59,835 nucleotides of DNA from Sedimentisphaerales bacterium (lineage in GTDB: Bacteria; Planctomycetota; Phycisphaerae; Sedimentisphaerales; Anaerobacaceae). The notes below the pieces were generated by a model. The model did not search any database and was not told the origin of the DNA. It was given only the letters and a program-made list of their open reading frames with translations. A program made the position numbers and the translations under genes. The DNA lies in the NCBI GenBank assembly GCA_016927855.1, contig JAFGLV010000093.1:1-59835 (forward strand). The letters are read 5' to 3'. How positions within the stretch are numbered: the stretch's first letter is position 1; each line of letters begins with the position of its first letter. Below are positions 1 through 59,835 of the stretch, piece by piece.

Positions 1-675
1 CGGGGCGAGGACGCCGAGGAATTCGAGGCGTATCGACAGGAGATGGTCGCGAGCCTGGCGCCGGTCGGGGCGCTGGAGGCGATGCTGGCCGGGCGCATCG
101 TGGGGCTGAGCTGGCGGCTGTTGCGCGCCGAACGGCACCAGAACGACGTGTACGAGACGCTGTATCTCAAGGAGGCGTCCGGTGCCTACAGCGACTCGCA
201 GGTGATGCTGCGGAACCTGGAGCCGCGCGGGCCGAACGCCGACCTCGGGCCGGCCCAGGGCGACCTGGTCGCCGGGCAGGTGGTCCGGCGTGACTGCGTC
301 TGCAACCAAATCTTCGAGCGGCTGCTGATGTACGAGCGGCGGATCGAGCAGAGCCTGTATCGCGCGATGGCGGAACTGGAGAAGCTGAGGCGGTTGCGGC
401 AGTCCGAGCCGCCGGCAGGGGAGCCGAAGCGCGAGGTCGCCGAGGAGCCTTCGCGCCAAACAAAGCCAAATGGGACGTCCGAGATTGCAGAGAGGTCTTC
501 AGGCGGTGACGAGGAGCGTCGCGTCGCGGGTGGAAACGGCGAAACAAAGCCAAATGTCGGAACGGGCGGTGACCATCCGGCCGGCAATGGTGAGGTCACA
601 AGGACCCGGATGAGCCCGGACGGTGAATCATCTCACGCAGACGTCGCCCTGAGCGAAGCCGAATGGGGGCGCTGA
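1..675 (+). CDS. Hypothetical protein, C-terminal part, cut by the window edge
   Basis: The frame is open from base 1 (RGEDAEEFEAYRQEM...), so the true start lies outside the window. The first visible half (SLAPVGALEAMLAGRIVGLSWRLLRAER, then YERRIEQSLYRAMAELEKL) resembles the C-terminal half of a common planctomycete family of unknown function whose N terminus usually reads GPRTPEGKARS; I recognise it by style only. The last 80 residues are low-complexity, rich in G, E, S and P, with a repeated TKPN unit (near residues 141 and 166 counted from base 43). Such TKPN or KTKP tails seem to come from dispersed DNA repeats rather than a folded domain. Function unknown. Confidence 0.6.
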   Translation, partial: RGEDAEEFEAYRQEMVASLAPVGALEAMLAGRIVGLSWRLLRAERHQNDVYETLYLKEASGAYSDSQVMLRNLEPRGPNADLGPAQGDLVAGQVVRRDCVCNQIFERLLMYERRIEQSLYRAMAELEKLRRLRQSEPPAGEPKREVAEEPSRQTKPNGTSEIAERSSGGDEERRVAGGNGETKPNVGTGGDHPAGNGEVTRTRMSPDGESSHADVALSEAEWGR

Positions 676-1246
676 GGCGCAGGACCGAAGAAGTGGAGGT
701 GAGCCGTTTGGATGGATAAGCGGGGTGGTTGGTGCGCGATCGTTACGGCCGTATTTGCTCGGGGCGCCGTCATGGCACGCTGCGCGTGCCCCTGCCGCCG
801 GACTCGTATGACGGCTTGGTCTGGCTGCGTAAGACCATCCAACAAAATGACCGATGGTGATGTGTAGGGGCAGGCCCCTGTGCCTGCCCAGGGCAACCAC
901 AGGGGGTTGCCCCTACGGCGCCCGTACCGCAGCGCGCATACGAGAATCACTCTGTTCCGCGCTCTCAGCGCCTTTGCGTGAAAAAACAAACCCAATTGGC
1001 GGCGGGCCGTGACGAACGCGGTACGTGCGGAAACAGGCGCGGAGACGCGAAGGGACAGAAACGAGAAGGAGGCAGTGTGCGATTTGCCTGGACCCGCCGA
1101 GCAGAGGGCGTGCGGACATCGGCGGTAAGGCTGTCGGTGTACATCGCGCGTGGTTGCGGTTAGCATGGGCTGGGTCGTGTGTGCGGCGGGTGCGTCGGAA
1201 GGGGACCGTCGCGTGGTGGGTCCAGGTGACATCGGAGCGCGCAGGC
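676..1246. other. Intergenic stretch with repeats, no supported gene
   Basis: The open frames here on both strands are by-products of inverted repeats. It holds one copy of the GTAGGGGCAGG palindrome family (848-916) and, near 978, a short A-rich motif AAAAAACAAACCCAATT that resembles the AAACAAAGCCAAATG units inside the preceding gene. No RNA gene or clear terminator was recognised. Confidence 0.6.
848..916 (+). repeat. GTAGGGGCAGG palindrome, copy 1, with conserved flank
   Basis: The core at 864-916 starts GTAGGGGCAGGCCCC and ends GGGTTGCCCCTAC, so it folds end to end. The flank TGACCGATGG on its left also flanks the copies at 14258-14308 and 28135-28259 (in inverse orientation). The shared flanks imply one element with defined ends rather than independent hairpins. 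Confidence 0.8.
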
Positions 1247-1759
1247 ATGAGACCGTATCAGTTCTGCTTTGAGTTGCACAAGTGGCTGGGGATTGCGTTG
1301 TCGGTGGTCTTGATCAACGTGTCGGTGACCGGCGTGCTGTTGCTGGTGAAGAAGCAGCACGCGTGGATTCAGCCGCCGACGCGTACGGGTCACGAGGGGG
1401 CGCCGGCCGAATTTGTCAGTATGCAGGTGGTACTGGAGGCGGTGCGCGACTGCAATCATCCGGACTTTCGCGGCGTCGAGAGTATCGACCGGGTCGATTT
1501 TCGGCCGGACAAGCGTGTGTATAAGGTGACCTCAAAGACCAACTATGCCGAGATTCAGGTGGACGCGATCACCGCCGACGTGCTCAGCGCCAGCGTGCGC
1601 CGCAGCGACTGGCTCGAACAACTGCACGACGGTTCGCTGCTGGGCGCGTGGATGCACGGCGCAGTCATGCCCGCGGTGGCGGTTGGCAACGTCGTCCTGA
1701 CGCTCAGCGGGCTGTATCTCTGGCTCGGGCGCAAGGTGCGCCGGCGCAAGGGCGAATGA
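1247..1759 (+). CDS. PepSY-associated membrane protein
   Basis: 170 residues. The start MRPYQFCFELHKWLGIAL was chosen because the longer frame from 1025 runs through low-quality repeat sequence. Residues 8-32 contain HKWLGIALSVVLINVSVTGVL, the typical first membrane segment of PepSY-associated proteins with its early His and Gly. A middle region of about 90 residues has a PepSY-like V-x-F-x-x-x-x-x-V-Y-K pattern. A second membrane segment near the C terminus (AVMPAVAVGNVVLTLSGLYLWL) ends in a basic tail. Members of this family sit in the membrane near redox, siderophore or peptidase functions; the exact role is not known. The stop codon TGA lies inside a GGGCGAATGATTATTCGCCC repeat, so the C-terminal GE is repeat-encoded. 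Confidence 0.7.
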   Translation: MRPYQFCFELHKWLGIALSVVLINVSVTGVLLLVKKQHAWIQPPTRTGHEGAPAEFVSMQVVLEAVRDCNHPDFRGVESIDRVDFRPDKRVYKVTSKTNYAEIQVDAITADVLSASVRRSDWLEQLHDGSLLGAWMHGAVMPAVAVGNVVLTLSGLYLWLGRKVRRRKGE

Positions 1760-1773
1760 TTATTCGCCCCTAC
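1750..1773. repeat. GGGCGAAT palindrome, copy A
   Basis: GGGCGAATGATTATTCGCCC has 8-bp arms and a 4-base loop, followed by CTAC. It overlaps the 3' end of the PepSY gene, provides its stop codon, and lies between two convergent genes, where the hairpin could act as a bidirectional transcription end. Confidence 0.85.
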
Positions 1774-1809
1774 GGTGGGACGGGCGGCGTGTTTGCGTTT
1801 TGGGCGCTG

Positions 1810-2550
1810 CTATTGCAGGTGCGAGAAGAACCGGCCGAAGCGGGGTTGGTACTTCTCGGTGATGTCGAACGAGAGGATCACGCCTTTGGCTTTGCCCAGG
1901 ATGGAGCGGCGCGGGACGAGGCCGAAGAAGCGCGAGTCGCGGCTGAGGTCGCGGTTGTCGCCCAGCATGAAGTAGTGATCGTCGGTGACGGTGACGGGGC
2001 CGAAGCTGCGCTCCGCGCGAATGCTCGGAACGCTGAGGACCGGGTGAGTGGTCTTGTCCAGTTGCTCCAGGGCGCAGATGCAGCTATGCGCCAGTTCGTC
2101 GGACAGGCGCTCCAGGTAGTCCTGGCCGGCGGCGCGATAGGTCAGCGGCGTGCCGTTGAGCAGGAGCACGTTGTCGCGCATTTCGAGGGTGTCGCCGGGC
2201 AGGGCGATGACGCGCTTGACGAGCCGGATGCCGTCGTCGGGCGAGAGGCAGATCACGATGTCGCCGCGTTGGGGCTCGGACCAGTGGGCCAGGCGGTGCA
2301 GCGTCAACGGGACCCGAAGGTCGTACGCGGCCTTGTTCACGAAGATCAGGTCGCCGGGCAGGATGGTCGGATTCATCGAGCCGGTGGGGACCCAGTTCCA
2401 GTCCGCCAGGCTCGATTTGACCGGTATGACGACGAAGACGATCAGAAACAGCGGTATACGCCACTGGTGCCAGAGGCCGCGGCCGAACTTGAGGGCCTTG
2501 CGCCGCGTCGGACCGGCGAGCGCGAGCCACGTTCGAGTCGTTCTATCCAT
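1810..2550 (-). CDS. lepB: Signal peptidase I
   Basis: 246 residues; cleaves signal peptides of Sec-exported proteins at the outer face of the inner membrane. One N-terminal membrane segment (IPLFLIVFVVIPVKSSLA, about 32-49) precedes the catalytic serine in PTGSMNPTILPGD. The general-base lysine is in RLVKRVIALPGD, followed by the usual GHYFMLGDNR-type box, here DDHYFMLGDNRDLSRDSR. The start has a good AAGGAG ribosome site 8 bases upstream. It is shorter than many Gram-negative LepB proteins but all S26 boxes are present. The gene converges with the PepSY gene across a palindromic repeat. I see no operon partner. Confidence 0.95.
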   Translation of the reverse strand: MDRTTRTWLALAGPTRRKALKFGRGLWHQWRIPLFLIVFVVIPVKSSLADWNWVPTGSMNPTILPGDLIFVNKAAYDLRVPLTLHRLAHWSEPQRGDIVICLSPDDGIRLVKRVIALPGDTLEMRDNVLLLNGTPLTYRAAGQDYLERLSDELAHSCICALEQLDKTTHPVLSVPSIRAERSFGPVTVTDDHYFMLGDNRDLSRDSRFFGLVPRRSILGKAKGVILSFDITEKYQPRFGRFFSHLQ

Positions 2551-2658
2551 GTCGTGCTCCTTCAGCGAGAGACGGCAAAAACCGCGAGCGCGAAGGCTCG
2601 CCTACCGGTACAGTCGCATCCGCGAGCACATTATTCCAACGCAAATCGTCGGCAACCT

Positions 2659-5457
2659 CTACAGGCCCGGCAAGGGCACGACGTCGAACGTTTGCGGCTC
2701 GGCCAACGGGGTCAAGGTGCCGTCGGCAGAGAGGCTCAGCGTAACGGTGTAGCGGCCGGGCTCGACCAGCGGGCCGGGGCGCCGCCTGCGGCTACGCGCC
2801 TGGCGGGCGCGGCGCGGTTCGCCTCCGGAAGCCTGGGCCTGCTCGGCTTCGGCCTCTTCCTCTTCGCTCATCTCCATTTCTTCCTCGTAGGCCCGCTGGG
2901 CCTCCGGCGAGTTGTCGGCTTCGCCACGCAGGTCCCAGGTGACGCGATGCAGGCCTGCCGCACGCGGTCCGTCGATCTGGCGGACCTGGTTGCCGTCGGC
3001 GTCCGCGATCGTCAGTACGACTCTGCTCGTCGGATCGTCGCGCAGAAAGCACGTGAAGGTCGCGCCGAAGGGCGGGTTCGGTGCCGCATAGTTGCCGAAG
3101 GCCGCTCGCATGTAGCTCAACTCGTGATAGAGATATGCGTGGCGCAGCGGGAAGAGCGCCGCCGACTGCGCGAGTGTCTCGCGCGTGAGGCACCGCAATG
3201 GTGTGTAGTCGTCGAGAATGTAGAATCCGCGTCCGAACGTCGCGCACACGAGGTCGGTCTCGCGCGTCTGAATCTCCAGGTCGCGGAACGCGATCGTCGG
3301 CACGCCACCTCGCAATTGCACCCAGCGCTCGCCGCCGTCGGTGGTGACGAACAGCCCGTACTCGGTGCCGGCAAACAACAGTCGTTCGTTGACCGGGTCC
3401 TCGACGATGCACCATACCGGATGACGCTCGGGCAGGTTGCCGGCAACCGAGGTCCAGTTTCTTCCGCGGTCGGTGCTCTTGAGCAGGTAGGGCGTGAAGT
3501 CACCGCTCTTGAAGTGGTTGAACGCGACGTACACGGTATCGGCGTCGTGCTGCGATGCGAAGAGATCGGAGACGTACGCCATCTCGGGCACGCCGGGGAA
3601 GCGTTCGACCTTGCGCCAATTCTTGCCGCCGTCTTCCGAGACCTGCACGAGACCATCGTCGGTCCCGACATAGAGCAGGCCTTCGACCAGAGGCGATTCG
3701 CTCAGCGCCGTGCCGACGCCCAGCTCGGTCGTGAAGAGGTTCTTCGTCACGGCATTCGCATCCCAGAGCCGGCCCATGACGGGAATCGTGTCACTGTCGA
3801 TCTGGCGGGTCAGATCGTCGCTGACCGGTTCCCAGTTGTCACCTCGATCGTCGCTGCGAAACAGGCGGCTGCCGGCGAAGTACAGGCGCGAAGACGCGTG
3901 CGGGCTGATGATTAGCGGCGTGTCCCAGTTCCAGCGAACTCCCGGCTCGTTCGAATCCGACGACTGGCCGCGTCCACCGCCGGTTCGCGGCCGGATGCCG
4001 CGGCTCTCGCCGGTGCGCTTGTCGAGCCGCGTGATCGCGCCGTACTGCGACATCGAATAAACGATGCTCGGGTCCGTCGGATCGATGCGCGGCTGCATGC
4101 CGTCACCACCGCCGACGCTGATCCAATCGCTCGTGCGGATGCCGACGCGGTGGATCGTGCGCGAGGGGCCGCCATGCGAGCCGTTGTCCTGCGAGCCGCC
4201 GTAGACATGGTAGAACGGCTCGGAATTGTCGACCGCGACGCGATAGTATTGCGTGCTGGGCAGGTTGGTGAAGTGCCGCCAGGTGCGTCCGCCGTCGTAG
4301 GTTTCGTAGAGTCCGCCGTCGTTGCCAACGAGCAGGTGGTCGCGGTCGGTGGGGTCGAAGGTCATCGCGTGATTGTCCACGTGCATCTGCCAACGCACGC
4401 GCTCAAAGGTTTCGCCACCATCGTCGGTGACGTGGATCGTCACGTCCATCGCGTAGATGCGCTCGAAGTGGTGTGGGTCGGCATAGATCTCGCCATAGAA
4501 CTGCGGGTCCACCACGCGGTAGTTGTTGCGGCGTACCCAGGTCGCGCCGCGATCCGCCGAGCGGAAGAAGCCGCTTTCGTCTCCGGCCGCGACGACCAGT
4601 GCGTAGACGATGTCGGGATTCTGCGGCGACAGCGCCAGCGCGATCCGGCCCAGATCGACCGTCGGGATGCCTTCGGTCAATTCGGTCCAGGTGGCGCCGG
4701 CGTCGGTGGACTTGAAGATGCCGGCCTCCGGTCCACCGCCGATGCAGATGCCGACGTGCCGCCGCCTCTGGTAAGAGGCTGCGTAAATCACGTCGGGATC
4801 GCGCGGGTCGAGCACCACGTCGGTGATACCGGTGTTCTCGCTGATTTGCAGGACGGGCTTCCAGCTCTCTCCGCCATCGGTGCTCTTGTACAGGCCGCGA
4901 TCGCCGCCCGGTGCCCAAAGCGGCCCTTGCGAGGCGACATACATGACTTGCGCGTCACGCGGATCGAACAGAATCTTGGCGATGTGCTCGGAGTTGGGCA
5001 GGCCCTTGTGTTCCCAGGTCTGGCCTGCGTCAGTGCTCTTGTAGATCCCGTCGCCAAAGCTGACGCTGCGCAGCGACTGGTTCTCTCCGGTGCCCAGCCA
5101 GACGACGTTCGGATCGCGCGGATCGAGCGCGACGCAACCGAGCGAATACGAGCCACCTTCGTCGAAGATCGGCGTCCAGGTCGTGCCGCGATTGGTCGTC
5201 TTCCAGAGCCCGCTCGACGCGGCGGCGACATACCAGGTGCTTCGGTTCGTCGGGTCCACCGCGATATCGGCGATGCGCCCCGGCGACAGGGCCGGACCGA
5301 GGCTCCGCAACTCCAGCGCGCGCAGGAGATCGGCGGTCAGCTCGTTGGGAGCAGCGCCCAACGCGAGACTCTGGGCCGCAACGACAAGCGTCAGGCAAAG
5401 CAGCATCGAATCATGGACCATGCGACTCGTTTGTTTGGATCGGCGTACTGAATTCAT
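2659..5457 (-). CDS. Exported BNR/Asp-box (Vps10/sortilin-like) beta-propeller protein
   Basis: 932 residues with a signal peptide (SMLLCLTLVVAAQSLALGA). The body is a long series of Asp-box units, S-x-D-x-G-x-T-W or close variants (STDAGQTWE, STDGGESWK, STDAGATWT, SADRGATWV, SDDRGDNWE, STDRGRNWT), which build large seven- to ten-bladed propellers of the Vps10/sortilin and xyloglucanase type. Databases often label these 'glycosyl hydrolase', but no catalytic pair can be assigned here. A 60-residue acidic then basic linker (EEEMEMSEEEEAEAE, then RRARQARSRRRR) sits before a short C-terminal beta domain. The start codon overlaps the stop of the upstream GH31 gene (ATGA) behind a GGAGGT site, so the two are translationally coupled and probably work together outside the cell. 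Confidence 0.8.
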   Translation of the reverse strand: MNSVRRSKQTSRMVHDSMLLCLTLVVAAQSLALGAAPNELTADLLRALELRSLGPALSPGRIADIAVDPTNRSTWYVAAASSGLWKTTNRGTTWTPIFDEGGSYSLGCVALDPRDPNVVWLGTGENQSLRSVSFGDGIYKSTDAGQTWEHKGLPNSEHIAKILFDPRDAQVMYVASQGPLWAPGGDRGLYKSTDGGESWKPVLQISENTGITDVVLDPRDPDVIYAASYQRRRHVGICIGGGPEAGIFKSTDAGATWTELTEGIPTVDLGRIALALSPQNPDIVYALVVAAGDESGFFRSADRGATWVRRNNYRVVDPQFYGEIYADPHHFERIYAMDVTIHVTDDGGETFERVRWQMHVDNHAMTFDPTDRDHLLVGNDGGLYETYDGGRTWRHFTNLPSTQYYRVAVDNSEPFYHVYGGSQDNGSHGGPSRTIHRVGIRTSDWISVGGGDGMQPRIDPTDPSIVYSMSQYGAITRLDKRTGESRGIRPRTGGGRGQSSDSNEPGVRWNWDTPLIISPHASSRLYFAGSRLFRSDDRGDNWEPVSDDLTRQIDSDTIPVMGRLWDANAVTKNLFTTELGVGTALSESPLVEGLLYVGTDDGLVQVSEDGGKNWRKVERFPGVPEMAYVSDLFASQHDADTVYVAFNHFKSGDFTPYLLKSTDRGRNWTSVAGNLPERHPVWCIVEDPVNERLLFAGTEYGLFVTTDGGERWVQLRGGVPTIAFRDLEIQTRETDLVCATFGRGFYILDDYTPLRCLTRETLAQSAALFPLRHAYLYHELSYMRAAFGNYAAPNPPFGATFTCFLRDDPTSRVVLTIADADGNQVRQIDGPRAAGLHRVTWDLRGEADNSPEAQRAYEEEMEMSEEEEAEAEQAQASGGEPRRARQARSRRRRPGPLVEPGRYTVTLSLSADGTLTPLAEPQTFDVVPLPGL

Positions 5458-7766
5458 AGGTGTACCTCCATCGGTTGTCCATCGAAGCTGATAATTTGCT
5501 TTTTCTGACGGCCGGCGACGCGGACTTCGATCGTTCGCGACGCAGGCGCACGCATACGCGAGCCTGCGGCCAGCTTGAGGGTCAAGAGCCTGGCATCATC
5601 CTGCCAGGCCATTTCGATACGCATGAAGTCACCTTGGCGATAGGCGAAAGACCGTCCATCGTCCTCGTAGAGCGCCGACGCGCCGTCAGCACCGGGATAG
5701 ATGACGAGCGACAGCGGTTCGTCGACTTGCTCGTCAGCATACTGCTTGACGGGACCGAGCGGCAAGATCGCGCCGGCGCGAACGTACAGCGGCATCGTTT
5801 CGAGATCGACGGGACGCTCGATTTCGCGTCCGCCTTCGACGGGCTGTTCGGTCCAGAAATCGACCCACGTCCCGCGCGGCAGGTACAAGCGGCGGCTGCT
5901 GGCGTCTTGCTCCACGACCGGCGCGACGAGCATGTCACGACCCCAGAGGAACTGGTCACCGCGCGCGACGGCCGCGGGATCGTCGGGGTAGTGCAGCCAG
6001 AGCGCGCGCATGATGGGCAGACCGGTCTCGCAGCACTCGCGCACGGCGGTGTAGGTATAGGGCAGCAGGCGGTAGCGCAGTTCGAGATACTTCTTGAGAA
6101 TGGGCTCGACCTGGGGGTTCTTCAGTTCCGCCGGGTCGGGATTGAACGAGCCGGTCTCCGGCGGGCCTCCGTCACCGTCGTTCCAGCCCCAGGGCAGGCG
6201 CAGGTGCCAGTTACGGCCGTGTGCGCGAAAACAGGTGCAGAAGGCTCCGAATTGAAACCAGCGGACGTGCAGCTCGCCGGTGTATTCCGAGGTCGGGACG
6301 AAACCGCCGATGTCGGTGCCCCAGTAGGGGATACCGGATAATCCCGTGTTGACGGCGATCGGCACGTGCGTGCGCAGGGTCTCCCAGCGTGACTGCACGT
6401 CGCCGGACCAGAGGAACGCGGCGTAACGCTGCATGCCGGCCGAGCCGTTGCGGTGCAGCGCGAACGGTCGCTCGTCGGGCCGGTAGAGCTGAGAGCCTTC
6501 CCAATACATCCGGTGGCGATTCAGCCGCGACGCCGCGTCGAGCCCGTCACCCTGGTCCGGCCACCAGCCGTCGACGCCGACGTCGAACAGCGGTTTGTGG
6601 TACGGCCAGTAGCAGGGCACGCTGCGGTTCGCTGGCCAGCGGTCGTTCTCGTCGCGGCCGCTCGGGACCGCGTCGTTCGGATCGCACGGCTCGTGCACCG
6701 TGCCGGTCAGCCGCCGGCCTTCGATGACGATGTGCAGCACGACTTTGAAGTGCTGCTCGTGCAACGTCGCGATCGTGGCCTTCGGGTCGGGGAGGTTGCC
6801 CTTGTGCCAGGTGAACTCGCCGTTGCGCGTGTTCCAGCCCGAGGGGCAGAATTCGGTCCCCAGGTAGATCAACGCGTCGCAAGGCAGCTTCTTCTCGCGC
6901 ATGGTGCGCGCGACGCTCATGATCTCGTCGGGGCCTCCGAGCGTGCGGTGCGACTGCAGGTAGCCCAGCGTCCAGAGCGCCGGCATCTCCGCGAGGCCGG
7001 TAATCCGCGCGTATTCCCGCATGATCTGCTTCGGGTCGCGCGACGACACGACGAACACGTCGAGCGGCAAGCTGTCACGACCCGGCGTGAACCTGCCTTC
7101 GGTGCCGGTGAAGTCGAACGAGCCGAGCGGTTGGTGTATGAACAGGCCCCAGCCGTCCGTGCCGACCAGCCACTGGATCGGCACGCGGGCGCCGTGCGTG
7201 CTGAGTTGGTAGCCACCCTGGCCGCTGCGCATGCGGTCGGTCGTTCCCTTGCGGTCGAACTGGGGTCCGCCCTGGCCCAGGCCAAGCAGGGGACCGTCAC
7301 CCAGAAGGAAGGACATGCCGGGCGTTTGCGCATCGAGCGTCAGACGCTGGATGAGCTTGCCTTCAGGCGTTTCGACCAACAACGTCGGCGGTGAGGCGAT
7401 GAAGTTGACGACGAGGTCGCGCGCTCGAATGGGACCGACCGCGCCGGCGCCGCGCCGACGTTCGAGCACGTGTCCCTGTCCTTCAGGCACCAGCGCGCCG
7501 TCGGCAGGTCGAGACGCAAAATCTTGCGTCTCTACACCGCCGTTCGCGCGTGGCACGACGGTCAGACGAACGGTCGCCGGGCTCACGGACGAGACGACAA
7601 TCTCTACCGGTTCACCGGCGATGACGATGTCTCCTGATTGGCCGAGGACGATGTCACCCGGTAGCAGCAGGCCGGCGCCGACGGCGCCGAGTCGTTTCAA
7701 GGCGTCGCGGCGAGACAGGCGAACGGGGGTGGGATTGGGAAGATGGTCGGTAGCTCTGCTAGGCAT
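5454..7766 (-). CDS. Tat-exported GH31 family alpha-glycosidase
   Basis: 770 residues. The N terminus has a twin-arginine signal (SRRDALKRLGAVGAGLLLPG, about 18-37). GH31 hallmarks follow: an N-terminal galactose-mutarotase-like region, the barrel with VDGWWPDQGDGLD, where the catalytic aspartate is expected, then a long AFLWSGDVQSRWETL segment carrying the WSGD acid/base box, SGIPYWGTDIGGF, and a C-terminal beta domain (LYLPRGTWVDFWT; MPLYVRAGAILPLGP) typical of the family. The nucleophile box is W-x-D-x-G-D rather than the usual W-x-D-x-x-E, so substrate is uncertain: alpha-glucosides, xylosides or sulfoquinovosides are all possible. Residues 78-85 (VETQDFAS) are encoded by a GAGACGCAA palindrome in frame. 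Coupled by ATGA overlap to the downstream propeller gene. Confidence 0.85.
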   Translation of the reverse strand: MPSRATDHLPNPTPVRLSRRDALKRLGAVGAGLLLPGDIVLGQSGDIVIAGEPVEIVVSSVSPATVRLTVVPRANGGVETQDFASRPADGALVPEGQGHVLERRRGAGAVGPIRARDLVVNFIASPPTLLVETPEGKLIQRLTLDAQTPGMSFLLGDGPLLGLGQGGPQFDRKGTTDRMRSGQGGYQLSTHGARVPIQWLVGTDGWGLFIHQPLGSFDFTGTEGRFTPGRDSLPLDVFVVSSRDPKQIMREYARITGLAEMPALWTLGYLQSHRTLGGPDEIMSVARTMREKKLPCDALIYLGTEFCPSGWNTRNGEFTWHKGNLPDPKATIATLHEQHFKVVLHIVIEGRRLTGTVHEPCDPNDAVPSGRDENDRWPANRSVPCYWPYHKPLFDVGVDGWWPDQGDGLDAASRLNRHRMYWEGSQLYRPDERPFALHRNGSAGMQRYAAFLWSGDVQSRWETLRTHVPIAVNTGLSGIPYWGTDIGGFVPTSEYTGELHVRWFQFGAFCTCFRAHGRNWHLRLPWGWNDGDGGPPETGSFNPDPAELKNPQVEPILKKYLELRYRLLPYTYTAVRECCETGLPIMRALWLHYPDDPAAVARGDQFLWGRDMLVAPVVEQDASSRRLYLPRGTWVDFWTEQPVEGGREIERPVDLETMPLYVRAGAILPLGPVKQYADEQVDEPLSLVIYPGADGASALYEDDGRSFAYRQGDFMRIEMAWQDDARLLTLKLAAGSRMRAPASRTIEVRVAGRQKKQIISFDGQPMEVHL
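7511..7532. repeat. GAGACGCAA palindrome inside the GH31 gene
   Basis: GAGACGCAA, loop AATC, TTGCGTCTC: 9-bp perfect arms, followed by TAC. It keeps the frame open in the GH31 coding sequence, in the N-terminal region outside the catalytic barrel. Confidence 0.75.
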
Positions 7767-7812
7767 AGCTTGGCCCCCTTGCAGGTGTCGGTTGCCGCGT
7801 GCCCGTGGAGGC

Positions 7813-7836
7813 GTAGGGGCGAATAATCATTCGCCC
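7813..7836. repeat. GGGCGAAT palindrome, copy B
   Basis: GTAGGGGCGAATAATCATTC followed by GCCC, the reverse orientation of copy A. It stands 38 bases from copy C in opposite orientation, so the pair could also fold together. Confidence 0.85.
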
Positions 7837-7874
7837 TCGCCGGTGTCGAAGCCGGCTGCCCCGGCGTGGGACAA

Positions 7875-7898
7875 GGGCGAATGATTATTCGCCCCTAC
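7875..7898. repeat. GGGCGAAT palindrome, copy C
   Basis: GGGCGAATGATTATTCGCCC followed by CTAC, same orientation as copies A and E. Confidence 0.85.
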
Positions 7899-7958
7899 CG
7901 GCGTCACCACACGCAACGCAGATCGTACGCCATTCAGCGGCAGCCGTCAAGCCGCAGA

Positions 7959-8135
7959 ATGGGCAACTCGCTGCCCATCCTGTCTTTCTGTCACCCTGAG
8001 CGGAGCGCAGCGGAGTCGAAGGGTCTGGCTACGGATTGGACAGCCCTTTCATTCGCGGCCAGATTCCTCGACTACGCTCGGAATGACAAAGTCGTGTCAG
8101 AGTCATGGGATGGGCAACGAATTGCCCACCCGGCG
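7959..8135. repeat. Nested inverted repeat (GGGCAAC hairpins around a GTCA...TGAC repeat)
   Basis: Outer arms: ATGGGCAACTCGCTGCCCAT on the left and GGATGGGCAACGAATTGCCC on the right, each itself a hairpin and roughly reverse complements of each other. Inner arms: GTCACCCTGAGCGGAGCGCA on the left and CGACTACGCTCGGAATGAC on the right, the common GTCATTTCGACCGAGCGCAG-type bacterial repeat. It looks like one element inserted into another. Confidence 0.65.
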
Positions 8136-8290
8136 GGCTGTACATGCACCCAACGATATGTTATGCTATGTCGCGTCGGTGTGAAACCGTAGGACCGGCA
8201 GGCAGGATCCCTTCCATGCAAAGAGCCGAAAACCAGCCATTCCATCCTCCGCAACACTCCGCATTTTGCGATTCTTGAAAGGCACGACCC

Positions 8291-9373
8291 ATGGCTGATT
8301 TTTCCCCTCGTATCGATCGACGTGGCCTGCTCAAGGCACTGGGCCTGGGTGGGCTCGGACTGGCGGCCGGCCGCATCCTCACGCCTTCGCGCGCCTTCGC
8401 GTCGCCGGGCAGTCCGTTGGTCGCCAAAGGCAAGCTGTATCAAACCACGCCGGAACGCGCCAGGGTCGCTCTGGTCAAAGGCAACGACCGCCGCGACAAC
8501 GTGCTCGCGGCCCTCAAGCAGATCGAGGACCAGGTCGTGCCGGCGATCGGCAATAAGAAGGTTCTGGTCAAGCCCAACTTCGTCTCGACCAACCGCCCGC
8601 TGGCGGCTACGCACGTGGACACGGTCCGCGCGATCCTGGACTTTCTCAAGCCTCACGTCAAGTCACAGATCATCGTCGCCGAGTCGCCTGCCGGCGGCAG
8701 CGCCATGACCGGCTTTCAGAACTACGACTATCTCAAGCTCGAACAGGAGTACAACTGCACGCTGGTCGATCTGAACGGAGACGATCAGACGTTCCAATAC
8801 CGTTACGTCCTCGGGCGCGGCAATGCGCCGACGCCGATCCGGATCATCTCGACGTTCCTCGATCCGGACCTTTACATCATCTCGGCGGCGAAGATGAAGA
8901 CGCACGATCGCGTCGTCACCACGCTGTCGCTGAAGAACATCCTGATGGCGTCACCGCTCGTAAACGGCAGCGGCCGCGATAAGGGCAAAATGCATCAGGC
9001 CGAGCGCGGCCAGGAAGCCGCGCGCGACACCAACCTGCACTTCAACCTGTTCAGTCTGGCTCAGGAGATCTATCCCGACCTGGGTGTGATCGACGGCTTC
9101 GAAGCGATGGAAGGCGCCGGACCGGTCAATGGCACGCCGGTCGATGCCCGGGTCGCGCTGGCGAGCACCGACTGTCTGGCGCTGGACTGCCTGACGACGA
9201 AGCTGATGGGCTTCGACGCCAGCCAGATTCTCTACCTGGCCAGCATGGGTCAGGCGGGTATGGGCCAGACGGATCTGGCCAAGATCGACGTGCTCGGCAC
9301 GCCGGCCGAGCAGTGCCAGTTCCACTTCAAAGTCAGCGACCGTGTGGCACAGGCGTACGGCATAACCGCGTGA
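8291..9373 (+). CDS. Exported DUF362 domain protein
   Basis: 360 residues with a Tat-type signal (IDRRGLLKALGLGGLGLAAGRIL). The body matches DUF362 by style: VLVKPNFVSTNRP near residue 95, HVDTVRAILDFLKP, the central AKMKTHDRVVTTLSLKNI with two conserved basic residues, and VIDGFEAMEGAGPVNGTPV. The family is often linked to iron-sulfur or metal handling, but members of this exported, cysteine-poor type have no known reaction. A ribosome site (GAAAGG) lies upstream. Two bases after its stop the leader of the ManD-like gene begins (start 9405), so the two are very likely one transcript. Confidence 0.8.
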   Translation: MADFSPRIDRRGLLKALGLGGLGLAAGRILTPSRAFASPGSPLVAKGKLYQTTPERARVALVKGNDRRDNVLAALKQIEDQVVPAIGNKKVLVKPNFVSTNRPLAATHVDTVRAILDFLKPHVKSQIIVAESPAGGSAMTGFQNYDYLKLEQEYNCTLVDLNGDDQTFQYRYVLGRGNAPTPIRIISTFLDPDLYIISAAKMKTHDRVVTTLSLKNILMASPLVNGSGRDKGKMHQAERGQEAARDTNLHFNLFSLAQEIYPDLGVIDGFEAMEGAGPVNGTPVDARVALASTDCLALDCLTTKLMGFDASQILYLASMGQAGMGQTDLAKIDVLGTPAEQCQFHFKVSDRVAQAYGITA

Positions 9374-9404
9374 CATGAGTCACGATCGGAGAAAGGAGAC
9401 GTGC

Positions 9405-10742
9405 ATGGACCGCCGGGATACTCTCAAGAGCTTGGGGCTGGGTGCGATCGTGGGGGCGCTGGGCATCCGTCCCAGCCTGGCAGAGGAGGCGACCGCAAAC
9501 GCGTACGCGCGAGCGACGACGGGATTGCCTCCTTTGAAGATCACGAATGTGAAGGCGATCCTCACCGCTCCCAATGGGATACGGCTTTGCGTGGTCAAGG
9601 TCGAGACCAGCGAAGCTGGGCTGTACGGTCTCGGTTGCGCCACGTTCAACCAGCGTCCCTTGCCGGTCGCAGTGGCGGTCGATGAGTACCTGCGACCGTT
9701 CGCGGTCGGTCGCGACGCCGACAACCTTGAAGACCTCTGGCAGAACGCTTACACGAGCTCCTATTGGCGCAACGGGCCGGTGCTCAATAACGCGCTGAGC
9801 GGGCTCGACCAGGCGCTGTGGGACATCAAGGGTAAGCGCGCGAACATGCCGGTCTACCAGCTTCTGGGCGGCAAGTGCCGCTTCGCGGTCGATTGCTACA
9901 CGCATTGCAGCGGTCGCGACGTGCAGGCGATCGAAGAGAGCGTCCGTCGCGCGATGCAGCGCGGTTTTCGTCACATCCGCATCCAGCAGGGCGGGTATGG
10001 CTCGCCGCACCTGGCGCAGCAGCCCGACTTCCAGGAGGCGGATTTCGGCGCGCGCGACGATGCGCACATGGATACCCGCGCCTACGTCAAAGCGACGCTC
10101 GCGATGTTCGAGCACATTCGCACCACCTGCGGCGACGACGTCGAGCTGCTGCACGACATCCACGAGCGCATACCGCCGATCGAGGCGATCAATCTCGTCA
10201 AGCGGCTCGAGCCCTATCGGCCGTTCTTCATTGAGGACCCCTTCAGCCCCGAAGACAACGGGTATTTCAGACAGCTTCGCCAGCAGACGTCCGTGCCGAT
10301 CGCGATGGGCGAACTGTTCAACAATCCGCATGAGTGGGTCGGCCTGATCTCCGAACGGCTGATCGATTTCATTCGCGTCCACATCTCGCAGATCGGCGGG
10401 CTCAGCGTCGCGCGCAAGATCGCGACGCTCGGTGAATGGTTCAACGTGCGTAGCGCCTGGCATGGACCAGGTGACGTCTCTCCCGTCGGGCACGCGGCGA
10501 ACGCGCACCTCGACCTGGCTATCTGGAATTTTGGGATACAGGAATCCGTTAACTTTGGCGAGCGAACGCGCGAGGTCTTCCTCGGCGCGCCGACGATGGA
10601 GAAAGGATACATGTGCGTCAACGAAGCGCCGGGCTTCGGCGTAGACATCGACGAGAAGCTCGCGGCGAAATACCCCTTGCCGGACCACCCCGGCTATTGG
10701 AGCCCCGTGCGCCGTCCCGACGGCACCGCCGTGCGCCCTTGA
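9405..10742 (+). CDS. Exported mannonate-dehydratase-like (ManD/RspA) enolase-superfamily enzyme
   Basis: 445 residues. The start MDRRDTLKSLGLGAIVGALG was chosen for its AAAGGAG site 6 bases upstream; the frame opens 10 codons earlier. That N terminus is a Tat-like signal. The two-domain enolase-superfamily fold follows: a capping domain with SGLDQALWDIKGKRANMPVYQLLGGK and a barrel with DIHERIPPIEAINLVKRLEP, the metal-site box FFIEDPFSPED, and RVHISQIGGLSVARKIATL followed by the RspA-type WHGPGDVSPVGHAANAHLDL signature with its catalytic His. Cytosolic relatives dehydrate D-mannonate or D-gluconate. Export is unusual; together with the neighbouring exported glycosidases it suggests processing of sugar acids outside the cytoplasm. 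Confidence 0.8.
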   Translation: MDRRDTLKSLGLGAIVGALGIRPSLAEEATANAYARATTGLPPLKITNVKAILTAPNGIRLCVVKVETSEAGLYGLGCATFNQRPLPVAVAVDEYLRPFAVGRDADNLEDLWQNAYTSSYWRNGPVLNNALSGLDQALWDIKGKRANMPVYQLLGGKCRFAVDCYTHCSGRDVQAIEESVRRAMQRGFRHIRIQQGGYGSPHLAQQPDFQEADFGARDDAHMDTRAYVKATLAMFEHIRTTCGDDVELLHDIHERIPPIEAINLVKRLEPYRPFFIEDPFSPEDNGYFRQLRQQTSVPIAMGELFNNPHEWVGLISERLIDFIRVHISQIGGLSVARKIATLGEWFNVRSAWHGPGDVSPVGHAANAHLDLAIWNFGIQESVNFGERTREVFLGAPTMEKGYMCVNEAPGFGVDIDEKLAAKYPLPDHPGYWSPVRRPDGTAVRP

Positions 10743-10775
10743 ACCGCCCGACGCTCTGCGGATGTAAACCTGTGG

Positions 10776-10800
10776 GGGGCGAATAATCATTCGCCCCTAC
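10776..10800. repeat. GGGCGAAT palindrome, copy D
   Basis: GGGGCGAATAATCATTCGCC followed by CCTAC. It lies between the convergent ManD-like gene and the XRE regulator gene, where it could end transcription from both sides. Confidence 0.85.
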
Positions 10801-10856
10801 GATGTCGTACGAGCATCGGGTCTCGGCCGCGCCTCAGCAACGCGAGCGAAACGCGG

Positions 10857-11960
10857 TTAGTGTAAGAATCTCCTGAGCGTCTTCTCGCTCAGCGCGATGA
10901 CGTCGCAAGAGCGCGTCTCGGTGTCTTCCTGCCACTCATCGCCGGGATCGGAAGGTGTGTAGGCGAGCTTGCAGATGTAGACGCCGGTTTCCCTGTCTTT
11001 CAGCTCAATGCGCGGAGGCCAGAACAAGTGCTCTTTGAGCACCAGTTGCTCGGCGACCGCACGGGTGGCCAGACCCGAGAAGCCGAACAGCGCCAGTGTC
11101 ACGGACCTGTTGCGGCGATCGTTGACGGAGATGACAACTCCGGCGTCTTCCTGGTCCTGCGCCCACTGGCACGTGGCCCACTTTCCCCTCTCGTCGATAT
11201 AGTGCAATCCCGGCGTGGATTTGTCGGTCGCTCTGAACGGATTCTCCGGTCCGCCGAAACAACTGGGCGTGTGTTGGTCCATTTCGCGGTAGACACTGAA
11301 GAACGGCACCGCCGGCTCGCCTGACGGCGTCGCAAAGGACGGACAGCCGAAAAGGTCTGCGACGAAGAGCTCCAGCAGGTAATTGACGCGCTGGCTGCCT
11401 ACGATGATGGCAGTGCCTGGCTTGGGCGTCGCCTTCAGGCGGGCGAAGATCCTGCCGGCCCTGGCAGCGTCCTCCTCCAGCAGACGCCGGTCGACGGTTG
11501 GATCGCCGGGCGCGTAACGGAAGGGGATGTAAGCGAAGGTTAGTCCCGGCCAGAGTGGCCGTGTCTCGGTGCCGGTGGAAAGCTGCTGGATGATGGTCGA
11601 CGCCACGGCGGAATCGCGGGTCGAGATCCAGCGGGAGGCCGCGAAGGGCGGCTTGGTCGGACGATACTCGCCGAGATAGAGCGTGACCTGCTCCTGCTGC
11701 CGCGCGATGGCCTCCCACAACGCGGTGCGTCCCGTGCTGAAGAGCTCGCCCGGCAACTCTTCGGCGCCGACCCCTTGGTTCTGGAGCCAGGTGCACAGCC
11801 GGCTGAGCAGGTCAAGCGACACGGTCGCCGTCCTACCGTTGTAGAGTTTGGCGATGGTGTGTCGGTTGACGTTCAGGTCCGCGGCAATCCGCTGGATGAC
11901 CCCATGCTCGTCAAGGTTGTGTTCCGCCAGCAGCTTCTTCAGACGAATCTTCACTTCCAT
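10857..11960 (-). CDS. XRE-type transcriptional regulator with a large C-terminal domain
   Basis: 367 residues. Residues 5-60 form a helix-turn-helix (RIAADLNVNRHTIAKLYNG, LDLLSRLCTWLQNQGV) of the Cro/XRE type. The rest (about 80-367) is not recognised; it contains ISTRDSAVASTIIQQLSTG, GTAIIVGSQRVNYLLELFVADLFG and a beta-rich end (RETGVYICKLAYTPSD). The phrase IIVGSQRVN suggests a nucleotide- or ligand-binding pocket, but this is a guess. It is divergently transcribed from the unknown/metallophosphoesterase pair, and an inverted repeat in the shared spacer (12082-12104) is a candidate binding site. It may control that pair and itself. Confidence 0.75.
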   Translation of the reverse strand: MEVKIRLKKLLAEHNLDEHGVIQRIAADLNVNRHTIAKLYNGRTATVSLDLLSRLCTWLQNQGVGAEELPGELFSTGRTALWEAIARQQEQVTLYLGEYRPTKPPFAASRWISTRDSAVASTIIQQLSTGTETRPLWPGLTFAYIPFRYAPGDPTVDRRLLEEDAARAGRIFARLKATPKPGTAIIVGSQRVNYLLELFVADLFGCPSFATPSGEPAVPFFSVYREMDQHTPSCFGGPENPFRATDKSTPGLHYIDERGKWATCQWAQDQEDAGVVISVNDRRNRSVTLALFGFSGLATRAVAEQLVLKEHLFWPPRIELKDRETGVYICKLAYTPSDPGDEWQEDTETRSCDVIALSEKTLRRFLH

Positions 11961-12081
11961 GAGCCCGCCCTTTCATTTGGCGTTTTCGCTATCCCTCCCG
12001 GCCTGCAACGGTGCTATCGCGCGCCGTTTGGCCGCGCTGGGGAGGATGGATATGGCTACTGATCGCAACATTATGGGCCAG

Positions 12082-12104
12082 AGTGGCACTTTCGATATGT
12101 CACT
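12082..12104. promoter_or_regulatory. Candidate operator between divergent genes
   Basis: AGTGGCA and TGTCACT form an inverted repeat (one mismatch) with a 9-base spacer, just upstream of the plus-strand promoter at 12121. The position fits a site for the XRE protein encoded on the other side. No experimental support. Confidence 0.35.
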
Positions 12105-12120
12105 GGAAGGAGCCGATGTA

Positions 12121-12149
12121 TTGACTTTTTCGCCTGCGCCGTGTTAACT
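12121..12149 (+). promoter_or_regulatory. Candidate sigma-70 type promoter
   Basis: TTGACT (12121-12126), a 17-base spacer, then TTAACT (12144-12149). Its position argues that the longer GTG-initiated frame from 12141 is wrong, since that codon overlaps the -10 region, and supports the ATG at 12198. Downstream, TTGGCCAATTATAACCAA is a second possible operator. Confidence 0.5.
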
Positions 12150-12197
12150 TCGGCTTGTATTTGCAGCGTTTGGCCAATTATAACCAATGGCTACCAA

Positions 12198-13022
12198 ATG
12201 CAACAGGCGATAGGCCGAAAAAGACGTTATCATACCGGCTTGGTGGTTCGTTCGGAGTTTTCGCCCGACGGGGCCGACGCCGCCGACCGCAGTTGGCCGC
12301 TGAATCCTTCCCGGCAACGAGCAGCCCTTAGGCGGCTCGACAGTGCCCCACTGAAGTCCGACACGACCGAAGCCGCATCGCGTCTTGTCTGCGAAGGCCC
12401 CTCCCAGGAGAAGCTCACCCAGGCGCTGAAGGACTGCCGGCAAGGTCCCGTCGCGCTGGAAGCCCTTTGCGCATTGCGACCGACCTCGGACTTCGTCTAC
12501 CAGGCGGTGCTCCGGGCGATCGACCGCGACTCGGCCTTGGGCTGGTCCCTGATCGAGAGCCTCAATCACCTGCCTTGGCACGATGGCCTGCGTGCCTTTC
12601 TGAGCCTTCCCGAAGACCCTGTGACCAGCGCTCATGCGTACGGCTTTTGCATGCTGGCGCGTAACAAGGTCTTTTACCCGACCGACATGTCCGGCGTCAT
12701 GTATGCCTACCACGTCAATGGCCTCTGGGCGCTGCTGCCGACCGCGCGGTCGGGCAACTGGCGCCAGGCCCATCCCTCGGCGTTCGCGATCGTCGAGCTC
12801 CTGCACCGGCATCTCAGCAGCGCCAGACCCGACAAGTTCGTTGTCTATTTCTCCGCGCTGATGCTCGGCGGAATCGGTCCACTGCCTTCGTGTATCGAAG
12901 GTCTCCAGGCGCGGACGCGACAGCGCTGTTTGGCGCGACTGCGCGAAACCGCGGCCCTCACGCTGACCCTGCTCGACGGAGAGGATGACGGCGCCCCACC
13001 GGCCGCCTGGAATCCAGCGTAG
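12198..13022 (+). CDS. Unknown protein paired with a metallophosphoesterase
   Basis: About 274 residues from MQQAIGRKRRYH. I do not recognise the family. No signal peptide or membrane segment is visible. The N-terminal 70 residues are basic; the middle is helical and HEAT-like in texture (QALKDCRQGPVALEALCAL; FVYQAVLRAIDRDSALGWSLIESLNHLPWHDGLRAFLSL), followed by AHAYGFCMLARNKVFYPTDMSGVMYAYHVNGLWALL. The stop is 7 bases before the metallophosphoesterase start, so the two are co-transcribed. The ribosome site is weak, so the start is uncertain. A scaffold or regulator acting with the phosphoesterase is one possibility. Confidence 0.55.
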   Translation: MQQAIGRKRRYHTGLVVRSEFSPDGADAADRSWPLNPSRQRAALRRLDSAPLKSDTTEAASRLVCEGPSQEKLTQALKDCRQGPVALEALCALRPTSDFVYQAVLRAIDRDSALGWSLIESLNHLPWHDGLRAFLSLPEDPVTSAHAYGFCMLARNKVFYPTDMSGVMYAYHVNGLWALLPTARSGNWRQAHPSAFAIVELLHRHLSSARPDKFVVYFSALMLGGIGPLPSCIEGLQARTRQRCLARLRETAALTLTLLDGEDDGAPPAAWNPA

Positions 13023-13029
13023 GTCCGCC

Positions 13030-13848
13030 ATGCGACTGCTCTTCGTGACGGACCTGCACGGCAGCAGGAGGAAGTACGATGAAGTGCTCGCGCAGGCCAC
13101 GGCGCGGCACGTGGATGTTGTCGTTAACGGCGGCGACATGCTACCCAACGAAGGCAACCTCTTCCGCCAGAACACCTTCATCAGCGGATTCCTGCGCCGT
13201 CACTTCGAGCGGTTTGAGCAAGCCGGCATTCCCTATCTTTGCTGCCTGGGCAACGACGACCTGCGGATCTGGGACGAGTTGTTCGACGCGACCTGCCGCC
13301 AGTACCGAGGCATCCACAATCTCGCCCAGCGCAAGGTCACGGTCAACGGCGCTGCCTTCATCGGCATGAACTGGGTGACGGACTATCCCTTCGTGCTGAA
13401 GGACCGCTGCCGGATGGACGCGCGCGACTTCGTGTTCCCGCCTCAGTTTGGCCCGGCGCTGCTCTCCGGGCCGCGAGGCTGGACCGAGGTGGACGATTGG
13501 TTTGCCTGCGCGCGGCGCCTGCCGACGCTGGCCGACGAGTTGGCCTGCCTGCCGCGCCCCGACCGCGCTCGTCGCAACGTTTACGTCATTCACATGCCGC
13601 CGTGCAGGCTGGGACTGGACCTCTGCACCGGCGGCCTGCGCGTCGGCTCGCCGGCGGTCTACCAGTTCCTCCGCGCCGTCCAGCCTACCCTGTCGCTGCA
13701 CGGACACATCCACGAGTCGCCCGACGTCGGCGGCGTCTGGCAAGCCATGCTGGGCAACACCGTGTGCGTCCAGCCGGGGCAGCCCGACCGGCTGGCTTAC
13801 GTCCTGGCCGACCTCGAGACCATGCGGATCGAGCGGCACGTCGTGTAG
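13030..13848 (+). CDS. Calcineurin-like metallophosphoesterase
   Basis: 272 residues from MRLLFVTDLHGS. The dinuclear metal boxes are in order: D-x-H (TDLHG, 8-10), GGDM (about 38), GNDD in place of the usual GNHD (about 79), a histidine in VIHMPP (about 193), and the terminal GHIHE (about 230). The GNDD variant occurs in several cytosolic members. The substrate could be a phosphodiester such as a cyclic nucleotide, nucleic acid end or dinucleotide; the sequence does not decide. It follows the unknown gene at 12198 after 7 bases and lies downstream of the divergent XRE regulator. Confidence 0.8.
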   Translation: MRLLFVTDLHGSRRKYDEVLAQATARHVDVVVNGGDMLPNEGNLFRQNTFISGFLRRHFERFEQAGIPYLCCLGNDDLRIWDELFDATCRQYRGIHNLAQRKVTVNGAAFIGMNWVTDYPFVLKDRCRMDARDFVFPPQFGPALLSGPRGWTEVDDWFACARRLPTLADELACLPRPDRARRNVYVIHMPPCRLGLDLCTGGLRVGSPAVYQFLRAVQPTLSLHGHIHESPDVGGVWQAMLGNTVCVQPGQPDRLAYVLADLETMRIERHVV

Positions 13849-13910
13849 CGCGCTTGAGGTCACCCCTGGGGTCGTGGTATCCTCATGGTCGTCAGCACTC
13901 GTCCGTCGTT

Positions 13911-13929
13911 AATCGGTTGCGCGGCTCGT
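13911..13929. repeat. AATCGGTTGCGCGGCTCGT repeat
   Basis: The 19-base motif AATCGGTTGCGCGGCTCGT is exactly repeated in reverse complement at 35229-35247. Both sites are flanked by related GACGCAACCGT / ACGGTTGCGTC and CGTTACG-type sequence, so it is part of a longer dispersed inverted-repeat element (about 13905-13995 here). Confidence 0.6.
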
Positions 13930-14011
13930 TTCGGTTGGGTGCTGCGTCGATCGGCGCGATAGACGCAACCGTATGACGTAACGCGCGACATAATCGAACA
14001 ATACCTGACGT

Positions 14012-14329
14012 ATGAATTCGAATCGAGAGCGCATGTCCGGTCTGGGTACCTGGGGTTCGGCGTTCACGCTGATCGAGTTGCTGGTGGTCGTTGCGATCGT
14101 TTCGCTGCTGCACTTGAAGGACCGCGAGGTCATGTACTGTCCGGCCGACCGCGAGCACAACTACTTCGAGGAGGAAGGCACCAGCTACGAATACCCGCAC
14201 TTCCTCAGAGGCCGACCCGTGGATCAGACCTTTCTCGGCAAGCTCAGGGCAAGCTCTGGGCAGGCACGGGGACCTGCCCCTACCCATCCACCGGTCATTC
14301 TGTTAGGCGCTCTAAGAACCGAGCCATGA
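14012..14329 (+). pseudogene. Degenerate type II secretion pseudopilin-like gene
   Basis: The N terminus AFTLIELLVVVAIVSLL is a class III prepilin methylation and membrane signal, as in the planctomycete H-x9-DG pseudopilins. In intact members the membrane helix continues into a long body; here it jumps straight to HLKDREVMYCPADREHNYFEEEG, a piece that normally lies well inside the protein. After FLRGRPVDQTFLGK the frame runs into repeat sequence. It therefore looks like an internal deletion plus a 3' end replaced by a palindromic element. It could still be a short expressed pilin, but I favour a decayed gene. Confidence 0.6.
14258..14308. repeat. GTAGGGGCAGG palindrome, copy 3 (shortened)
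   Basis: GGGCAGGCACGGGGACCTGC then CCCTAC, followed by the conserved flank CATCCACCGGTCATTCTGTT and AGGC. It is missing the GGCAACC half seen in the other two copies and forms the 3' end of the pseudopilin frame. Confidence 0.7.
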
Positions 14330-14883
14330 AGACGAAGCGAAAGACCCTCGTTGTGAGTTGCTTGGCGAGCCTGCTCATTCTGGCAGGTGGACTGGTCGTA
14401 TCGCACCTGATGCGCGCCAAGCCGCCGGCGCCGACGGGCGCGCCGGAGCAGACGGTCGAATACCTCGCCTCCGAGAGGTTCGCTAGGTTGGGCGCCGACG
14501 ACAAGCAGGCGTATGTCGAGAAGATTCGCGTGACGGGCAGCGAAACGCCTGTGCTGACGCTCTTGTTCAATCCGAACGTATCGGAGGATCAGCGCCGCCG
14601 AGCCATGGAGAACGTCCTGCCGGCCGTTGCCGGCGTGATCGATCAGCGCTTCGACGAATTCGACCGGTTGCCTGCCGCCGAGCAGACCGCTCGTCTCGAT
14701 GCGCTCATCGACCAGTTGCAGCAGACGCGCCGGGACAACACGAACATGATGGCCTCCGCCGAGCGTTTGAACCTCGTCCTGCAATACCTCGACCCTCACA
14801 CCCGCGCGAAGATCCGCAGGCACCTGCCCGCTCTGCGAGCGCGCATGAAGGAGCGCGGCATCAGGACGGGCTTGCCGTTCTGA
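14326..14883 (+). CDS. Small membrane-anchored protein of unknown function
   Basis: 185 residues. A lysine-rich start and one hydrophobic helix (LVVSCLASLLILAGGLVVSHL, about 8-28) indicate a signal anchor. The remainder is charged and helical, with two recognisable stretches: VEYLASERFARLGADDKQAYVEKI and MENVLPAVAGVIDQRFDEFDRLPAAEQTARLDALIDQLQQ. It probably faces the periplasm as a coiled helical domain. No catalytic motif is seen. It stands alone after the decayed pseudopilin and may once have belonged to the same secretion or pilus locus. Confidence 0.6.
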   Translation: MKTKRKTLVVSCLASLLILAGGLVVSHLMRAKPPAPTGAPEQTVEYLASERFARLGADDKQAYVEKIRVTGSETPVLTLLFNPNVSEDQRRRAMENVLPAVAGVIDQRFDEFDRLPAAEQTARLDALIDQLQQTRRDNTNMMASAERLNLVLQYLDPHTRAKIRRHLPALRARMKERGIRTGLPF

Positions 14884-15186
14884 CGTGAATCAGGATTGCT
14901 TGCGGCATTCCTCTCGCCCTATGATGCGGCTCCTGTTCTTCTGTCATTTCGACCGGGGCCGTTCATGGGCCTTCGGCCCACCGCAAGAGGATGAAAATGC
15001 CCTCCGCCGGTGGCATCCTGATCCAGGCCGTCCAGCCTCCTATTTTCTGAGGAGGGCGAAGCGGAGAAATCTGGCTGAGAACGCAAGGCATGGCGCATGG
15101 TTAGCCAGACGTCTCGACTCCGCTCCGCTGCGCTCGACATGACAAGGGGGACACGCCGAGAGGGTCGTGGGTGTGTGTGCCTCACC
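14884..15186. other. Intergenic region with a long imperfect inverted repeat
   Basis: It holds a GTCATTTCGACC...CTCGACATGAC element (about 14943-15145) with inner hairpins (CATGGGCCTTCGGCCCA; CCTCCTATTTTCTGAGGAGG). The open frames it creates are not credible genes. It lies between the small membrane protein gene and the convergent fucosidase gene. Confidence 0.6.
14943..15145. repeat. GTCATTTCGACC-type inverted repeat element
   Basis: Outer arms GTCATTTCGACC and CTCGACATGAC; inner boxes CGGAGAAATCTGGCTGAG and AGCCAGACGTCTCGACTCCG. Related to 26788-26937 and to the inner part of 7959-8135. Confidence 0.65.
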
Positions 15187-16851
15187 CTACGGCAACTTCA
15201 GCCCGGTGATCCGCAACACATAAGGTCCTTCACCGGGGGCTTGCTGTGGCAGTTGTATCTTCAATCCGGCGCTGTCCTGGCTGAACCGAGGCTTGGCGTC
15301 ACTACCCAACAAGCTCACGCCGGTCGGCTTGCCGGCGGCTGCGTCTGACGGCAGAGAGGTCACGATCGCCTGGCCATCTTCCGGCCAGGCCATCACGATC
15401 GCATAGAGCACCCCTTGTTTCGTCGTGAAGCGGATCTCCTTGGCGGAGTAGCGTTGGCCGCGTCGGAGAGTCAGAGCACCTTCGCCTGACTTGACCCAAG
15501 GCCGCGTGCCGTAGATCGCTTCGCCGTTGACCTTCAGCCATTGTCCGATCGCGCGAAGGCATTCCTGCTGGTCTTGTGGAATGGAGCCGTCGCCCTTGGG
15601 CGAGACGTTGAGCGCGAGCACGCCATTCTTGCTGACGGTCTCGACCAGCCACTCGACCATCGCGCGCGGTCTTGCCGCGCGTGTACCTTCAATGTAGCCC
15701 CAACTGCCGGCGATCCGGTCGTGTACCATCCAGGTGAAATCGGTCAGCTCGCGCGCGATCCGTCCCATGCCTTCGAAGTCCTGAATGCCGCCGGCGATCC
15801 AGCACGTTCCTTTGCCGGTGAATGTCACCGGCTTGCCCCATTGGGCAGCGCGGTTGTAGTAGTAGGCCGCGACCTTGAGCTTGAGCGGGTCGAAAACGCG
15901 ATGGTTCAGGCCGTTGTCGTACCAGATCAAGTCGGGCTGGTATTGGTCGATCAGCTCGACGTTCTTCTTGAGCCACTGCGCCATGAACTCAACCAATCGC
16001 TGGTCGCTGTGGTCGGTCCAATAGAAGTCTTCATACCCTGGGGCGTTCAGGTCGGTCTTTATGTCGGCGGGGATCTTGTCGGTTTCGATGAAGTCGTAAT
16101 GCTCGATGGTGTGGTTGGTGACGCCGAACCTCATCCCCTGCGCGCGGACGGCCTGGCCCAGCTCGGCGATGAAGTCGCGCTGTGGACCCGTCTTGACGCT
16201 GTTGAACGGATTAGCCTGGCTGTCCCAGAGGGAATAACCATCGTGGTGCTCGGCGGTGGGCATCACCCACCTGGCGCCGCTGGCTTTGAAGACCTCTGCC
16301 CATTGAGCCGGGTCGAAGGCCGACAACGTGAACTTCGGGATGAAGTCCTTGTACCCGAATTGGTCGAGCGGGCCGAAGTTCTCGATATGCCAGTTGCGAA
16401 TGTCGCGGTTGCTGTACACGTGCTTCTGGTACCACTCGCTCCGGTGGGCCGGGATGGAATAGAGTCCGAAGTGAATGAAGATGCCGAACTTGCCGTCCGC
16501 CAGCCAGTCCGGGACCAGGTAGTGGTCGTGGACGGATTGCCAGGTCTCCTCGACCGGTCCGGGAACGTCGGGGATCTGCGCCAGCGCGAGTGCCGCTTTG
16601 ACCTGCTCGGGTGTCGCGTGCGGGCTCATCCCCCAGACGCCCTTGCTTTCGTAGGGCAGTCCGCCGGCAGTGGCCTCCTTGACCGCCTGCGCTCCCAACT
16701 CGGGTGGGATGTCCACGCCCGGAGTAGGCGTCTCGCCCATCTCGGCCAGCGACCGCGGCTGTCCCGCGCCGCAGCTCATCGCGGACGGCATCAGAACGGT
16801 CACAAGTAGGCTCACGCATAGCGAAATCGGGGTCATCAAGCTATGCTGCAT
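15187..16851 (-). CDS. Exported GH29 alpha-L-fucosidase
   Basis: 554 residues. The N terminus is a signal with a possible lipobox (PSAMSCGAG), so the enzyme may be a lipoprotein. GH29 features: FGIFIHFGLYSIPAHRSEWYQ, TAEHHDGYSLWDSQ, the nucleophile aspartate in PDLIWYDNGLN, and LALNVSPKGDGSIPQDQQECLRAIGQWLKVNGEAIYG, which is the family's conserved end of the barrel. A C-terminal beta domain follows. It releases alpha-L-fucose from glycans such as algal fucoidan-derived or host-type oligosaccharides. It starts 37 bases after the mechanosensitive channel gene, so it may be read through from that operon, but functionally it fits better with the exported GH31 and GH5 enzymes. Confidence 0.9.
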   Translation of the reverse strand: MQHSLMTPISLCVSLLVTVLMPSAMSCGAGQPRSLAEMGETPTPGVDIPPELGAQAVKEATAGGLPYESKGVWGMSPHATPEQVKAALALAQIPDVPGPVEETWQSVHDHYLVPDWLADGKFGIFIHFGLYSIPAHRSEWYQKHVYSNRDIRNWHIENFGPLDQFGYKDFIPKFTLSAFDPAQWAEVFKASGARWVMPTAEHHDGYSLWDSQANPFNSVKTGPQRDFIAELGQAVRAQGMRFGVTNHTIEHYDFIETDKIPADIKTDLNAPGYEDFYWTDHSDQRLVEFMAQWLKKNVELIDQYQPDLIWYDNGLNHRVFDPLKLKVAAYYYNRAAQWGKPVTFTGKGTCWIAGGIQDFEGMGRIARELTDFTWMVHDRIAGSWGYIEGTRAARPRAMVEWLVETVSKNGVLALNVSPKGDGSIPQDQQECLRAIGQWLKVNGEAIYGTRPWVKSGEGALTLRRGQRYSAKEIRFTTKQGVLYAIVMAWPEDGQAIVTSLPSDAAAGKPTGVSLLGSDAKPRFSQDSAGLKIQLPQQAPGEGPYVLRITGLKLP

Positions 16852-16888
16852 AGCAGTTAGTCTCCAGAAAAGGGTGAATGTCCCTCCG

Positions 16889-18529
16889 CTATCCCTTGCG
16901 GGCTGCTGCGCCGCGCCAGTCGCCCAGCATGCGCCGCAGGCGGCGCAGGATGCCGTCGCCGGCCAATTCGGGCGGGGTAGCGGCGACCGCGCGCAGCTTC
17001 TCGAACGCGGCCGCGTTCTCCTTGGCGCGCCTCGCCGCCAGGTCCGAGAGCAGTTGGGGAATCTCCTCTCTCAGCGACAGCAGCCGGGTGAAAGCGGCTC
17101 GGTCGAATTCGAGCAGGTCGCAATCGGTCACAGCGGTCATTGTGGCGCTACGCGGCAGGCCGGTCAGCGGGCTCATCTCGCCAAACAGCGCGCCGGGCTG
17201 CAGCTCGAACTCGACTGGTCGCGCCGGGTCGGAGTCGGTGATGCTGCCTTTGACCTTGCCGCGAATCAGGATGTAAAACGACTCGCCTTCATCGTTCTGG
17301 CGCATGAGCGTTTCGCCATGCGTGAAGCGCGTGCGTTTGACTTCTCGAGCCAGCGGTTTGAGCTCGTCGCGGCTGAGCAGGCACGCGCCGTCGGCGCCGG
17401 CCAGGAGCTTGCGACCGAAGTCGCTGTGCAGCAGATCGTCCAAGACCCGCTCGATCTCCGACGCGAGCGGCTTTTCAAACTGCTGGGCGTGGACCGCTTC
17501 CATGAAGTTGCCCAGCAGCCGACCGCTCATCGGGAAGGGGATCTCGATCCCGCGCCGATTGAACTTGTACCAGATCATTCGCATCACGTGGCCTTCGATC
17601 TGCGTGCGCTGCTCGTACTGCTTCGACCAGAAGCGCAGCACGTATTCGATGCAGAAGTCCTTGAACGCGGTGATGTACGCGTCCGGCGTGGGGAGCTTCT
17701 CGACGGCCGGAACGCTTTGCGCCGCTTCGATCAAGGCGGCGATCACGTCACCCGGCGCGTCTCCATAGCTGGCGGCTACCGGCACCTCGTGACGGCGCAG
17801 GCTCGTGGGCGAGGAGAAGTTGCGGATCGTCTGGTCCGCGAGCTTGGCATTGGGGACGATCACCATGTGTCCACCCAGCGTACGCAGGCGCGTTTCGCGC
17901 CAGTTGACCAGCACGACTTTGCCGATCTTGCCGTCCACCTCGATCCAGTCGCCGACCGACATAGACCGGCTGGCGTGCAGTGACATTCCCGCCAGCAGGT
18001 TGCCGAGCACGCCTTGCATGGCAAAGCCGATGACGCCGGTGACGATCGCAGTCGAGGTCAGCAGCACCGTGATTTCCAGCGACAGTTGATACTTGATCAG
18101 TAGGAAGGCGACCCCCAGCATGATTGCCAGGCGCAACAGCCCGCGTGTCAGGCGGTTGAGTGGACAGGCCTTGCCCATCTGCGCGAAAAGCTCGACGAAG
18201 AGTCCCTCCACCAGCCTGACCAGCGCGTAGATGCCCCAGAACGTCAGCCAGGCCTGATCGTAAGGACGCGGCATCGGCGCGAGCTGGCTGCGGTCGAGCC
18301 AGTAGACCAAGGGGACGGAGAATACCAGGACCAGAACAGAAAAGGCAATGTAGCTCAGCAGCACTCCGACAAACTGGCGGCCGGAACGTCGAGCCGGCTC
18401 GACTCCTTCCGGCGCTGCGTATCGGCGGCGCAGGGGAAGCGACAGCAGGTAGGCGCCCAGCAGCACTGCGGCCGCCAGGGCAGCGTTCTGAATGTAGTGC
18501 AGAATCGTCGGTTCAAGCCACGTCGGCAT
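16889..18529 (-). CDS. MscS-type mechanosensitive channel with cyclic-nucleotide-binding domain
   Basis: 546 residues. Several membrane helices occupy about 10-185, the last being the pore-lining TM3-like segment (VIGFAMQGVLGNLLAGMSLHASRSMSVGDWIEV). The MscS beta domain follows (VVLVNWRETRLRTLGGHMVIVPNAKLADQTIRNFS) with a cytoplasmic vestibule to about 330. A cNMP-binding domain lies at about 385-510: GESFYILIRGKVKGSI and LFGEMSPLTGLPRSATMTA, keeping the Glu and Arg of the phosphate-binding cassette. This is the MscCNG/bCNG architecture. It ends an operon that also encodes a class III cyclase, suggesting that the channel responds to the nucleotide made by its neighbour. The start has an AGGAAAG site. 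Confidence 0.9.
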   Translation of the reverse strand: MPTWLEPTILHYIQNAALAAAVLLGAYLLSLPLRRRYAAPEGVEPARRSGRQFVGVLLSYIAFSVLVLVFSVPLVYWLDRSQLAPMPRPYDQAWLTFWGIYALVRLVEGLFVELFAQMGKACPLNRLTRGLLRLAIMLGVAFLLIKYQLSLEITVLLTSTAIVTGVIGFAMQGVLGNLLAGMSLHASRSMSVGDWIEVDGKIGKVVLVNWRETRLRTLGGHMVIVPNAKLADQTIRNFSSPTSLRRHEVPVAASYGDAPGDVIAALIEAAQSVPAVEKLPTPDAYITAFKDFCIEYVLRFWSKQYEQRTQIEGHVMRMIWYKFNRRGIEIPFPMSGRLLGNFMEAVHAQQFEKPLASEIERVLDDLLHSDFGRKLLAGADGACLLSRDELKPLAREVKRTRFTHGETLMRQNDEGESFYILIRGKVKGSITDSDPARPVEFELQPGALFGEMSPLTGLPRSATMTAVTDCDLLEFDRAAFTRLLSLREEIPQLLSDLAARRAKENAAAFEKLRAVAATPPELAGDGILRRLRRMLGDWRGAAARKG

Positions 18530-18542
18530 AGCGGCTGCTTTC

Positions 18543-19382
18543 CTATATCGTAGTCCATTGGCCGGCCCGCGCCAGCGCGGCGCCGGCGTTGCGTTTCTTC
18601 ACGTGCTCCTCCCGCGCGCGGAGCGCCTCGTCGTTTGCATCCGGGGCGTGGTGACCGAGCAGCGCGCGCCCGATCCCGGTGGACTCGGCGATGGCCAGGC
18701 AATCCTCCCAGCAGGTGTGACCCCACCCGACAAAGGCCTCTCCGTCGGCCTCGGCGAAGTGCGCATCGATAACGAGCAGATCGGCCGGTTTCGGCTCGCG
18801 ACATAACTTCAGGAACTCTGTCTCCTGTGCGGCGGTTCGCTGGGCCCATTCCAGATCGGTGGCGAATACCAGCGAGGTGCCGTCGTCGGCATCGTCGATA
18901 CGGTAGGCGACGCAGCCGCCCGGATGCGGCACGAGACATCCGCGGACCTGCAAATTCTGGCGGAGGATCAGGAGTCCGTCCGGCCTGGGCAAGGCCACCC
19001 ACTCGAGGTGCGCGTCCATTCGTTCCCAGGAAACGGGCCAGTACGGCGGGGCGAGCAGGCGCGTCACGGCGTCGCGAACGCCTCCGTCAGCGAAGGTTGG
19101 GCCTATAAGGTAGAACGACCAGTCCCGCCGGTAGAACAGGGGGTTCATCATCAGCCCGGCCAGGTGATCGAGATGGTAATGCGAGAACAATAGGGTCACC
19201 TTGCCCGGTTCTGTCCGCGCCAACTCTCGGGCAACGGCACGCATGCCGGTCCCGGCGTCGAACACCAGACGCTCTCCATGCGAGCCGATCAGCAGCAGCG
19301 AAGTTGTGTCACCGCCGAACTCCTCGAAGGCGCCGCCGGTGGCCGGCTGGCTGCCGCGCATGCCGCCGATGAAAAGCCTCAT
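18543..19382 (-). CDS. MBL-fold metallohydrolase
   Basis: 279 residues from MRLFIGGMRGSQP; this start has a CGGAGAAA site and lies 2 bases after the cyclase stop, so the longer frame is rejected. The metal motif H-x-H-x-D-H is present as SHYHLDHLAGL, with FDAGTG upstream and later ligands in FATDLEW, DAHFAEAD and LLGHHAPD. The fold covers lactonases, nucleases and class II cyclic-nucleotide phosphodiesterases. The MRGS...GGDTTSLLL opening resembles phnP/arylsulfatase-like and cAMP-PDE-like MBL enzymes. Its place between a cyclase and a cNMP channel makes turnover of a cyclic nucleotide an attractive but unproven role. Confidence 0.8.
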   Translation of the reverse strand: MRLFIGGMRGSQPATGGAFEEFGGDTTSLLLIGSHGERLVFDAGTGMRAVARELARTEPGKVTLLFSHYHLDHLAGLMMNPLFYRRDWSFYLIGPTFADGGVRDAVTRLLAPPYWPVSWERMDAHLEWVALPRPDGLLILRQNLQVRGCLVPHPGGCVAYRIDDADDGTSLVFATDLEWAQRTAAQETEFLKLCREPKPADLLVIDAHFAEADGEAFVGWGHTCWEDCLAIAESTGIGRALLGHHAPDANDEALRAREEHVKKRNAGAALARAGQWTTI

Positions 19383-19384
19383 GG

Positions 19385-21511
19385 CTATTTCTCCGTCAAG
19401 TTCCAGACCCCGTCCCAGGCTCCTGGTGGATGCGTGCACAGGCTGGCACAGCGTCGTGCATAATGCTGAGCGGCGGGGTCGTCCGTCAGTCGCTCGAAAG
19501 CCTCCCGAGCGGCCGCGAAATCACCGGTGCGGAAACGCACCAGTCCATCGGCAAACGCGTCCCGATCCGACGGGACCTTCTCGCCGGCGAATCCGGTCAG
19601 TTCATAGACCGCGACCGCGGTCTTTCGGCCCACCACACGCAGGTCCGCCAGGTGGCGGCCACAGAATGCGCTCGACGCAAGCCGCCACGTGCTTTCGGCG
19701 ACCATGATCTCGGTGCCGAAGGCTTTGTTGGCGCCTTCAAGACGTGAGGCAAGATTGGCAGCGTCGCCCAGGATCGTGTAGTTGAAACGCTTGCGCGAGC
19801 CCATGTTGCCGACGACGACGTCGCCGGTGTTCAGTCCCACGCGCATCCGCAAGGTAGCGCCGGTTCGCTTTTCGAACGCTTCGCGCAGGTCCGCCAGGCG
19901 TCGCTGGCAGCGAAGGGCCGCGCGGCACGCGCGCACCGCGTGGTCGGGCTGCTCCAGCGGCGCGTTCCAAAACGCGATGATCGCGTCGCCTTCGTATTTG
20001 TCGAGCGTGCCACCTTCGTCCATGATGATGTCGGTCATCTCGCTGAGGTAGTCGTTCAGCAGCGCCGTCAGCTCCACCGGTCCGAGCTTTTCCGAGAACG
20101 TCGAGAACCCCGCCAGGTCGGTGAACATGATCGTCAGCTCGCGCTTCTCACCGCCCAATTGCAGGTGGTCCGGATCGCGCAGGATCTTCTCGATGACCTC
20201 GCCACTGAGGTAATGTCGGAACGCCTGCTTGATGAACGCCTTCTGGCGTCCCTCCGCCCAGTAGTTCATCGCCAGCGCGCCGACCAACGCCAGCGCCGAA
20301 GCCGTCTCGTGCGCCGCCACCGGCCACCAGAATCCCTGGGCATAGGCGACAAAGCCGACCAGCAGTGGGACGCCCAGCCATACCACGGAAAGCGGCGCCG
20401 CCTGCCACCAGCGACCGCCATAAGTCAGAGACATGCCCGCGGCGATGGCGGTGGCGAGCACCACCAGGATAACGGTCGGTGGTGCGGCGTAGGCGATGAA
20501 GGAATCAGTGATGAGGTTGTCAACGAAGGTTGCGTGCAGGATCACGCCGGGACACTTGGGATCGACCGGCGTCGGCCGCAAATCCAGCAGTCCCGGCGCG
20601 CTGCTGCCCATGAAGACATAGCAGTCCTTGAAGACCTCGGGTGACAGCGTAGGCGTTTCATCAGCCTGCAAGCGAAGCTCGGACTGGATCACCGCGGCGG
20701 CGGAAACGGCTTGCGCGAAAAAGTCTCCACCGCGAAGACGCAAGACCGCGTTGCCGTTGGCGTCGAGCGGAACGACCTTGTCGCCGATGTTCAGTTGTCC
20801 GTCGGCTGTGATTGTGGTGAGGGCATCTTGCCCGCGATTCGAGGGCGGGACGCCCTCGCCACGTGCGCTCAGCCATGTCGCCAGTCCGAGCGCCGGGAGC
20901 TCGACTCCATCGAAGCGGCAGAAGGGTGCGAGGCGCCGGAATACGCCGTCGGCATCCGGCGTGCCCGCAACGTGCCCGAACGCCGCGGCGCCGGCCGCGA
21001 CTTCCGCCACTGGGAACAGCAAATGGTCCGGCTCCGGCATCGCCATCTCATCCGTCGTGACGTCCGGTCGCGGCACGTACTCGGGCCAGGTGTCGACGCT
21101 GCCTCCCGGCATCAGCGCCAGGACTGCCGGTGGACCGGCCTTCAGCGCCTGCCCCATCGCTTCGTCGTCGGAGACGCCGTACACGGTCGGCTCGGTGAAC
21201 AGCAGATCCAGCGCCAGCGCTCGCGCGCCGCTCCGCGCGCAGAAGGCCGAGATTGCGCCGTAGACTTCGCGCGGCCAAGGCCAGCCCCAGCCGTTCTCCT
21301 GCTGGGCCCAGTCCAGGCTGGCTTGGTCCAAAAGGATCAGCTTGATCTCGGGGCGAAGGGCTTCCCGCGAGGCGAAGAAGCGCGCCCGCCAGCCCCAGGT
21401 CGGGGCCTCCCACGATTCGAGCCAGCCGAGCCGCCAGGCGAGCAATGCTGCCGCTGCCGCCAGCGCGCCCACCGCCACACCACGCAGCCATTTACTGGTG
21501 TGTTTGGACAT
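19385..21511 (-). CDS. CHASE2-domain class III adenylate cyclase
   Basis: 708 residues. One N-terminal membrane helix (GVAVGALAAAAALLAWRL), an extracytoplasmic CHASE2 sensor (about 45-320, with ALDLLFTEPTVYG and VFMGSSAPGLLDLR), three or four membrane helices (about 330-410), then the cyclase domain (about 460-640). Metal aspartates are in FTDLAGFS and YEGDAIIAFWN; the lysine in LDKYEGD and the threonine in NYTILGDAANLASRLEG suggest ATP rather than GTP as substrate, and the transition-state Asn and Arg are in NLASR. All catalytic positions are kept. Residues about 216-231 (ARGEGVPPSNRGQDAL) derive from a palindromic repeat in the sensor domain. Third gene of the operon starting at 22924. Confidence 0.9.
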   Translation of the reverse strand: MSKHTSKWLRGVAVGALAAAAALLAWRLGWLESWEAPTWGWRARFFASREALRPEIKLILLDQASLDWAQQENGWGWPWPREVYGAISAFCARSGARALALDLLFTEPTVYGVSDDEAMGQALKAGPPAVLALMPGGSVDTWPEYVPRPDVTTDEMAMPEPDHLLFPVAEVAAGAAAFGHVAGTPDADGVFRRLAPFCRFDGVELPALGLATWLSARGEGVPPSNRGQDALTTITADGQLNIGDKVVPLDANGNAVLRLRGGDFFAQAVSAAAVIQSELRLQADETPTLSPEVFKDCYVFMGSSAPGLLDLRPTPVDPKCPGVILHATFVDNLITDSFIAYAAPPTVILVVLATAIAAGMSLTYGGRWWQAAPLSVVWLGVPLLVGFVAYAQGFWWPVAAHETASALALVGALAMNYWAEGRQKAFIKQAFRHYLSGEVIEKILRDPDHLQLGGEKRELTIMFTDLAGFSTFSEKLGPVELTALLNDYLSEMTDIIMDEGGTLDKYEGDAIIAFWNAPLEQPDHAVRACRAALRCQRRLADLREAFEKRTGATLRMRVGLNTGDVVVGNMGSRKRFNYTILGDAANLASRLEGANKAFGTEIMVAESTWRLASSAFCGRHLADLRVVGRKTAVAVYELTGFAGEKVPSDRDAFADGLVRFRTGDFAAAREAFERLTDDPAAQHYARRCASLCTHPPGAWDGVWNLTEK
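20817..20862. repeat. GTGAGGGCA...GCCCTCGCCAC repeat inside the cyclase gene
   Basis: Arms GTGAGGGCATCTTGCCC and GGGCGGGACGCCCTCGCCAC around GCGATTCGA. Same family as 23687-23785 and 55217-55290. On the minus strand it reads EGVPPSNRGQDALTT in frame. Confidence 0.8.
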
Positions 21512-21533
21512 GCCGTCCTTTCGTCCCGGCGCG

Positions 21534-22460
21534 CTACCGCGCTGCTACGATTGGTTGCATGACCGCGGCGAAACGTTGCTGTCTGGCGGGATCGCCTGCG
21601 GTCTCGAATGTCGCCACGATCGCGCGAAGCGAATCGGCACGACTCCGCGCCGACGGGTGCGTCTTGGCAAAGCCGAGCCCTCCGGAGTCCGCCAGCCGTT
21701 CGTCCATGCGGCCCAGCATCGTGAGCATCGCTCCGGCCGGATAGCCGGCCCGACGCAGCAGCTCTACCGCGGCCGCATCCGCCTCGCGCTCCTGAGTCCG
21801 CGAGTAACCGCTGGTCGTCAGCGTCATCACCACGTCGCTGACCGAACCCTCGAACTCGCGCGTCAGCGAAGCGAGCTCCTCGTCGCCGAACTGCTTGGCG
21901 GATTCGGCAGCGATGATGGTGAAGGCCTCGGTCAGACGGCCCTGCTTGATGGCGCTGAGCCCGTGTCGCTTCGCGACGTGGCAGATCTCGTGGGCCAGCA
22001 CCGCGGCCAGCTCGTCCTCGCTCTGGCAGCAACGCAACATGCCGCGCGTGACCAGGATCAGTCCACCGGGACCGGCGAAGGCGTTGATCTCGTCCGAGTC
22101 GAGCAGCAGGAAGTGATAGCCGCCGAAGGTCTCGGGTCGCTCGGAAAAGATGGCGAGCGACTGGCCGAGCAAGTTCAAGTACGTGTTCGCCTGGGGTCGA
22201 TCGAGCGGAGGATAGCTCTGGAGTACCTGTGCCGTGACCGCCCGGCCGATGTAGTACTCCTGCTCCGGCGTCAGGTCCTGCCAGGTCTTCTGCACCGCCT
22301 GCGCCCCGCGCGTGATCGACTCGGCTTCCTCGGGCGAGATGAGCCCGGCGTCCCGCGCGAGCTGCGCGCCCTGCTCGGCCATGTCGCCACACCCAACGAA
22401 CAGCGCCGCTGCCGACAGGCAGGTGGCGAGAATCAGGACCAATGTGCGTTTTCTCCTCAT
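21534..22460 (-). CDS. M48-family metalloprotease, lipoprotein
   Basis: 308 residues. A signal with lipobox (LSAAALFVGCGD) predicts a lipid-anchored periplasmic protein. The zinc site HEICH lies in LAAVLAHEICHVAKRHGL, with the third ligand Glu expected in READAAAVELLRRAGY. The remainder fits the BepA/LoiP-like M48 group (YYIGRAVTAQVLQSYPPL; LDSDEINAFAGPGGLILVTRGML), which handle outer-membrane protein quality control. It overlaps the SH3 gene by 4 bases (ATGA) and precedes the cyclase gene by 22 bases. Confidence 0.9.
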   Translation of the reverse strand: MRRKRTLVLILATCLSAAALFVGCGDMAEQGAQLARDAGLISPEEAESITRGAQAVQKTWQDLTPEQEYYIGRAVTAQVLQSYPPLDRPQANTYLNLLGQSLAIFSERPETFGGYHFLLLDSDEINAFAGPGGLILVTRGMLRCCQSEDELAAVLAHEICHVAKRHGLSAIKQGRLTEAFTIIAAESAKQFGDEELASLTREFEGSVSDVVMTLTTSGYSRTQEREADAAAVELLRRAGYPAGAMLTMLGRMDERLADSGGLGFAKTHPSARSRADSLRAIVATFETAGDPARQQRFAAVMQPIVAAR

Positions 22461-22924
22461 TGCTCACCTCCCGGCAGATTGCCTTGCCGGCGGAATGCCG
22501 CGATCTGGTCGGCATCGACCTCGAAGGCCGACATGCGGTCCACCCAGGTGTAGTCCAGCGTCCCCTCGGCTCTCAGTTTCGCTTCGACCTGCTCGTTGAA
22601 GCCCTTGCTCGCCAGCGCGACCTCATCGGAAGAGGCGCCGGTCGCGACGTCCGAGGTTCCCGCACGCATGACGACCGCTTTCTTCGAGAGGGCGGATTCG
22701 TGGACGTAGCCCGTCTTGCCGTCGGCGGTCGTCACCTGATACCAGCCCCTCTGCGGCGCGACCTGGGCCTCGACCATGGCGCCATAGTCCACGGTAGCGA
22801 CGACCCGGCCCAGTTGCGAAGGCGTCGCCCGCACTTTGCAGTTGCGCACCTGGACGCTCATCGGTGCCGCGAGCACCACCCCGGCGGAAATCGCCAGCAC
22901 CACTGCCAGAACCTTGATCTTCAT
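22457..22924 (-). CDS. Exported bacterial SH3-domain protein
   Basis: 155 residues from MKIKVLAVVLAISAGVVLA; a GGGAGG site sits 8 bases before this ATG, so the start at 22942 is rejected. After the signal, an SH3b domain covers about 22-85: VRNCKVRATPSQLGRVVATVDYGAMVEAQ and WYQVTTADGKTGYVHESALSKK, typical of SH3 type 3 modules that bind peptidoglycan or protein ligands. The C-terminal 70 residues are helical without a known motif. First gene of the SH3/M48/CHASE2-cyclase/MBL/MscS operon. Confidence 0.85.
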   Translation of the reverse strand: MKIKVLAVVLAISAGVVLAAPMSVQVRNCKVRATPSQLGRVVATVDYGAMVEAQVAPQRGWYQVTTADGKTGYVHESALSKKAVVMRAGTSDVATGASSDEVALASKGFNEQVEAKLRAEGTLDYTWVDRMSAFEVDADQIAAFRRQGNLPGGEQ

Positions 22925-23031
22925 GTATCTGCCTCCCTTCAAGTTCGGTTCGAAGGTCGTCGTCTACGCCTGACACGCCTCGAACGACATGGCAGACAAT
23001 CATAGCGAGTCAAACGTGAAGCGCAAAGTGA

Positions 23032-23055
23032 GGGCGAATGATTATTCGCCCCTAC
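23032..23055. repeat. GGGCGAAT palindrome, copy E
   Basis: GGGCGAATGATTATTCGCCC followed by CTAC. On the minus strand it supplies the stop codon and last residues (RRGE) of the LigD-like phosphoesterase gene. Last copy seen in this window. Confidence 0.85.
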
Positions 23056-23422
23056 GGGCTGGGTGGGACCTGGGGGCGAAAGCCCAGGCGTCCTGTTCGA
23101 TATGCGTCAGGGAGAAGTCGCCGGCCAGTACGGCGCCGGTCAAGTGCAGGTCCCAGCGCATCTCGCTTTGACCGCTGTCGCGGTAGTGGCCGCGATCGAC
23201 GATGCGAACCCGGCCCGCTCCCTGCTGGACGGGGCCCTCGTAGGTCAGGAAGCGGAGTGGGTGGTCGAATATCTTCCGGGCTTGAACGGTGCGCTGCGAC
23301 GCAGCCGTCGGCGGTTCCTCCAGCCGAAACGTGCCCAGAACGCCGTCCTTTTCCAGCATCAGGTCCCAGTGCACGCCCTGCGGCGTAGTATGTTCCTGGA
23401 TGACATACTGCTTGTCTTCCAT
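23042..23422 (-). CDS. Stand-alone LigD-type 3'-phosphoesterase domain protein
   Basis: 126 residues from MEDKQYVIQEHTTPQGVHWD; the longer frame runs into the riboswitch region and is rejected. The pattern Y-V-I-Q-E-H-x6-H-W-D-L-M-L-E-K-D-G-V-L matches the phosphoesterase (PE) domain of DNA ligase D (F-V-V-Q-E-H-x6-H-Y-D-L-R-L-E), with metal His residues and the later GHY and WDLHL boxes (GQSEMRWDLHLTG). The PE domain trims 3' ends before NHEJ ligation. No Ku or ligase gene is nearby, so it may act alone. The final residues and stop come from a palindromic repeat. Confidence 0.8.
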   Translation of the reverse strand: MEDKQYVIQEHTTPQGVHWDLMLEKDGVLGTFRLEEPPTAASQRTVQARKIFDHPLRFLTYEGPVQQGAGRVRIVDRGHYRDSGQSEMRWDLHLTGAVLAGDFSLTHIEQDAWAFAPRSHPARRGE

Positions 23423-23500
23423 GCAGCCTTGCGAATCGAATTGTTCCCTTCTTGCCGTTCGAGCCGAACTATGGTAGCATAACAGCACTATACAACAGAA

Positions 23501-23620
23501 GCCAGGGGAGCTGGCGAACGGGTCCCGATTCGGTCGGGATTCGAGCGGCTGAGAAATCGCGGTCAAAGCGATGACCCTAACAACCTGATCAGGTTAGAAC
23601 CTGCGAAGGGAGGCAACGCA
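23501..23620 (+). promoter_or_regulatory. TPP riboswitch (THI element)
   Basis: The conserved aptamer parts are present in order: a 5' GGGGAGC, the GGCTGAGA box (23547-23554), GACCCT, then AACCTGATCAGGTTAGAACC and TGCGAAGGGAGGC. The P3 stem is extended by GGGTCCCGATTCGGTCGGGA. It lies upstream of thiSGHF on the same strand, so thiamine pyrophosphate should switch the operon off. Confidence 0.93.
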
Positions 23621-23628
23621 ATACCGGC

Positions 23629-23663
23629 AAGGCGCTCCTTTAGCAGGGGGTGCCTTCTTTCTT
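23629..23663 (+). terminator. Riboswitch expression platform, intrinsic terminator
   Basis: AAGGCGCTCC, loop TTTAGCA, GGGGGTGCCTT (10 pairs with two G-U), then CTTTCTT. It lies 9 bases after the TPP aptamer and well before thiS, so control is most likely by premature termination. Confidence 0.75.
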
Positions 23664-23686
23664 GTGTCCGACGGTTAGGGTGGTGT

Positions 23687-23785
23687 TGTGTCGCGGGCGT
23701 CTCGCCCGCGCGTGGTGAGGGCATCCTGCCCTCGATTCGAAGGCGGGACGCCTTCGACACCCGCGGGCAAGATGCCCGCGACACC
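23687..23785. repeat. GTGTCGCGGG repeat cluster in the thi leader
   Basis: Two nested palindromes: TGTCGCGGGCGTCTCGCCCG and CGCGGGCAAGATGCCCGCGA with inner CGAAGGCGGGACGCCTTCG. It separates the riboswitch terminator from thiS. Same family as 20817-20862 and 55217-55290. Confidence 0.8.
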
Positions 23786-23839
23786 GAGCGCCGCGCAATC
23801 ACAGGACCGGGATGTCATGGCTTGTTGGAATTCGGTGGT

Positions 23840-24052
23840 ATGGAAACGTTGAAACTCAACGGTGTCGAACGTCAATATGCCTCGGGGCAGATGCCCGCGA
23901 CCTTGGCGGCGCTGCTGGCGGACTTGGGTGTTGACGGCAGCGCCGTGGTCGCGGAGGTGGACGGCGCGATCGTGCCGGCGGCGGGGTTCGCCGAGACGCC
24001 GGTCGCGGCCGGACAGAGCATCGAGCTGATCAAATTCATGGGAGGAGGCTGA
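23840..24052 (+). CDS. thiS: ThiS, sulfur carrier protein for thiamin thiazole synthesis
   Basis: 70 residues from [12 protein letters not shown]; the frame opens 6 codons earlier but this ATG fits the family length and its GGTGG site. Ubiquitin-like beta-grasp fold: [29 protein letters not shown], and the C-terminal GGG that is adenylated by ThiF and thiocarboxylated. It lies downstream of the TPP riboswitch and 4 bases before thiG. Confidence 0.93.
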
Positions 24053-24056
24053 TCCG

Positions 24057-24842
24057 ATGGACACGCTGACCATCGCGCAACGCCGGTTCGGTTCGCGCCT
24101 GCTGATCGGTACCGGTAAGTTCTCCTCGCCCCAGGTGATGGCGGCCGCAGTCGCTGCTTCCGGCGCCGAGATCGTTACCGTGGCGCTGCGCCGCGTGGAC
24201 ATCGACAATCCGAGCGACGACACGTTGCGCGAAATCGACCGTGAGAAGCTCCTGCTGCTGCCCAACACCTCCGGCGCCAGGGACGCCGCCGAGGCGGTCC
24301 GCCTGGCCAGGCTGGCTCGCGCTGCTACCGGGATCGAGTGGGTCAAGCTGGAGGTCACGCCGGACCCGTACTACCTGCTGCCCGATCCCGTCGGTACGCT
24401 CGAAGCGGCAACGACGCTGGTCAAGGAAGGCTTCGTCGTTTTGCCGTACATCAATGCCGACCCGATCCTCGCCAGGAGGCTCGAAGACGTCGGCACTGCG
24501 ACCGTGATGCCTTTGGCCAGCCCGATCGGTTCGAACCAGGGGATGCGCACGCGCGCGGCGCTGGAGATCATCATTGAGCAGAGCAACGTGCCGGTCGTGG
24601 TCGACGCCGGCCTGGGGTTGCCTTCGCACGCCGCTGAGGCCATGGAAATCGGCGCCGATGCGGTCCTGGTTAATACCGCGATCGCTACCGCCGCCGATCC
24701 GGTCGAAATGGCGACTGCCTTCAGGCTGGCCGTGGAGGCGGGGCGCCGGGCGTATCTGTCAGGGCCGCGTGCGCCGCTGCGCCGCGCGGAAGCCTCCAGC
24801 CCGTTGACGGGATTTCTGAGAGACGAAGTGACGAAGCCATGA
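24057..24842 (+). CDS. thiG: ThiG, thiazole synthase
   Basis: 261 residues. TIM-barrel enzyme that joins 1-deoxyxylulose 5-phosphate, dehydroglycine and ThiS-thiocarboxylate into the thiamin thiazole. Family boxes: [85 protein letters not shown], and the phosphate-binding [29 protein letters not shown]. The imine-forming lysine is in VKLEV. Overlaps thiH by 4 bases (ATGA). Confidence 0.96.
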
Positions 24843-25999
24843 TCCAGACGCGTACCGCCAGTTCGATCGCGGAAAGGCTTCGCGAGCTTCAACTCGACGT
24901 GGAGCGCGGCGTGTGGGAGCAGCGTCTGCGCGACGTGACGGCCCACGACGTTGAGGCGGCGCTGACGTCCCGCTCCGGTGTCTACAGCCTGAACAAGCTC
25001 TTGGCGCTGGTCTCGCCTGCTGCCGAGCCATACCTGGAGCGCATGGCCGAGCTGTCGCGCGCGCTGACGCTCCAGCGTTTCGGCCGCGCGATCCGGCTCT
25101 ACGTGCCGCTGTACGTGTCCAACTACTGCGTCAACAAGTGCCGCTATTGCGGTTTCAATTGCAGCAACGATTTCGAACGCGTCCACCTGACCATCGAAGA
25201 AGCATTGAACGAAGCAGACGTGCTGGCGTCCGAAGGCTTCCGGGATGTGCTCTTGGTCAGCGGGGAGGACAAGGCGTTCGTGACGGTGGACTACCTGGCC
25301 GAACTGGCGGCGCGCCTTCGGGAGCGTTTCGGCTTCGTCGGCGCGGAGATTTATCAGATGTCCGCCGACGACTATGGGCGGCTCTTCGAAGCAGGGATCG
25401 AAGGGATTACGCTGTATCAGGAGACGTATGATCGCGATGAATACGCCCACTACCACCCGGCGGGGCCCAAGGCGGACTATGACGTCCGGCTGCGCGGTCC
25501 CGACGATATGGCGACCGCCGGCATGCGCGAGATCGGGCTGGGCGTGCTGCTCGGTCTGGCCGATTGGCGGATCGAGACGCTGGCTCTGGCGGAACACGCG
25601 TCGTACATGATGAAGCGCTATTGGCAGTCGCGCATCTCGTTTTCGTTTCCGCGTCTGCGGCCGGCCTGCGGCGTCTCGACGCGCGAGTTTCCCCACCTGC
25701 TGAGCGACAGGAACCTGGTGCAGATGATGCTTGCGTTGCGCTTGTGCTTTGCCGACGCCGGTCTGGTGCTCTCGACGCGCGAGTCGCGCCGGCTGCGCGA
25801 CCATCTCGTCGGGCTGGGCGTCACGCGCCTCAGCGCCGGCAGCCGAACCAACCCCGGCGGCTACACACATGCGAATGCCGCTTCGGAGCAGTTCGCGGTG
25901 GACGACAGCCGCCGTCCCGCCGAGGTCGCCGCGATGTTGAGCGAACGCGGCTTTGAACCCGTTTGGAAGGACTGGGATCGAGCCTTTCAAGGGCGGTGA
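24839..25999 (+). CDS. thiH: ThiH, 2-iminoacetate synthase (radical SAM)
   Basis: 386 residues. Cleaves tyrosine by radical SAM chemistry to give dehydroglycine for ThiG; this is the anaerobic-type route, as opposed to ThiO. The 4Fe-4S motif is [10 protein letters not shown] (about 97-106). Further boxes: [42 protein letters not shown], and the C-terminal [11 protein letters not shown]. The usual second C-terminal cluster is not obvious. Translationally coupled to thiG. Use of ThiH fits an anaerobic or facultative organism. Confidence 0.95.
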
Positions 26000-26023
26000 G
26001 ACAGGCTTTAGGGGAGACTCTGC

Positions 26024-26776
26024 ATGCCGCTGACGGACGAGCAAATCGAGAGATATCAGCGCAATATCATCCTTAAAGAAATCGGCGCCGCCGGGCAGGA
26101 GAAGCTGCGTTCCTCGAAGGTCCTTATTGTCGGGGTAGGCGGGCTGGGCTCTCCTGCCGCTCTGTATCTGGCCGCGGCTGGCGTGGGGACTATCGGACTG
26201 GTAGATGGCGACGCGGTCGAGCTGTCCAATCTTCAGCGACAGGTCATTCATGACACCGCCGACGTCGGCAGGCGTAAGGTCGAGTCGGCCCAGGCAAGAA
26301 TGCACGCGCTCAATCCGGATGTCACCGTGCGAACCTACGACACCTGGGCGCAGGCCGACAGCCTTGGCTCAATCGTCCGCGAATACGACTTCGTCATCGA
26401 CGCGGTGGACAACTTCGCGACCAAGTTCTTGATCAACGACGTCTGCTGTGCCGACCGCGTCCCTTTCTGCCATGCAGGCATCCTCGAGTTCGAGGGCCAA
26501 CTGATGACGGTCCTGCCCGGCCGGACCGCCTGCTACCGGTGTGTCTTCGCCGCGCCGCCGGCGGACCCGCATGGGCCGATAGGTGTGCTGGGTGTCCTTC
26601 CCGGCGTCATCGGCGCGCTGCAGGCCACCGAAGCCATCAAGCACCTGCTCGCGCTCGGAGACTTGCTGACCGACACCCTGCTGAGCTACCACGCGCTGAC
26701 GATGCAGTTTCGCAGACTTCGCGTCACCTGCAACCCCAAGTGTCCCGCCTGCGGCTGCTCTCATAGGCCCGTCTAG
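26024..26776 (+). CDS. thiF: ThiF/MoeB-type adenylyltransferase
   Basis: 250 residues. E1-like enzyme that adenylates the ThiS C terminus. The Rossmann P-loop is VGVGGLGSPAALYLAAAGVG, followed by LVDGDAVELSNLQRQVIHDTADVGRRKV with the catalytic Arg and Lys. The zinc cysteines are split as usual: CYRC at about 166 and CNPKCPACGC at the end. It lies 24 bases after thiH with its own GGGGA site. It could also serve MoaD, but the operon points to ThiS. Confidence 0.92.
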   Translation: MPLTDEQIERYQRNIILKEIGAAGQEKLRSSKVLIVGVGGLGSPAALYLAAAGVGTIGLVDGDAVELSNLQRQVIHDTADVGRRKVESAQARMHALNPDVTVRTYDTWAQADSLGSIVREYDFVIDAVDNFATKFLINDVCCADRVPFCHAGILEFEGQLMTVLPGRTACYRCVFAAPPADPHGPIGVLGVLPGVIGALQATEAIKHLLALGDLLTDTLLSYHALTMQFRRLRVTCNPKCPACGCSHRPV

Positions 26777-26787
26777 GATGGCCGGGT

Positions 26788-26937
26788 GTCATTTCGACTG
26801 GAGGACTGCTGCCGGCAGGCCCCATTCGACTTCGCTCAGGGCAGGCTTCATGGAGAAATCTGATCGAGAATGGGGCGGTCGTCTCGTTCGCGGCCAGATG
26901 TCTCGATTCCGCTCTGCTCCACTCGACATGACAAGGG
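26788..26937. repeat. GTCATTTCGACTGG...CTCGACATGAC inverted repeat
   Basis: Outer arms GTCATTTCGACTGGAGG and CCACTCGACATGAC; inner GGAGAAATCTGATCGAGAA and AGATGTCTCGATTCCGCTC. It fills the gap between thiF and the GH5 gene. Same family as 14943-15145. Confidence 0.7.
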
Positions 26938-27053
26938 GGCAGGCCGTCTGCATTACCTGCAGAGGTGAAATCCCGGCGTCCGCATTACGGTTGACGGCAC
27001 AGCGCCGAGGCGTTATCGGTAGGTGCATCGGACAATCATGATGGAGGTGTCTC

Positions 27054-28133
27054 ATGGAAAGTAGTCGTCGCACGTTTCTGAAACAGGTCGTTGCGGGTTC
27101 GGCGGCCATGGTCGTGACCGGGTACGCGCGGGCCCAAACGCAACCCGCTCAGGCCAAGGCCCAGACCGTGCTGCCGCGCTGGCGAGGCTTCAACCTACTC
27201 GATATGTTCACGATGCGTAGCACCGGCGACTTCTCCGAGGACGATTTCCGCTGGATCCGCGATTTCGGGTTCGATTTCGTGCGCTTCCCGGCGGTCTACC
27301 GGCTGTGGATCGAGGATGGCGACGACTACAAGATTCACGAGCCCATGCTCGCCAAGCTCGACCGAGGCATTGAGCTGGCCAACCAGTACGGCCTGCACGT
27401 GAGCCTGAACTTCCATCGTGGGCCGGGCTACTCGGTCAATCGCGAGTTCACCGAACCTCACAACCTCTGGAAGGACCGGACCGCACTCGACGCCTTCTGT
27501 TTCCACTGGCAGTTGATGGCCAAGCGGTACAAAGGCATCTCGCGCGACAAGCTCAGCTTCGACCTGATCAACGAGCCGCCCGCGCCCGGCGTGCAGATGA
27601 GCCGCGCCGACCACGAGCGCGTGGTCCGCACGACCGTCAAGGCCATCCGCGCGATCAGTCCAGACCGGATTATCGTCGCCGACGGTCTCAGTTGGGGTAA
27701 CGACCCGGCTCCCGAGCTGGCGGACCTGAAGATTGCGCAGAGCACGCGCGCCTATCAGCCGATGTTCATCAGCCACTGCGGCGCGACGTGGGTCAACTAC
27801 CAGGACTACCCTGAGCCCGCCTGGCCGGGTCATGGCTGGGATCGCCAGCGGCTCCAGCAGCATTACCAGCGCTGGGCGGACCTGGCCAAGATGGGTGTCG
27901 GCGTCCACTGTGGCGAAGGCGGGGCGTTCAACAAGACGCCGCATGATATCGTGCTGGCATGGCTGCGCGACGTCCTGGAGATCCTCACCGGTTACGGCAT
28001 CGGCCTGGCTCTGTGGAATTTCCGCGGCTCGTTCGGCATCCTCGATTCCGGCCGCACTGATGTCGCCTACGAAGACTTCCACGGCCACCACCTCGACCGC
28101 AAGCTCCTGACCCTGCTCCAGGAGGTCGCTTAG
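27054..28133 (+). CDS. Tat-exported GH5-family glycoside hydrolase
   Basis: 359 residues with a Tat signal (SRRTFLKQVVAGSAAMVVTGYARA). The barrel shows GH5 motifs: RGFNLLDMFT, FDFVRFPAVYRLW, the acid/base glutamate in SFDLINEPPAPG, YQPMFISHCGATW, and the nucleophile glutamate in GVGVHCGEGGAFNK. Such enzymes cleave beta-1,4-glucans, mannans or related glycans; the subfamily cannot be fixed here. A separate transcript from the thi operon is likely. With the exported GH29, GH31 and ManD-like proteins it points to polysaccharide use. Confidence 0.88.
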   Translation: MESSRRTFLKQVVAGSAAMVVTGYARAQTQPAQAKAQTVLPRWRGFNLLDMFTMRSTGDFSEDDFRWIRDFGFDFVRFPAVYRLWIEDGDDYKIHEPMLAKLDRGIELANQYGLHVSLNFHRGPGYSVNREFTEPHNLWKDRTALDAFCFHWQLMAKRYKGISRDKLSFDLINEPPAPGVQMSRADHERVVRTTVKAIRAISPDRIIVADGLSWGNDPAPELADLKIAQSTRAYQPMFISHCGATWVNYQDYPEPAWPGHGWDRQRLQQHYQRWADLAKMGVGVHCGEGGAFNKTPHDIVLAWLRDVLEILTGYGIGLALWNFRGSFGILDSGRTDVAYEDFHGHHLDRKLLTLLQEVA

Positions 28134-28134
28134 G

Positions 28135-28259
28135 GCCTTCAACGGAATGATCTTCGCAGGGCAGTTGCGCTGCGTACATTGTAGGGGGCAACCCCCTGTG
28201 GTTGCCCAAGGCAGGCACAGGGGCCTGCCCCTACACATCCATCGGTCATTCCGTTAGGC
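28135..28259. repeat. GTAGGGG palindromic element, most complete copy, with terminal inverted repeats
   Basis: The ends AACGGAATGA (about 28141-28150) and TCATTCCGTT (28247-28256) are exact reverse complements, flanked by GCCTT / AGGC. Inside is the palindrome GTAGGGGGCAACCCC...GGGGCCTGCCCCTAC (28181-28234). The right flank ATCGGTCATT matches copies 1 and 3. This defines a MITE-like unit of about 125 bases. Confidence 0.75.
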
Positions 28260-28285
28260 ATTCCCAGCACTGGCTTGGACGTAGA

Positions 28286-28305
28286 CCCTGTCAGCCCTGA
28301 CAGGG
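28286..28305. terminator. Perfect 9-bp hairpin, possible terminator
   Basis: CCCTGTCAG, loop CC, CTGACAGGG. No immediate T tract, although a second small stem and T7 follow within 40 bases. It may end transcription from the GH5 gene. Confidence 0.4.
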
Positions 28306-28368
28306 TTGTCGGCCTCGACCGACACGAGCTTGATTTTTTTGGTTTTTGGGGTTTTTCTTCTGAAACAC

Positions 28369-28401
28369 ACTACATATGTAGTACGTCTATTATACGTGTA
28401 G
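28369..28401 (+). promoter_or_regulatory. BlaI/MecI-type operator region
   Basis: ACTACATATGTAGT (28369-28382) is a perfect 14-base palindrome with the TACA...TGTA half-sites of BlaI/MecI operators. A second imperfect dyad TACGT...ACGTGTA follows (28382-28400) around a TATTAT that could be the -10. The site lies 19-50 bases before the BlaI-type gene, so the operon is probably autorepressed. Confidence 0.7.
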
Positions 28402-28419
28402 CATTAAGGAGGGCTCGCA

Positions 28420-28878
28420 ATGGCCGCAAAAGAGCGTTCTGAGAAACCGAGTGTCGAGCTTACCGAAGCCGAATGGGCCATCATGAGGGCGGTATGGGAG
28501 CACGAGCCCTGTGCCGCGGGCACCGTGCAGGAGGCCCTGGCGCCAAGCAGGGGCTGGGCTTACAGCACCGTCAAGACCACGATGGATCGTATGCTCGACA
28601 AGGGATTGCTGCGCGTCAAGAAGATCCGCAACCTGCGATTGTACAGCACGACGGTGGGCGAAGTGGAGGCCAAACGCGGCGAGTTCCACCGCATGCTCAA
28701 GCGGGCCTTTGGCGGGGCGTTGGCGCCGATGATGCAGTTTCTGGTGGAACACGAAGGGCTTTCGGCCGACGATGCCCGCCAACTGCGCGAGATTGCCCGC
28801 CGGATGAACAAGACCACGAAATCACCTCGCCCCAAGGATGCGGACCGAAAGGAGACGGGAGATGGACGCGCTCAATAG
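28420..28878 (+). CDS. BlaI/MecI/CopY-family repressor
   Basis: 152 residues. Winged helix: LTEAEWAIMRAVWEHEPCAAGTVQEAL and GWAYSTVKTTMDRMLDKGLLRVKKIRNLRLYS, then a C-terminal dimerisation helix bundle (FHRMLKRAFGGALAPMMQFLVEHEGLSADDARQLREIARRM). In this family the repressor is inactivated by proteolysis started by a BlaR1-type partner. The ribosome site AAGGAGGGC is strong. The 3' end overlaps the M56 gene by 17 bases. Target genes are not visible beyond its own operon. Confidence 0.93.
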   Translation: MAAKERSEKPSVELTEAEWAIMRAVWEHEPCAAGTVQEALAPSRGWAYSTVKTTMDRMLDKGLLRVKKIRNLRLYSTTVGEVEAKRGEFHRMLKRAFGGALAPMMQFLVEHEGLSADDARQLREIARRMNKTTKSPRPKDADRKETGDGRAQ

Positions 28879-31390
28879 TGCCACAGTACTCCTCAACGAA
28901 TGGGGCCGGGCGTTCTGTGAGTTCGGGACGCGCATGTTCATCCAATCCAGTCTCCTGATAGGCCTACTTCTGTTGTTGGACCTGTGTCTGCGAGGGAGAG
29001 TCAGCGCGCGCTTTCGGTATGCGATGTGGCTGCTGGTCCCGGTCAAACTGGTGCTGCCGCCGTCATTAGCGCTGCCGACCGGCGTAACCTATTGGCTGGG
29101 ACGCTACCTGCCCGTCGCGGGTGCTGTGTCAAACCCTGCGAACCAGCCATTGTCGGCAGTGCCGCCGGGATACGTTGACCTTGTCGGAAACCTCGGCGCG
29201 ATGCCCGCCGGCATAGTGGAGACCGCTGCGCCAGGCGCCACGAGTGTGCCGCTCCTGTGGCCGGCGTGGGTGCTATTGGGTGGCATCGCGGGAGCTATCT
29301 TGTTGTCGGTATTGGTGTTGCGGCAGGTGGCGTCGGCCCGACGGTCCCTCTGTCGCAGCTATCCGGCCCGACGGGACGTGATGGCATTGTTGCAGGAGTG
29401 CCGCGCCGATTTGAGGATTTCCACGCAGGTGGAGTTGAGGCTCACCGGCGACGTGCGCAGTCCCGCCGTGTGCGGATTCGTGCGGCCGGTGATTCTCTTG
29501 CCGGCCGTATTGCCACCCCAAGTAGGGCAGCAGGGCCTGCGCACCGTCCTCGCGCATGAGCTGACCCACATCAAACGGCGCGATCCCTGGGTGAGCCTGG
29601 TGCAGACGATTCTGCAAGTCGTGTATTTCTGGCACCCCCTCGTGTGGATAGCGAACATGAAGCTGCGTGATCTGCGGGAATCGGCCGTGGACGAGACGGT
29701 CCTGGCCGCCTTTCGATCAGAAGCCCAGTGCTACACCGATACACTGATCGACATTGCCGAAATGGCCTTTCGAAAGCCGGCTTTTAGTGTACGTTTGATT
29801 GGAATCGCGGAGTCCAGAAAGAACCTGGAAAGGAGGATCACCCACATGTTGAGTCGACACATACCGAAACGTCCAGCCCTGGGATTGCCGGGGTTGCTGG
29901 CCCTCGTGGTCATCGGCGCCGTGCTTCTGCCCATGGGGCGGCCAGCTACAACGGCTCGGGCGAACCCGGAAGCTATACAGAGCGTCCCGGCTTTGCCCGA
30001 GGGGATTGCGTCAATGTTCAAGTTGACCAAAGACGACATCCTGCAAGCGTTCGGCGAGCCGGACCATATCTTCTACGGCGACCAGTCCTATACGCTGGAG
30101 AACCTGCCCGAGACTTACTACATGCCCTACAAGGACATCTCCTTCTGCGTGCATGAGGATGCCGTCGTAGGAATCACTCTGCTTAGTCCGAGCTATGTCT
30201 TTGGCAATGGGCTGCGCGTAGGGGACTCGGAAGAGAAGGTCAAGCGGGCGTTGGGTTCAGACTGCAGGCTGGAAGAAACGGAGTTCAAGCGCTTCCTCGG
30301 CTATGAGGGCCTCGGCCTTGTTTTCGAGATCGACCAGCAGGATCGGTCGGTCATGGAGATCAACATCGAGCGCGACTACGGCACCCCGGCCCGTCTGCGG
30401 GGTTATGCCCACGCCGATGAGTTCGCGGCACAGCTTCCGCAGAAGATCGCCCATCTTGATATCGACACGGCCGATCTGAAGCAGGTCATTACGACTTTCG
30501 GCCAGCCCATGAGATACATATGGGGCCCCGAGATTCTGCCGGCGGACAAGTTGCCGAATCGCTTCATTGCTGTCTATCCCAGCGGGTTCCGCGTGTTCAT
30601 GATGGACGACCGTATTGTGGAACTACGTCACGAACAGGGCTCCCAATATGCGTATGCCGGCACATTGCGTGTCGGCTCGACACTGGACGAGGCGCTGGCG
30701 GTGCTCGGCCCTCCGGCAAAGACAGTCGAGGGCAAGCCGATCGACTGGAGCGACGCGAATGTCCTCTTCAAGGACATCGAGGGCCGCGAAGGCCACTGCT
30801 ACTACCATCGGCCCGATCGGAAGGTCCGCGTCTGGTTCGCCGACGACAAAGTGATCGCTATCTACATGACGCGGAGCGACTACAGCAGCGGCGGTTCGGA
30901 GCCGTTCGACGCCGAATTCGCCAGCCTGCTGCCTGAGCGGATCGCCACGCTGGACATCGAGACGGCCGGCCCCGACCGAGTCCGCGCGATCTTCGGCGAG
31001 CCGAGCCGGTACGTCTGGGGCAACCAGACCTTCAAGCCTGACGCGCTGCCGGACAACTACATCATGACCTATCCGTGCAGCTTCAACGTGTGGCTGCGCG
31101 AAGGACGCATCATGGAGATCCGTCACGGGCGGGCCTCTGAGTATGCCTATGGTGGCAAGCTGCGCATCGGCTCGACGCTACCGGAAGCCCTGGACGTGCT
31201 GGGCGCCCCGGTCGCGACCGTCACCGGCCAGAAGAACGAATTCAAGGACGGTGTCTTGTATTGGGACGTCGAAGGCAACGAGGGGCAGGGCTATTATCAT
31301 CGGTCCGATCAGAAGGTCCGCGTCTTCCTCTGGGAGGGCAAGGTCATCGCGATCTACATGACCCGCAGCGACTTCCCGGCGGGGGGCTGA
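28862..31390 (+). CDS. BlaR1-like M56 metallopeptidase with a three-repeat C-terminal domain
   Basis: 842 residues from MDALNSATVLL; AAAGGAGACGGG precedes this ATG. The N-terminal part (about 1-365) is BlaR1-like: membrane helices, the zinc motif in VLAHELTHIKRRDP (about 230), LVWIANMKLRDLRESAVDETVL, and a final helix near 350. In place of the penicillin-binding sensor of BlaR1, the rest (about 385-842) is three tandem repeats of about 150 residues, each with FGEPxxYxWG or a variant, LPxxYxxxYP, a glycine-rich L-R-[IV]-G-S-T-L-x-E-A-L turn and KVIAIYMTRSD (repeats 2 and 3). Repeat 1 (from about 385) is the most diverged. The repeats probably form the extracytoplasmic sensor; their ligand is unknown. 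Confidence 0.85.
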   Translation: MDALNSATVLLNEWGRAFCEFGTRMFIQSSLLIGLLLLLDLCLRGRVSARFRYAMWLLVPVKLVLPPSLALPTGVTYWLGRYLPVAGAVSNPANQPLSAVPPGYVDLVGNLGAMPAGIVETAAPGATSVPLLWPAWVLLGGIAGAILLSVLVLRQVASARRSLCRSYPARRDVMALLQECRADLRISTQVELRLTGDVRSPAVCGFVRPVILLPAVLPPQVGQQGLRTVLAHELTHIKRRDPWVSLVQTILQVVYFWHPLVWIANMKLRDLRESAVDETVLAAFRSEAQCYTDTLIDIAEMAFRKPAFSVRLIGIAESRKNLERRITHMLSRHIPKRPALGLPGLLALVVIGAVLLPMGRPATTARANPEAIQSVPALPEGIASMFKLTKDDILQAFGEPDHIFYGDQSYTLENLPETYYMPYKDISFCVHEDAVVGITLLSPSYVFGNGLRVGDSEEKVKRALGSDCRLEETEFKRFLGYEGLGLVFEIDQQDRSVMEINIERDYGTPARLRGYAHADEFAAQLPQKIAHLDIDTADLKQVITTFGQPMRYIWGPEILPADKLPNRFIAVYPSGFRVFMMDDRIVELRHEQGSQYAYAGTLRVGSTLDEALAVLGPPAKTVEGKPIDWSDANVLFKDIEGREGHCYYHRPDRKVRVWFADDKVIAIYMTRSDYSSGGSEPFDAEFASLLPERIATLDIETAGPDRVRAIFGEPSRYVWGNQTFKPDALPDNYIMTYPCSFNVWLREGRIMEIRHGRASEYAYGGKLRIGSTLPEALDVLGAPVATVTGQKNEFKDGVLYWDVEGNEGQGYYHRSDQKVRVFLWEGKVIAIYMTRSDFPAGG

Positions 31391-31461
31391 CGCGCACTTC
31401 TTCGAGGGCGGCGGCACGGCCCAGCGGTCTTGCCGCTGCCGCATCGTTTCGCGGATAGGTC

Positions 31462-31716
31462 TCATCGCGCCGAGTCAGGTCCAGGCCTGGACGGGTTGGC
31501 GTCGCCATCATACTGAAACACGTCCTCCAGCGGGATACCGAAGGCGTGGGCGATGCGAAAGGCCAGCGGTAGCGACGGCGCATACTTGCCGGCCTCGATG
31601 GCGATGATCGTCTGCCGCGTCACGCCTGCCTTGTCGGCGAGCTGCTGCTGCGTCATCTCGCCGTTCTCGAACCGCAGCCGGCGAATCTGGTTGCTGAGCC
31701 TGTCACTGGGCATCAT
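31462..31716 (-). CDS. Small XRE-family regulator
   Basis: 84 residues. [66 protein letters not shown], almost identical in style to the short YozG-type regulators that accompany small membrane proteins. It is the last gene of a four-gene coupled operon and overlaps the preceding membrane-protein gene by 14 bases. Candidate operators lie at the operon promoter near 33100, implying autoregulation. The tail after VFQYDG is dispensable in appearance. Confidence 0.9.
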
Positions 31717-32140
31717 CGTCCTCCCGCGCGGATTGGACCAGGATGGCCGCGGAATGGACGAACTGCGCCGCGAACAGTGTGCTCAGAAAGACCACCGGGA
31801 GGTAATAGACGCGGATGACATTCTGCCCGCCCAGCACGAAGAAGGGGACGATGCAGATACAGGCCAAAAACGCGATGGCTGCGACGAAGGCCCATTCCAG
31901 CGAGCGCTTGTAGATCAATCGCTCGCGCTCATCGAGATGGGCCTCAAATCCTCTCTTTCGCCTCATCAGGTAGGTGCCGAGACCGCTCACGCAGGCGACC
32001 ACAAAGACAACGATGATGTTGCCGACGCCTCTGGCGTTCATACGCGTCAAGGCAAAGAAGCCTATGCTTCCAATTAGGACACATGCGATGACGACGGCGA
32101 GATTGACCCATGCGGCTTTCTCAAGCTTGCTCACGATCAT
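31703..32140 (-). CDS. Small membrane protein 3 of a paralogous trio
   Basis: 145 residues from [25 protein letters not shown] precedes this ATG. Four membrane helices arranged as two pairs around a cytoplasmic loop with [21 protein letters not shown]. The D-E-R-[DE]-x-L-I motif and four-helix layout are shared with the two upstream genes and resemble DUF2178-type proteins. Start overlaps the stop of the gene before it by 4 bases. Function unknown; a link to membrane stress or to the co-encoded XRE regulator is likely. Confidence 0.75.
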
Positions 32141-32568
32141 TCTCCTTTGCCTGCCCAGGCGTAGCATATGGTAATTGTAAGGGCGTGGACGATCGCCGCG
32201 GTTAGCCAGCCGCCGAGGATGATTCGGCCGAGCCAGTACGCCGGTATCGGAGTGTCTATTCCCACTGACACCCAGAGTGTCGCACACGCGGCGATGAAGA
32301 AGAAGTAAGATGCCCCGAGTGCAATCCGTGACGCTTTGCTGTCGATCATCAGATCGCGTTCGTCGGTCGCTACCCCCGCCGGGCTCAGCGGTTTCTTGAA
32401 CAGGTGCGGGGTGAGCTGGAGCGACGCCAAAGGCACCACGAAGAACCACCACCCGATCGTGGAGTACCCTCGGATGTGAAGTTCGATGGCGATGGCCGTC
32501 GAGCCGGCGATAACGGCCGTGGCGCTGATAGCAAGACTGAACCAGGCGATCTTCTGATATCGAGTCAT
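32137..32568 (-). CDS. Small membrane protein 2 of a paralogous trio
   Basis: 143 residues from MTRYQKIAWFSLAISATAV. Four predicted helices with the loop ATDERDLMIDSKASRIALGASYFFF, the same DERD motif in the same place as its neighbours. The order and coupling (ATGA overlaps on both sides) indicate equimolar synthesis, so a hetero-complex of the three proteins is plausible. The longer frame upstream overlaps the previous gene and is rejected. Confidence 0.75.
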   Translation of the reverse strand: MTRYQKIAWFSLAISATAVIAGSTAIAIELHIRGYSTIGWWFFVVPLASLQLTPHLFKKPLSPAGVATDERDLMIDSKASRIALGASYFFFIAACATLWVSVGIDTPIPAYWLGRIILGGWLTAAIVHALTITICYAWAGKGE

Positions 32569-33011
32569 TCTTTGTCTCCCTTCTGTGACCGGCCGGACAG
32601 GATCAGGCCAGCCAGACCCTGCGCGCTGTTGAACAGGACAAGGCCTCCCACGAGGATCAGGAGCATGACGTTCACTGAGATCGAGCCGTTGGGGCCGACG
32701 ACGCACCAGGTTGTCACGCAGGCCGCGACGAAATACGTCCAAAGCGCCACGTACGCAGCCATCACGATCCTCTTGTGGATGAGTTGATCCCGCTCGTCGA
32801 AAGTGACCTCCTTCTTGTACTTACGGAGTCGGCGCTGAATGTAAGGCAGCAGCCAAAGCAAACCGCCCCAGAGGACCGTGGCGGTAAACATCAACAAAGG
32901 AGCAAAGGACAGCCCTCTGTCGTAAGCGATGAACACGGCGACAACGGTGGGAATAAGAAGGATCGGTCCTCCCAGAAGCAGGCCGACCCACGCTTCTTCT
33001 CTTTCAGTCAT
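32565..33011 (-). CDS. Small membrane protein 1 of a paralogous trio
   Basis: 148 residues from MTEREEAWVGLLLGG; first gene of the operon behind the promoter at 33100-33127. Four helices; the loop reads VTFDERDQLIHKRIVMAAYVALW. Sequence divergence from the other two shows that the duplication is not recent. The cytoplasmic tail SGRSQKGDKE is short. No enzyme motif seen. Confidence 0.75.
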   Translation of the reverse strand: MTEREEAWVGLLLGGPILLIPTVVAVFIAYDRGLSFAPLLMFTATVLWGGLLWLLPYIQRRLRKYKKEVTFDERDQLIHKRIVMAAYVALWTYFVAACVTTWCVVGPNGSISVNVMLLILVGGLVLFNSAQGLAGLILSGRSQKGDKE

Positions 33012-33099
33012 AGCTCTTCTCCCTTCTGTGCGTGATTCATGGTTCTCTGCCGGTAATCGATGCCGACCGATGGTTCCAATGTAAGCTGTGCATAACACA

Positions 33100-33127
33100 A
33101 TGTTATCTCTACATTACATTATGTCAA
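33100..33127 (-). promoter_or_regulatory. Promoter of the membrane-trio/XRE operon with overlapping dyad
   Basis: On the minus strand: TTGACA (33127-33122), a 16-base spacer, TAACAT (33105-33100). The -10 lies within ATAACATTGTGTTAT, an inverted repeat suitable for the small XRE protein. The surrounding 70 bases are strikingly AT-rich. Transcription starts about 80 bases before the first gene. Confidence 0.7.
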
Positions 33128-33211
33128 GTATATTTTACCTCAGGGGCGAGATTTTTTCTCGGGATGGGTGTTCGCCTGAGAGGGACTGCGGGTGTTTGGT
33201 TTTCGGAAGGA

Positions 33212-34564
33212 CTATCGTACCGAGAGGATGACGAAATCTATCCTGCCTTTTTTTAAGGGGTTACGGCGTTTTCCAGGTTCGGGAGCTTGGTGGTCGCCCG
33301 GCCAGAGAGGCAGGTCGATGGCTAGGGTCCCGGTGCCTGCCCGCCAGAGCGACAGGGAGACGGATGGCCGGGCGCGAGCTTTGAAAAGCGCAAGCTCATA
33401 GTCGAGCTCGTCAGCGACTGCGTTGTCGTCGATGGCGACGATTACGTCGTTGGGCTCGAGCCCGGCCTGGTCGGCCAGGCCGTTCGGTTCGAGCGCCTCG
33501 ACCAGCAGGCCTCTCCGCACGTCGAGACCCTTGTTGAGGGCGGTGGCGGCGGTGAGATCGTCGAGCTTCAGTCCCGTCTGTGGGAACCTGAAAGCGGCCG
33601 CGAGCTGCTTGAGATCGGTGCCGGTGGCCTGTTTGGCGATCTCCAGCAGGTCTCGACCGTCGACGATCTTCCGCTTGGCAATCTCGGCCATGATCTCCCG
33701 AATGGCCTGCTCGCCGTATTCGTCGGCGATGAGCAGGAACAACCCCAAGGCGGCGTTGTAATGGTCCTCCTGATTCCGCGCGCGGGAATACTGCGACCAC
33801 GAAAACAGCTTGACGCCGATGTCGTCCAGAGCGGAGAACGGGTGACTGTGCACCAGGGCGCGCCCGGCCGGTGCGTCCTTGGCGTCGGCAAGGTCCTGCC
33901 GGGCGATCTCATGCGCGATATAGCCGGCGTAGTTGGCCAGACCTTCGCGGAACCAGCGCGTATGGTTGTCCACGTGAGCGTGGAGCCCGAGGAAGCTCCA
34001 TCCCATGTCGGGCAGCACCCGCCCGCCGGTCTCGCTGCAGGCCAACGACGTCTCGACCAGCTCGTGGACGAACAGGTAAGGGTAGCTGCGGTTCTGTGCC
34101 AGGATAGACCGGCACGATTCGTCGCCGGCTTGCACGAACAGAGGCAACGGGAATTCATTGGGCTCGCCCTTGAGGCTGATATCGAAGTTCTGCGGGATTT
34201 CGTCGAAACGCAGCAGCGGGATCGTGCTGCGCGTAGTAATGGTCAGGCCGAGCCGCTGCTCGACCGCTTCCAGCAGGCGGGTGGTCTCGTCGGCGATGCA
34301 TTGAGCGGATTCCGCCAAACCTCGCTGGTAGTGGACCTTGATCCGATCGCCTTCGGTGCAGCCCTCAAACTCGAGCCCCTTGAGCCTGTCGTTGTCGAGC
34401 TGATAGTGGCCGTGACTGCCATAGTGGACACTCCATTGCTTGGCTTTGCCGGGGTCCTGGACCGCCTCGCTGAGGCGCTTGTTGATTGTCCGGCAGCCGC
34501 CGCCCAAGGCGAGCAGTCCCATGGCCAGGGCCAGCAGACCGATCTTCGCAGTGCATCTTGGCAT
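33212..34564 (-). CDS. PDZ-domain lipoprotein with a gluzincin-like region
   Basis: 450 residues from MPRCTAKIGLLALAMG; the signal ends in a lipobox (LLALGGGC). The central part has the texture of an MA-clan peptidase (PYLFVHELVETSLACSETGG; RWFREGLANYAGYIAHEIARQ), but the expected HExxH is HELVE: the second zinc histidine is missing, so it may be inactive or use another ligand. A PDZ domain lies near residues 330-420 (VRRGLLVEALEPNGLADQAGLEPNDVIVAIDDNAV). It could bind protein termini in the periplasm. The gene lies 35 bases after ogt on the same strand. Confidence 0.75.
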   Translation of the reverse strand: MPRCTAKIGLLALAMGLLALGGGCRTINKRLSEAVQDPGKAKQWSVHYGSHGHYQLDNDRLKGLEFEGCTEGDRIKVHYQRGLAESAQCIADETTRLLEAVEQRLGLTITTRSTIPLLRFDEIPQNFDISLKGEPNEFPLPLFVQAGDESCRSILAQNRSYPYLFVHELVETSLACSETGGRVLPDMGWSFLGLHAHVDNHTRWFREGLANYAGYIAHEIARQDLADAKDAPAGRALVHSHPFSALDDIGVKLFSWSQYSRARNQEDHYNAALGLFLLIADEYGEQAIREIMAEIAKRKIVDGRDLLEIAKQATGTDLKQLAAAFRFPQTGLKLDDLTAATALNKGLDVRRGLLVEALEPNGLADQAGLEPNDVIVAIDDNAVADELDYELALFKARARPSVSLSLWRAGTGTLAIDLPLWPGDHQAPEPGKRRNPLKKGRIDFVILSVR

Positions 34565-34599
34565 TACCGGTTCCTTGGACTGGTGGGGGCAGTTGCCTC

Positions 34600-35130
34600 T
34601 CAGACCCCTTGACGAAGCGTTTCCTCGTGCAGGAGCATCCTCTTCTTGACGGCTACCCCGCCGGGGGCCGAGAACCCGCCGAGAGCGCCGTCGGACCGCA
34701 GGATACGGTGGCAGGGGACGATCAGAGGGACCGGATTGCGCGCCAGAGCGCTGCCGACCGCGCGGGCGGCGCCGGGTTTGCCTATCTTTGCAGCCAACTG
34801 GCCGTATGTGAGCTTCCAGCCGGTGCCGATCTGCCGGCACGCGGCCAGAACGGCCCGGTCAAAGGCGCCGCATTGATCGAGGTTGACCGTGGGATCAGTA
34901 CTGAAATCGACGTTTTCGCCTTCGAAGTAGGCCATGATGCGCCGTTGGAGGGCCGGCATCAAGCCCTTCTCGAAAGGCACGTCGTCCAGATCCGCCAAGA
35001 GCGCTCGCCGCACCTGGGTGAGGTGAGCGGCGGGAAGAACAGTCCGCCACACGGCGTCGCCGACCGTCGCCAGGCCGAAGTAGCCCCAGCGGGTCTCGAA
35101 GATCGTATACCGCATTGCCCCTGTTTTCAT
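34600..35130 (-). CDS. ogt: Methylated-DNA-[protein]-cysteine S-methyltransferase
   Basis: About 176 residues. Repairs O6-alkylguanine by transferring the alkyl group to its own cysteine. The C-terminal core has GTGWKLTYGQLAAKIGKPGAARAVGSALARNPVPLIVPCHRILRSDGALGGFSAPGG, with the acceptor Cys in PCHR, the DNA-binding HTH with its Arg finger, and Asn. The N-terminal domain is shorter and poorly conserved, as in Ogt. The start is uncertain: ATG at 35130 or 35115, with a TTG at 35139 also possible. Confidence 0.92.
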   Translation of the reverse strand: MKTGAMRYTIFETRWGYFGLATVGDAVWRTVLPAAHLTQVRRALLADLDDVPFEKGLMPALQRRIMAYFEGENVDFSTDPTVNLDQCGAFDRAVLAACRQIGTGWKLTYGQLAAKIGKPGAARAVGSALARNPVPLIVPCHRILRSDGALGGFSAPGGVAVKKRMLLHEETLRQGV

Positions 35131-35385
35131 CACTGCCAATTCGTTGTCCGGTCGCGGTCGCGTATCGCGTTACGGTTGCGTCGGGCGTCCGGCGGTGCCG
35201 CGGCTGACCTACGCAACCGCTTGACGAGACGAGCCGCGCAACCGATTGGCGACGGACGCTCCTGCGAAATAATAGAACCTTACGTGCGAAATTCATTGAC
35301 GGAAAGATCAAATTTTGCTAAAGAAAGGAGTTTTGTTGAATCCGAGTCCCGGCAACGCCGTTTGTGACGCACCGAATAGGGTCTA
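35131..35385. other. Gap between divergent genes, with a repeat element
   Basis: Contains a repeat element (about 35150-35250) built from GCGTTACGGTTGCGTC, ACCTACGCAACCG and ACGAGCCGCGCAACCGATT; the last is the exact reverse complement of 13911-13929. Between 35284 and 35330 is an AT-rich stretch with TTGACGG and AAAGAAAGGAG that may be the pheA promoter and an upstream purine tract. Confidence 0.5.
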
Positions 35386-36456
35386 ATGTCGCTGGACGAC
35401 CTGCGAAACCGCATAGACGAGATCGACCACCAGCTTGTCGAGCTGCTCAACGAGCGTGCGCGCGTCGTGGTGGAGGTGGGCAAGCTGAAGAACCGCAGCG
35501 ACAGCCCGATCTATGCGCCCGACCGCGAGAAGCAGGTCCTGGAGAAGATCAAGAAATCCAACCAGGGGCCCTTGCCCGACCGGACGCTGGTGGCGATCTG
35601 GCGCGAGATGATGAGCGGGTCGTTCCTGTTGGAAAAGCCGTTGCGGATCGCCTATCTCGGTCCGGGCGGCAGCTTCAGCCATACCGCCGCCATGCTCAAG
35701 TTCGGCCAGAGCGTCGATTACGAGTCGTTGGCGGATATCCGCAGTATCTTCGACGAGATCAGCAAAGGTCATTGCGACCTGGGCATCGTGCCGATCGAGA
35801 ACTCCAGCGGAGGCGGTGTGATCGAGACCCTCGATGCCCTGATCGAGACGGACGTGAAGATCTGCGCCGAGGTCTTGATGGCCATCCACCACAACCTCCT
35901 GGCCAATTGTCCGCTCGAAGAGGTTGACAAGGTCTATTCGAAGCCGGAGGTATTCGCGCAGTGTCGCAACTGGCTGAGCGCGACCTTCAAGGAGGCCAAG
36001 ACCATTCCGGTGGCTTCGACGGCCAAGGCGGCGCAGATGGCGGCCGCTGAGCCTCGCGCCGCAGCCATCGGCTCCAAGGCGGCTGCAGAGCTGTACGGGC
36101 TGAAGATGATCTGCGAGAACATCGAGGATATCGCCAACAACATCACGCGCTTCCTCGTGCTCAGCCGCGAGGATGCCAGGCCGACGAAGGAAGACAAGAC
36201 CGCCATCCTTTTCAGCACCGCCCACAAGGCCGGTGCCCTGGCCGACGTGCTGGCGGTCTTCAAGAAATACTGCATCAACCTGACCAACATCGAATCGCGA
36301 CCGGGCAAGAAGCGCGAGTGGGAATACTACTTCTTCATGGACTTCCTCGGACACCGAACCGAAGAGAGAGTGCAGATCGCGCTGGAGGAATCGCGCCAGC
36401 ACTGTCTGCAACTGTCGATCCTGGGAAGTTTCCCGCGTGCCACGGAACTGCTGTAA
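35386..36456 (+). CDS. pheA: Bifunctional chorismate mutase / prephenate dehydratase (P-protein)
   Basis: 356 residues; makes phenylpyruvate for phenylalanine. N-terminal AroQ chorismate mutase (1-85: LDDLRNRIDEIDHQLVELLNERARVVVEVGKLK, with catalytic Arg and Lys), prephenate dehydratase domain (about 88-270: IAYLGPGGSFSHTAAM, GIVPIENSSGGGVIETLD, and the catalytic-site Thr region near NNITRFLVLS), and an ACT domain whose ESRPGKKREWEYYFFMDFLG motif binds phenylalanine for feedback. First gene of a long plus-strand run of housekeeping genes. Confidence 0.95.
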   Translation: MSLDDLRNRIDEIDHQLVELLNERARVVVEVGKLKNRSDSPIYAPDREKQVLEKIKKSNQGPLPDRTLVAIWREMMSGSFLLEKPLRIAYLGPGGSFSHTAAMLKFGQSVDYESLADIRSIFDEISKGHCDLGIVPIENSSGGGVIETLDALIETDVKICAEVLMAIHHNLLANCPLEEVDKVYSKPEVFAQCRNWLSATFKEAKTIPVASTAKAAQMAAAEPRAAAIGSKAAAELYGLKMICENIEDIANNITRFLVLSREDARPTKEDKTAILFSTAHKAGALADVLAVFKKYCINLTNIESRPGKKREWEYYFFMDFLGHRTEERVQIALEESRQHCLQLSILGSFPRATELL

Positions 36457-36507
36457 GAACCGGACGTTAGCTACGAACGTTTGTCCAGAGGACTGTAGGA
36501 GATAACG

Positions 36508-37272
36508 ATGAGAAAGCCGTTTGTCGCCGGCAACTGGAAGATGAACACTGACGGCCAATCGAGTGTGGACCTGGCCAAAGCGGTGGCGTCAGGCGCGTCG
36601 GAAACGGCCGGCGGCTCGGTTTCGGTGGCGGTGATCCCACCTTTCGTGTACCTCCAGTCGGTGGCGCAGGCGGTTAGCTCGCATCATATTGCCGTCGGGG
36701 CGCAGGATGTCTACTTCGAGCAGAAGGGCGCCTTTACCGGCGAGATCAGCACCGCGATGCTGAAGGACGTCGGGTGCACGTACGTGCTGTGCGGCCATTC
36801 GGAGCGGCGCCACGTCATCGGCGAAACGGACGAACTGATCAACAAGAAGATGCTCGCGGCCCTGGGCGGTGGGCTGCTCCCGATTCTCTGCGTCGGCGAG
36901 TTGCTCGAGCAGCGCGACGCCGGACAAACGGAAACGGTGGTGGCCGAGCAGGTCAGGGCCGGCCTGACGGGTCTCAGTGATGAGAAGCTCTCGGTGGTGA
37001 CGATTGCCTACGAGCCGGTCTGGGCGATCGGGACCGGCCGCACCGCGACGCCACAGCAGGCCCAGGAGGTCCACGCGTTCATCCGCTCTCTCCTGGCGGA
37101 GCTATACGACCGGAGGGCGGCGCAGGACATGCGGATTCTCTACGGCGGCTCGGTCAACGCCGCCAATGCCAAGGAGCTGATGAGCCAGGAGGATGTCGAT
37201 GGTTCCCTGGTCGGCGGCGCGAGCCTGAAGCCGGACGAGTTCGTGGAGATCATACAGGCGGCCGTGAGTTGA
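36508..37272 (+). CDS. tpiA: Triose-phosphate isomerase
   Basis: 254 residues. Barrel enzyme interconverting DHAP and GAP. KPFVAGNWKMN has the catalytic Lys; YVLCGHSERR has the electrophilic His; VTIAYEPVWAIGTG has the catalytic Glu and mobile loop; LYGGSVNAANA and SLVGGASLKPDEF are phosphate-binding. GTAGGAGA lies 7 bases before the ATG. Complete and unremarkable. Confidence 0.97.
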   Translation: MRKPFVAGNWKMNTDGQSSVDLAKAVASGASETAGGSVSVAVIPPFVYLQSVAQAVSSHHIAVGAQDVYFEQKGAFTGEISTAMLKDVGCTYVLCGHSERRHVIGETDELINKKMLAALGGGLLPILCVGELLEQRDAGQTETVVAEQVRAGLTGLSDEKLSVVTIAYEPVWAIGTGRTATPQQAQEVHAFIRSLLAELYDRRAAQDMRILYGGSVNAANAKELMSQEDVDGSLVGGASLKPDEFVEIIQAAVS

Positions 37273-37344
37273 GACCAAGCGGTGGGGCACGCTCCACCCT
37301 TTTGTCACCTATGACGACAATCTGAATCTGTGTGGGGCGCGAAT

Positions 37345-37809
37345 ATGACTGTACTACCGATGTTGGCCGTGCATATCCTGATGAACTTCGTCGCGGTGCT
37401 GTTCGTCCTGGTCTCGGTCGTGGTGATCCTGGTGATTCTGATTCAAAAGGGCCGGGGTGGAGGACTCAGCGCCGCTTTTGGCGGCGGTATGGCCGGCAGT
37501 CTGCTCGGGTCGAAAACCGGAGACTTCCTGACCTGGGTGACGATCGTGTTGGTCGGGGTGTTCCTGTTGCTGGCGGTCGTGCTGGCCAGGTTCTACCGAC
37601 CTCCGTTGCCCGACCGTGGCGGCGGCACGGATACGACGACGCAACAGCAGGCACCGGCCGACGTAGCGCCCGCGGATGACGGCGGCATGCCTGCCGCCGA
37701 TGGCACGGGCGCCGGACCCGGTCCGGCCGAGCCAGGCCCGACCACGCAGCCCGGAACTGCCGAGCCTGGTCCCGGCACGCCAGCCGAGCCGAACGGCGCG
37801 GGAGAGTAG
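37345..37809 (+). CDS. secG: SecG, protein translocase subunit
   Basis: 154 residues from MTVLPMLAVHIL. Two membrane helices: ILMNFVAVLFVLVSVVVILVILIQ and WVTIVLVGVFLLLAVVLARFY, flanking the SecG loop KGRGGGLSAAFGGGMAGSLLGSKTGDFL. The C-terminal 75 residues are a Pro/Gly/Thr/Ala-rich tail (QQQAPADVAPADD, then repeated PGP/TTQPG), much longer than in E. coli SecG; such tails are common in this phylum. Confidence 0.92.
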   Translation: MTVLPMLAVHILMNFVAVLFVLVSVVVILVILIQKGRGGGLSAAFGGGMAGSLLGSKTGDFLTWVTIVLVGVFLLLAVVLARFYRPPLPDRGGGTDTTTQQQAPADVAPADDGGMPAADGTGAGPGPAEPGPTTQPGTAEPGPGTPAEPNGAGE

Positions 37810-37902
37810 ATGGTGCGACGCGCACCTGGGCGACAGATGCGAAGGCGGCGACACTGGCGGATCCCTGGCAACGCCGTTCTTTGTTCTTGAGGCATGACCA
37901 CT

Positions 37903-38787
37903 ATGCTCAACAGCATGACCGGATACGGTACCGCGGATGGTCTGTTAGACGGAATCTGTTATGCCGTTGAGATCAAGGCGGTCAACAACCGCTACCTCAA
38001 GACGATTATCAAGCTTCCGGAGACCGTGGCCTTCCTGGAGGACGACATCGACAAGTGCCTGCGGCGAAACCTCTCGCGCGGAACGATCAACTACGTGCTG
38101 AGGCTCAAGGGCGCCTCGGCCAACGCACTGTTCGAGATCGACGAAGCGGCGCTGCGGTTCATCGTCGAAAAGCTTAGCACCGTCGGCACTTCGGTGGGAG
38201 TAGCCGGCACGATCGATATGGCCAGCCTCCTGGAGCTGCCCGGCGTGGTCCAGCCGATCATGCCCGACGAAGAGGAAAGCCGCAAGGTCAAGGAATTGGT
38301 CCTGAAGATCACGCAGGAGGCGCTGGACCGGCTCAGGCAGATGCGCCAGGCCGAAGGCAAGTTCCTCCAAGCCGATCTGAAGGGCAACTGCGACGCGATC
38401 GCGCAGGAACTGGCGGTGGTCAAACAGCGTAGCGACGGCGTGGTCAACGAATACGCCAAGCGCCTGCGCAAGCGCGTGGACGAGCTGCTCGCGGAGGGAA
38501 AACTGAAGCTGGACGAGGAGACCCTCGCGCGGGAAGTGGCGATCCTGGCCGACCGCTCGGACATCTCCGAGGAGATCGCGCGTCTGGACGCACACCTCCA
38601 GCAATTCCAGCAGATCTGTGAGACCGAGGGCCAGGCGGGCAGGCGTTTGGACTTCCTCAGTCAGGAGATGCTCCGCGAGGCCAATACCACGGCCAGCAAA
38701 GCCGCCGACGCCGAGATCGTCCGGCGCGTGGTCGATATCAAGTGCCTGATCGAGCGGCTCAAAGAACAGATCCAGAACGTCGAATGA
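37903..38787 (+). CDS. yicC: YicC family endoribonuclease-type protein
   Basis: 294 residues from MLNSMTGYGTADG; GAGG sits 10 bases upstream of this ATG, better than for the ATG at 37894. N-terminal YicC domain (EIKAVNNRYLKTIIKLPE, RGTINYVLRL) and the C-terminal DUF1732 end ([75 protein letters not shown]). YicC is a stress-linked RNase family. Its stop overlaps the gmk start (ATGA), a pairing found in many bacteria. Confidence 0.93.
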   Translation: MLNSMTGYGTADGLLDGICYAVEIKAVNNRYLKTIIKLPETVAFLEDDIDKCLRRNLSRGTINYVLRLKGASANALFEIDEAALRFIVEKLSTVGTSVGVAGTIDMASLLELPGVVQPIMPDEEESRKVKELVLKITQEALDRLRQMRQAEGKFLQADLKGNCDAIAQELAVVKQRSDGVVNEYAKRLRKRVDELLAEGKLKLDEETLAREVAILADRSDISEEIARLDAHLQQFQQICETEGQAGRRLDFLSQEMLREANTTASKAADAEIVRRVVDIKCLIERLKEQIQNVE

Positions 38788-39410
38788 CAAGCCAGGCGGA
38801 CCAGAACAAAACGTGTGGTAAGCTGATCGTCGTCAGCGGCCCGTCGGGAGTGGGCAAGAGTACCATCTGCAAGGAAGTCGTCAAGCGGATGGAGGACGTA
38901 CACCTGAGCGTCTCAGCGACGACCCGGCCTCCCGGTCCGGGCGAGCAGAACGGCCGCGACTACTGGTTCATCAGCAAGGAGGAGTTCCGCGAGCGGATCG
39001 AGCAAGGCTTGCTGCTGGAATACGCCGAGGTATTCGGCAACCTGTATGGCACGCCCAAGGAAAAGGTGGACGAGGCGCTCCAGGCCGGTAGGATCGTTAT
39101 TCTGGAGATCGACACCCAAGGAGGCAAGCAGGTCAAGGCAGCCTGTCCCGATGCCGTGATGGTCTTCATTCTGCCGCCGGATGACAGGGAATTGGCCCAG
39201 CGGATCGGCCGACGGGCGCGCGACAGCGCCGATGCGATCGAGACCCGTCTGGGTGGCGCCGGCAACGAGATTGCCGCCGCGAAACAGTACTACGACCATA
39301 TGGTGATCAACGAGGATTTGGAACATGCCATCGGCGAGGTGATGCAGATCATCCGCCAAGCACGCGAGGGTGCGGCAGCCGGGCATGACGAAAACTCTGG
39401 AGAACGATGA
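38784..39410 (+). CDS. gmk: Guanylate kinase
   Basis: 208 residues from [13 protein letters not shown]. Phosphorylates GMP to GDP. P-loop [13 protein letters not shown]-binding [82 protein letters not shown]. Overlaps yicC and rpoZ by 4 bases each, so the three are tightly coupled. A complete enzyme of usual size. Confidence 0.96.
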
Positions 39411-39646
39411 TGCTGGAAGAACTCAGGAACGCGGAACTGGTGAACAAGGTGGGCGGGCGCTTCAAGTTGGCCTCTCTCATTCAGAAGCGGATGGCCGAGC
39501 TGCTGCAAGGCTCGCGGCCGCTGATCGAGAACGCCGGGACTATGACGCTGATGGAGATTGTCCTCCAGGAGATCCTCCAGGACAAGATCACCATCGACGG
39601 CCGGGCCGACGGCGAGCCCGAGCCGGCCAGCAAACCGCTGCTGTAG
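39407..39646 (+). CDS. rpoZ: RNA polymerase omega subunit
   Basis: 79 residues. The core [44 protein letters not shown] matches omega helices, including the conserved K-R-x-x-E-L-x-x-G-x-x-P stretch. Placement directly after gmk with an ATGA overlap is the classic gmk-rpoZ order. The tail is short and acidic. Confidence 0.88.
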
Positions 39647-39661
39647 CCCGATGGCGGCGCT

Positions 39662-40213
39662 ATGCTTGAGAACGTCAATATCCTGCTGGGTGTCAGCGGT
39701 GGCGTCGCTGCCTACAAGGCGGTGGATCTGGCCAGCAAACTGACCGCCGCGAAGGCGCGCGTGCGTACGGTGATGACCGACAATGCCTGTCAGTTCGTTG
39801 CGCCCAAGAGCTTCGAGGCGGTCACCGGCGCGCCGGTCTTCACCACGCTCTGGAGCGCCTCCGAGGAATTCCAAAGCGCGCACATTTCGTTGGCCGACTG
39901 GGCGCAGATCGTGGTCGTCGCGCCTGCGACCGCGAATATCATCGGCAAGGTCGCGACCGGCATCTGCGACGATCTGCTCGGCACGACGCTGTGCGTCTGC
40001 TGGCAAAAACCCATGCTCTTCGCGCCGGCCATGAACAATCGCATGTGGGAGAACCCCACGGTCCAGCGCAACGTCGAGACGCTCAAGCGAGCGGGTGTGC
40101 AAATGACCGGTCCCAACATGGGCCGTCTGGCCTGCCGCACCGAAGCCGTCGGCCGCATGGCCGAACCGACCGAAATCATCGAAGCGATCGAAGCCATCGC
40201 GGCCAAATCGTAA
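39662..40213 (+). CDS. coaC: CoaC, phosphopantothenoylcysteine decarboxylase (Dfp N-terminal half)
   Basis: 183 residues. FMN-dependent enzyme of coenzyme A synthesis. Boxes: NILLGVSGGVAAYKAVDLASKL (His-flavodoxin-type opening), HISLADWAQIVVVAPATANIIGKVATGICDDLLGTTL with the active-site His, and APAMNNRMWENPTVQRNV, the PXMNXXMW substrate loop. In most bacteria this is fused to CoaB; here the two are separate frames, 21 bases apart, divided by a short AAATCATAAATTGTCAATCC repeat. Confidence 0.93.
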   Translation: MLENVNILLGVSGGVAAYKAVDLASKLTAAKARVRTVMTDNACQFVAPKSFEAVTGAPVFTTLWSASEEFQSAHISLADWAQIVVVAPATANIIGKVATGICDDLLGTTLCVCWQKPMLFAPAMNNRMWENPTVQRNVETLKRAGVQMTGPNMGRLACRTEAVGRMAEPTEIIEAIEAIAAKS

Positions 40214-40235
40214 ATCATAAATTGTCAATCCAAAA
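40209..40235. repeat. Partial AATCxxAAAT repeat between coaC and coaB
   Basis: CGTAAATCATAAATTGTCAA then TCCAAAAT, a fragment of the AATCCGCAATCCGAAATCC-type family seen at 42296 and 53484. It occupies the exact split point between coaC and coaB. Confidence 0.5.
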
Positions 40236-40897
40236 TGTCTATACGCTTTCTCATCACCGCCGGAGGCACGCGCGAGTATATCGACCCGGTGCGCTTCATC
40301 TCCAACGCCAGCAGCGGCAAGATGAGCTACGCCCTCGCCCGCGCGGCGCTGAAGGCCGGCCACAAAGTGACGCTCATCACCGCGCCTACCGCGCTGAGAC
40401 CGCCGACCGGCGCGCATGTGGTCCATGTCGAAAGCGCCGCCCAGATGTTCGCGGCGGTCAAGAAGCACTTCGCCGCGTGCGATTGTCTCATCATGGCCGC
40501 GGCCGTTGCCGATTTCACTCCCGCCAAGCCGTCGAAAACGAAGCTCAAGAAAGACGCCGGGACCAAGCCGACCCTCCGGCTCAAACCGACCCCCGACATC
40601 CTCAAATGGGCCGGAAGTCACCGTAGGGTGTGCACCGCACACCACCGGCCGCAGATTGTCATCGGCTTCGCCTTGGAAGACCGCAACCTGCGCGCCAACG
40701 CCGAGCGCAAGCTGCACGACAAGCACTTGGACATGATCGTCGCCAACGCCCCCGTCGCCATCGGCGCCGAAACCTCCACCGTCCACATCAAAACCCCGAG
40801 TTCTCAATGGCTTGAAATACCCGCCCAGCGCAAGACGATGATCGCCGGTAGAATCGTCTCACTGATTCAAGGGAAGGAGACGAGCGGTACGTCCTGA
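40235..40897 (+). CDS. coaB: CoaB, phosphopantothenate-cysteine ligase (Dfp C-terminal half)
   Basis: 220 residues. CTP-dependent ligase of CoA synthesis: FLITAGGTREYIDPVRFISNASSGKMSYALARAAL is the CoaB nucleotide motif, followed by IMAAAVADFTPA, TLRLKPTPDIL with the catalytic Lys, VIGFALED, and DMIVANAP. Residues around 130-141 (SHRRVCTAHHRP) are encoded by a GGTGTGC/GCACACC palindrome inserted between the PTPDIL and VIGFALE boxes. No clear ribosome site; translation may depend on coaC. The start is weakly supported. Confidence 0.9.
   Translation: MSIRFLITAGGTREYIDPVRFISNASSGKMSYALARAALKAGHKVTLITAPTALRPPTGAHVVHVESAAQMFAAVKKHFAACDCLIMAAAVADFTPAKPSKTKLKKDAGTKPTLRLKPTPDILKWAGSHRRVCTAHHRPQIVIGFALEDRNLRANAERKLHDKHLDMIVANAPVAIGAETSTVHIKTPSSQWLEIPAQRKTMIAGRIVSLIQGKETSGTS
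40627..40643. repeat. GGTGTGC hairpin inside coaB
   Basis: GGTGTGC, loop ACC, GCACACC, preceded by GTA. It encodes part of the extra SHRRVCTAHHRP segment. Confidence 0.6.
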
Positions 40898-40919
40898 CCG
40901 ACGGAGATCCGCTAAGCTA

Positions 40920-40935
40920 GGCGGCTCAAGCCGCC
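40920..40935. terminator. Perfect GC hairpin after coaB
   Basis: GGCGGCT, loop CA, AGCCGCC, with no T tract. It lies between the convergent coaB and the small minus-strand frame, and may mark transcript ends on both strands, or be another dispersed palindrome. Confidence 0.4.
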
Positions 40936-41090
40936 GTCAGTGCGTGCTTGACTTCTGCGGGAAGGTCAACGAGGACGAAGTGGCTGCGGTGGTAGAGGTA
41001 GTCTTCGCCGCTTTCGTCGATCTGGCTTTGACTGTCAATCCCCGCCTGAAGGATCGAGGCTGTCCTGTGCCCATTCCCGGACGCGTTCAA
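40926..41090 (-). CDS. Possible small protein or gene fragment (GEDYLYHRSHFV)
   Basis: Read on the minus strand, a frame ends ...SQIDESGEDYLYHRSHFVLVDLPAEV followed by KHALTAA and a stop in the GGCGGCT hairpin. This end has real-protein texture and recalls the C terminus of small planctomycete proteins of unknown function. There is no ATG; a TTG at 41090 is possible. It may be the 3' remnant of a lost gene downstream of ald on the same strand. Confidence 0.3.
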   Translation of the reverse strand: MNASGNGHRTASILQAGIDSQSQIDESGEDYLYHRSHFVLVDLPAEVKHALTAA

Positions 41091-41161
41091 GTGCTTTCGG
41101 CATCATGAGAAGCGCCGAGTAGACACGGACGCCAAACAGGCGTTGCCCGTGACCGGTGGTG

Positions 41162-42277
41162 TCAGTTCCCCTCGGAGATCGCCTGGTCGCCGAGGTCGGG
41201 AAAGACGTGGGCGACAGCTTCGTTGGTGAGCTTGTGGTTCTGCATGTTGATCGCGGCGGCGTGGCCGGGGTCGGTGGCGGCGAAGGCGTCGACGCCCAGC
41301 CTGGCAAGTTGCCGCACGTAGGGCAACGTCGCGTTGCACAACGCTACGCTCGACGTGCGGCTGACGGCGCCGGGGATGTTGGTCACGCCGTAGTGGACCA
41401 CACCGTCTACTAGGTAGGTCGGGTCGCTGTGCGTGGTGGGGCGCGAGGTCTCGGTGCAGCCGCCTTGGTCGATGCAGACGTCGACGATGACGCTGCCCGG
41501 CTTCATCTTGCTCACAAGGGTCCGCGGGATCAGCACCGGCGTCCGGCCGCCGGGGATCAGGACGGCGCCGATCACAAGGTCGGCACGCGGCGCGTAGTCG
41601 TGCACGGTATGCGGATCGCAGAAGATCGTATTCACGTTGGCCGGCATCATGTCACTGAGGTAGCGCAGCCGGTCCAGGTTGATGTCCATGATGGTGACGT
41701 CCGCCCCGAGCCCGGCCGCCATCCGGGCGGCGTTGGCGCCGACGATCCCACCACCAAGGATGAGGACGTCGGCCGGCGCCACGCCGGGGACGCCGCCAAG
41801 CAGGACGCCGCGACCACCTGCCGGACGTTCGAGGCTCTTGGCCCCTTCCTGGATCGACATGCGACCGGCGATCTCGCTCATGGGCGTCAACAACGGCAGC
41901 CGGCCCTCGGCATCTTCGAGCGTCTCGTACGCCACCGCGGTAATACCACGCTCGAGGCAACCGATCGTCAGCTCGCGCGACGCGGCGAAATGGAAGTAGC
42001 AGAAGACGATCTGTCCCTCGCGCAGCCGCGCGATCTCCTCCGGCTGCGGCTCCTTGACCTTGACGACCGTCTCGGCCCGCGCGTAGATTTCTTCGGCTGT
42101 CTCCACGATCGTCGCGCCGGCGGAGGCGTATGCCTGGTCGGCAAAGCCGCTATTCAGACCCGCGTCCTTCTCGAACAGGACGGTGTGACCATCGCGCTTC
42201 AGCAATTCTGCGCCGACCGGCAACAGCGCCACGCGGTACTCGTCCTTCTTGATCTCCTTCGGAACCCCGACGATCAT
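41162..42277 (-). CDS. ald: Alanine dehydrogenase
   Basis: 371 residues from MIVGVPKEIKKDEYRVAL; GAGGGAACG lies before this ATG, so the longer repeat-derived frame is rejected. NAD-dependent interconversion of alanine and pyruvate plus ammonia. Substrate residues in KEIKKDEYRVAL and VVKVKEPQ; catalytic His in CYFHFAA; Rossmann box VLILGGGIVGANAARMAAGLGADVTIMDI; the second catalytic Asp region in VTNIPGAVSRTSSVALCNATLPYV. Complete. Confidence 0.95.
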   Translation of the reverse strand: MIVGVPKEIKKDEYRVALLPVGAELLKRDGHTVLFEKDAGLNSGFADQAYASAGATIVETAEEIYARAETVVKVKEPQPEEIARLREGQIVFCYFHFAASRELTIGCLERGITAVAYETLEDAEGRLPLLTPMSEIAGRMSIQEGAKSLERPAGGRGVLLGGVPGVAPADVLILGGGIVGANAARMAAGLGADVTIMDINLDRLRYLSDMMPANVNTIFCDPHTVHDYAPRADLVIGAVLIPGGRTPVLIPRTLVSKMKPGSVIVDVCIDQGGCTETSRPTTHSDPTYLVDGVVHYGVTNIPGAVSRTSSVALCNATLPYVRQLARLGVDAFAATDPGHAAAINMQNHKLTNEAVAHVFPDLGDQAISEGN

Positions 42278-42295
42278 GTTCGTTCCCTCATCGAC

Positions 42296-42376
42296 TGCGG
42301 ATTTCGGATTGGCGATTGCGGATTTGAGGACCGCGCTCCGAGGAATCCGCAATCCGGAATCGTCAATCCGAAATCC
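42296..42376. repeat. GCGGATTTCGGATT / AATCCGCAATCC inverted repeat
   Basis: Left GCGGATTTCGGATTGGCGAT, right AATCCGGAATCGTCAATCCG and AAATCCCC, forming a long imperfect palindrome between ald and pyrE. Its right end encodes the last residues (GISD) and the stop of pyrE. Confidence 0.75.
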
Positions 42377-42887
42377 CCAGGTCTTCCCTGGTCAGGATCG
42401 ACTCGAATACATAGCCGGCTTCGGTGATGTTCTCTCTCGCGCCCTGTTTGCGGTCGATGACGGCGACGATCTTCTTGACCGTCGCACCGGCCTCCGCGAT
42501 CACTTTCGCGGCTTCGAGGACCTGCCCTCCGGTCGTCGCGATGTCCTCGACGAGGAGCACGACGTCGCCTTGCTTGAGGACGCCTTCGACCATCTTGCCG
42601 GTGCCGTAGCCTTTCTTGCTGTTGCGGACGATGACCCAGTTGGTGCCGGTGGCCATCGCGGTCGCGGCCGCCAGCGCCACGCCGCCCAGCTCCGCGCCGG
42701 CGATCAAGGTCACGTCGTCCGTCACGTGCTTGCCGAACTCGGCGCCGAGCGCCTTGAGAATATCAGGGCAGGTCTCGAAGAGGTATTTATCGAGATAATA
42801 CTTGCTGCGCTTGCCACTGCGAAGAATGAAGTCACCTTCAAGGTAGGCGGTTTCCTTGATACGGCTGATAAGCTCTTGTCTTGTCAC
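42363..42887 (-). CDS. pyrE: Orotate phosphoribosyltransferase
   Basis: 174 residues starting at a GTG (42887) behind GGAAGGAAAAG; the longer ATG frame lies in repeat sequence. Pyrimidine synthesis: orotate plus PRPP to OMP. ISRIKETAYLEGDFILRSGKRSKYYLDKYLFET is the N-terminal OMP/orotate loop; IAGAELGGVALAAATAMATG; VIVRNSKKGYGTG; and the PRPP motif VVLLVEDIATTGGQVLEAAKVIAEAG. The last few codons derive from a dispersed repeat. Confidence 0.93.
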   Translation of the reverse strand: MTRQELISRIKETAYLEGDFILRSGKRSKYYLDKYLFETCPDILKALGAEFGKHVTDDVTLIAGAELGGVALAAATAMATGTNWVIVRNSKKGYGTGKMVEGVLKQGDVVLLVEDIATTGGQVLEAAKVIAEAGATVKKIVAVIDRKQGARENITEAGYVFESILTREDLGISD

Positions 42888-42908
42888 TTTGTCTTTTCCT
42901 TCCGATTT

Positions 42909-43066
42909 GCCCCAGAAATCCGAAACTCGAATATCGAAACCCGAAACAAGCACGAAGGTTCAAATGACCGAAAATCAAAACAGCCCTTCCGCTTTCTTGG
43001 TTTGAGACATTTGTCTTTGGGTCATTTGGATTTGTTTCGCATTTCGAGATTCGTATTTCGTGCTTC
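42909..43066. repeat. CGAAA-rich long inverted repeat between purB and pyrE
   Basis: Left arm begins AAATCCGAAACTCGAATATC and continues GAAACCCGAAACAAGC; right arm ends CATTTCGAGATTCGTATTTC. Arms pair over about 60 bases with a spacer near GCCCTTCCGCTTTC. Such CGAAAC palindromes are dispersed elements, not coding. Confidence 0.75.
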
Positions 43067-43068
43067 CA

Positions 43069-44502
43069 TCACACGGCAAGTTCGACTTTTCCACTGAGCT
43101 GTTGCTGGTACTTCTTGCGTACCGGCGCTACGACGGTTCGGATGAATTCATCGACTTGTTGCGGGGCGCGGCCCACGTAGTCGCCTGGGTCGAGGACCTT
43201 GGCGAAGTCGATCTTGGCGAAAGAGATATCCGCGCGCAGGCGGCCGATCAGGTCGTTGGGCTGGCCGAAGCTCTTGACCTGGGCGGCGGCGGCCTGGGAG
43301 TGCAGACGGATCTTCTCGTGCAGCTCCTGGCGGTTGCCGCCGGCTTTGACGCCGGCCATGAGGATGTTCTCGCTCGCCATGAAAGGCAGCTCCGCCTCGA
43401 CGTGGGCCGCGATCACTTTCGGGTAGACCACCAGCCCGTCGAAGACATTGATGAGGATTTGCAGGATGCCATCCACGGCCAGGAACGCCTCGGGGATGAC
43501 GATGCGCCGATTGGCCGAGTCGTCCAGCGTGCGCTCGAACCATTGCTCGGAAGCGGTCATCGCGGGACTGGTCGCCAGGCTCAGCACCAGGCGGCTCAGC
43601 GCCGTGACGCGCTCGCAGCGCATGGGGTTGCGCTTGTAGGCCATCGCGGACGAGCCCACTTGCGACTTCTCGAACGGTTCCTCCATCTCCTTGAGATTGG
43701 CGGATAGGCGGATGTCGTTGCAGACCTTGTGTGCCGACTGCGCCAAAGAGGCGAGCGCGTTGACTGCCAGCGTGTCGTACTTGCGCGGATAGGTCTGACC
43801 GGTCACGGCGCAGGTCTTCTTGAAGCCGAACGCCGCGGCCACTTCCTTGTCGAGCTGCTTGACCTTGGTGTGGTTGCCTTCGAACAGCGCCAGGAACGAG
43901 GCCTGCGTGCCGGTCGTGCCTTTGACGCCGCGGAAGGGCAGCGTCGCGATGCGGTGCTCGATCTCGTGCAGGTCTATCGCGAACTCCTGGCACCAGAGCG
44001 TGGCGCGCTTGCCGACCGTCGTCAGTTGCGCCGGCTGGTAGTGCGTAAAGCCCAGCGCCGGCATCGCACGGTACGTCTGAGCGAACGTGCCGAGCAGGTC
44101 GATCACCGTCGCGACTTTGCCGGCCACCAGTTGCAGCGCCTCGCGCATGATGAGCAGGTCGGTGTTGTCGCCGACATAGCAACTGGTCGCGCCTAAGTGA
44201 ATGATCGGCGCCGCTTTGGGGGCCGCGTCGCCAAACGTACGAATGTGGGCCATCACGTCGTGACGCAACAGCTTCTCGTAGCGCGTCGCCTTCTTGAAGT
44301 CGATGTCGTCGAGGTGACGCGCCATCTGGGCGATCTGGCCGGCCTTGATGTTCAGGCCGAGCTTCTTCTGCGCCTTGGCCAGCTCCAGCCAGAGCCGACG
44401 CCACGTGCTGAACTTCTTCTGCGGGCCGAACAGCTCGGCCATCTCGCGCGAGGCGTTTCGCTCGACCAGCGGACTGGTGTAAACGCTTTGTTCCTGTGAC
44501 AT
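43069..44502 (-). CDS. purB: Adenylosuccinate lyase
   Basis: 477 residues. Two steps in purine synthesis: SAICAR to AICAR, and adenylosuccinate to AMP. Family boxes: [47 protein letters not shown] with the catalytic His, and the signature [16 protein letters not shown] with the catalytic Ser. This longer form, with an N-terminal [17 protein letters not shown], resembles the eukaryote-like class of PurB rather than E. coli PurB. AAAAGGAAAG precedes the ATG. Confidence 0.95.
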
Positions 44503-44532
44503 TCGTCTTTCCTTTTCTCGTGCAAGGGCTTG

Positions 44533-44598
44533 CCTTTAGGTCTTTTTCGTCCTTTTGGGTCCTTTCGAAAGCGACCCAAGGGACCCAAACGACCTAAA
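44533..44598. repeat. TTTAGGTC...GACCTAAAAG palindrome
   Basis: Left TTTAGGTCTTTTTCGTCC and TTTTGGGTCC, right GGGACCCAAACGACCTAAAA. It lies between purB and the aldo/keto reductase gene and overlaps the reductase stop region. Confidence 0.65.
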
Positions 44599-45568
44599 AG
44601 CGGCCCGCGAGCTTTTCTTCCCGCTTGGCGAGGAGCTTCTCGATCGCGGCGATGTCTTCCTGGCCCAGGTTCCAGTCGGCGGCCTGGACCGTCTCTTCGA
44701 TCTGGCTGGGTCGACGGGCGCCAACGATAGCCGAGGTCACTTCGGGCCGCCGTAAGACCCAAGCGACCGCCAACTGGGCACGAGTGCGACCGTGACGCTC
44801 CGCAATCGGCTTGAGTGCCTCGACCAGTTCCACCGTCGCGCCGAACTGAGGGTCCTGGAATTCGGGGCTCCTTCTGCGATGATCGTCCGGCGTCAGGCCG
44901 GCCAGCCCTTTGGCGTTGAACTTGCCGGTGAGCAGGCCACGCTGCATCGGACTGTAGGCGAGCACGCCCATGTCGTGCTCGGCGCAATAGCCCAACAGCT
45001 CATCCTCGACGTCGCGGCGGATCATGCTGTAAGGCGGCTGCAAGGAAACAGGCGGTTCGATCCTGCTGATGCATTCGAGCTGCGCGACACTGTAGTTGCA
45101 GACGCCGAGGTAGCGTACCTTGCCTTCGTCGCGCAGGCGCACCATCATCTCCCAGCCCGCCTCGAAGTCGTTGGGCGGGTCGGGCCAGTGCATCTGGTAC
45201 AGGTCGATGACTTCGAGGCCCAGCCGCGCGAGGCTCTCGTCACATTCGCGACGGATGCTCTCGGGTTCCAGGCACGGGACCTTCTCACGCCTCTGGTTCC
45301 AGCGCAGTCCGCACTTGGTGGCGATGTAGGGCCTATGCGTTGTCTGGCGCAGCGCCTCACCGACGAGCTTCTCGGAATGACCCAGCCCATAGACCGGCGC
45401 CGTGTCGATCCAGTTGATGCCGTGCTCCAAGGCCGTCAGGACCGCGCCACGCGCCTCGTCGTCGTCCTGTGGACCCCAGCCGAACTGCCACGGCCCGCCG
45501 ATAGCCCACGTGCCCAGGCCGACCGTGGTCAGCTCCATGTCCGTATTGCCCAGTCCTCGTTTCTCCAT
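44594..45568 (-). CDS. Aldo/keto reductase
   Basis: 324 residues from MEKRGLGNTDMELTTVGLGTWAIGG. NADPH-dependent (alpha/beta)8 oxidoreductase. Catalytic Asp, Tyr, Lys and His are in WIDTAPVYGLGHSEKLVGEAL, ATKCGLRW and LYQMHWPDP; the cofactor end is AWVLRRPEVTSAIVGARRPSQIEETV. It belongs to the AKR11/12-like group related to YajO or IolS. Substrate not predictable. Overlaps a palindrome at its 3' end. Confidence 0.92.
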   Translation of the reverse strand: MEKRGLGNTDMELTTVGLGTWAIGGPWQFGWGPQDDDEARGAVLTALEHGINWIDTAPVYGLGHSEKLVGEALRQTTHRPYIATKCGLRWNQRREKVPCLEPESIRRECDESLARLGLEVIDLYQMHWPDPPNDFEAGWEMMVRLRDEGKVRYLGVCNYSVAQLECISRIEPPVSLQPPYSMIRRDVEDELLGYCAEHDMGVLAYSPMQRGLLTGKFNAKGLAGLTPDDHRRRSPEFQDPQFGATVELVEALKPIAERHGRTRAQLAVAWVLRRPEVTSAIVGARRPSQIEETVQAADWNLGQEDIAAIEKLLAKREEKLAGRF

Positions 45569-45786
45569 GGCGTAGATTCCCGATGCTCGATGCCTGTGAC
45601 CGCCCGTTCGCGCCTCGGGTAGGATAGTCGGACGCAGAAGCTCCATCAACTGCTTTCTTCCGGCGGGCTAGCCTGGACTGGCGCTCGGTTCTCTCGCCTG
45701 AAGCACGTGAAGGCCATTCATCTGCACAGGTTGGGCCTGAGTATTCGCGCGGACTTTTCCGGTCCGAATGCCGTGATTCAGGCGCA

Positions 45787-46404
45787 TCAGGGACTCGGCA
45801 CTTCCTCCACGGGGGTCACTTCGAGTGCGGGTTCCCGCAGCGTGAAGTCGCAACCGGCGGCGATGAAATCCATATGGTGATCCATCATCTCTACGCCGAA
45901 GCCGACGCCGATCGAGATACCCAGACCCCAGGCCATAAGCGGCCGATCCGGCAGCGGGAGACGGACGAAGGCATTCTCCAGCGCCAGGTACAGGTCGTTA
46001 AAGGCGGCAATCCTTACCTCGCCGTCGTAGACATGCACGTCTCGCACAAAGGCATCGACGGATCCGGTGGTGAAGCGAAGCATGACGGCGTCGGCCCGCA
46101 GACGGACGTCGTCAATGATCACCGGCGTCGGAATGGCGAAGTGAAACCAGTTGTCCGTTCCGGGCATGCCTTCGACCTTGACAGCGAAGCCTGCACGCCA
46201 CTCAGAGGCAATCCGGTCCGGATACTCGATTTGCATGCTATGGCCATGAATCCATGAGGCGTAGGATATCTTGATGTCGCCTTCCTCCGCCTTCGCTTTG
46301 GACGAGATTAGCGCATTCGCCGCGACGCCGGCCATTACGCCCATCCCCGAAAGCTTCAACATCTCACGCCGGCTGGCTTTTCTGATACCCGTTTGCTGGT
46401 TCAT
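45787..46404 (-). CDS. Tat-exported protein of unknown function
   Basis: 205 residues from MNQQTGIRKASRREMLKLSG, a Tat signal (SRREMLKLSGMGVMAGVAANALISS); GGGAG precedes the ATG. The mature part has ISYASWIHGHSMQIEYPDRI, GMPGTDNWFHFAIPTPVIIDDVRLRADAVMLRF and FVRDVHVYDGEVRIAAFNDL, a beta-rich pattern that resembles the DUF6623 family (recognised by texture only). The end has MMDHHMDFIAAGCDF. No catalytic set is visible. Single gene with its own promoter region. Confidence 0.6.
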   Translation of the reverse strand: MNQQTGIRKASRREMLKLSGMGVMAGVAANALISSKAKAEEGDIKISYASWIHGHSMQIEYPDRIASEWRAGFAVKVEGMPGTDNWFHFAIPTPVIIDDVRLRADAVMLRFTTGSVDAFVRDVHVYDGEVRIAAFNDLYLALENAFVRLPLPDRPLMAWGLGISIGVGFGVEMMDHHMDFIAAGCDFTLREPALEVTPVEEVPSP

Positions 46405-46675
46405 GACATACTCCCTTCCACAAACCGAAATGGTGAGTTCGCCCTGCCCGGCCACAGTGGCGGCGCAGGGACACACCTCTGTGTCGCGCTGAAAACGGCT
46501 CCTCGGAAGACTTGTCAAATAGAATGGCGCCCGTTCGTGATGCTGAGTTTCCTGTCTATTCACCGGCAGGGTACCGCGATGGGCTCAGGTTGTCAAGTCA
46601 GTTCCCCGTGCGGTCGTTGGCGCTGGGCCGTGTCGTGGGTCGTAACCCACGCGTTGACTGAGGGGGTAGTGCCTT

Positions 46676-47383
46676 TCAGACAGGTCCGTAGCCGGCGCCG
46701 GGATAGAGCAGGTTCAGCGTCAGCGTCTGGGCGGGACCGACCAGGAGACTCATCAGGTTCCAGGCGATCACGAGCCCGATCAGGTGGAAGCCGGGTTGCG
46801 TCATGACCGCGCGGTAGCGCTCGGCAGCGCTGTCGCTGAGAAACAGTGTGACGATCTCACTGCCGTCCAATGGTGGCAGCGGCAGCAGATTGAAGACCAG
46901 CAGCAGCAGGTTCAAAGACAGCAACACGCTGACGAGAACCGCCGCTCCGCGCGCGAGACCGGGTGTCCGGGCGACGGTGATCTGCTCGAGGTTCGCGGTC
47001 TCCGGCGCCGTGAAGGTGCCGATGGCGATGCCGGCGCGGATCACCAAGGCCGCGAGCAGAACCAGCGCGAGGTTTGCTGCCGGGCCGGCCAAGGCCATGA
47101 ACGCCGCGTGGCGCCGATTGCGCTGCGCCCAGTACGGATCGTACGGCGTGCTGGCCCACCCCATCATCCAGCCGCCCACCAGGAAGGAGACGATCGGAAT
47201 GACGATCATGCCGATCGGCGATCTCTGCATGTGAGCGAGCGGATCCAGCGTGACCAGACCGGCATTGTGCGCGGTGGGGTCTCCCAGCTTCAAGGCTGCC
47301 AGACCGTGCGCCGCCTCGTGGAAGGTCACCGACACGATGAATACCGCATACCAGATGAGTCCCAGTCCGATTTCCATAGCCAT
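46676..47383 (-). CDS. Site-2 protease family (M50) membrane peptidase
   Basis: 235 residues with about six membrane segments. The zinc motif is FHEAAHGLAALKLGD near residue 21; the third ligand is in FNLLPLPPLDGSEIV near 175. This minimal, PDZ-less form matches the FtsH-independent rhomboid-sized M50B group often annotated 'site-2 protease family protein'. It may cleave membrane-bound regulators. No anti-sigma partner is adjacent. Confidence 0.88.
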   Translation of the reverse strand: MAMEIGLGLIWYAVFIVSVTFHEAAHGLAALKLGDPTAHNAGLVTLDPLAHMQRSPIGMIVIPIVSFLVGGWMMGWASTPYDPYWAQRNRRHAAFMALAGPAANLALVLLAALVIRAGIAIGTFTAPETANLEQITVARTPGLARGAAVLVSVLLSLNLLLLVFNLLPLPPLDGSEIVTLFLSDSAAERYRAVMTQPGFHLIGLVIAWNLMSLLVGPAQTLTLNLLYPGAGYGPV

Positions 47384-47826
47384 GCTCCGACTGTAAGGCT
47401 GTCCTCAGAATAACGCTTCGTATCGGCTGAGGCAACCATCGCCGCTCCCCATGCCGTCAGTGACACGCGGGGGTTTCGACGGAAGGGAACCGAACGCCTG
47501 GGGTCTGAATCCGCGACGGTTCGCTGCGACACTGAAATCGCTCGAATTATAGGCCCGTCTTGAGCCCGCGCGCGATGCTGCCGTTATGCCTTTGGAAGGT
47601 CTCGCAGAGGTCGGATTTCGGTTAACGCTGTGCTTGTCGATAGCCGATTATAACTTATGTTTTTACGGGGGGCCCGGTTCCGGACGTCTTTCCGGCGGTT
47701 TTTGAGACGTTGCCGGTCGGAAGGGCAGGCTCGTCCCGGATGGGGACGGTCTTCGCTGGAACCGAGCGCGTGGTGCCGCCCCGCGACGAAGATGGTCAAC
47801 CTTAGATGTGGACTAGGGAGGTTGAG
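47384..47826. other. Gap between divergent M50 and PilZ genes
   Basis: No gene supported. An AT-rich stretch with TTGTCG, ATTATAACTT and ATGTTTTTA (about 47634-47662) could be the PilZ promoter. Several CCGG-rich small hairpins follow. Confidence 0.45.
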
Positions 47827-48684
47827 ATGAGTGAGATCGTCATGCTGGAAGGGCATGAATCGCAGGCGGTGCTCCAGACGGTGGTGGACAGCCGGGCGCC
47901 GGCGATCATGTCGTACTTGTCGAAGGACAAGTGGCACGTGGCGAAGGTGCTCATGAAGGAGTTGGTCGGGGACAGACTGCTCGTCGAAGGTTGCCATTCC
48001 GCCAAGAAGCCCCATCCGATCAACATTCGCGTGGACCAGCCGGTCGGTGTGAACTTCAAGCACGCCTATGGCAAGTTCGTTTTCGACACCACCGTGGTCG
48101 GGCTCGAACCCTCAGCGGATGCCTCTTGCGGCGGCACGATCGTGCTGGCCATCCCGCATCGAATCGGCGTCGTCCAGCGGCGCAGCTACTTCCGCGTGAG
48201 CGTGCCCGAGTCGCTGCGGGTCAACGTCGTTTTATGGCATCGCACAACCAATCGCAGCTCTAAAGAGACGGCCCACAAGTACTACGAAGGGCGGCTGACG
48301 GACATCTCCGCCGGCGGCGCCCAGTTGGTCGTACCGCTGACCGGCCACAGCGCCGGCGACGCTTCCATCGCCAAAGAGGCCGATTTCCACAAAGGCCAGT
48401 TCGTGGGGATGCGTTTCACGCCCATGCCATACGAAATGCCGCTCATGTTCAACGCCCAGATCCGCAACGTCTTGCCGACCGCCGACCACCAGCATCTCTG
48501 CCTGGGCCTACAGATCGTCGGTTTGGAAGCCAGTGACGAGGGCCGCCAGACCCTGTCGCGTCTGGCCGCAGTTGTGGACCGCTACTACCAGATCAACCAG
48601 TCCCACGGCAACGATCAGCAAGCAGACCCTGCGTACAGGCTGGAGGCCTCGACGTTTCACGTTTCCACCGGCACGCCGCGCTGA
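47827..48684 (+). CDS. PilZ-domain protein, YcgR-like c-di-GMP effector
   Basis: 285 residues from MSEIVMLEGHESQ with GGGAGGTTGAG before the ATG. N-terminal YcgR-like flagellar-brake type barrel (about 1-110), then a PilZ domain from about 115: VQRRSYFRVSVPESLRV supplies the RxxxR arginines and GRLTDISAGGAQLVV the D-x-S-x-x-G box, together a standard c-di-GMP site. A C-terminal helix follows. It probably links c-di-GMP level to motility or surface behaviour. No flagellar genes are nearby. Confidence 0.85.
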   Translation: MSEIVMLEGHESQAVLQTVVDSRAPAIMSYLSKDKWHVAKVLMKELVGDRLLVEGCHSAKKPHPINIRVDQPVGVNFKHAYGKFVFDTTVVGLEPSADASCGGTIVLAIPHRIGVVQRRSYFRVSVPESLRVNVVLWHRTTNRSSKETAHKYYEGRLTDISAGGAQLVVPLTGHSAGDASIAKEADFHKGQFVGMRFTPMPYEMPLMFNAQIRNVLPTADHQHLCLGLQIVGLEASDEGRQTLSRLAAVVDRYYQINQSHGNDQQADPAYRLEASTFHVSTGTPR

Positions 48685-48714
48685 AAAGGGAGACCCCAAA
48701 CCCGAGGAGGCGTT

Positions 48715-49614
48715 CTATCGGTCCGTCCCGGGATGGACCGGAGACGGCGCTCCTTGCTCCTGGTTGGCGGGAGCAAACCTGCTGCCCTTGTGCCGGAGCT
48801 TGTCGTAGAGCCATCGAGCGAAACTGCCACCTGCGAAGGCCCCGAAGATCAAGACGAGAGCCGCCTGCCTCAGCACTACGACGACGCCCAGGAACAGAAG
48901 CAGTTGAATCAGATGGCTGAAGGGCTTCCTGCCGCGCAGATAGAGGTTCAGGACGTGCGGGTACCGAATCCGGCTGACCATCAGGATGGCCACGCCCAGC
49001 GTTACGACAGGCAGCGCATAGACCAGCACATCGATGCCCGGCACATTTCCCTCCTGGTGCAGGATGACCAGGCTGACGATGACACCCGCCGCGCCGGGAG
49101 AGGGTAGCCCGAAGAAGCTCATGTGCGCGGCTTCGTTCTCTTCGTTTTCAACGTTGAAGCGCGCCAGGCGGATGGCGCCGCAACTGATGTAGGCCAGAGC
49201 GGCCAGCCAAACGAATCGATGAAAGAGGTTGCCGGCCATCGTCGTCGCCAGCGCCGGTTCGCCTTCCACGACATTCAGCATGATGTAGGCCGGCGCGACG
49301 CCGAAGCTGACCAGGTCACAGAGGCTGTCCAACTGGCCGCCGAAGCTGGATGTCGACTGGCTCATGCGTGCCAGTCGCCCATCGAGCATGTCGGCCAGCA
49401 TGGCCAGCAGCACCATGTAGCCGGCCAGGGCATAGTACGACAAGCCGCCGAGGGTCGTCTCGCCCCCTCGGCCAGCCAGGACGATGGCGATGAACCCGAA
49501 GACTCCGTTGAGGATGGTGATCAGCGAGGGCAGTACAGTGATGTACTTGACGCGCTGCCGCCGGACTCGGCGCAACAGCCGGCTTTTATCGTCTCTGGAT
49601 TTCAATCTTGGCAT
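48715..49614 (-). CDS. pssA: CDP-diacylglycerol-serine O-phosphatidyltransferase
   Basis: 299 residues from MPRLKSRDDKSRLL. Membrane enzyme making phosphatidylserine. The CDP-alcohol motif D-G-x2-A-R-x8-G-x3-D-x3-D is complete in LADMLDGRLARMSQSTSSFGGQLDSLCDLVSFGVAPA. Six to eight membrane segments. A basic N terminus precedes the first helix. The start lies inside the end of psd (13-base overlap), so the two steps to phosphatidylethanolamine are co-translated. Confidence 0.94.
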   Translation of the reverse strand: MPRLKSRDDKSRLLRRVRRQRVKYITVLPSLITILNGVFGFIAIVLAGRGGETTLGGLSYYALAGYMVLLAMLADMLDGRLARMSQSTSSFGGQLDSLCDLVSFGVAPAYIMLNVVEGEPALATTMAGNLFHRFVWLAALAYISCGAIRLARFNVENEENEAAHMSFFGLPSPGAAGVIVSLVILHQEGNVPGIDVLVYALPVVTLGVAILMVSRIRYPHVLNLYLRGRKPFSHLIQLLLFLGVVVVLRQAALVLIFGAFAGGSFARWLYDKLRHKGSRFAPANQEQGAPSPVHPGTDR

Positions 49615-50288
49615 ATTCCATACCTTACGAGCGGGGTAACGCCTGCCTTGACCTTGTCCCCGACGCGGACCAGACACTTGGTCTTTTCGCCTGCCGGCAC
49701 GCAAAGTTCGGTTCGAGACCCGAATTTTATCATGCCGAACTTCTCACCCGGCGCCAACTCCTGACCTTCTCGAATGGTACAGACGATACGTCGAGCGATG
49801 GCGCCGCTGATCTGACGGATCATCAGGCGGTCCTTCGGCTCTCGCGCGCGAAGCAGGACCAGCGTGTTCGATTCGTTGACCCGGCCCGAGAGCGGATTCA
49901 TCGCGTTGAGGTATTTGCCCTGGCGGTAGGTGATGGTCTTGACCGTCGCGCGGCAAGGGGCGCGGTTGATGTGCACGTTGAAAATGCTCAGGAAGATGCC
50001 GATGCGCAGGACCGGCCCGGCGCAGATATCGCTGCAATCCACGGTCTCAACGGCTGTCACCGTCCCGTCGGCCGGCGCCACCAGCAGTGCGTCGTCCTGG
50101 GGGACATCGCGGCTCGGATCGCGAAAGAACATCAAGGCCCAGACGAGAAGCGCCAGGAGGACAACCTCCACGATGGCCAGGAGCCACCCCCAGGCAAGGC
50201 AAAGCGCCGCGCCCGTCATCGCTGCGACAATGAGAGCGGGATAGACGACCGCCTGAGGCCATCCGTACTGGGTCAAGGGGATTCTCAT
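49602..50288 (-). CDS. psd: Phosphatidylserine decarboxylase, short PSD-A type
   Basis: 228 residues from MRIPLTQYGWPQ. Two N-terminal membrane helices, then the decarboxylase: ALMFFRDPSRDVPQDDALLVAPADGTV, GIFLSIFNVHINRAPCRATV, and the self-cleavage site in MIKFGSRTELCVP, where the Ser becomes the pyruvoyl group. This GSR-type cleavage box marks the short PSD-A class. An intrinsic terminator on the same strand lies 41 bases upstream (50329-50356). Confidence 0.93.
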   Translation of the reverse strand: MRIPLTQYGWPQAVVYPALIVAAMTGAALCLAWGWLLAIVEVVLLALLVWALMFFRDPSRDVPQDDALLVAPADGTVTAVETVDCSDICAGPVLRIGIFLSIFNVHINRAPCRATVKTITYRQGKYLNAMNPLSGRVNESNTLVLLRAREPKDRLMIRQISGAIARRIVCTIREGQELAPGEKFGMIKFGSRTELCVPAGEKTKCLVRVGDKVKAGVTPLVRYGICQD

Positions 50289-50328
50289 AGGCCGGACATG
50301 ATACGTGCGGCGCCAGGCCCAGGCAATG

Positions 50329-50356
50329 AAAAAGGCCGACCTCCGCCGCGTCGGCC
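50329..50356 (-). terminator. Intrinsic terminator upstream of psd
   Basis: On the minus strand: GGCCGAC, loop GCGGCGGAG, GTCGGCC, then TTTTT. A textbook terminator 40 bases before psd. As the next gene on the right is on the plus strand, the transcript it ends must begin inside 50357-50774, or it is a leader attenuator of psd-pssA. Confidence 0.75.
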
Positions 50357-50774
50357 CAGTCAAGGAGAACAGTGAGTTCCATGGTGGGAGCCTGCTACGT
50401 TTGGATGCCCCGTAACCGGCTCGAATTCGACCATCCAGGCCGCCGGGAGCCGGGCTGCAGCCCGATTCCCGCGTGCCTTCATTACTATGGACGCCACAAG
50501 CACCCGGATGTTACAACGTTTCCTGAGATTATTTGACGGATTGATCCCCTGGGTGAAACTTGGAGAATCGCCCCTTGACGGGTCCGGAGATTGCCGGTAT
50601 CCTCTAGCCTTTTCCCGATGCGGGAGAAGTACGGCTGCGCTGCGTGTGCCGGTCGACACCCTCCAGTAGGCTCGACCTTGGCCCGTGCAGTCCCGGCGGA
50701 GTCCGATCGCAGGGCGCCGGCGGGGCCAAACCGGCAAGATGTATTGGAATAGTAGGTAGAAGGAGAAGTGCTCA
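50357..50774. other. Unassigned 418-base region; possible minus-strand RNA and the eno promoter
   Basis: No protein frame is convincing. It contains the palindrome GGGAGCCGGGCTGCAGCCCG followed by ATTCCCG (about 50445-50470), other GC-rich stems, and a strong AGAAGGAGAAG ribosome site just before the enolase fusion gene. I checked for tRNA, SRP, tmRNA and RNase P signatures by eye and did not find them. Confidence 0.4.
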
Positions 50775-53483
50775 ATGGCTCAAATCGACAAATCTGGGGC
50801 AGACATGAACAGGGAAAGGCGCCGCTGCCGAGTCGCGACCGCGACCATGGGCCCGGCAGGCTATCTGGAGCGCGGCTGGGTCATCGCCAACCACAAGCTC
50901 GTCTCCTTCCACGCCGCCTTCATCTCATCGGTACTCAGCCTTCCGGCAGCGGAGTTGGCGAAAGCCGCAGCCGACCCCGACGTGAACATCAAGCTCAGAG
51001 TCCTGAGGTTCATGTTCGCAAGTTGGGAAACGGTGGTCTCCCTCGTCATCCTCTACTTGTCGTGGCACATCGCCATCGCGATCCACGAGATGGGGCACTT
51101 CCTGACCGCCGCCAAGCTGACGGCCTTGAACAAGGATTCGCAGGAAAAGGCCGATGCGGCGCTCCAAAGCGGCGGCAGGGTTGGCCTGTACGCCCAAATG
51201 CTCCTGCTGATTCCCTGGGGCAAATTCTACGGTGTCAGGAAGGAGAACGGAAACTTCGCTCCGGACGCACCGTACAACCTCGCCGTGGCGGCCTCGGCTC
51301 CCATCTGGAGTGGATACCTGGCTTTGGTCTGTCTGCCGGTTGCGGGCCTGTGCATCCTGATCGGATTGGTGGCCGGTCAGGATTGGCTGATCTACATCGG
51401 CCGTTTCTTCCTGGCGCCGGGCTGCGTCGGTCTGCTGGACCGGCTGCTGGCCGACCCCGGCAAACTCAGAGAGTTCCGCAACCGCGAGAAGATGGCGGCC
51501 GAGCAAGCGGCCCGTGCCGCCGCGGCTGCTTCCAAGGAGAGCTGGATGGTCCAGGTTGCGCAGGTTAAGCAGAAGCTGCTGACAACGCGCATGCAGTCCG
51601 TCACGCTGAAGGATGGAAGCCGGGTGGCTGCTCCCTGGCAATTCCGAAACTGCGCCATGGGCGGACGGCACACCGAAAAAGAGTACCCCGAGAGCAACAT
51701 CTCCATGCAGGAAAGCATGTTCATGCCGCTCTCACCCAAGACCTACGAAGACGCGCAGGAAATGACCGTGAAGCTCCAGTACCGGCTCAAGGAGATCATC
51801 GAGTCAGCCCCGGGTGCCAAGGTCATGGGCGTCGGCCTCGAAGGCGGCATTGCTCCGTACATCGACAAAGAGCCGCAAGACCAGGTGCCCGAGCAGCGGA
51901 TGTGGCGCTTTATGAAGCAGGCCATTCTCGATTGCGAGTACGTTCCGGGCGTCGATGTCGCCATCGCGTTGGATCCGGCCTGTTCCGAGCTCGAAAATGC
52001 GTACCGTGACGAGCGCGGCGAGCCCGATTCCGCCGGCATGTACCGTTTCTGGCGCGACAAGAGCAAAGTCGAGATGAGCCGCGACCAGATTCTTGACCTC
52101 TTCAAGCAGGCGATGGACCAAGGCATCCCGGTCCTCTCGATCGAAGACGGCTTCGGCGAGCGCGACCATGAGGGTTGGAAGAACCTGGTCAAAGAGCTGG
52201 GCGACAAGGTCTTTGTCATCGGTGACGATTTGGTTACCACGAAGGACACGACCATCGAGACTTGTGCCAAGAACGGCGAAATCAACGCGTCTCTCATTAA
52301 AGCCAACCAGATCGGCACGCTCTCCGAGACGGTGCTAGCCATGCTGACCTCGCTGGCCTACGGCGCCGAACTGGTGATTTCGCACCGGTCCAAGTCGCCG
52401 AACGACCCGTTCGAGGCGGAAATCGGCACCGCGATGAACGCTCTGGGTGTCAAGTGCGGCGGCGGCGCCAATACCGAGCGGCTTCAGAAGTACGGTCGCG
52501 TCATGGAAATCCTCGCGCTGGCGCGCGCCAGTCAGAGAGAGATAACCGATAAGGAGCGCAAAGAGGTCGAAGCGAATGTCAAGGAGCTGGTTGGCATTCT
52601 CACCGGCAAGAACGACGTCGCCATTTCTCCCAAGGCCGGCGAGATCGATATCACCAGCCTGCTGATCAAGATGCTGGCGATCGAGGCCGTCAGCGGCACT
52701 GAGGAGGCCACCAACGCCGGTATTCCCTCGGCGGCGGCTACGCTGTTCCTCGGCCGCAGCGGCATCATCCGCTACAAAGGCTCGACACCGCTGGGAACCA
52801 GCGCCGGTGAGGATGAAGCCATCCACTACGTCGATAGCATCATTGAGAAGTCCGAGACGACCAAGAAGTACTCCGATCTCTTCAAAGATGCCGGCGACGG
52901 GACGCTCCGCTTCAAGAAGGATGTGAATGCTCAGGTCGTCAAGAGCAAGAATGACGAGAAGCTGGCGGCTCTTTGGAGGAAATCGCGACGCTACGATGGC
53001 AAGGGCTGCATGGATGCCGTCCAGCACATTGAGACGGTCCTGGCCAACGCCTTCGTTGGTAAGAAGCTCGGAACGCTGGGATCGGTGCTCGATACGGACA
53101 AGGCCCTGTTGGGCCTGGAGCTGGAGCAAGCGATCAGCATGGGGCGCATCGGCAAGGATGCTTCGGGTCCCGAGAAGATTCAGGCCATGCAGCGCAAGGG
53201 CGTCCTGGGTATGAACGCCATCTTGTCGATGTCCCTGGCGCTGGGCCGGGCCGTGGCCGCTGCCGACGGCAAGGAGCTATGGCAACTCATCCGTGCCGTG
53301 GCCAGCGACGCGATGGCCGGGTTCATCGAGGCCAATGCCAAGGGCAAGAAGAGCGCGGACTTGAAGAAGATCGATTTCGATGAGTTGCAGAAGCTGTTCC
53401 GTGAGACTTCGACGGCCGCGATCAAGGACGGCAAGAATATCACGGAGCTGCTGCGAGCCCAGTTGCCCGTCTACCCGGTGTAG
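50775..53483 (+). CDS. Membrane M50-like domain fused to a domain-swapped (circularly permuted) enolase
   Basis: 902 residues; GGAGAAG lies 7 bases before the ATG. Part 1 (about 75-225) is a membrane domain with IAIAIHEMGHFLTAAK (His104, Glu105, His108), hydrophobic segments near 85-103, 165-200 and 205-220, and LLDRLLADPG as a possible third zinc ligand (Asp222). A charged linker follows (228-280). Part 2 (about 285-585) is the enolase barrel: His299, Glu313 (MQES), Glu356 (GLEGG), Asp400, Glu457 (SIEDGF), Asp485 (VIGDDL), Lys509 (LIKANQIGTLSET), His537-Arg538-Ser539, Lys560. Part 3 (about 620-902) is the normally N-terminal domain: TPLGTSAGEDEA places Ser676 at the mobile-loop serine, then DGKGCMDAVQ and LGMNAILSMSLALGRA, ending LPVYPV where a normal enolase would enter the barrel. 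Predicted 2-phosphoglycerate hydratase, possibly membrane-bound. Confidence 0.85.
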   Translation: MAQIDKSGADMNRERRRCRVATATMGPAGYLERGWVIANHKLVSFHAAFISSVLSLPAAELAKAAADPDVNIKLRVLRFMFASWETVVSLVILYLSWHIAIAIHEMGHFLTAAKLTALNKDSQEKADAALQSGGRVGLYAQMLLLIPWGKFYGVRKENGNFAPDAPYNLAVAASAPIWSGYLALVCLPVAGLCILIGLVAGQDWLIYIGRFFLAPGCVGLLDRLLADPGKLREFRNREKMAAEQAARAAAAASKESWMVQVAQVKQKLLTTRMQSVTLKDGSRVAAPWQFRNCAMGGRHTEKEYPESNISMQESMFMPLSPKTYEDAQEMTVKLQYRLKEIIESAPGAKVMGVGLEGGIAPYIDKEPQDQVPEQRMWRFMKQAILDCEYVPGVDVAIALDPACSELENAYRDERGEPDSAGMYRFWRDKSKVEMSRDQILDLFKQAMDQGIPVLSIEDGFGERDHEGWKNLVKELGDKVFVIGDDLVTTKDTTIETCAKNGEINASLIKANQIGTLSETVLAMLTSLAYGAELVISHRSKSPNDPFEAEIGTAMNALGVKCGGGANTERLQKYGRVMEILALARASQREITDKERKEVEANVKELVGILTGKNDVAISPKAGEIDITSLLIKMLAIEAVSGTEEATNAGIPSAAATLFLGRSGIIRYKGSTPLGTSAGEDEAIHYVDSIIEKSETTKKYSDLFKDAGDGTLRFKKDVNAQVVKSKNDEKLAALWRKSRRYDGKGCMDAVQHIETVLANAFVGKKLGTLGSVLDTDKALLGLELEQAISMGRIGKDASGPEKIQAMQRKGVLGMNAILSMSLALGRAVAAADGKELWQLIRAVASDAMAGFIEANAKGKKSADLKKIDFDELQKLFRETSTAAIKDGKNITELLRAQLPVYPV

Positions 53484-53557
53484 TTTTTGGATTGCAGATT
53501 GATGATGGCGGATTGCGGATTGGCCCCTTGGTGCTGATCCGCAATCCGCATTTCATT
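53484..53557. repeat. GGATTGCGGATT / AATCCGCAATCC repeat after the enolase fusion gene
   Basis: GATTGATGATGGCGGATTGC and GATCCGCAATCCGCATTTC form an imperfect palindrome directly after the stop codon. Same family as 42296-42376; a half copy (CAGCAATCCGCAATCGCGG) lies near 53727. Confidence 0.7.
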
Positions 53558-53750
53558 TGGGGCCGGAAACGTTCCAGCGGAATCCTCGCGGTTGCCGATA
53601 TGCGAAATAGGTTGCAGAATATCGTGCTGTGTACGTGGGCGTGAATCGCGAGTGTATCGGCGGATTGGAGCCGGGTCTCGAATCCGCTATCCTGTCATCC
53701 TTAGCGAAGTCGAAGGACCGAAATCAGCAATCCGCAATCGCGGTCGGGTC

Positions 53751-54239
53751 ATGCAGAAGAGCCAGGCCATCTTGCACTTTCTTCTCTTCGTGCTGTTCTT
53801 CAGCGCCGGCGCCGTCGCGTTGGGAGACGCCGTCCTCAGCGACGACCTGATCCGCTACTGCCGCAACAAGCAACTGCTCGGCGAGGCGCAGCGTACCATC
53901 GAGCGCCTCGAATCGCTCAACCGGGAATACGATGCGCTGCTGGCGCAGCTTGAGAGTGACCCGAACCTGTTGCGACGGATCGCGCCGGCGACGCTGGGGA
54001 CCGAACCCGCCGACCCCTGCGCCATCTACCCGAGAGCCAAAGCGCGCGAGTTGGCTGTCGCCCGCAAGGCCCTCCTCGAACAGGCCGGCCAGGAATCCGC
54101 CCAGGTGGCCGTCCCCAAGTGGCTCGAACGCTGCAGCGAGCCCCGCCGCAAGATCGCCCTCTTCATTGCCGGTGCCGGCCTCGTCCTGATCTCGCTGGTC
54201 TTCTTCACGTCCGACGCCTCCTCTCGCCGGAGCAAGTGA
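53751..54239 (+). CDS. Coiled-coil protein with two membrane helices
   Basis: 162 residues from MQKSQAILHFLLFVLFF; upstream codons are repeat-derived. Helix 1 (about 6-27), a coiled coil (about 35-75: YCRNKQLLGEAQRTIERLESLNREYDALLAQLESDPNLLRRIAPATLG) and a second hydrophobic helix near the end (IALFIAGAGLVLISLVFF). The coiled coil with L-x-x-x-N-R-E-Y-x-x-L followed by DPNLxxRIAPxxLG resembles the DivIC/FtsB septum protein pattern, but the second helix and C-terminal part differ. Divisome link is a suggestion only. Confidence 0.6.
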   Translation: MQKSQAILHFLLFVLFFSAGAVALGDAVLSDDLIRYCRNKQLLGEAQRTIERLESLNREYDALLAQLESDPNLLRRIAPATLGTEPADPCAIYPRAKARELAVARKALLEQAGQESAQVAVPKWLERCSEPRRKIALFIAGAGLVLISLVFFTSDASSRRSK

Positions 54240-54264
54240 CCTCAGCCTGTCATCGGCAGCGCCG

Positions 54265-56433
54265 TCAGACTTGAGCGGCCAGAGCGACCTTCAACGTCAC
54301 GCCACTGGGCTGAGCGCTGCGAATCTCCACGAAGCCGTCATGAGCTTCCGCGAAACGTTTTACCAGTGCCAGACCCAATCCGGTGCCCGTGGTCTGAGCT
54401 GAGTTTGAAGTGTCAAGCTTGGAGTTTGAAGTTGGAGGAGCCTCTTTGGACTTCAAACTTGAAAATTGACACTTGCCACTCTCTACGCGATAGAACTGCT
54501 CGAAGACCTTCTTGCGCTGACGGTTCGGAATGCCCGGTCCGTGGTCTTCCACCTCGATGACGGTGTAACGTCCCTCGCGCCGGGTTCGCAGCAGGATCGT
54601 CTTGTCCTGTGCCGCGTGGGCGTACTTGACGGCATTGTCGATCAGGTTGACCACGATCTGGGTGACGGCGTCCTTGTCGAACGGCGTCTCGCCCAGCGGC
54701 GCGAGATCGGTCTCGATCGCGAACCCGTGCTGCTCCGCGTACGGCCGCATCATCGCGATTACTTCCGTGACGCAGGCATTCACGTCCCCAAGCTGGAACG
54801 CATACTTCTTGCGACCTTTCTGAATCCGCGAGAAATCCAGTACGTTCTCCACCAGTCGGCTCAGCCGCTCGCTCTCGGCTCGCATGCTCCGGTAGTACTC
54901 GCTCAGCTTCTCCGTGGACTTGACCCAGCCTTTTTCCAGCATCTCCGAGTACATGCGGATCGACGTCAACGGTGTCCTCAGCTCGTGCGACACCGCGGAA
55001 ATGAAGTCGTCCTTCTTCTGGGCCAGTTGCGCCTGGGCCCGCACATTGTGCCACAGACTCCCCAGCGCCAGCGCCACTGCCACCGCCACGACAGCAATGA
55101 TGCCCAGGTAGACGCGCTGCAACCCGGCAATGCGCTTCGTGATCCACCCCGGATCGATCTCTCGCAGCGCCAAGACCAGATCGCCAAAGCCGAAATCCAA
55201 AATGGCTGTGTAGACCGTGTCGCGGGCATCTTGCCCGCGCTGTGTCGAAGGCGTCTCGCCTTCGAATCGCGGGTGGGACGCCCGCGACACTTGAGGCAGG
55301 TCGAAGTCCATGCCTTCGCGCATGAATCGCGTCGCTGACTCCCGTACCTCCTCCACGAGCCGTGCCTCGTCGAGTTGGAATCCCTGGAGCAGGTGGCTGT
55401 CCTCGATCTGCACGTGACGCAGGAGAAAGACCTGGCCGCCGAAGATGGACGGTCTGCTGCCGTCACCCGGCACCGGGACGTAAAAGAACGGCTCGATGCG
55501 AATCTGAACCGTCTCGGAAGGCTCCGCGCGCGGAGGGACCGCGTCCTGAAGGGGCCCCATGGTTTGGGCTTGCTGTTCGGCTTGTGTCAGGACAGGTTCC
55601 GGCTGTGGCCGCGCCTGCTGTCGATTGAGCGGCCGCGCGTCGACAGGCTGTGCCTGCTGCGCCGAGGTCTCTCCCGCTTGAGGCAAGCTGGAGCGCGCGC
55701 GGGGTTGTTCGGGCTTGGGCGGCTCATTCAGTATCTTGTTGGACATGGCGATCTGACGCTGTTGCGTGATGATCTGCGATCGTTGGGAGTCCTGGTTGAG
55801 AATGCCCATGTCGTAGTTGGCGCCGCGCGCGGACTTGGCGCCTTTGCTCAGGCCCATGTCCTGCATCTGGACCTCGGTGTTCTCCGCTGCCTGCGCGTAT
55901 CGTCGCGCCTCATTCTCACGCAGCGCCTGTGCCGTGACCTCCTGCAACCGCAGGGCGCCCGAAGGCGAAGTGACCGAGGGCAGCAGATTGTCCTTGATGT
56001 TGGTTTCGATCCGTTCGATCTGCTTCGCGACTTCAGCAGCCTGTACCGGCGCTTGCGCTTGTGCGTGGCCGGAGTAAGGCGTGACGATGCGCCCCCCCGG
56101 CTCGACCTGGAAATAGCCGTACGCAAAACCGTTGGAAAACTGGTCGTTCAAAGGTGAGCGCAATACCGGCAGTTGTTGCTGGGCCGTGACGACGTTCTCG
56201 GGTACGTAATAATAGAAATAGTCGGTATACTTGCGCTGCTGTTCGGCCGCGATGAAATCGTCGAGCTTACGCTTGACGTCCTCGCGGATCTGCTCGGCCA
56301 CCTCCGCGAATTCGCCCAGCCGCACGCCTTCGAGCCCCTGCGCCCACTTGGTGACCGCATGATGTCCCAGCGCGCTCAGCGCGCCGAGCGCTGCGACGAT
56401 GATAACGGTCAAGATGACGAGTCGTCGGTACAT
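54265..56433 (-). CDS. Sensor histidine kinase with large periplasmic domain
   Basis: 722 residues. Membrane helix 1 (LVILTVIIVAALGALSALGHHAV), a periplasmic region of about 400 residues rich in Gln/Ala/Pro with long helices, helix 2 (VYLGIIAVVAVAVALALGSLW), then HisKA (KKDDFISAVSHELRTPLTSIRMYSEML, phospho-acceptor His) and HATPase (N box NLIDNAVKYAH, G1 DHGPGIPN, F box FEQFYRVESG, G2 GTGLGLALVKRF). Two repeats interrupt it in frame: about residues 381-406 (SHPRFEGETPSTQRGQDARD) and about 653-676 in the ATP lid (SSLKSKEAPPTSNSKLDTSN). Boxes remain intact, so it may still work. Last gene of the RR/HEAT/HK operon. Confidence 0.9.
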   Translation of the reverse strand: MYRRLVILTVIIVAALGALSALGHHAVTKWAQGLEGVRLGEFAEVAEQIREDVKRKLDDFIAAEQQRKYTDYFYYYVPENVVTAQQQLPVLRSPLNDQFSNGFAYGYFQVEPGGRIVTPYSGHAQAQAPVQAAEVAKQIERIETNIKDNLLPSVTSPSGALRLQEVTAQALRENEARRYAQAAENTEVQMQDMGLSKGAKSARGANYDMGILNQDSQRSQIITQQRQIAMSNKILNEPPKPEQPRARSSLPQAGETSAQQAQPVDARPLNRQQARPQPEPVLTQAEQQAQTMGPLQDAVPPRAEPSETVQIRIEPFFYVPVPGDGSRPSIFGGQVFLLRHVQIEDSHLLQGFQLDEARLVEEVRESATRFMREGMDFDLPQVSRASHPRFEGETPSTQRGQDARDTVYTAILDFGFGDLVLALREIDPGWITKRIAGLQRVYLGIIAVVAVAVALALGSLWHNVRAQAQLAQKKDDFISAVSHELRTPLTSIRMYSEMLEKGWVKSTEKLSEYYRSMRAESERLSRLVENVLDFSRIQKGRKKYAFQLGDVNACVTEVIAMMRPYAEQHGFAIETDLAPLGETPFDKDAVTQIVVNLIDNAVKYAHAAQDKTILLRTRREGRYTVIEVEDHGPGIPNRQRKKVFEQFYRVESGKCQFSSLKSKEAPPTSNSKLDTSNSAQTTGTGLGLALVKRFAEAHDGFVEIRSAQPSGVTLKVALAAQV
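54408..54474. repeat. AAGTGTCAA...TTGACACTT element in the kinase ATP lid
   Basis: Perfect 9-base ends AAGTGTCAA and TTGACACTT with inner GGAGTTTGAAGTTGGAGGAG and TTGGACTTCAAACTTG. 67 bases. It falls between the F and G2 boxes of the kinase. Confidence 0.8.
55217..55290. repeat. GTGTCGCGGG...CCCGCGACAC element in the kinase sensor domain
   Basis: Perfect 10-base ends GTGTCGCGGG and CCCGCGACAC with inner GTCGAAGGCGTCTCGCCTTC. 74 bases. Same family as in the thi leader and in the CHASE2 cyclase gene. Confidence 0.85.
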
Positions 56434-56442
56434 CTCAGTCGG

Positions 56443-57621
56443 TCAATTCACTTCCGAACTCGCGATTTCTGTCAGTGCGAACGCCGCGAATGCCTGGATG
56501 GTCGGGTCGCTGTCCTGCTGACGTGCGCGCAGAGAGGGTACGACCTCGCTGTCGCCAAGCGCCGCCAGGCGCTTCAGGCGCGCAATCGCGTCGGAACGAA
56601 GCGCCGCGTTCGGACAGCAAGCGGCGGCCGCAAGCTCTTCACAGGATCCCGGCGCACGATCATAGTCCTCCCACCTGGTCTCTTCGGTCTGCACGCCGGC
56701 CCGGTTGAGGATGGCGTTGACCGCTCGCGCTGCGGAGTGCCGCACCTCGAACTTGTCGCGACCGACGCCGAAACGCTCTATCACCAGGAGAGGTTCGAGC
56801 GCCGTCTCATCTCCATAACGTCCAAGTCCCCGGATGGCGTCATCGAGGCACGAGGCGTCCTCCAGATGTCTGATCAGAATTACGACGAGTTCTTCGGCGC
56901 CCACGACATCGGGACCGAGCCTGGTCAGGCCTTGCAGCGCGTACCTTCGCACGGTGCCTGATTCATCGTCGAGCGCGCGCAAGAGAGCGTCCTTTGCCCG
57001 ACCATCGGCCACCTCGCTCAGGACCCCGACCACATTGCGCCTCAGCCACTCGTCGTCACTGTCGAGCAACGGCACCGGAGGTTCGATCGCGCCTGGACCC
57101 ATCTTGCGCAGCGATTCCCGCGCCAGGGCCGCATCGCTCGTGCTTCGATACGCATCGCTCATTCTCGACGCGATTGCAGGCACGGCGCCCGACCCCAACG
57201 CAGCCAGCCTTTCTACGAGACCGGCGTGTCGGATGCGGTAGTCTGTTCGTCCCTGCTCGTCCAGAGGGCGAGCGCCCAGGTCGAGCAACGCCTCGACAAG
57301 CTCTTGACGGTCCTTCGCGGTTGTCTCAAGAAGATACTCGTATTGGGCATGCTCGCTCGTTACTCTCGCTTGCGCCTGCGGGGCGGTCGCCCTTGCGTAC
57401 ACCTTAGCGAATTCGTCATCTGGAGCCGTCAGAAGATACTCGCGGGATCGTTGCTCGGTCTGTGCCGTCAGCTCCTCGGCTTGCGCGAATACTCCTTGGA
57501 CCTGCATCCACAGAGGGTCGTCAAGTCCGGCCGCAGCGTTTTCAGCCGCTCCCGCTCCTGATTGAACTGCCAGCAGGGCGACCACCTGCAAGAATATCGA
57601 TAGCTTCACTCCAGCATTCAT
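56443..57621 (-). CDS. Exported HEAT-repeat protein
   Basis: 392 residues with a signal peptide (LSIFLQVVALLAVQSGAGAA). A helical N-terminal segment (AEELTAQTEQRSREYLLTAPDDEFAKVYARATA) is followed by about six HEAT/PBS-type repeats (VPAIASRMSDAYRSTSDAALARESLRKMGPGAI; DDEWLRRNVVGVLSEVADGRAKDALLRALDDESGTVRRYALQGLTRLGPD; and others). Such proteins are binding scaffolds. It stands between the response regulator and the kinase genes (gaps of 15 and 9 bases), so it probably acts with the kinase sensor domain in the periplasm. Confidence 0.85.
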   Translation of the reverse strand: MNAGVKLSIFLQVVALLAVQSGAGAAENAAAGLDDPLWMQVQGVFAQAEELTAQTEQRSREYLLTAPDDEFAKVYARATAPQAQARVTSEHAQYEYLLETTAKDRQELVEALLDLGARPLDEQGRTDYRIRHAGLVERLAALGSGAVPAIASRMSDAYRSTSDAALARESLRKMGPGAIEPPVPLLDSDDEWLRRNVVGVLSEVADGRAKDALLRALDDESGTVRRYALQGLTRLGPDVVGAEELVVILIRHLEDASCLDDAIRGLGRYGDETALEPLLVIERFGVGRDKFEVRHSAARAVNAILNRAGVQTEETRWEDYDRAPGSCEELAAAACCPNAALRSDAIARLKRLAALGDSEVVPSLRARQQDSDPTIQAFAAFALTEIASSEVN

Positions 57622-57636
57622 GCTCCTTCTCCGCCG

Positions 57637-58350
57637 CTACATAGTCCCTTCCTGTTTCCCGCACTCGTATCTGTAGCCGGCGCCGCGCACGGTCTGAATG
57701 ATCTTGGGCTCGGCGCTGTCGGGCTCGATCTTGGCGCGCAGCTTGGCAATGTGCATGTCTACTGTCCGCGTGCCGAGATCGGTGAGGGTATCTTGCCAGA
57801 CCTCGCGGTACAGTTCCTCCCGGCCGACAACGCGGTTGGGATTGGCCGCGAAGTACTGGATGATCCCGGCCTCGCGCTTGCTGATATCGATGTCCCGTCC
57901 GTCACGGGTCGCCTTCAGGGCGGCCATGTCGATGGCTAGGTCTCCGAACGCGAAGGTCTGCCCGACCGCCCGCGCCGGGTCGGTCCGGCGGAGCACCGCG
58001 CGAATCCGCGCGAGCATCTCCTCCAGTGAGAACGGCTTGGTGATGTAATCGTCGGCGCCGAGATCGAGCCCCATGATCTTGTCCTTTTCCTGCCCTTTGG
58101 CGGTGACCATGATGATGGGGGTCTGCACGCCGTCGCGTCGCCAGAGGGTGCACAGCTCCTCGCCGCCGATCTCAGGCAGCATCAGATCGAGCAGGATCAG
58201 GTCGAACACTTCCCGCGCGACCCGCTGCCGCGCCTGCCGCCCATCTGCGGCCTGGCTGACGCGGAAGCCGTGGAATTCGAGGAAATCGGTCAGCGCCGTG
58301 CGGATCGCGGCCTCGTCCTCGACCACCAAAATGTGTGTTTGCTGTTCCAT
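57637..58350 (-). CDS. OmpR-family response regulator
   Basis: 237 residues. Receiver domain: ILVVEDEAAIRTALTDFL (acidic pocket), LILLDLMLPEIGG (phospho-acceptor Asp), IIMVTAKGQEKDKIMGLDLGADDYITKPF (Thr and Lys). C-terminal winged helix: FGDLAIDMAALKATRDGRDIDISKREAGIIQYFAANPNRVVGREELYREVWQD, RTVDMHIAKLRAKIEPD, PKIIQTVRGAGYRYE. First gene of the operon. A TGTAAA direct repeat with 11-base spacing (58399-58415) upstream is a plausible self-binding site. Confidence 0.95.
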   Translation of the reverse strand: MEQQTHILVVEDEAAIRTALTDFLEFHGFRVSQAADGRQARQRVAREVFDLILLDLMLPEIGGEELCTLWRRDGVQTPIIMVTAKGQEKDKIMGLDLGADDYITKPFSLEEMLARIRAVLRRTDPARAVGQTFAFGDLAIDMAALKATRDGRDIDISKREAGIIQYFAANPNRVVGREELYREVWQDTLTDLGTRTVDMHIAKLRAKIEPDSAEPKIIQTVRGAGYRYECGKQEGTM

Positions 58351-58398
58351 AAACGGCCTGTCACATTGAAATTATAGCGTAGAGTCAGCCGGCGGTGC

Positions 58399-58415
58399 TG
58401 TAAATGCCGTGTAAA
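58399..58415. promoter_or_regulatory. TGTAAA direct repeat, candidate response-regulator site
   Basis: TGTAAATGCCGTGTAAA: two TGTAAA units with 11-base periodicity, the spacing typical of OmpR/PhoB-type tandem dimers and similar to half of a Pho box. It lies 49 bases upstream of the response-regulator start codon. Confidence 0.4.
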
Positions 58416-58544
58416 ACCCGCGCCCGGCCGCTTTCGGCCCTCGTTAAAGGGCCGGTGCCCGACAAAATTCCCGCTTTCGGCCCTAAAATCCTTGCATTGG
58501 TCGATAGGTATGCTACCTTCATAGGTTTGCGGCACCGCCCAAGA

Positions 58545-58617
<73 letters not shown>

Positions 58618-59322
58618 TTTGTAACACCTTGAAAACACGTTATTTACAATCCGAATGTGGACTATTTGGGTACGGTATATCCTTGGTTTGTGTCATTTCT
58701 GTGTCATTCTCAATTCTCGACCGGCTTCATTCCGCATGCACTTTCGGCTCGATATGCCGTTCCGCGGCCCAGAAATGAGGTTTGCTCCTCTACCAGATTG
58801 CCCTTCAGACAGAGCAACGGATTAGAAATCCCCATGTCTGAACATAACCATCTTATTATCAAAGGTTTACAATGCGTCTTTCGGGCCGAAACGAGGGTTA
58901 CAAGTGGTTAACAAGTGGAGCTACAAATGAGCGACAAGTGGTATACCACTGGCGATTAACGCAAAAATGACGCAAATTCAAGACTCCTCGGCACCATTTC
59001 CCGTGAGCACCCCAGTGATCAGCGTTGCCGGGCCGGCCTCCGGTCGCGACACCCTCGAAACCTGAACCGCCGACACACGGATTAACTATGAAACCGCAGC
59101 CTCCAGGGTGCCGGCAGAATGGGGCCCTCTTGGGTCGCGGAGGACCCCGGATCAACAGACGCTCAATGACTGGAGACAACCATGGAGGAGCCCTGTCAGG
59201 TTCGATATCGACAATGAGAAGACGGCCCTTGGAAATCGGCATGTAAAAGGAACCCACCTCGGCGCCGAATTTGGGCCCACCTGAGGCGTACTATATCCGC
59301 CGTTGTAATGTCGTCAAGGGGA
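58618..59322. other. 705-base region without a supported gene, holding tRNA-like fragments
   Basis: The frames here have no recognisable protein texture. It contains a 21-base inverted copy of part of tRNA-Phe (59063-59083), a weaker tRNA-like stretch AGAGCAACGGATTAGAAATC (near 58815), and near 59242-59285 the repeats ACCCACCTCGG and GGGCCCACCTGAGG, which look like the subterminal repeats of an IS21-type element. Probably a scar of past integrations. Confidence 0.5.
59063..59083 (-). repeat. 21-base inverted copy of the tRNA-Phe anticodon/T-arm region
   Basis: The reverse complement of these bases is identical to 58581-58601 of the tRNA gene (starts AATCCGTGTG, ends CGGTTCA). Such a match is typical of attachment-site leftovers of tRNA-targeting elements, although the inverted orientation is unusual. 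Confidence 0.7.
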
Positions 59323-59766
59323 TCATTTCTGTGCCTGTTTACTCTTCTTGACCGACTCGCGGAAGCGGTAGCTCTCTCCGTTCATCTCGAAGATGTGGCA
59401 GTGATGGGTCAGGCGATCCAAGAGAGCGGCGGTCATGCGTTCCCCCTGGAAGATCTGGTCCCATTCGCTGAACGGCAAGTTGCTCGTGATTAGCAGACTG
59501 GCCCGTTCGTAGCGATCGGCGAAGACCTGGAACAACAGTTCGGCTCCGGCACGGCTGAACGACAGGTAGCCTAACTCGTCACAGATCAGAAGATTCGTCC
59601 GATCCAACTGACTCAGGAAGCGGTCCAGTTGATACTGCTTCTGGGTTTCTTCCAGACGGTTGACCAAGGCCGCCGTGAAGAAGCGAACGCGTCGTCCGGC
59701 TCGACAGGCCGCCAGACCCAGGGCAATCGCCAGATGGGTCTTGCCCACCCCCGGCGAACAGGTCAC
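59323..59766 (-). pseudogene. istB: IstB, IS21-family helper ATPase, 5'-truncated
   Basis: About 148 residues of an IstB of normally about 250. The Walker A box is PGVGKTHLAIALG, Walker B is LLICDELGYLSF, followed by LLFQVFADRYERASLLITSNLPFSEWDQIF and the usual C-terminal DRLTHHCHIFEMNGESYRFRES. The N-terminal roughly 100 residues are missing: upstream of CSPGVGK the sequence changes to unrelated bases. It is therefore a deletion remnant, not functional alone. Confidence 0.88.
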
Positions 59767-59813
59767 ACACTGCTCATGATTCGTTCACGTGCAAGATCTG
59801 GTACCGATATCAT
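59763..59813 (-). mobile_element. Possible istA start codons joined to truncated istB (IS21 deletion remnant)
   Basis: On the minus strand ATG at 59813 reads MISVPDLARERIMSSV and stops (TGA, 59763-59765). MISV-D-x-A recalls the N terminus of IS21-family IstA transposases. Its stop overlaps the point where istB homology begins, as if most of istA and the first part of istB had been deleted. The left IS end would lie beyond the window. Confidence 0.5.
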
Positions 59814-59835
59814 CCACTTTACGGATGCGAAGTGC

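Follow-up and report, generated by a model that had tools for sequence, protein, structure and literature searches.

An enolase of reversed domain order behind a predicted M50-like membrane domain in a Sedimentisphaerales bacterium and its relatives

Few enzymes are as conserved as enolase, which is generally regarded as soluble and of fixed architecture. The ordinary enzyme (phosphopyruvate hydratase; PF00113 and PF03952, TIGR01060; E. coli 6bfy) is one of the closest described systems to the protein considered here, which has the same barrel fold, small domain, and 13 active-site residues. Unlike ordinary enolase, this protein has its domains in reversed order and a membrane domain in front, reads SHRSKSPN at one active-site motif, has two extra stretches in its small domain, and reaches 192 bits against TIGR01060. 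Its membrane domain has an HExxH helix, a β-hairpin, and a later helix with an Asp in common with the M50 membrane metalloproteases (site-2 protease, PF02163; 3b4r), but its Pfam score is weak or missing, four further residues are invariant, and an enolase lies on its C-terminal side. Pyruvate phosphate dikinase and phosphoenolpyruvate (PEP) synthase (PF01326, PF00391) are the third point of comparison; the ~2000-residue relatives that were scanned finish with matches to their ATP-binding and swivelling His domains, which are missing from the protein studied here. The enolase barrel fold and the active-site residues are known, and the reversed order and the membrane fusion appear to be new. 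The first-pass annotation had known of no glycolytic enzyme of permuted, membrane-tethered form, and none was found in the full-text literature, a corpus beyond which most subscription journals and bioRxiv lie; within it there was no description of a circularly permuted enolase, an enolase-M50 fusion, or an enolase-dikinase fusion. The available passages of PMC2575518 are unrelated to a permuted enolase.

Domain order of the fused protein

The window (the whole stretch of DNA that was analysed, 59,835 nucleotides) contains the gene as a single frame with an ATG start. All of the sequence boxes named in the first-pass annotation, from HEMGH through the small-domain motifs, were present in this frame, and its features are as follows.

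50775..53483, + strand: full frame encoding 902 aa, with membrane domain, enolase barrel, small domain, and tail in that order
50856..51614, + strand: residues 28–280, predicted M50-like membrane domain followed by the link to the barrel, with further invariant residues N39, H40, H46, and H98
51084..51098, + strand: HEMGH metal-site motif, residues 104–108, with H104, E105, G107, and H108 invariant
51438..51440, + strand: D222 (within LLDRLLAD), by analogy the likely third ligand of the metal, invariant in 40/40 and 42/42 sequences
51615..52532, + strand: enolase (alpha/beta)8 barrel, residues 281–586, holding H299, Q312, E313, E356, D400, E457, D485, K509, H537, R538, S539, and K560
52533..52679, + strand: connector from barrel end to small-domain start, residues 587–635
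52680..53294, + strand: enolase small (N-terminal) domain, residues 636–840, with active-site S676 (hhalign 99.3, E 1.4e-20)
53295..53480, + strand: C-terminal tail, residues 841–902, last letters LPVYPV

The barrel motifs are GGRH (296–299), MQES (311–314), GLEGG (354–358), ALD (398–400), SIED (455–458), GDDL (483–486), LIKANQIGT (507–515), SHRS (536–539), and VK (559–560), and those of the small domain are SAGEDEA (676–682), GKG (742–744), and LGMNAILSMSLA (811–822). That the barrel comes first and the small domain second, as originally proposed, is borne out by Pfam and BLASTP. Pfam placed Enolase_C at residues 289–579 (3.4e-48) and the best stretch of Enolase_N at 805–839 (5.9e-8; 33.4 bits, just under the cut-off of 35). 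In BLASTP against the ordinary enolase of the same genome, residues 287–579 matched ordinary residues 184–448 (2e-33; 30% identity over the barrel) and residues 736–842 matched ordinary 90–172 (2e-6); the two halves match in swapped places, so the reversal is seen directly. Comparison of 58 permuted with 31 ordinary small domains by hhalign gave a probability of 99.3 and an E of 1.4e-20 over template columns 1–132 of 147, which makes the small domain essentially complete, though it carries two stretches more than the ordinary one; the barrel profiles were related at E 5.3e-59. Enolase_N was matched in all 42 aligned relatives at E ≤ 0.01, and in one relative (L129) a single match covering profile positions 1–129 of 131 lies after the barrel. 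The barrel preceded the small domain in 58/58 sequences with all four marker motifs, the window's included.

As far as its sequence tells, the gene product is a circular permutation of enolase cut in the inter-domain linker; the reversed BLASTP halves and the near-complete small domain bear out that early claim. The first-pass annotation further proposed that the permutation may have become possible because the membrane part fills the small domain's former place. The terminal LPVYPV had been read as a remnant of the linker. It is common, or nearly so, to close relatives, but the ~815-residue relatives end differently, so it need not be one. In the predicted model, the connector at 587–635 is mostly helical (it is shorter in the ~815-residue relatives) and three strands fall within small-domain residues 635–670. 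Fold comparison of the model aligned residue 586 with residue 418 of E. coli enolase, whose full length we take to be 432, and left the end of the ordinary barrel beyond that point unaligned; a whole-model fold search of this kind runs in sequence order and tests the barrel alone. The 902-residue protein scored 192.4 bits against TIGR01060, below the curated cut-off of 300.

Active site, membrane domain, and selection

Each of the 13 residues that serve catalysis, metal binding, or phosphate binding is identical in 42/42 aligned relatives, down to 45% identity to the window's protein, in an alignment whose rows were not picked by the motifs concerned and share ancestry rather than being independent trials. 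A search of these relatives for loss of an active-site residue found none. The first-pass annotation had seen a plausible counterpart for each yeast enolase residue, and the full set is retained; we take the yeast equivalents to be S39 (the counterpart of S676), H159, Q167, E168, E211, D246, E295, D320, K345, H373, R374, S375, and K396. Of the 71 remaining barrel columns that do not vary among ordinary enolases (95% or more of 31 sequences), only 34 are kept in the permuted relatives, against 12/12 barrel active-site residues (Fisher 4e-4); with the motifs used for picking sequences removed, the comparison is 8/8 against 31/67 (p 0.004). The motif-picked set kept the active-site residues in 47/47 sequences and the other columns at 33/71, the former count being partly circular because the picking motifs fix 5 of the 13 residues. 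Purifying selection acts on all three parts of the protein: over six pairs, dN/dS was 0.03–0.08 in the barrel, 0.09–0.20 in the small domain, and 0.115–0.19 in the membrane part, where one value was saturated. Where ordinary enolase has SHRSGETE, this protein has SHRSKSPN, which makes a changed substrate possible.

We consider it probable that this permuted enolase behind a predicted M50-like domain works as an enolase tethered to the membrane's inner face and would be able to replace the ordinary one. The membrane domain would anchor the enzyme, with the catalytic part facing the cytosol, where barrel and small domain would fold together and the small domain would dock onto the barrel of the same chain, the arrangement known from ordinary enolase. 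S676, on its loop, and H299 would close over 2-phosphoglycerate; K509 would take the alpha proton, E356 and E313 would help water leave, and Mg2+ would be held by D400, E457, and D485, giving PEP and water as products. These catalytic roles are assigned from yeast enolase, on the assumption that they carry over.

The membrane tether noted at the outset in front of the enolase is predicted, M50-like, and contains HEMGH. H104, E105, G107, and H108 are unchanged in two alignments (40/40 and 42/42 relatives), and the LDG motif of M50 proteins is the model for the presumed role of D222. Because HExGH and the Asp are kept in every aligned relative, the membrane domain is likely metal-binding. Pfam found no PF02163 match in the 902-residue sequence and matched PF02163 in 28/42 relatives (best 6.1e-7). 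With the membrane-domain model, Foldseek returned no significant match; site-2 protease was the top VIA row in the comparison of that model.

Other M50 proteins carry regulatory domains, and the protein could in principle be a metabolite-gated membrane protease, whose permuted enolase senses 2-phosphoglycerate or PEP and switches an M50-type intramembrane metalloprotease. Such a reading draws on the invariance of HExGH and D222 in 40/40 diverse sequences, on the selection acting on the membrane domain, on the site-2 protease in the top VIA row, and on the 38/50 genomes in which an ordinary enolase persists, whole or in part (below). We nevertheless think it unlikely: a pure sensor would leave unexplained both the conservation of every catalytic residue and the absence or decay of ordinary eno, and the 50 rows of Foldseek's own list hold no site-2 protease.

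Spread of the permuted form and the fate of ordinary eno

The same fusion, which the first-pass annotation suggested looking for in related genomes, was found at 80 loci, mostly in continuous frames. Among protein matches, the best 119 of 941 (query excluded) were 77–85% identical over at least 96% of the query, and the best 120 of 969 included relatives about 57–61% identical to the ~815-residue form, some of them named Terriglobales and Elusimicrobia. The 80 loci, kept out of 123 in a scan of GTDB contigs, all bear metagenome-assembled genome (MAG) titles and represent, when grouped by title, at least 15 phyla; some loci end at contig ends. Planctomycetota, Verrucomicrobiota, Acidobacteriota, Gemmatimonadota, Myxococcota, Pseudomonadota, Elusimicrobiota, and Spirochaetes are among them, with Omnitrophota, Margulisbacteria (WOR-1), Krumholzibacteria, Fermentibacteria, WOR-3, Chloroflexota, and one Asgard archaeon; as the names come from MAG titles, individual assignments may reflect misbinning. 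A class-level search found the permuted form, whole or partial, in at least 16/298 genomes, and a phylum sample found it in 3/392, the window's included, so its distribution is patchy. Database names for its members are "enolase," "phosphopyruvate hydratase," or "hypothetical protein."

A chimera produced by assembly or annotation, in which a scrambled eno was joined to an M50 gene, would fit only a single sighting. We reject it as vanishingly improbable: matches number in the hundreds, with the listed ones near full length, relatives occur at 80 loci in mostly continuous frames, and dN/dS is well below 1.

Of 92 loci, 74 passed a motif filter, and 58 sequences (47 of them distinct) had all four motifs, the window's included. 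In a tree of 58 permuted and 31 ordinary barrels, the permuted form occupied one side of a single branch (100/100); that branch is long, the ordinary set comes mostly from one class, and the tree identified no parent lineage. Few neighbouring genes are conserved beyond close kin. At one WOR-3 locus (L114, CP070664.1), ordinary eno is the next gene to the permuted one, and at the Asgard locus (L136) it lies some 0.65 kb away; these neighbours would fit an origin from a tandem eno pair.

A non-enolase role had been foreseen should a normal-order eno elsewhere in the genome coincide with loss of key contacts. The window's genome does encode an ordinary eno with intact motifs, so the permuted protein would there be a second enolase, but no key contact is lost, judged by sequence. 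Across the 89 genomes of the window's family, the permuted form alone was found in 14, both forms in 9, the ordinary form alone in 54, and neither in 10; the remaining two comprised one with the permuted form and a decayed ordinary gene (G277) and one uncertain case (G392). A second Phycisphaerae family of 35 genomes had 9 with the permuted form alone, none with both, 20 with the ordinary form alone, and 6 with neither; 3 of those 9 were partial or frameshifted (G223 frameshifted; G159 and G165 in pieces). Pooled over the two families, ordinary eno was missing in 23/33 genomes with the permuted gene and in 16/90 without it (Fisher p 1.2e-7), and at completeness of at least 85% in 16/24 and 3/57, respectively (p 1.5e-8), in tests that ignore kinship and count absences in draft genomes. 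G392 was left out for its uncertain pieces, G277 was counted as having ordinary eno although the gene is decayed, and G378 was counted as permuted only from two partial matches judged by score. Weak second Enolase_C matches of ~25–33 bits (G226/G310, G195) were taken as other enolase-superfamily genes and uncounted. A search covering 50 of the 80 named loci found a whole or partial ordinary eno in 38 genomes and the permuted gene only in 12; some of these are the assemblies already counted by family, and the counts overlap.

Two single-contig chromosomes, CP070678.1 and CP070675.1 (G366 and G365, rated 87 and 89% complete), have full-length matches to PGK and PK, and the permuted enolase was the only one found in them. 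PGK was present in 15 of 16 permuted-only genomes and PK in 10 of 16. In G277, the permuted gene is whole and stands beside an ordinary eno that has an early frameshift, lacks ~58 residues between the DEGG and GDDL boxes, and ends before SHRS. The ordinary enolases of all nine genomes with both forms in the window's family fell into one divergent clade (100/100), in a tree that sampled 16 of the family's 54 ordinary-only genomes. This clade also holds two ordinary-only genomes (completeness 64 and 85%) and is apart from the other 14 sampled; none of the nine keeps the family's usual enolase. Displacement of the ordinary enolase by the permuted one in several lineages is the best reading of these patterns. 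In several related genomes, mostly drafts, where no other intact eno was found, the permuted gene likely performs the enolase step of central sugar metabolism. The first-pass proposal that the permuted form keeps its activity is thus suggested by residue conservation, by purifying selection, and by relatives in which ordinary eno was missing or decayed.

The long form and the dikinase link

In many phyla, the permuted frame runs on to about 2000–2200 residues. Three such proteins (L122, L132, L128) consist of the permuted enolase, a long stretch without Pfam matches, a PPDK-type ATP-binding domain, and a swivelling phosphohistidine domain (PPDK_N and PEP-utilizers in Pfam); a Pfam scan of the three for a PEP-binding barrel found no match. 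Most of the best 120 of 360 long-form protein matches have the same precomputed domains, the motif GG[SA][TS]SHA with its predicted phospho-histidine occurs in 18 of the 21 long-frame loci examined, and JGI names some long forms "enolase/phosphoenolpyruvate synthase/pyruvate phosphate dikinase." At 8/80 loci, the fetched flanks contain a dikinase-like gene of its own, which is adjacent at 6. By Pfam, three of six dikinase-like neighbours match PPDK_N at just above the cut-off or better, two match PEP-utilizers below it, and one has no match; the neighbours group together by BLASTP. That the permuted enolase and the dikinase-type parts are fused in some cases and adjacent in others suggests that they share a function.

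The frames differ in the company they keep: ordinary eno was missing from 0/17 long-frame genomes and 12/31 short-frame genomes (p 0.002), a comparison that leaves out two of the 50 (L131 and L139, at contig ends) and in which "long" denotes frame length in most of the 17, without assuming dikinase domains. Because none of these 17 long-frame genomes lacks ordinary eno, the long form may have a side role, whereas the short form, which is the window's, may stand in for eno.

The fused and neighbouring dikinase parts and the 0/17 count also lend themselves to a different reaction, in which an enolase-superfamily lyase would perform PEP-like chemistry on another phosphorylated hydroxy acid, in a side pathway with dikinase-type phosphohistidine domains. 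For the protein of the window this seems improbable: every phosphate ligand is kept, and it is the short type that is found alone in genomes with PGK. Pfam found no dikinase domain in the window's protein, a search of its genome for a dikinase partner gave no match at 1e-5, and BLASTP at 1e-3 matched the frames around that genome's PPDK_N matches neither to the long form nor to its C-terminal part.

With a working, membrane-anchored enolase as the preferred reading of the short form, a wider scenario can be put forward tentatively, at slightly under even confidence. Both forms would belong to a set of membrane PEP machines spread across phyla, in which enolase was permuted once and locked to a zinc-protease-like domain; the long form would hand its chemistry to the fused dikinase domains, and the short form would have displaced the glycolytic enolase in several Planctomycetota lineages. 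The dikinase tie suggests a PEP-handling system, so far undescribed, across many uncultured phyla. TIGR01060 is sensitive to domain order and scores the permuted form below its cut-off, so metabolic models could call such organisms enolase-less. If a natural permutant does serve some genomes as their sole enolase, as the searches suggest, the usual domain order would prove dispensable, and the membrane would be a possible site for a central step of glycolysis.

Dikinase-type domains alongside the permuted enolase

At the locus L122 and about 20 other loci carrying relatives of the fusion, the permuted enolase lies within open frames of approximately 2030–2220 aa, the long form of the protein. 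Pfam searches of the long frames scanned placed PPDK_N and PEP-utilizers domains C-terminal of the permuted enolase, from which they are separated by a long stretch free of Pfam matches. At eight loci, a dikinase-like gene with its own frame of approximately 850–1550 aa adjoins or neighbours the permuted enolase.

L122:7995-14072, long permuted-enolase frame
L103, L104, L105, L108, L110, L140, L147 and L150, dikinase-like gene beside or near the permuted enolase

A still larger open frame, given as 10,113 aa, encloses the permuted enolase on an Omnitrophota contig (L129; G332:C98), with a histidine-kinase-type ATPase domain farther downstream.

Membrane domain and a conventional M50 gene nearby

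Close to the helix bearing the HExGH metal-site motif, the membrane domain contains additional invariant Asn and His residues (N39, H40, H46, and H98 in the window protein). To our knowledge, counterparts of these residues are not expected in an ordinary M50 core. A conventional M50 protease gene is located 3.4 kb upstream of the fusion.

46676-47383, minus strand, conventional M50 protease gene (Pfam, 4e-14)

Neighbouring genes

An RNase III gene was found near the fusion, on the opposite strand, at L084 (assigned by Pfam) and at L087, L101, L106, and L109 (assigned by BLASTP cluster). Ordinary Escherichia coli enolase binds RNase E (structure 5ohg).

Two further features were recorded in the window.

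48715-50363, minus strand, CDP-alcohol phosphatidyltransferase and phosphatidylserine decarboxylase genes
9375-10742, plus strand, mandelate racemase-type enolase-superfamily protein (MR_MLE_C, 2.5e-45)

The mandelate racemase-type gene is distinct from the permuted-enolase gene. The phosphatidyltransferase/decarboxylase pair lies upstream of the fusion in the opposite orientation, and relatives of one or both of its members occur near the permuted-enolase fusion at six further loci.
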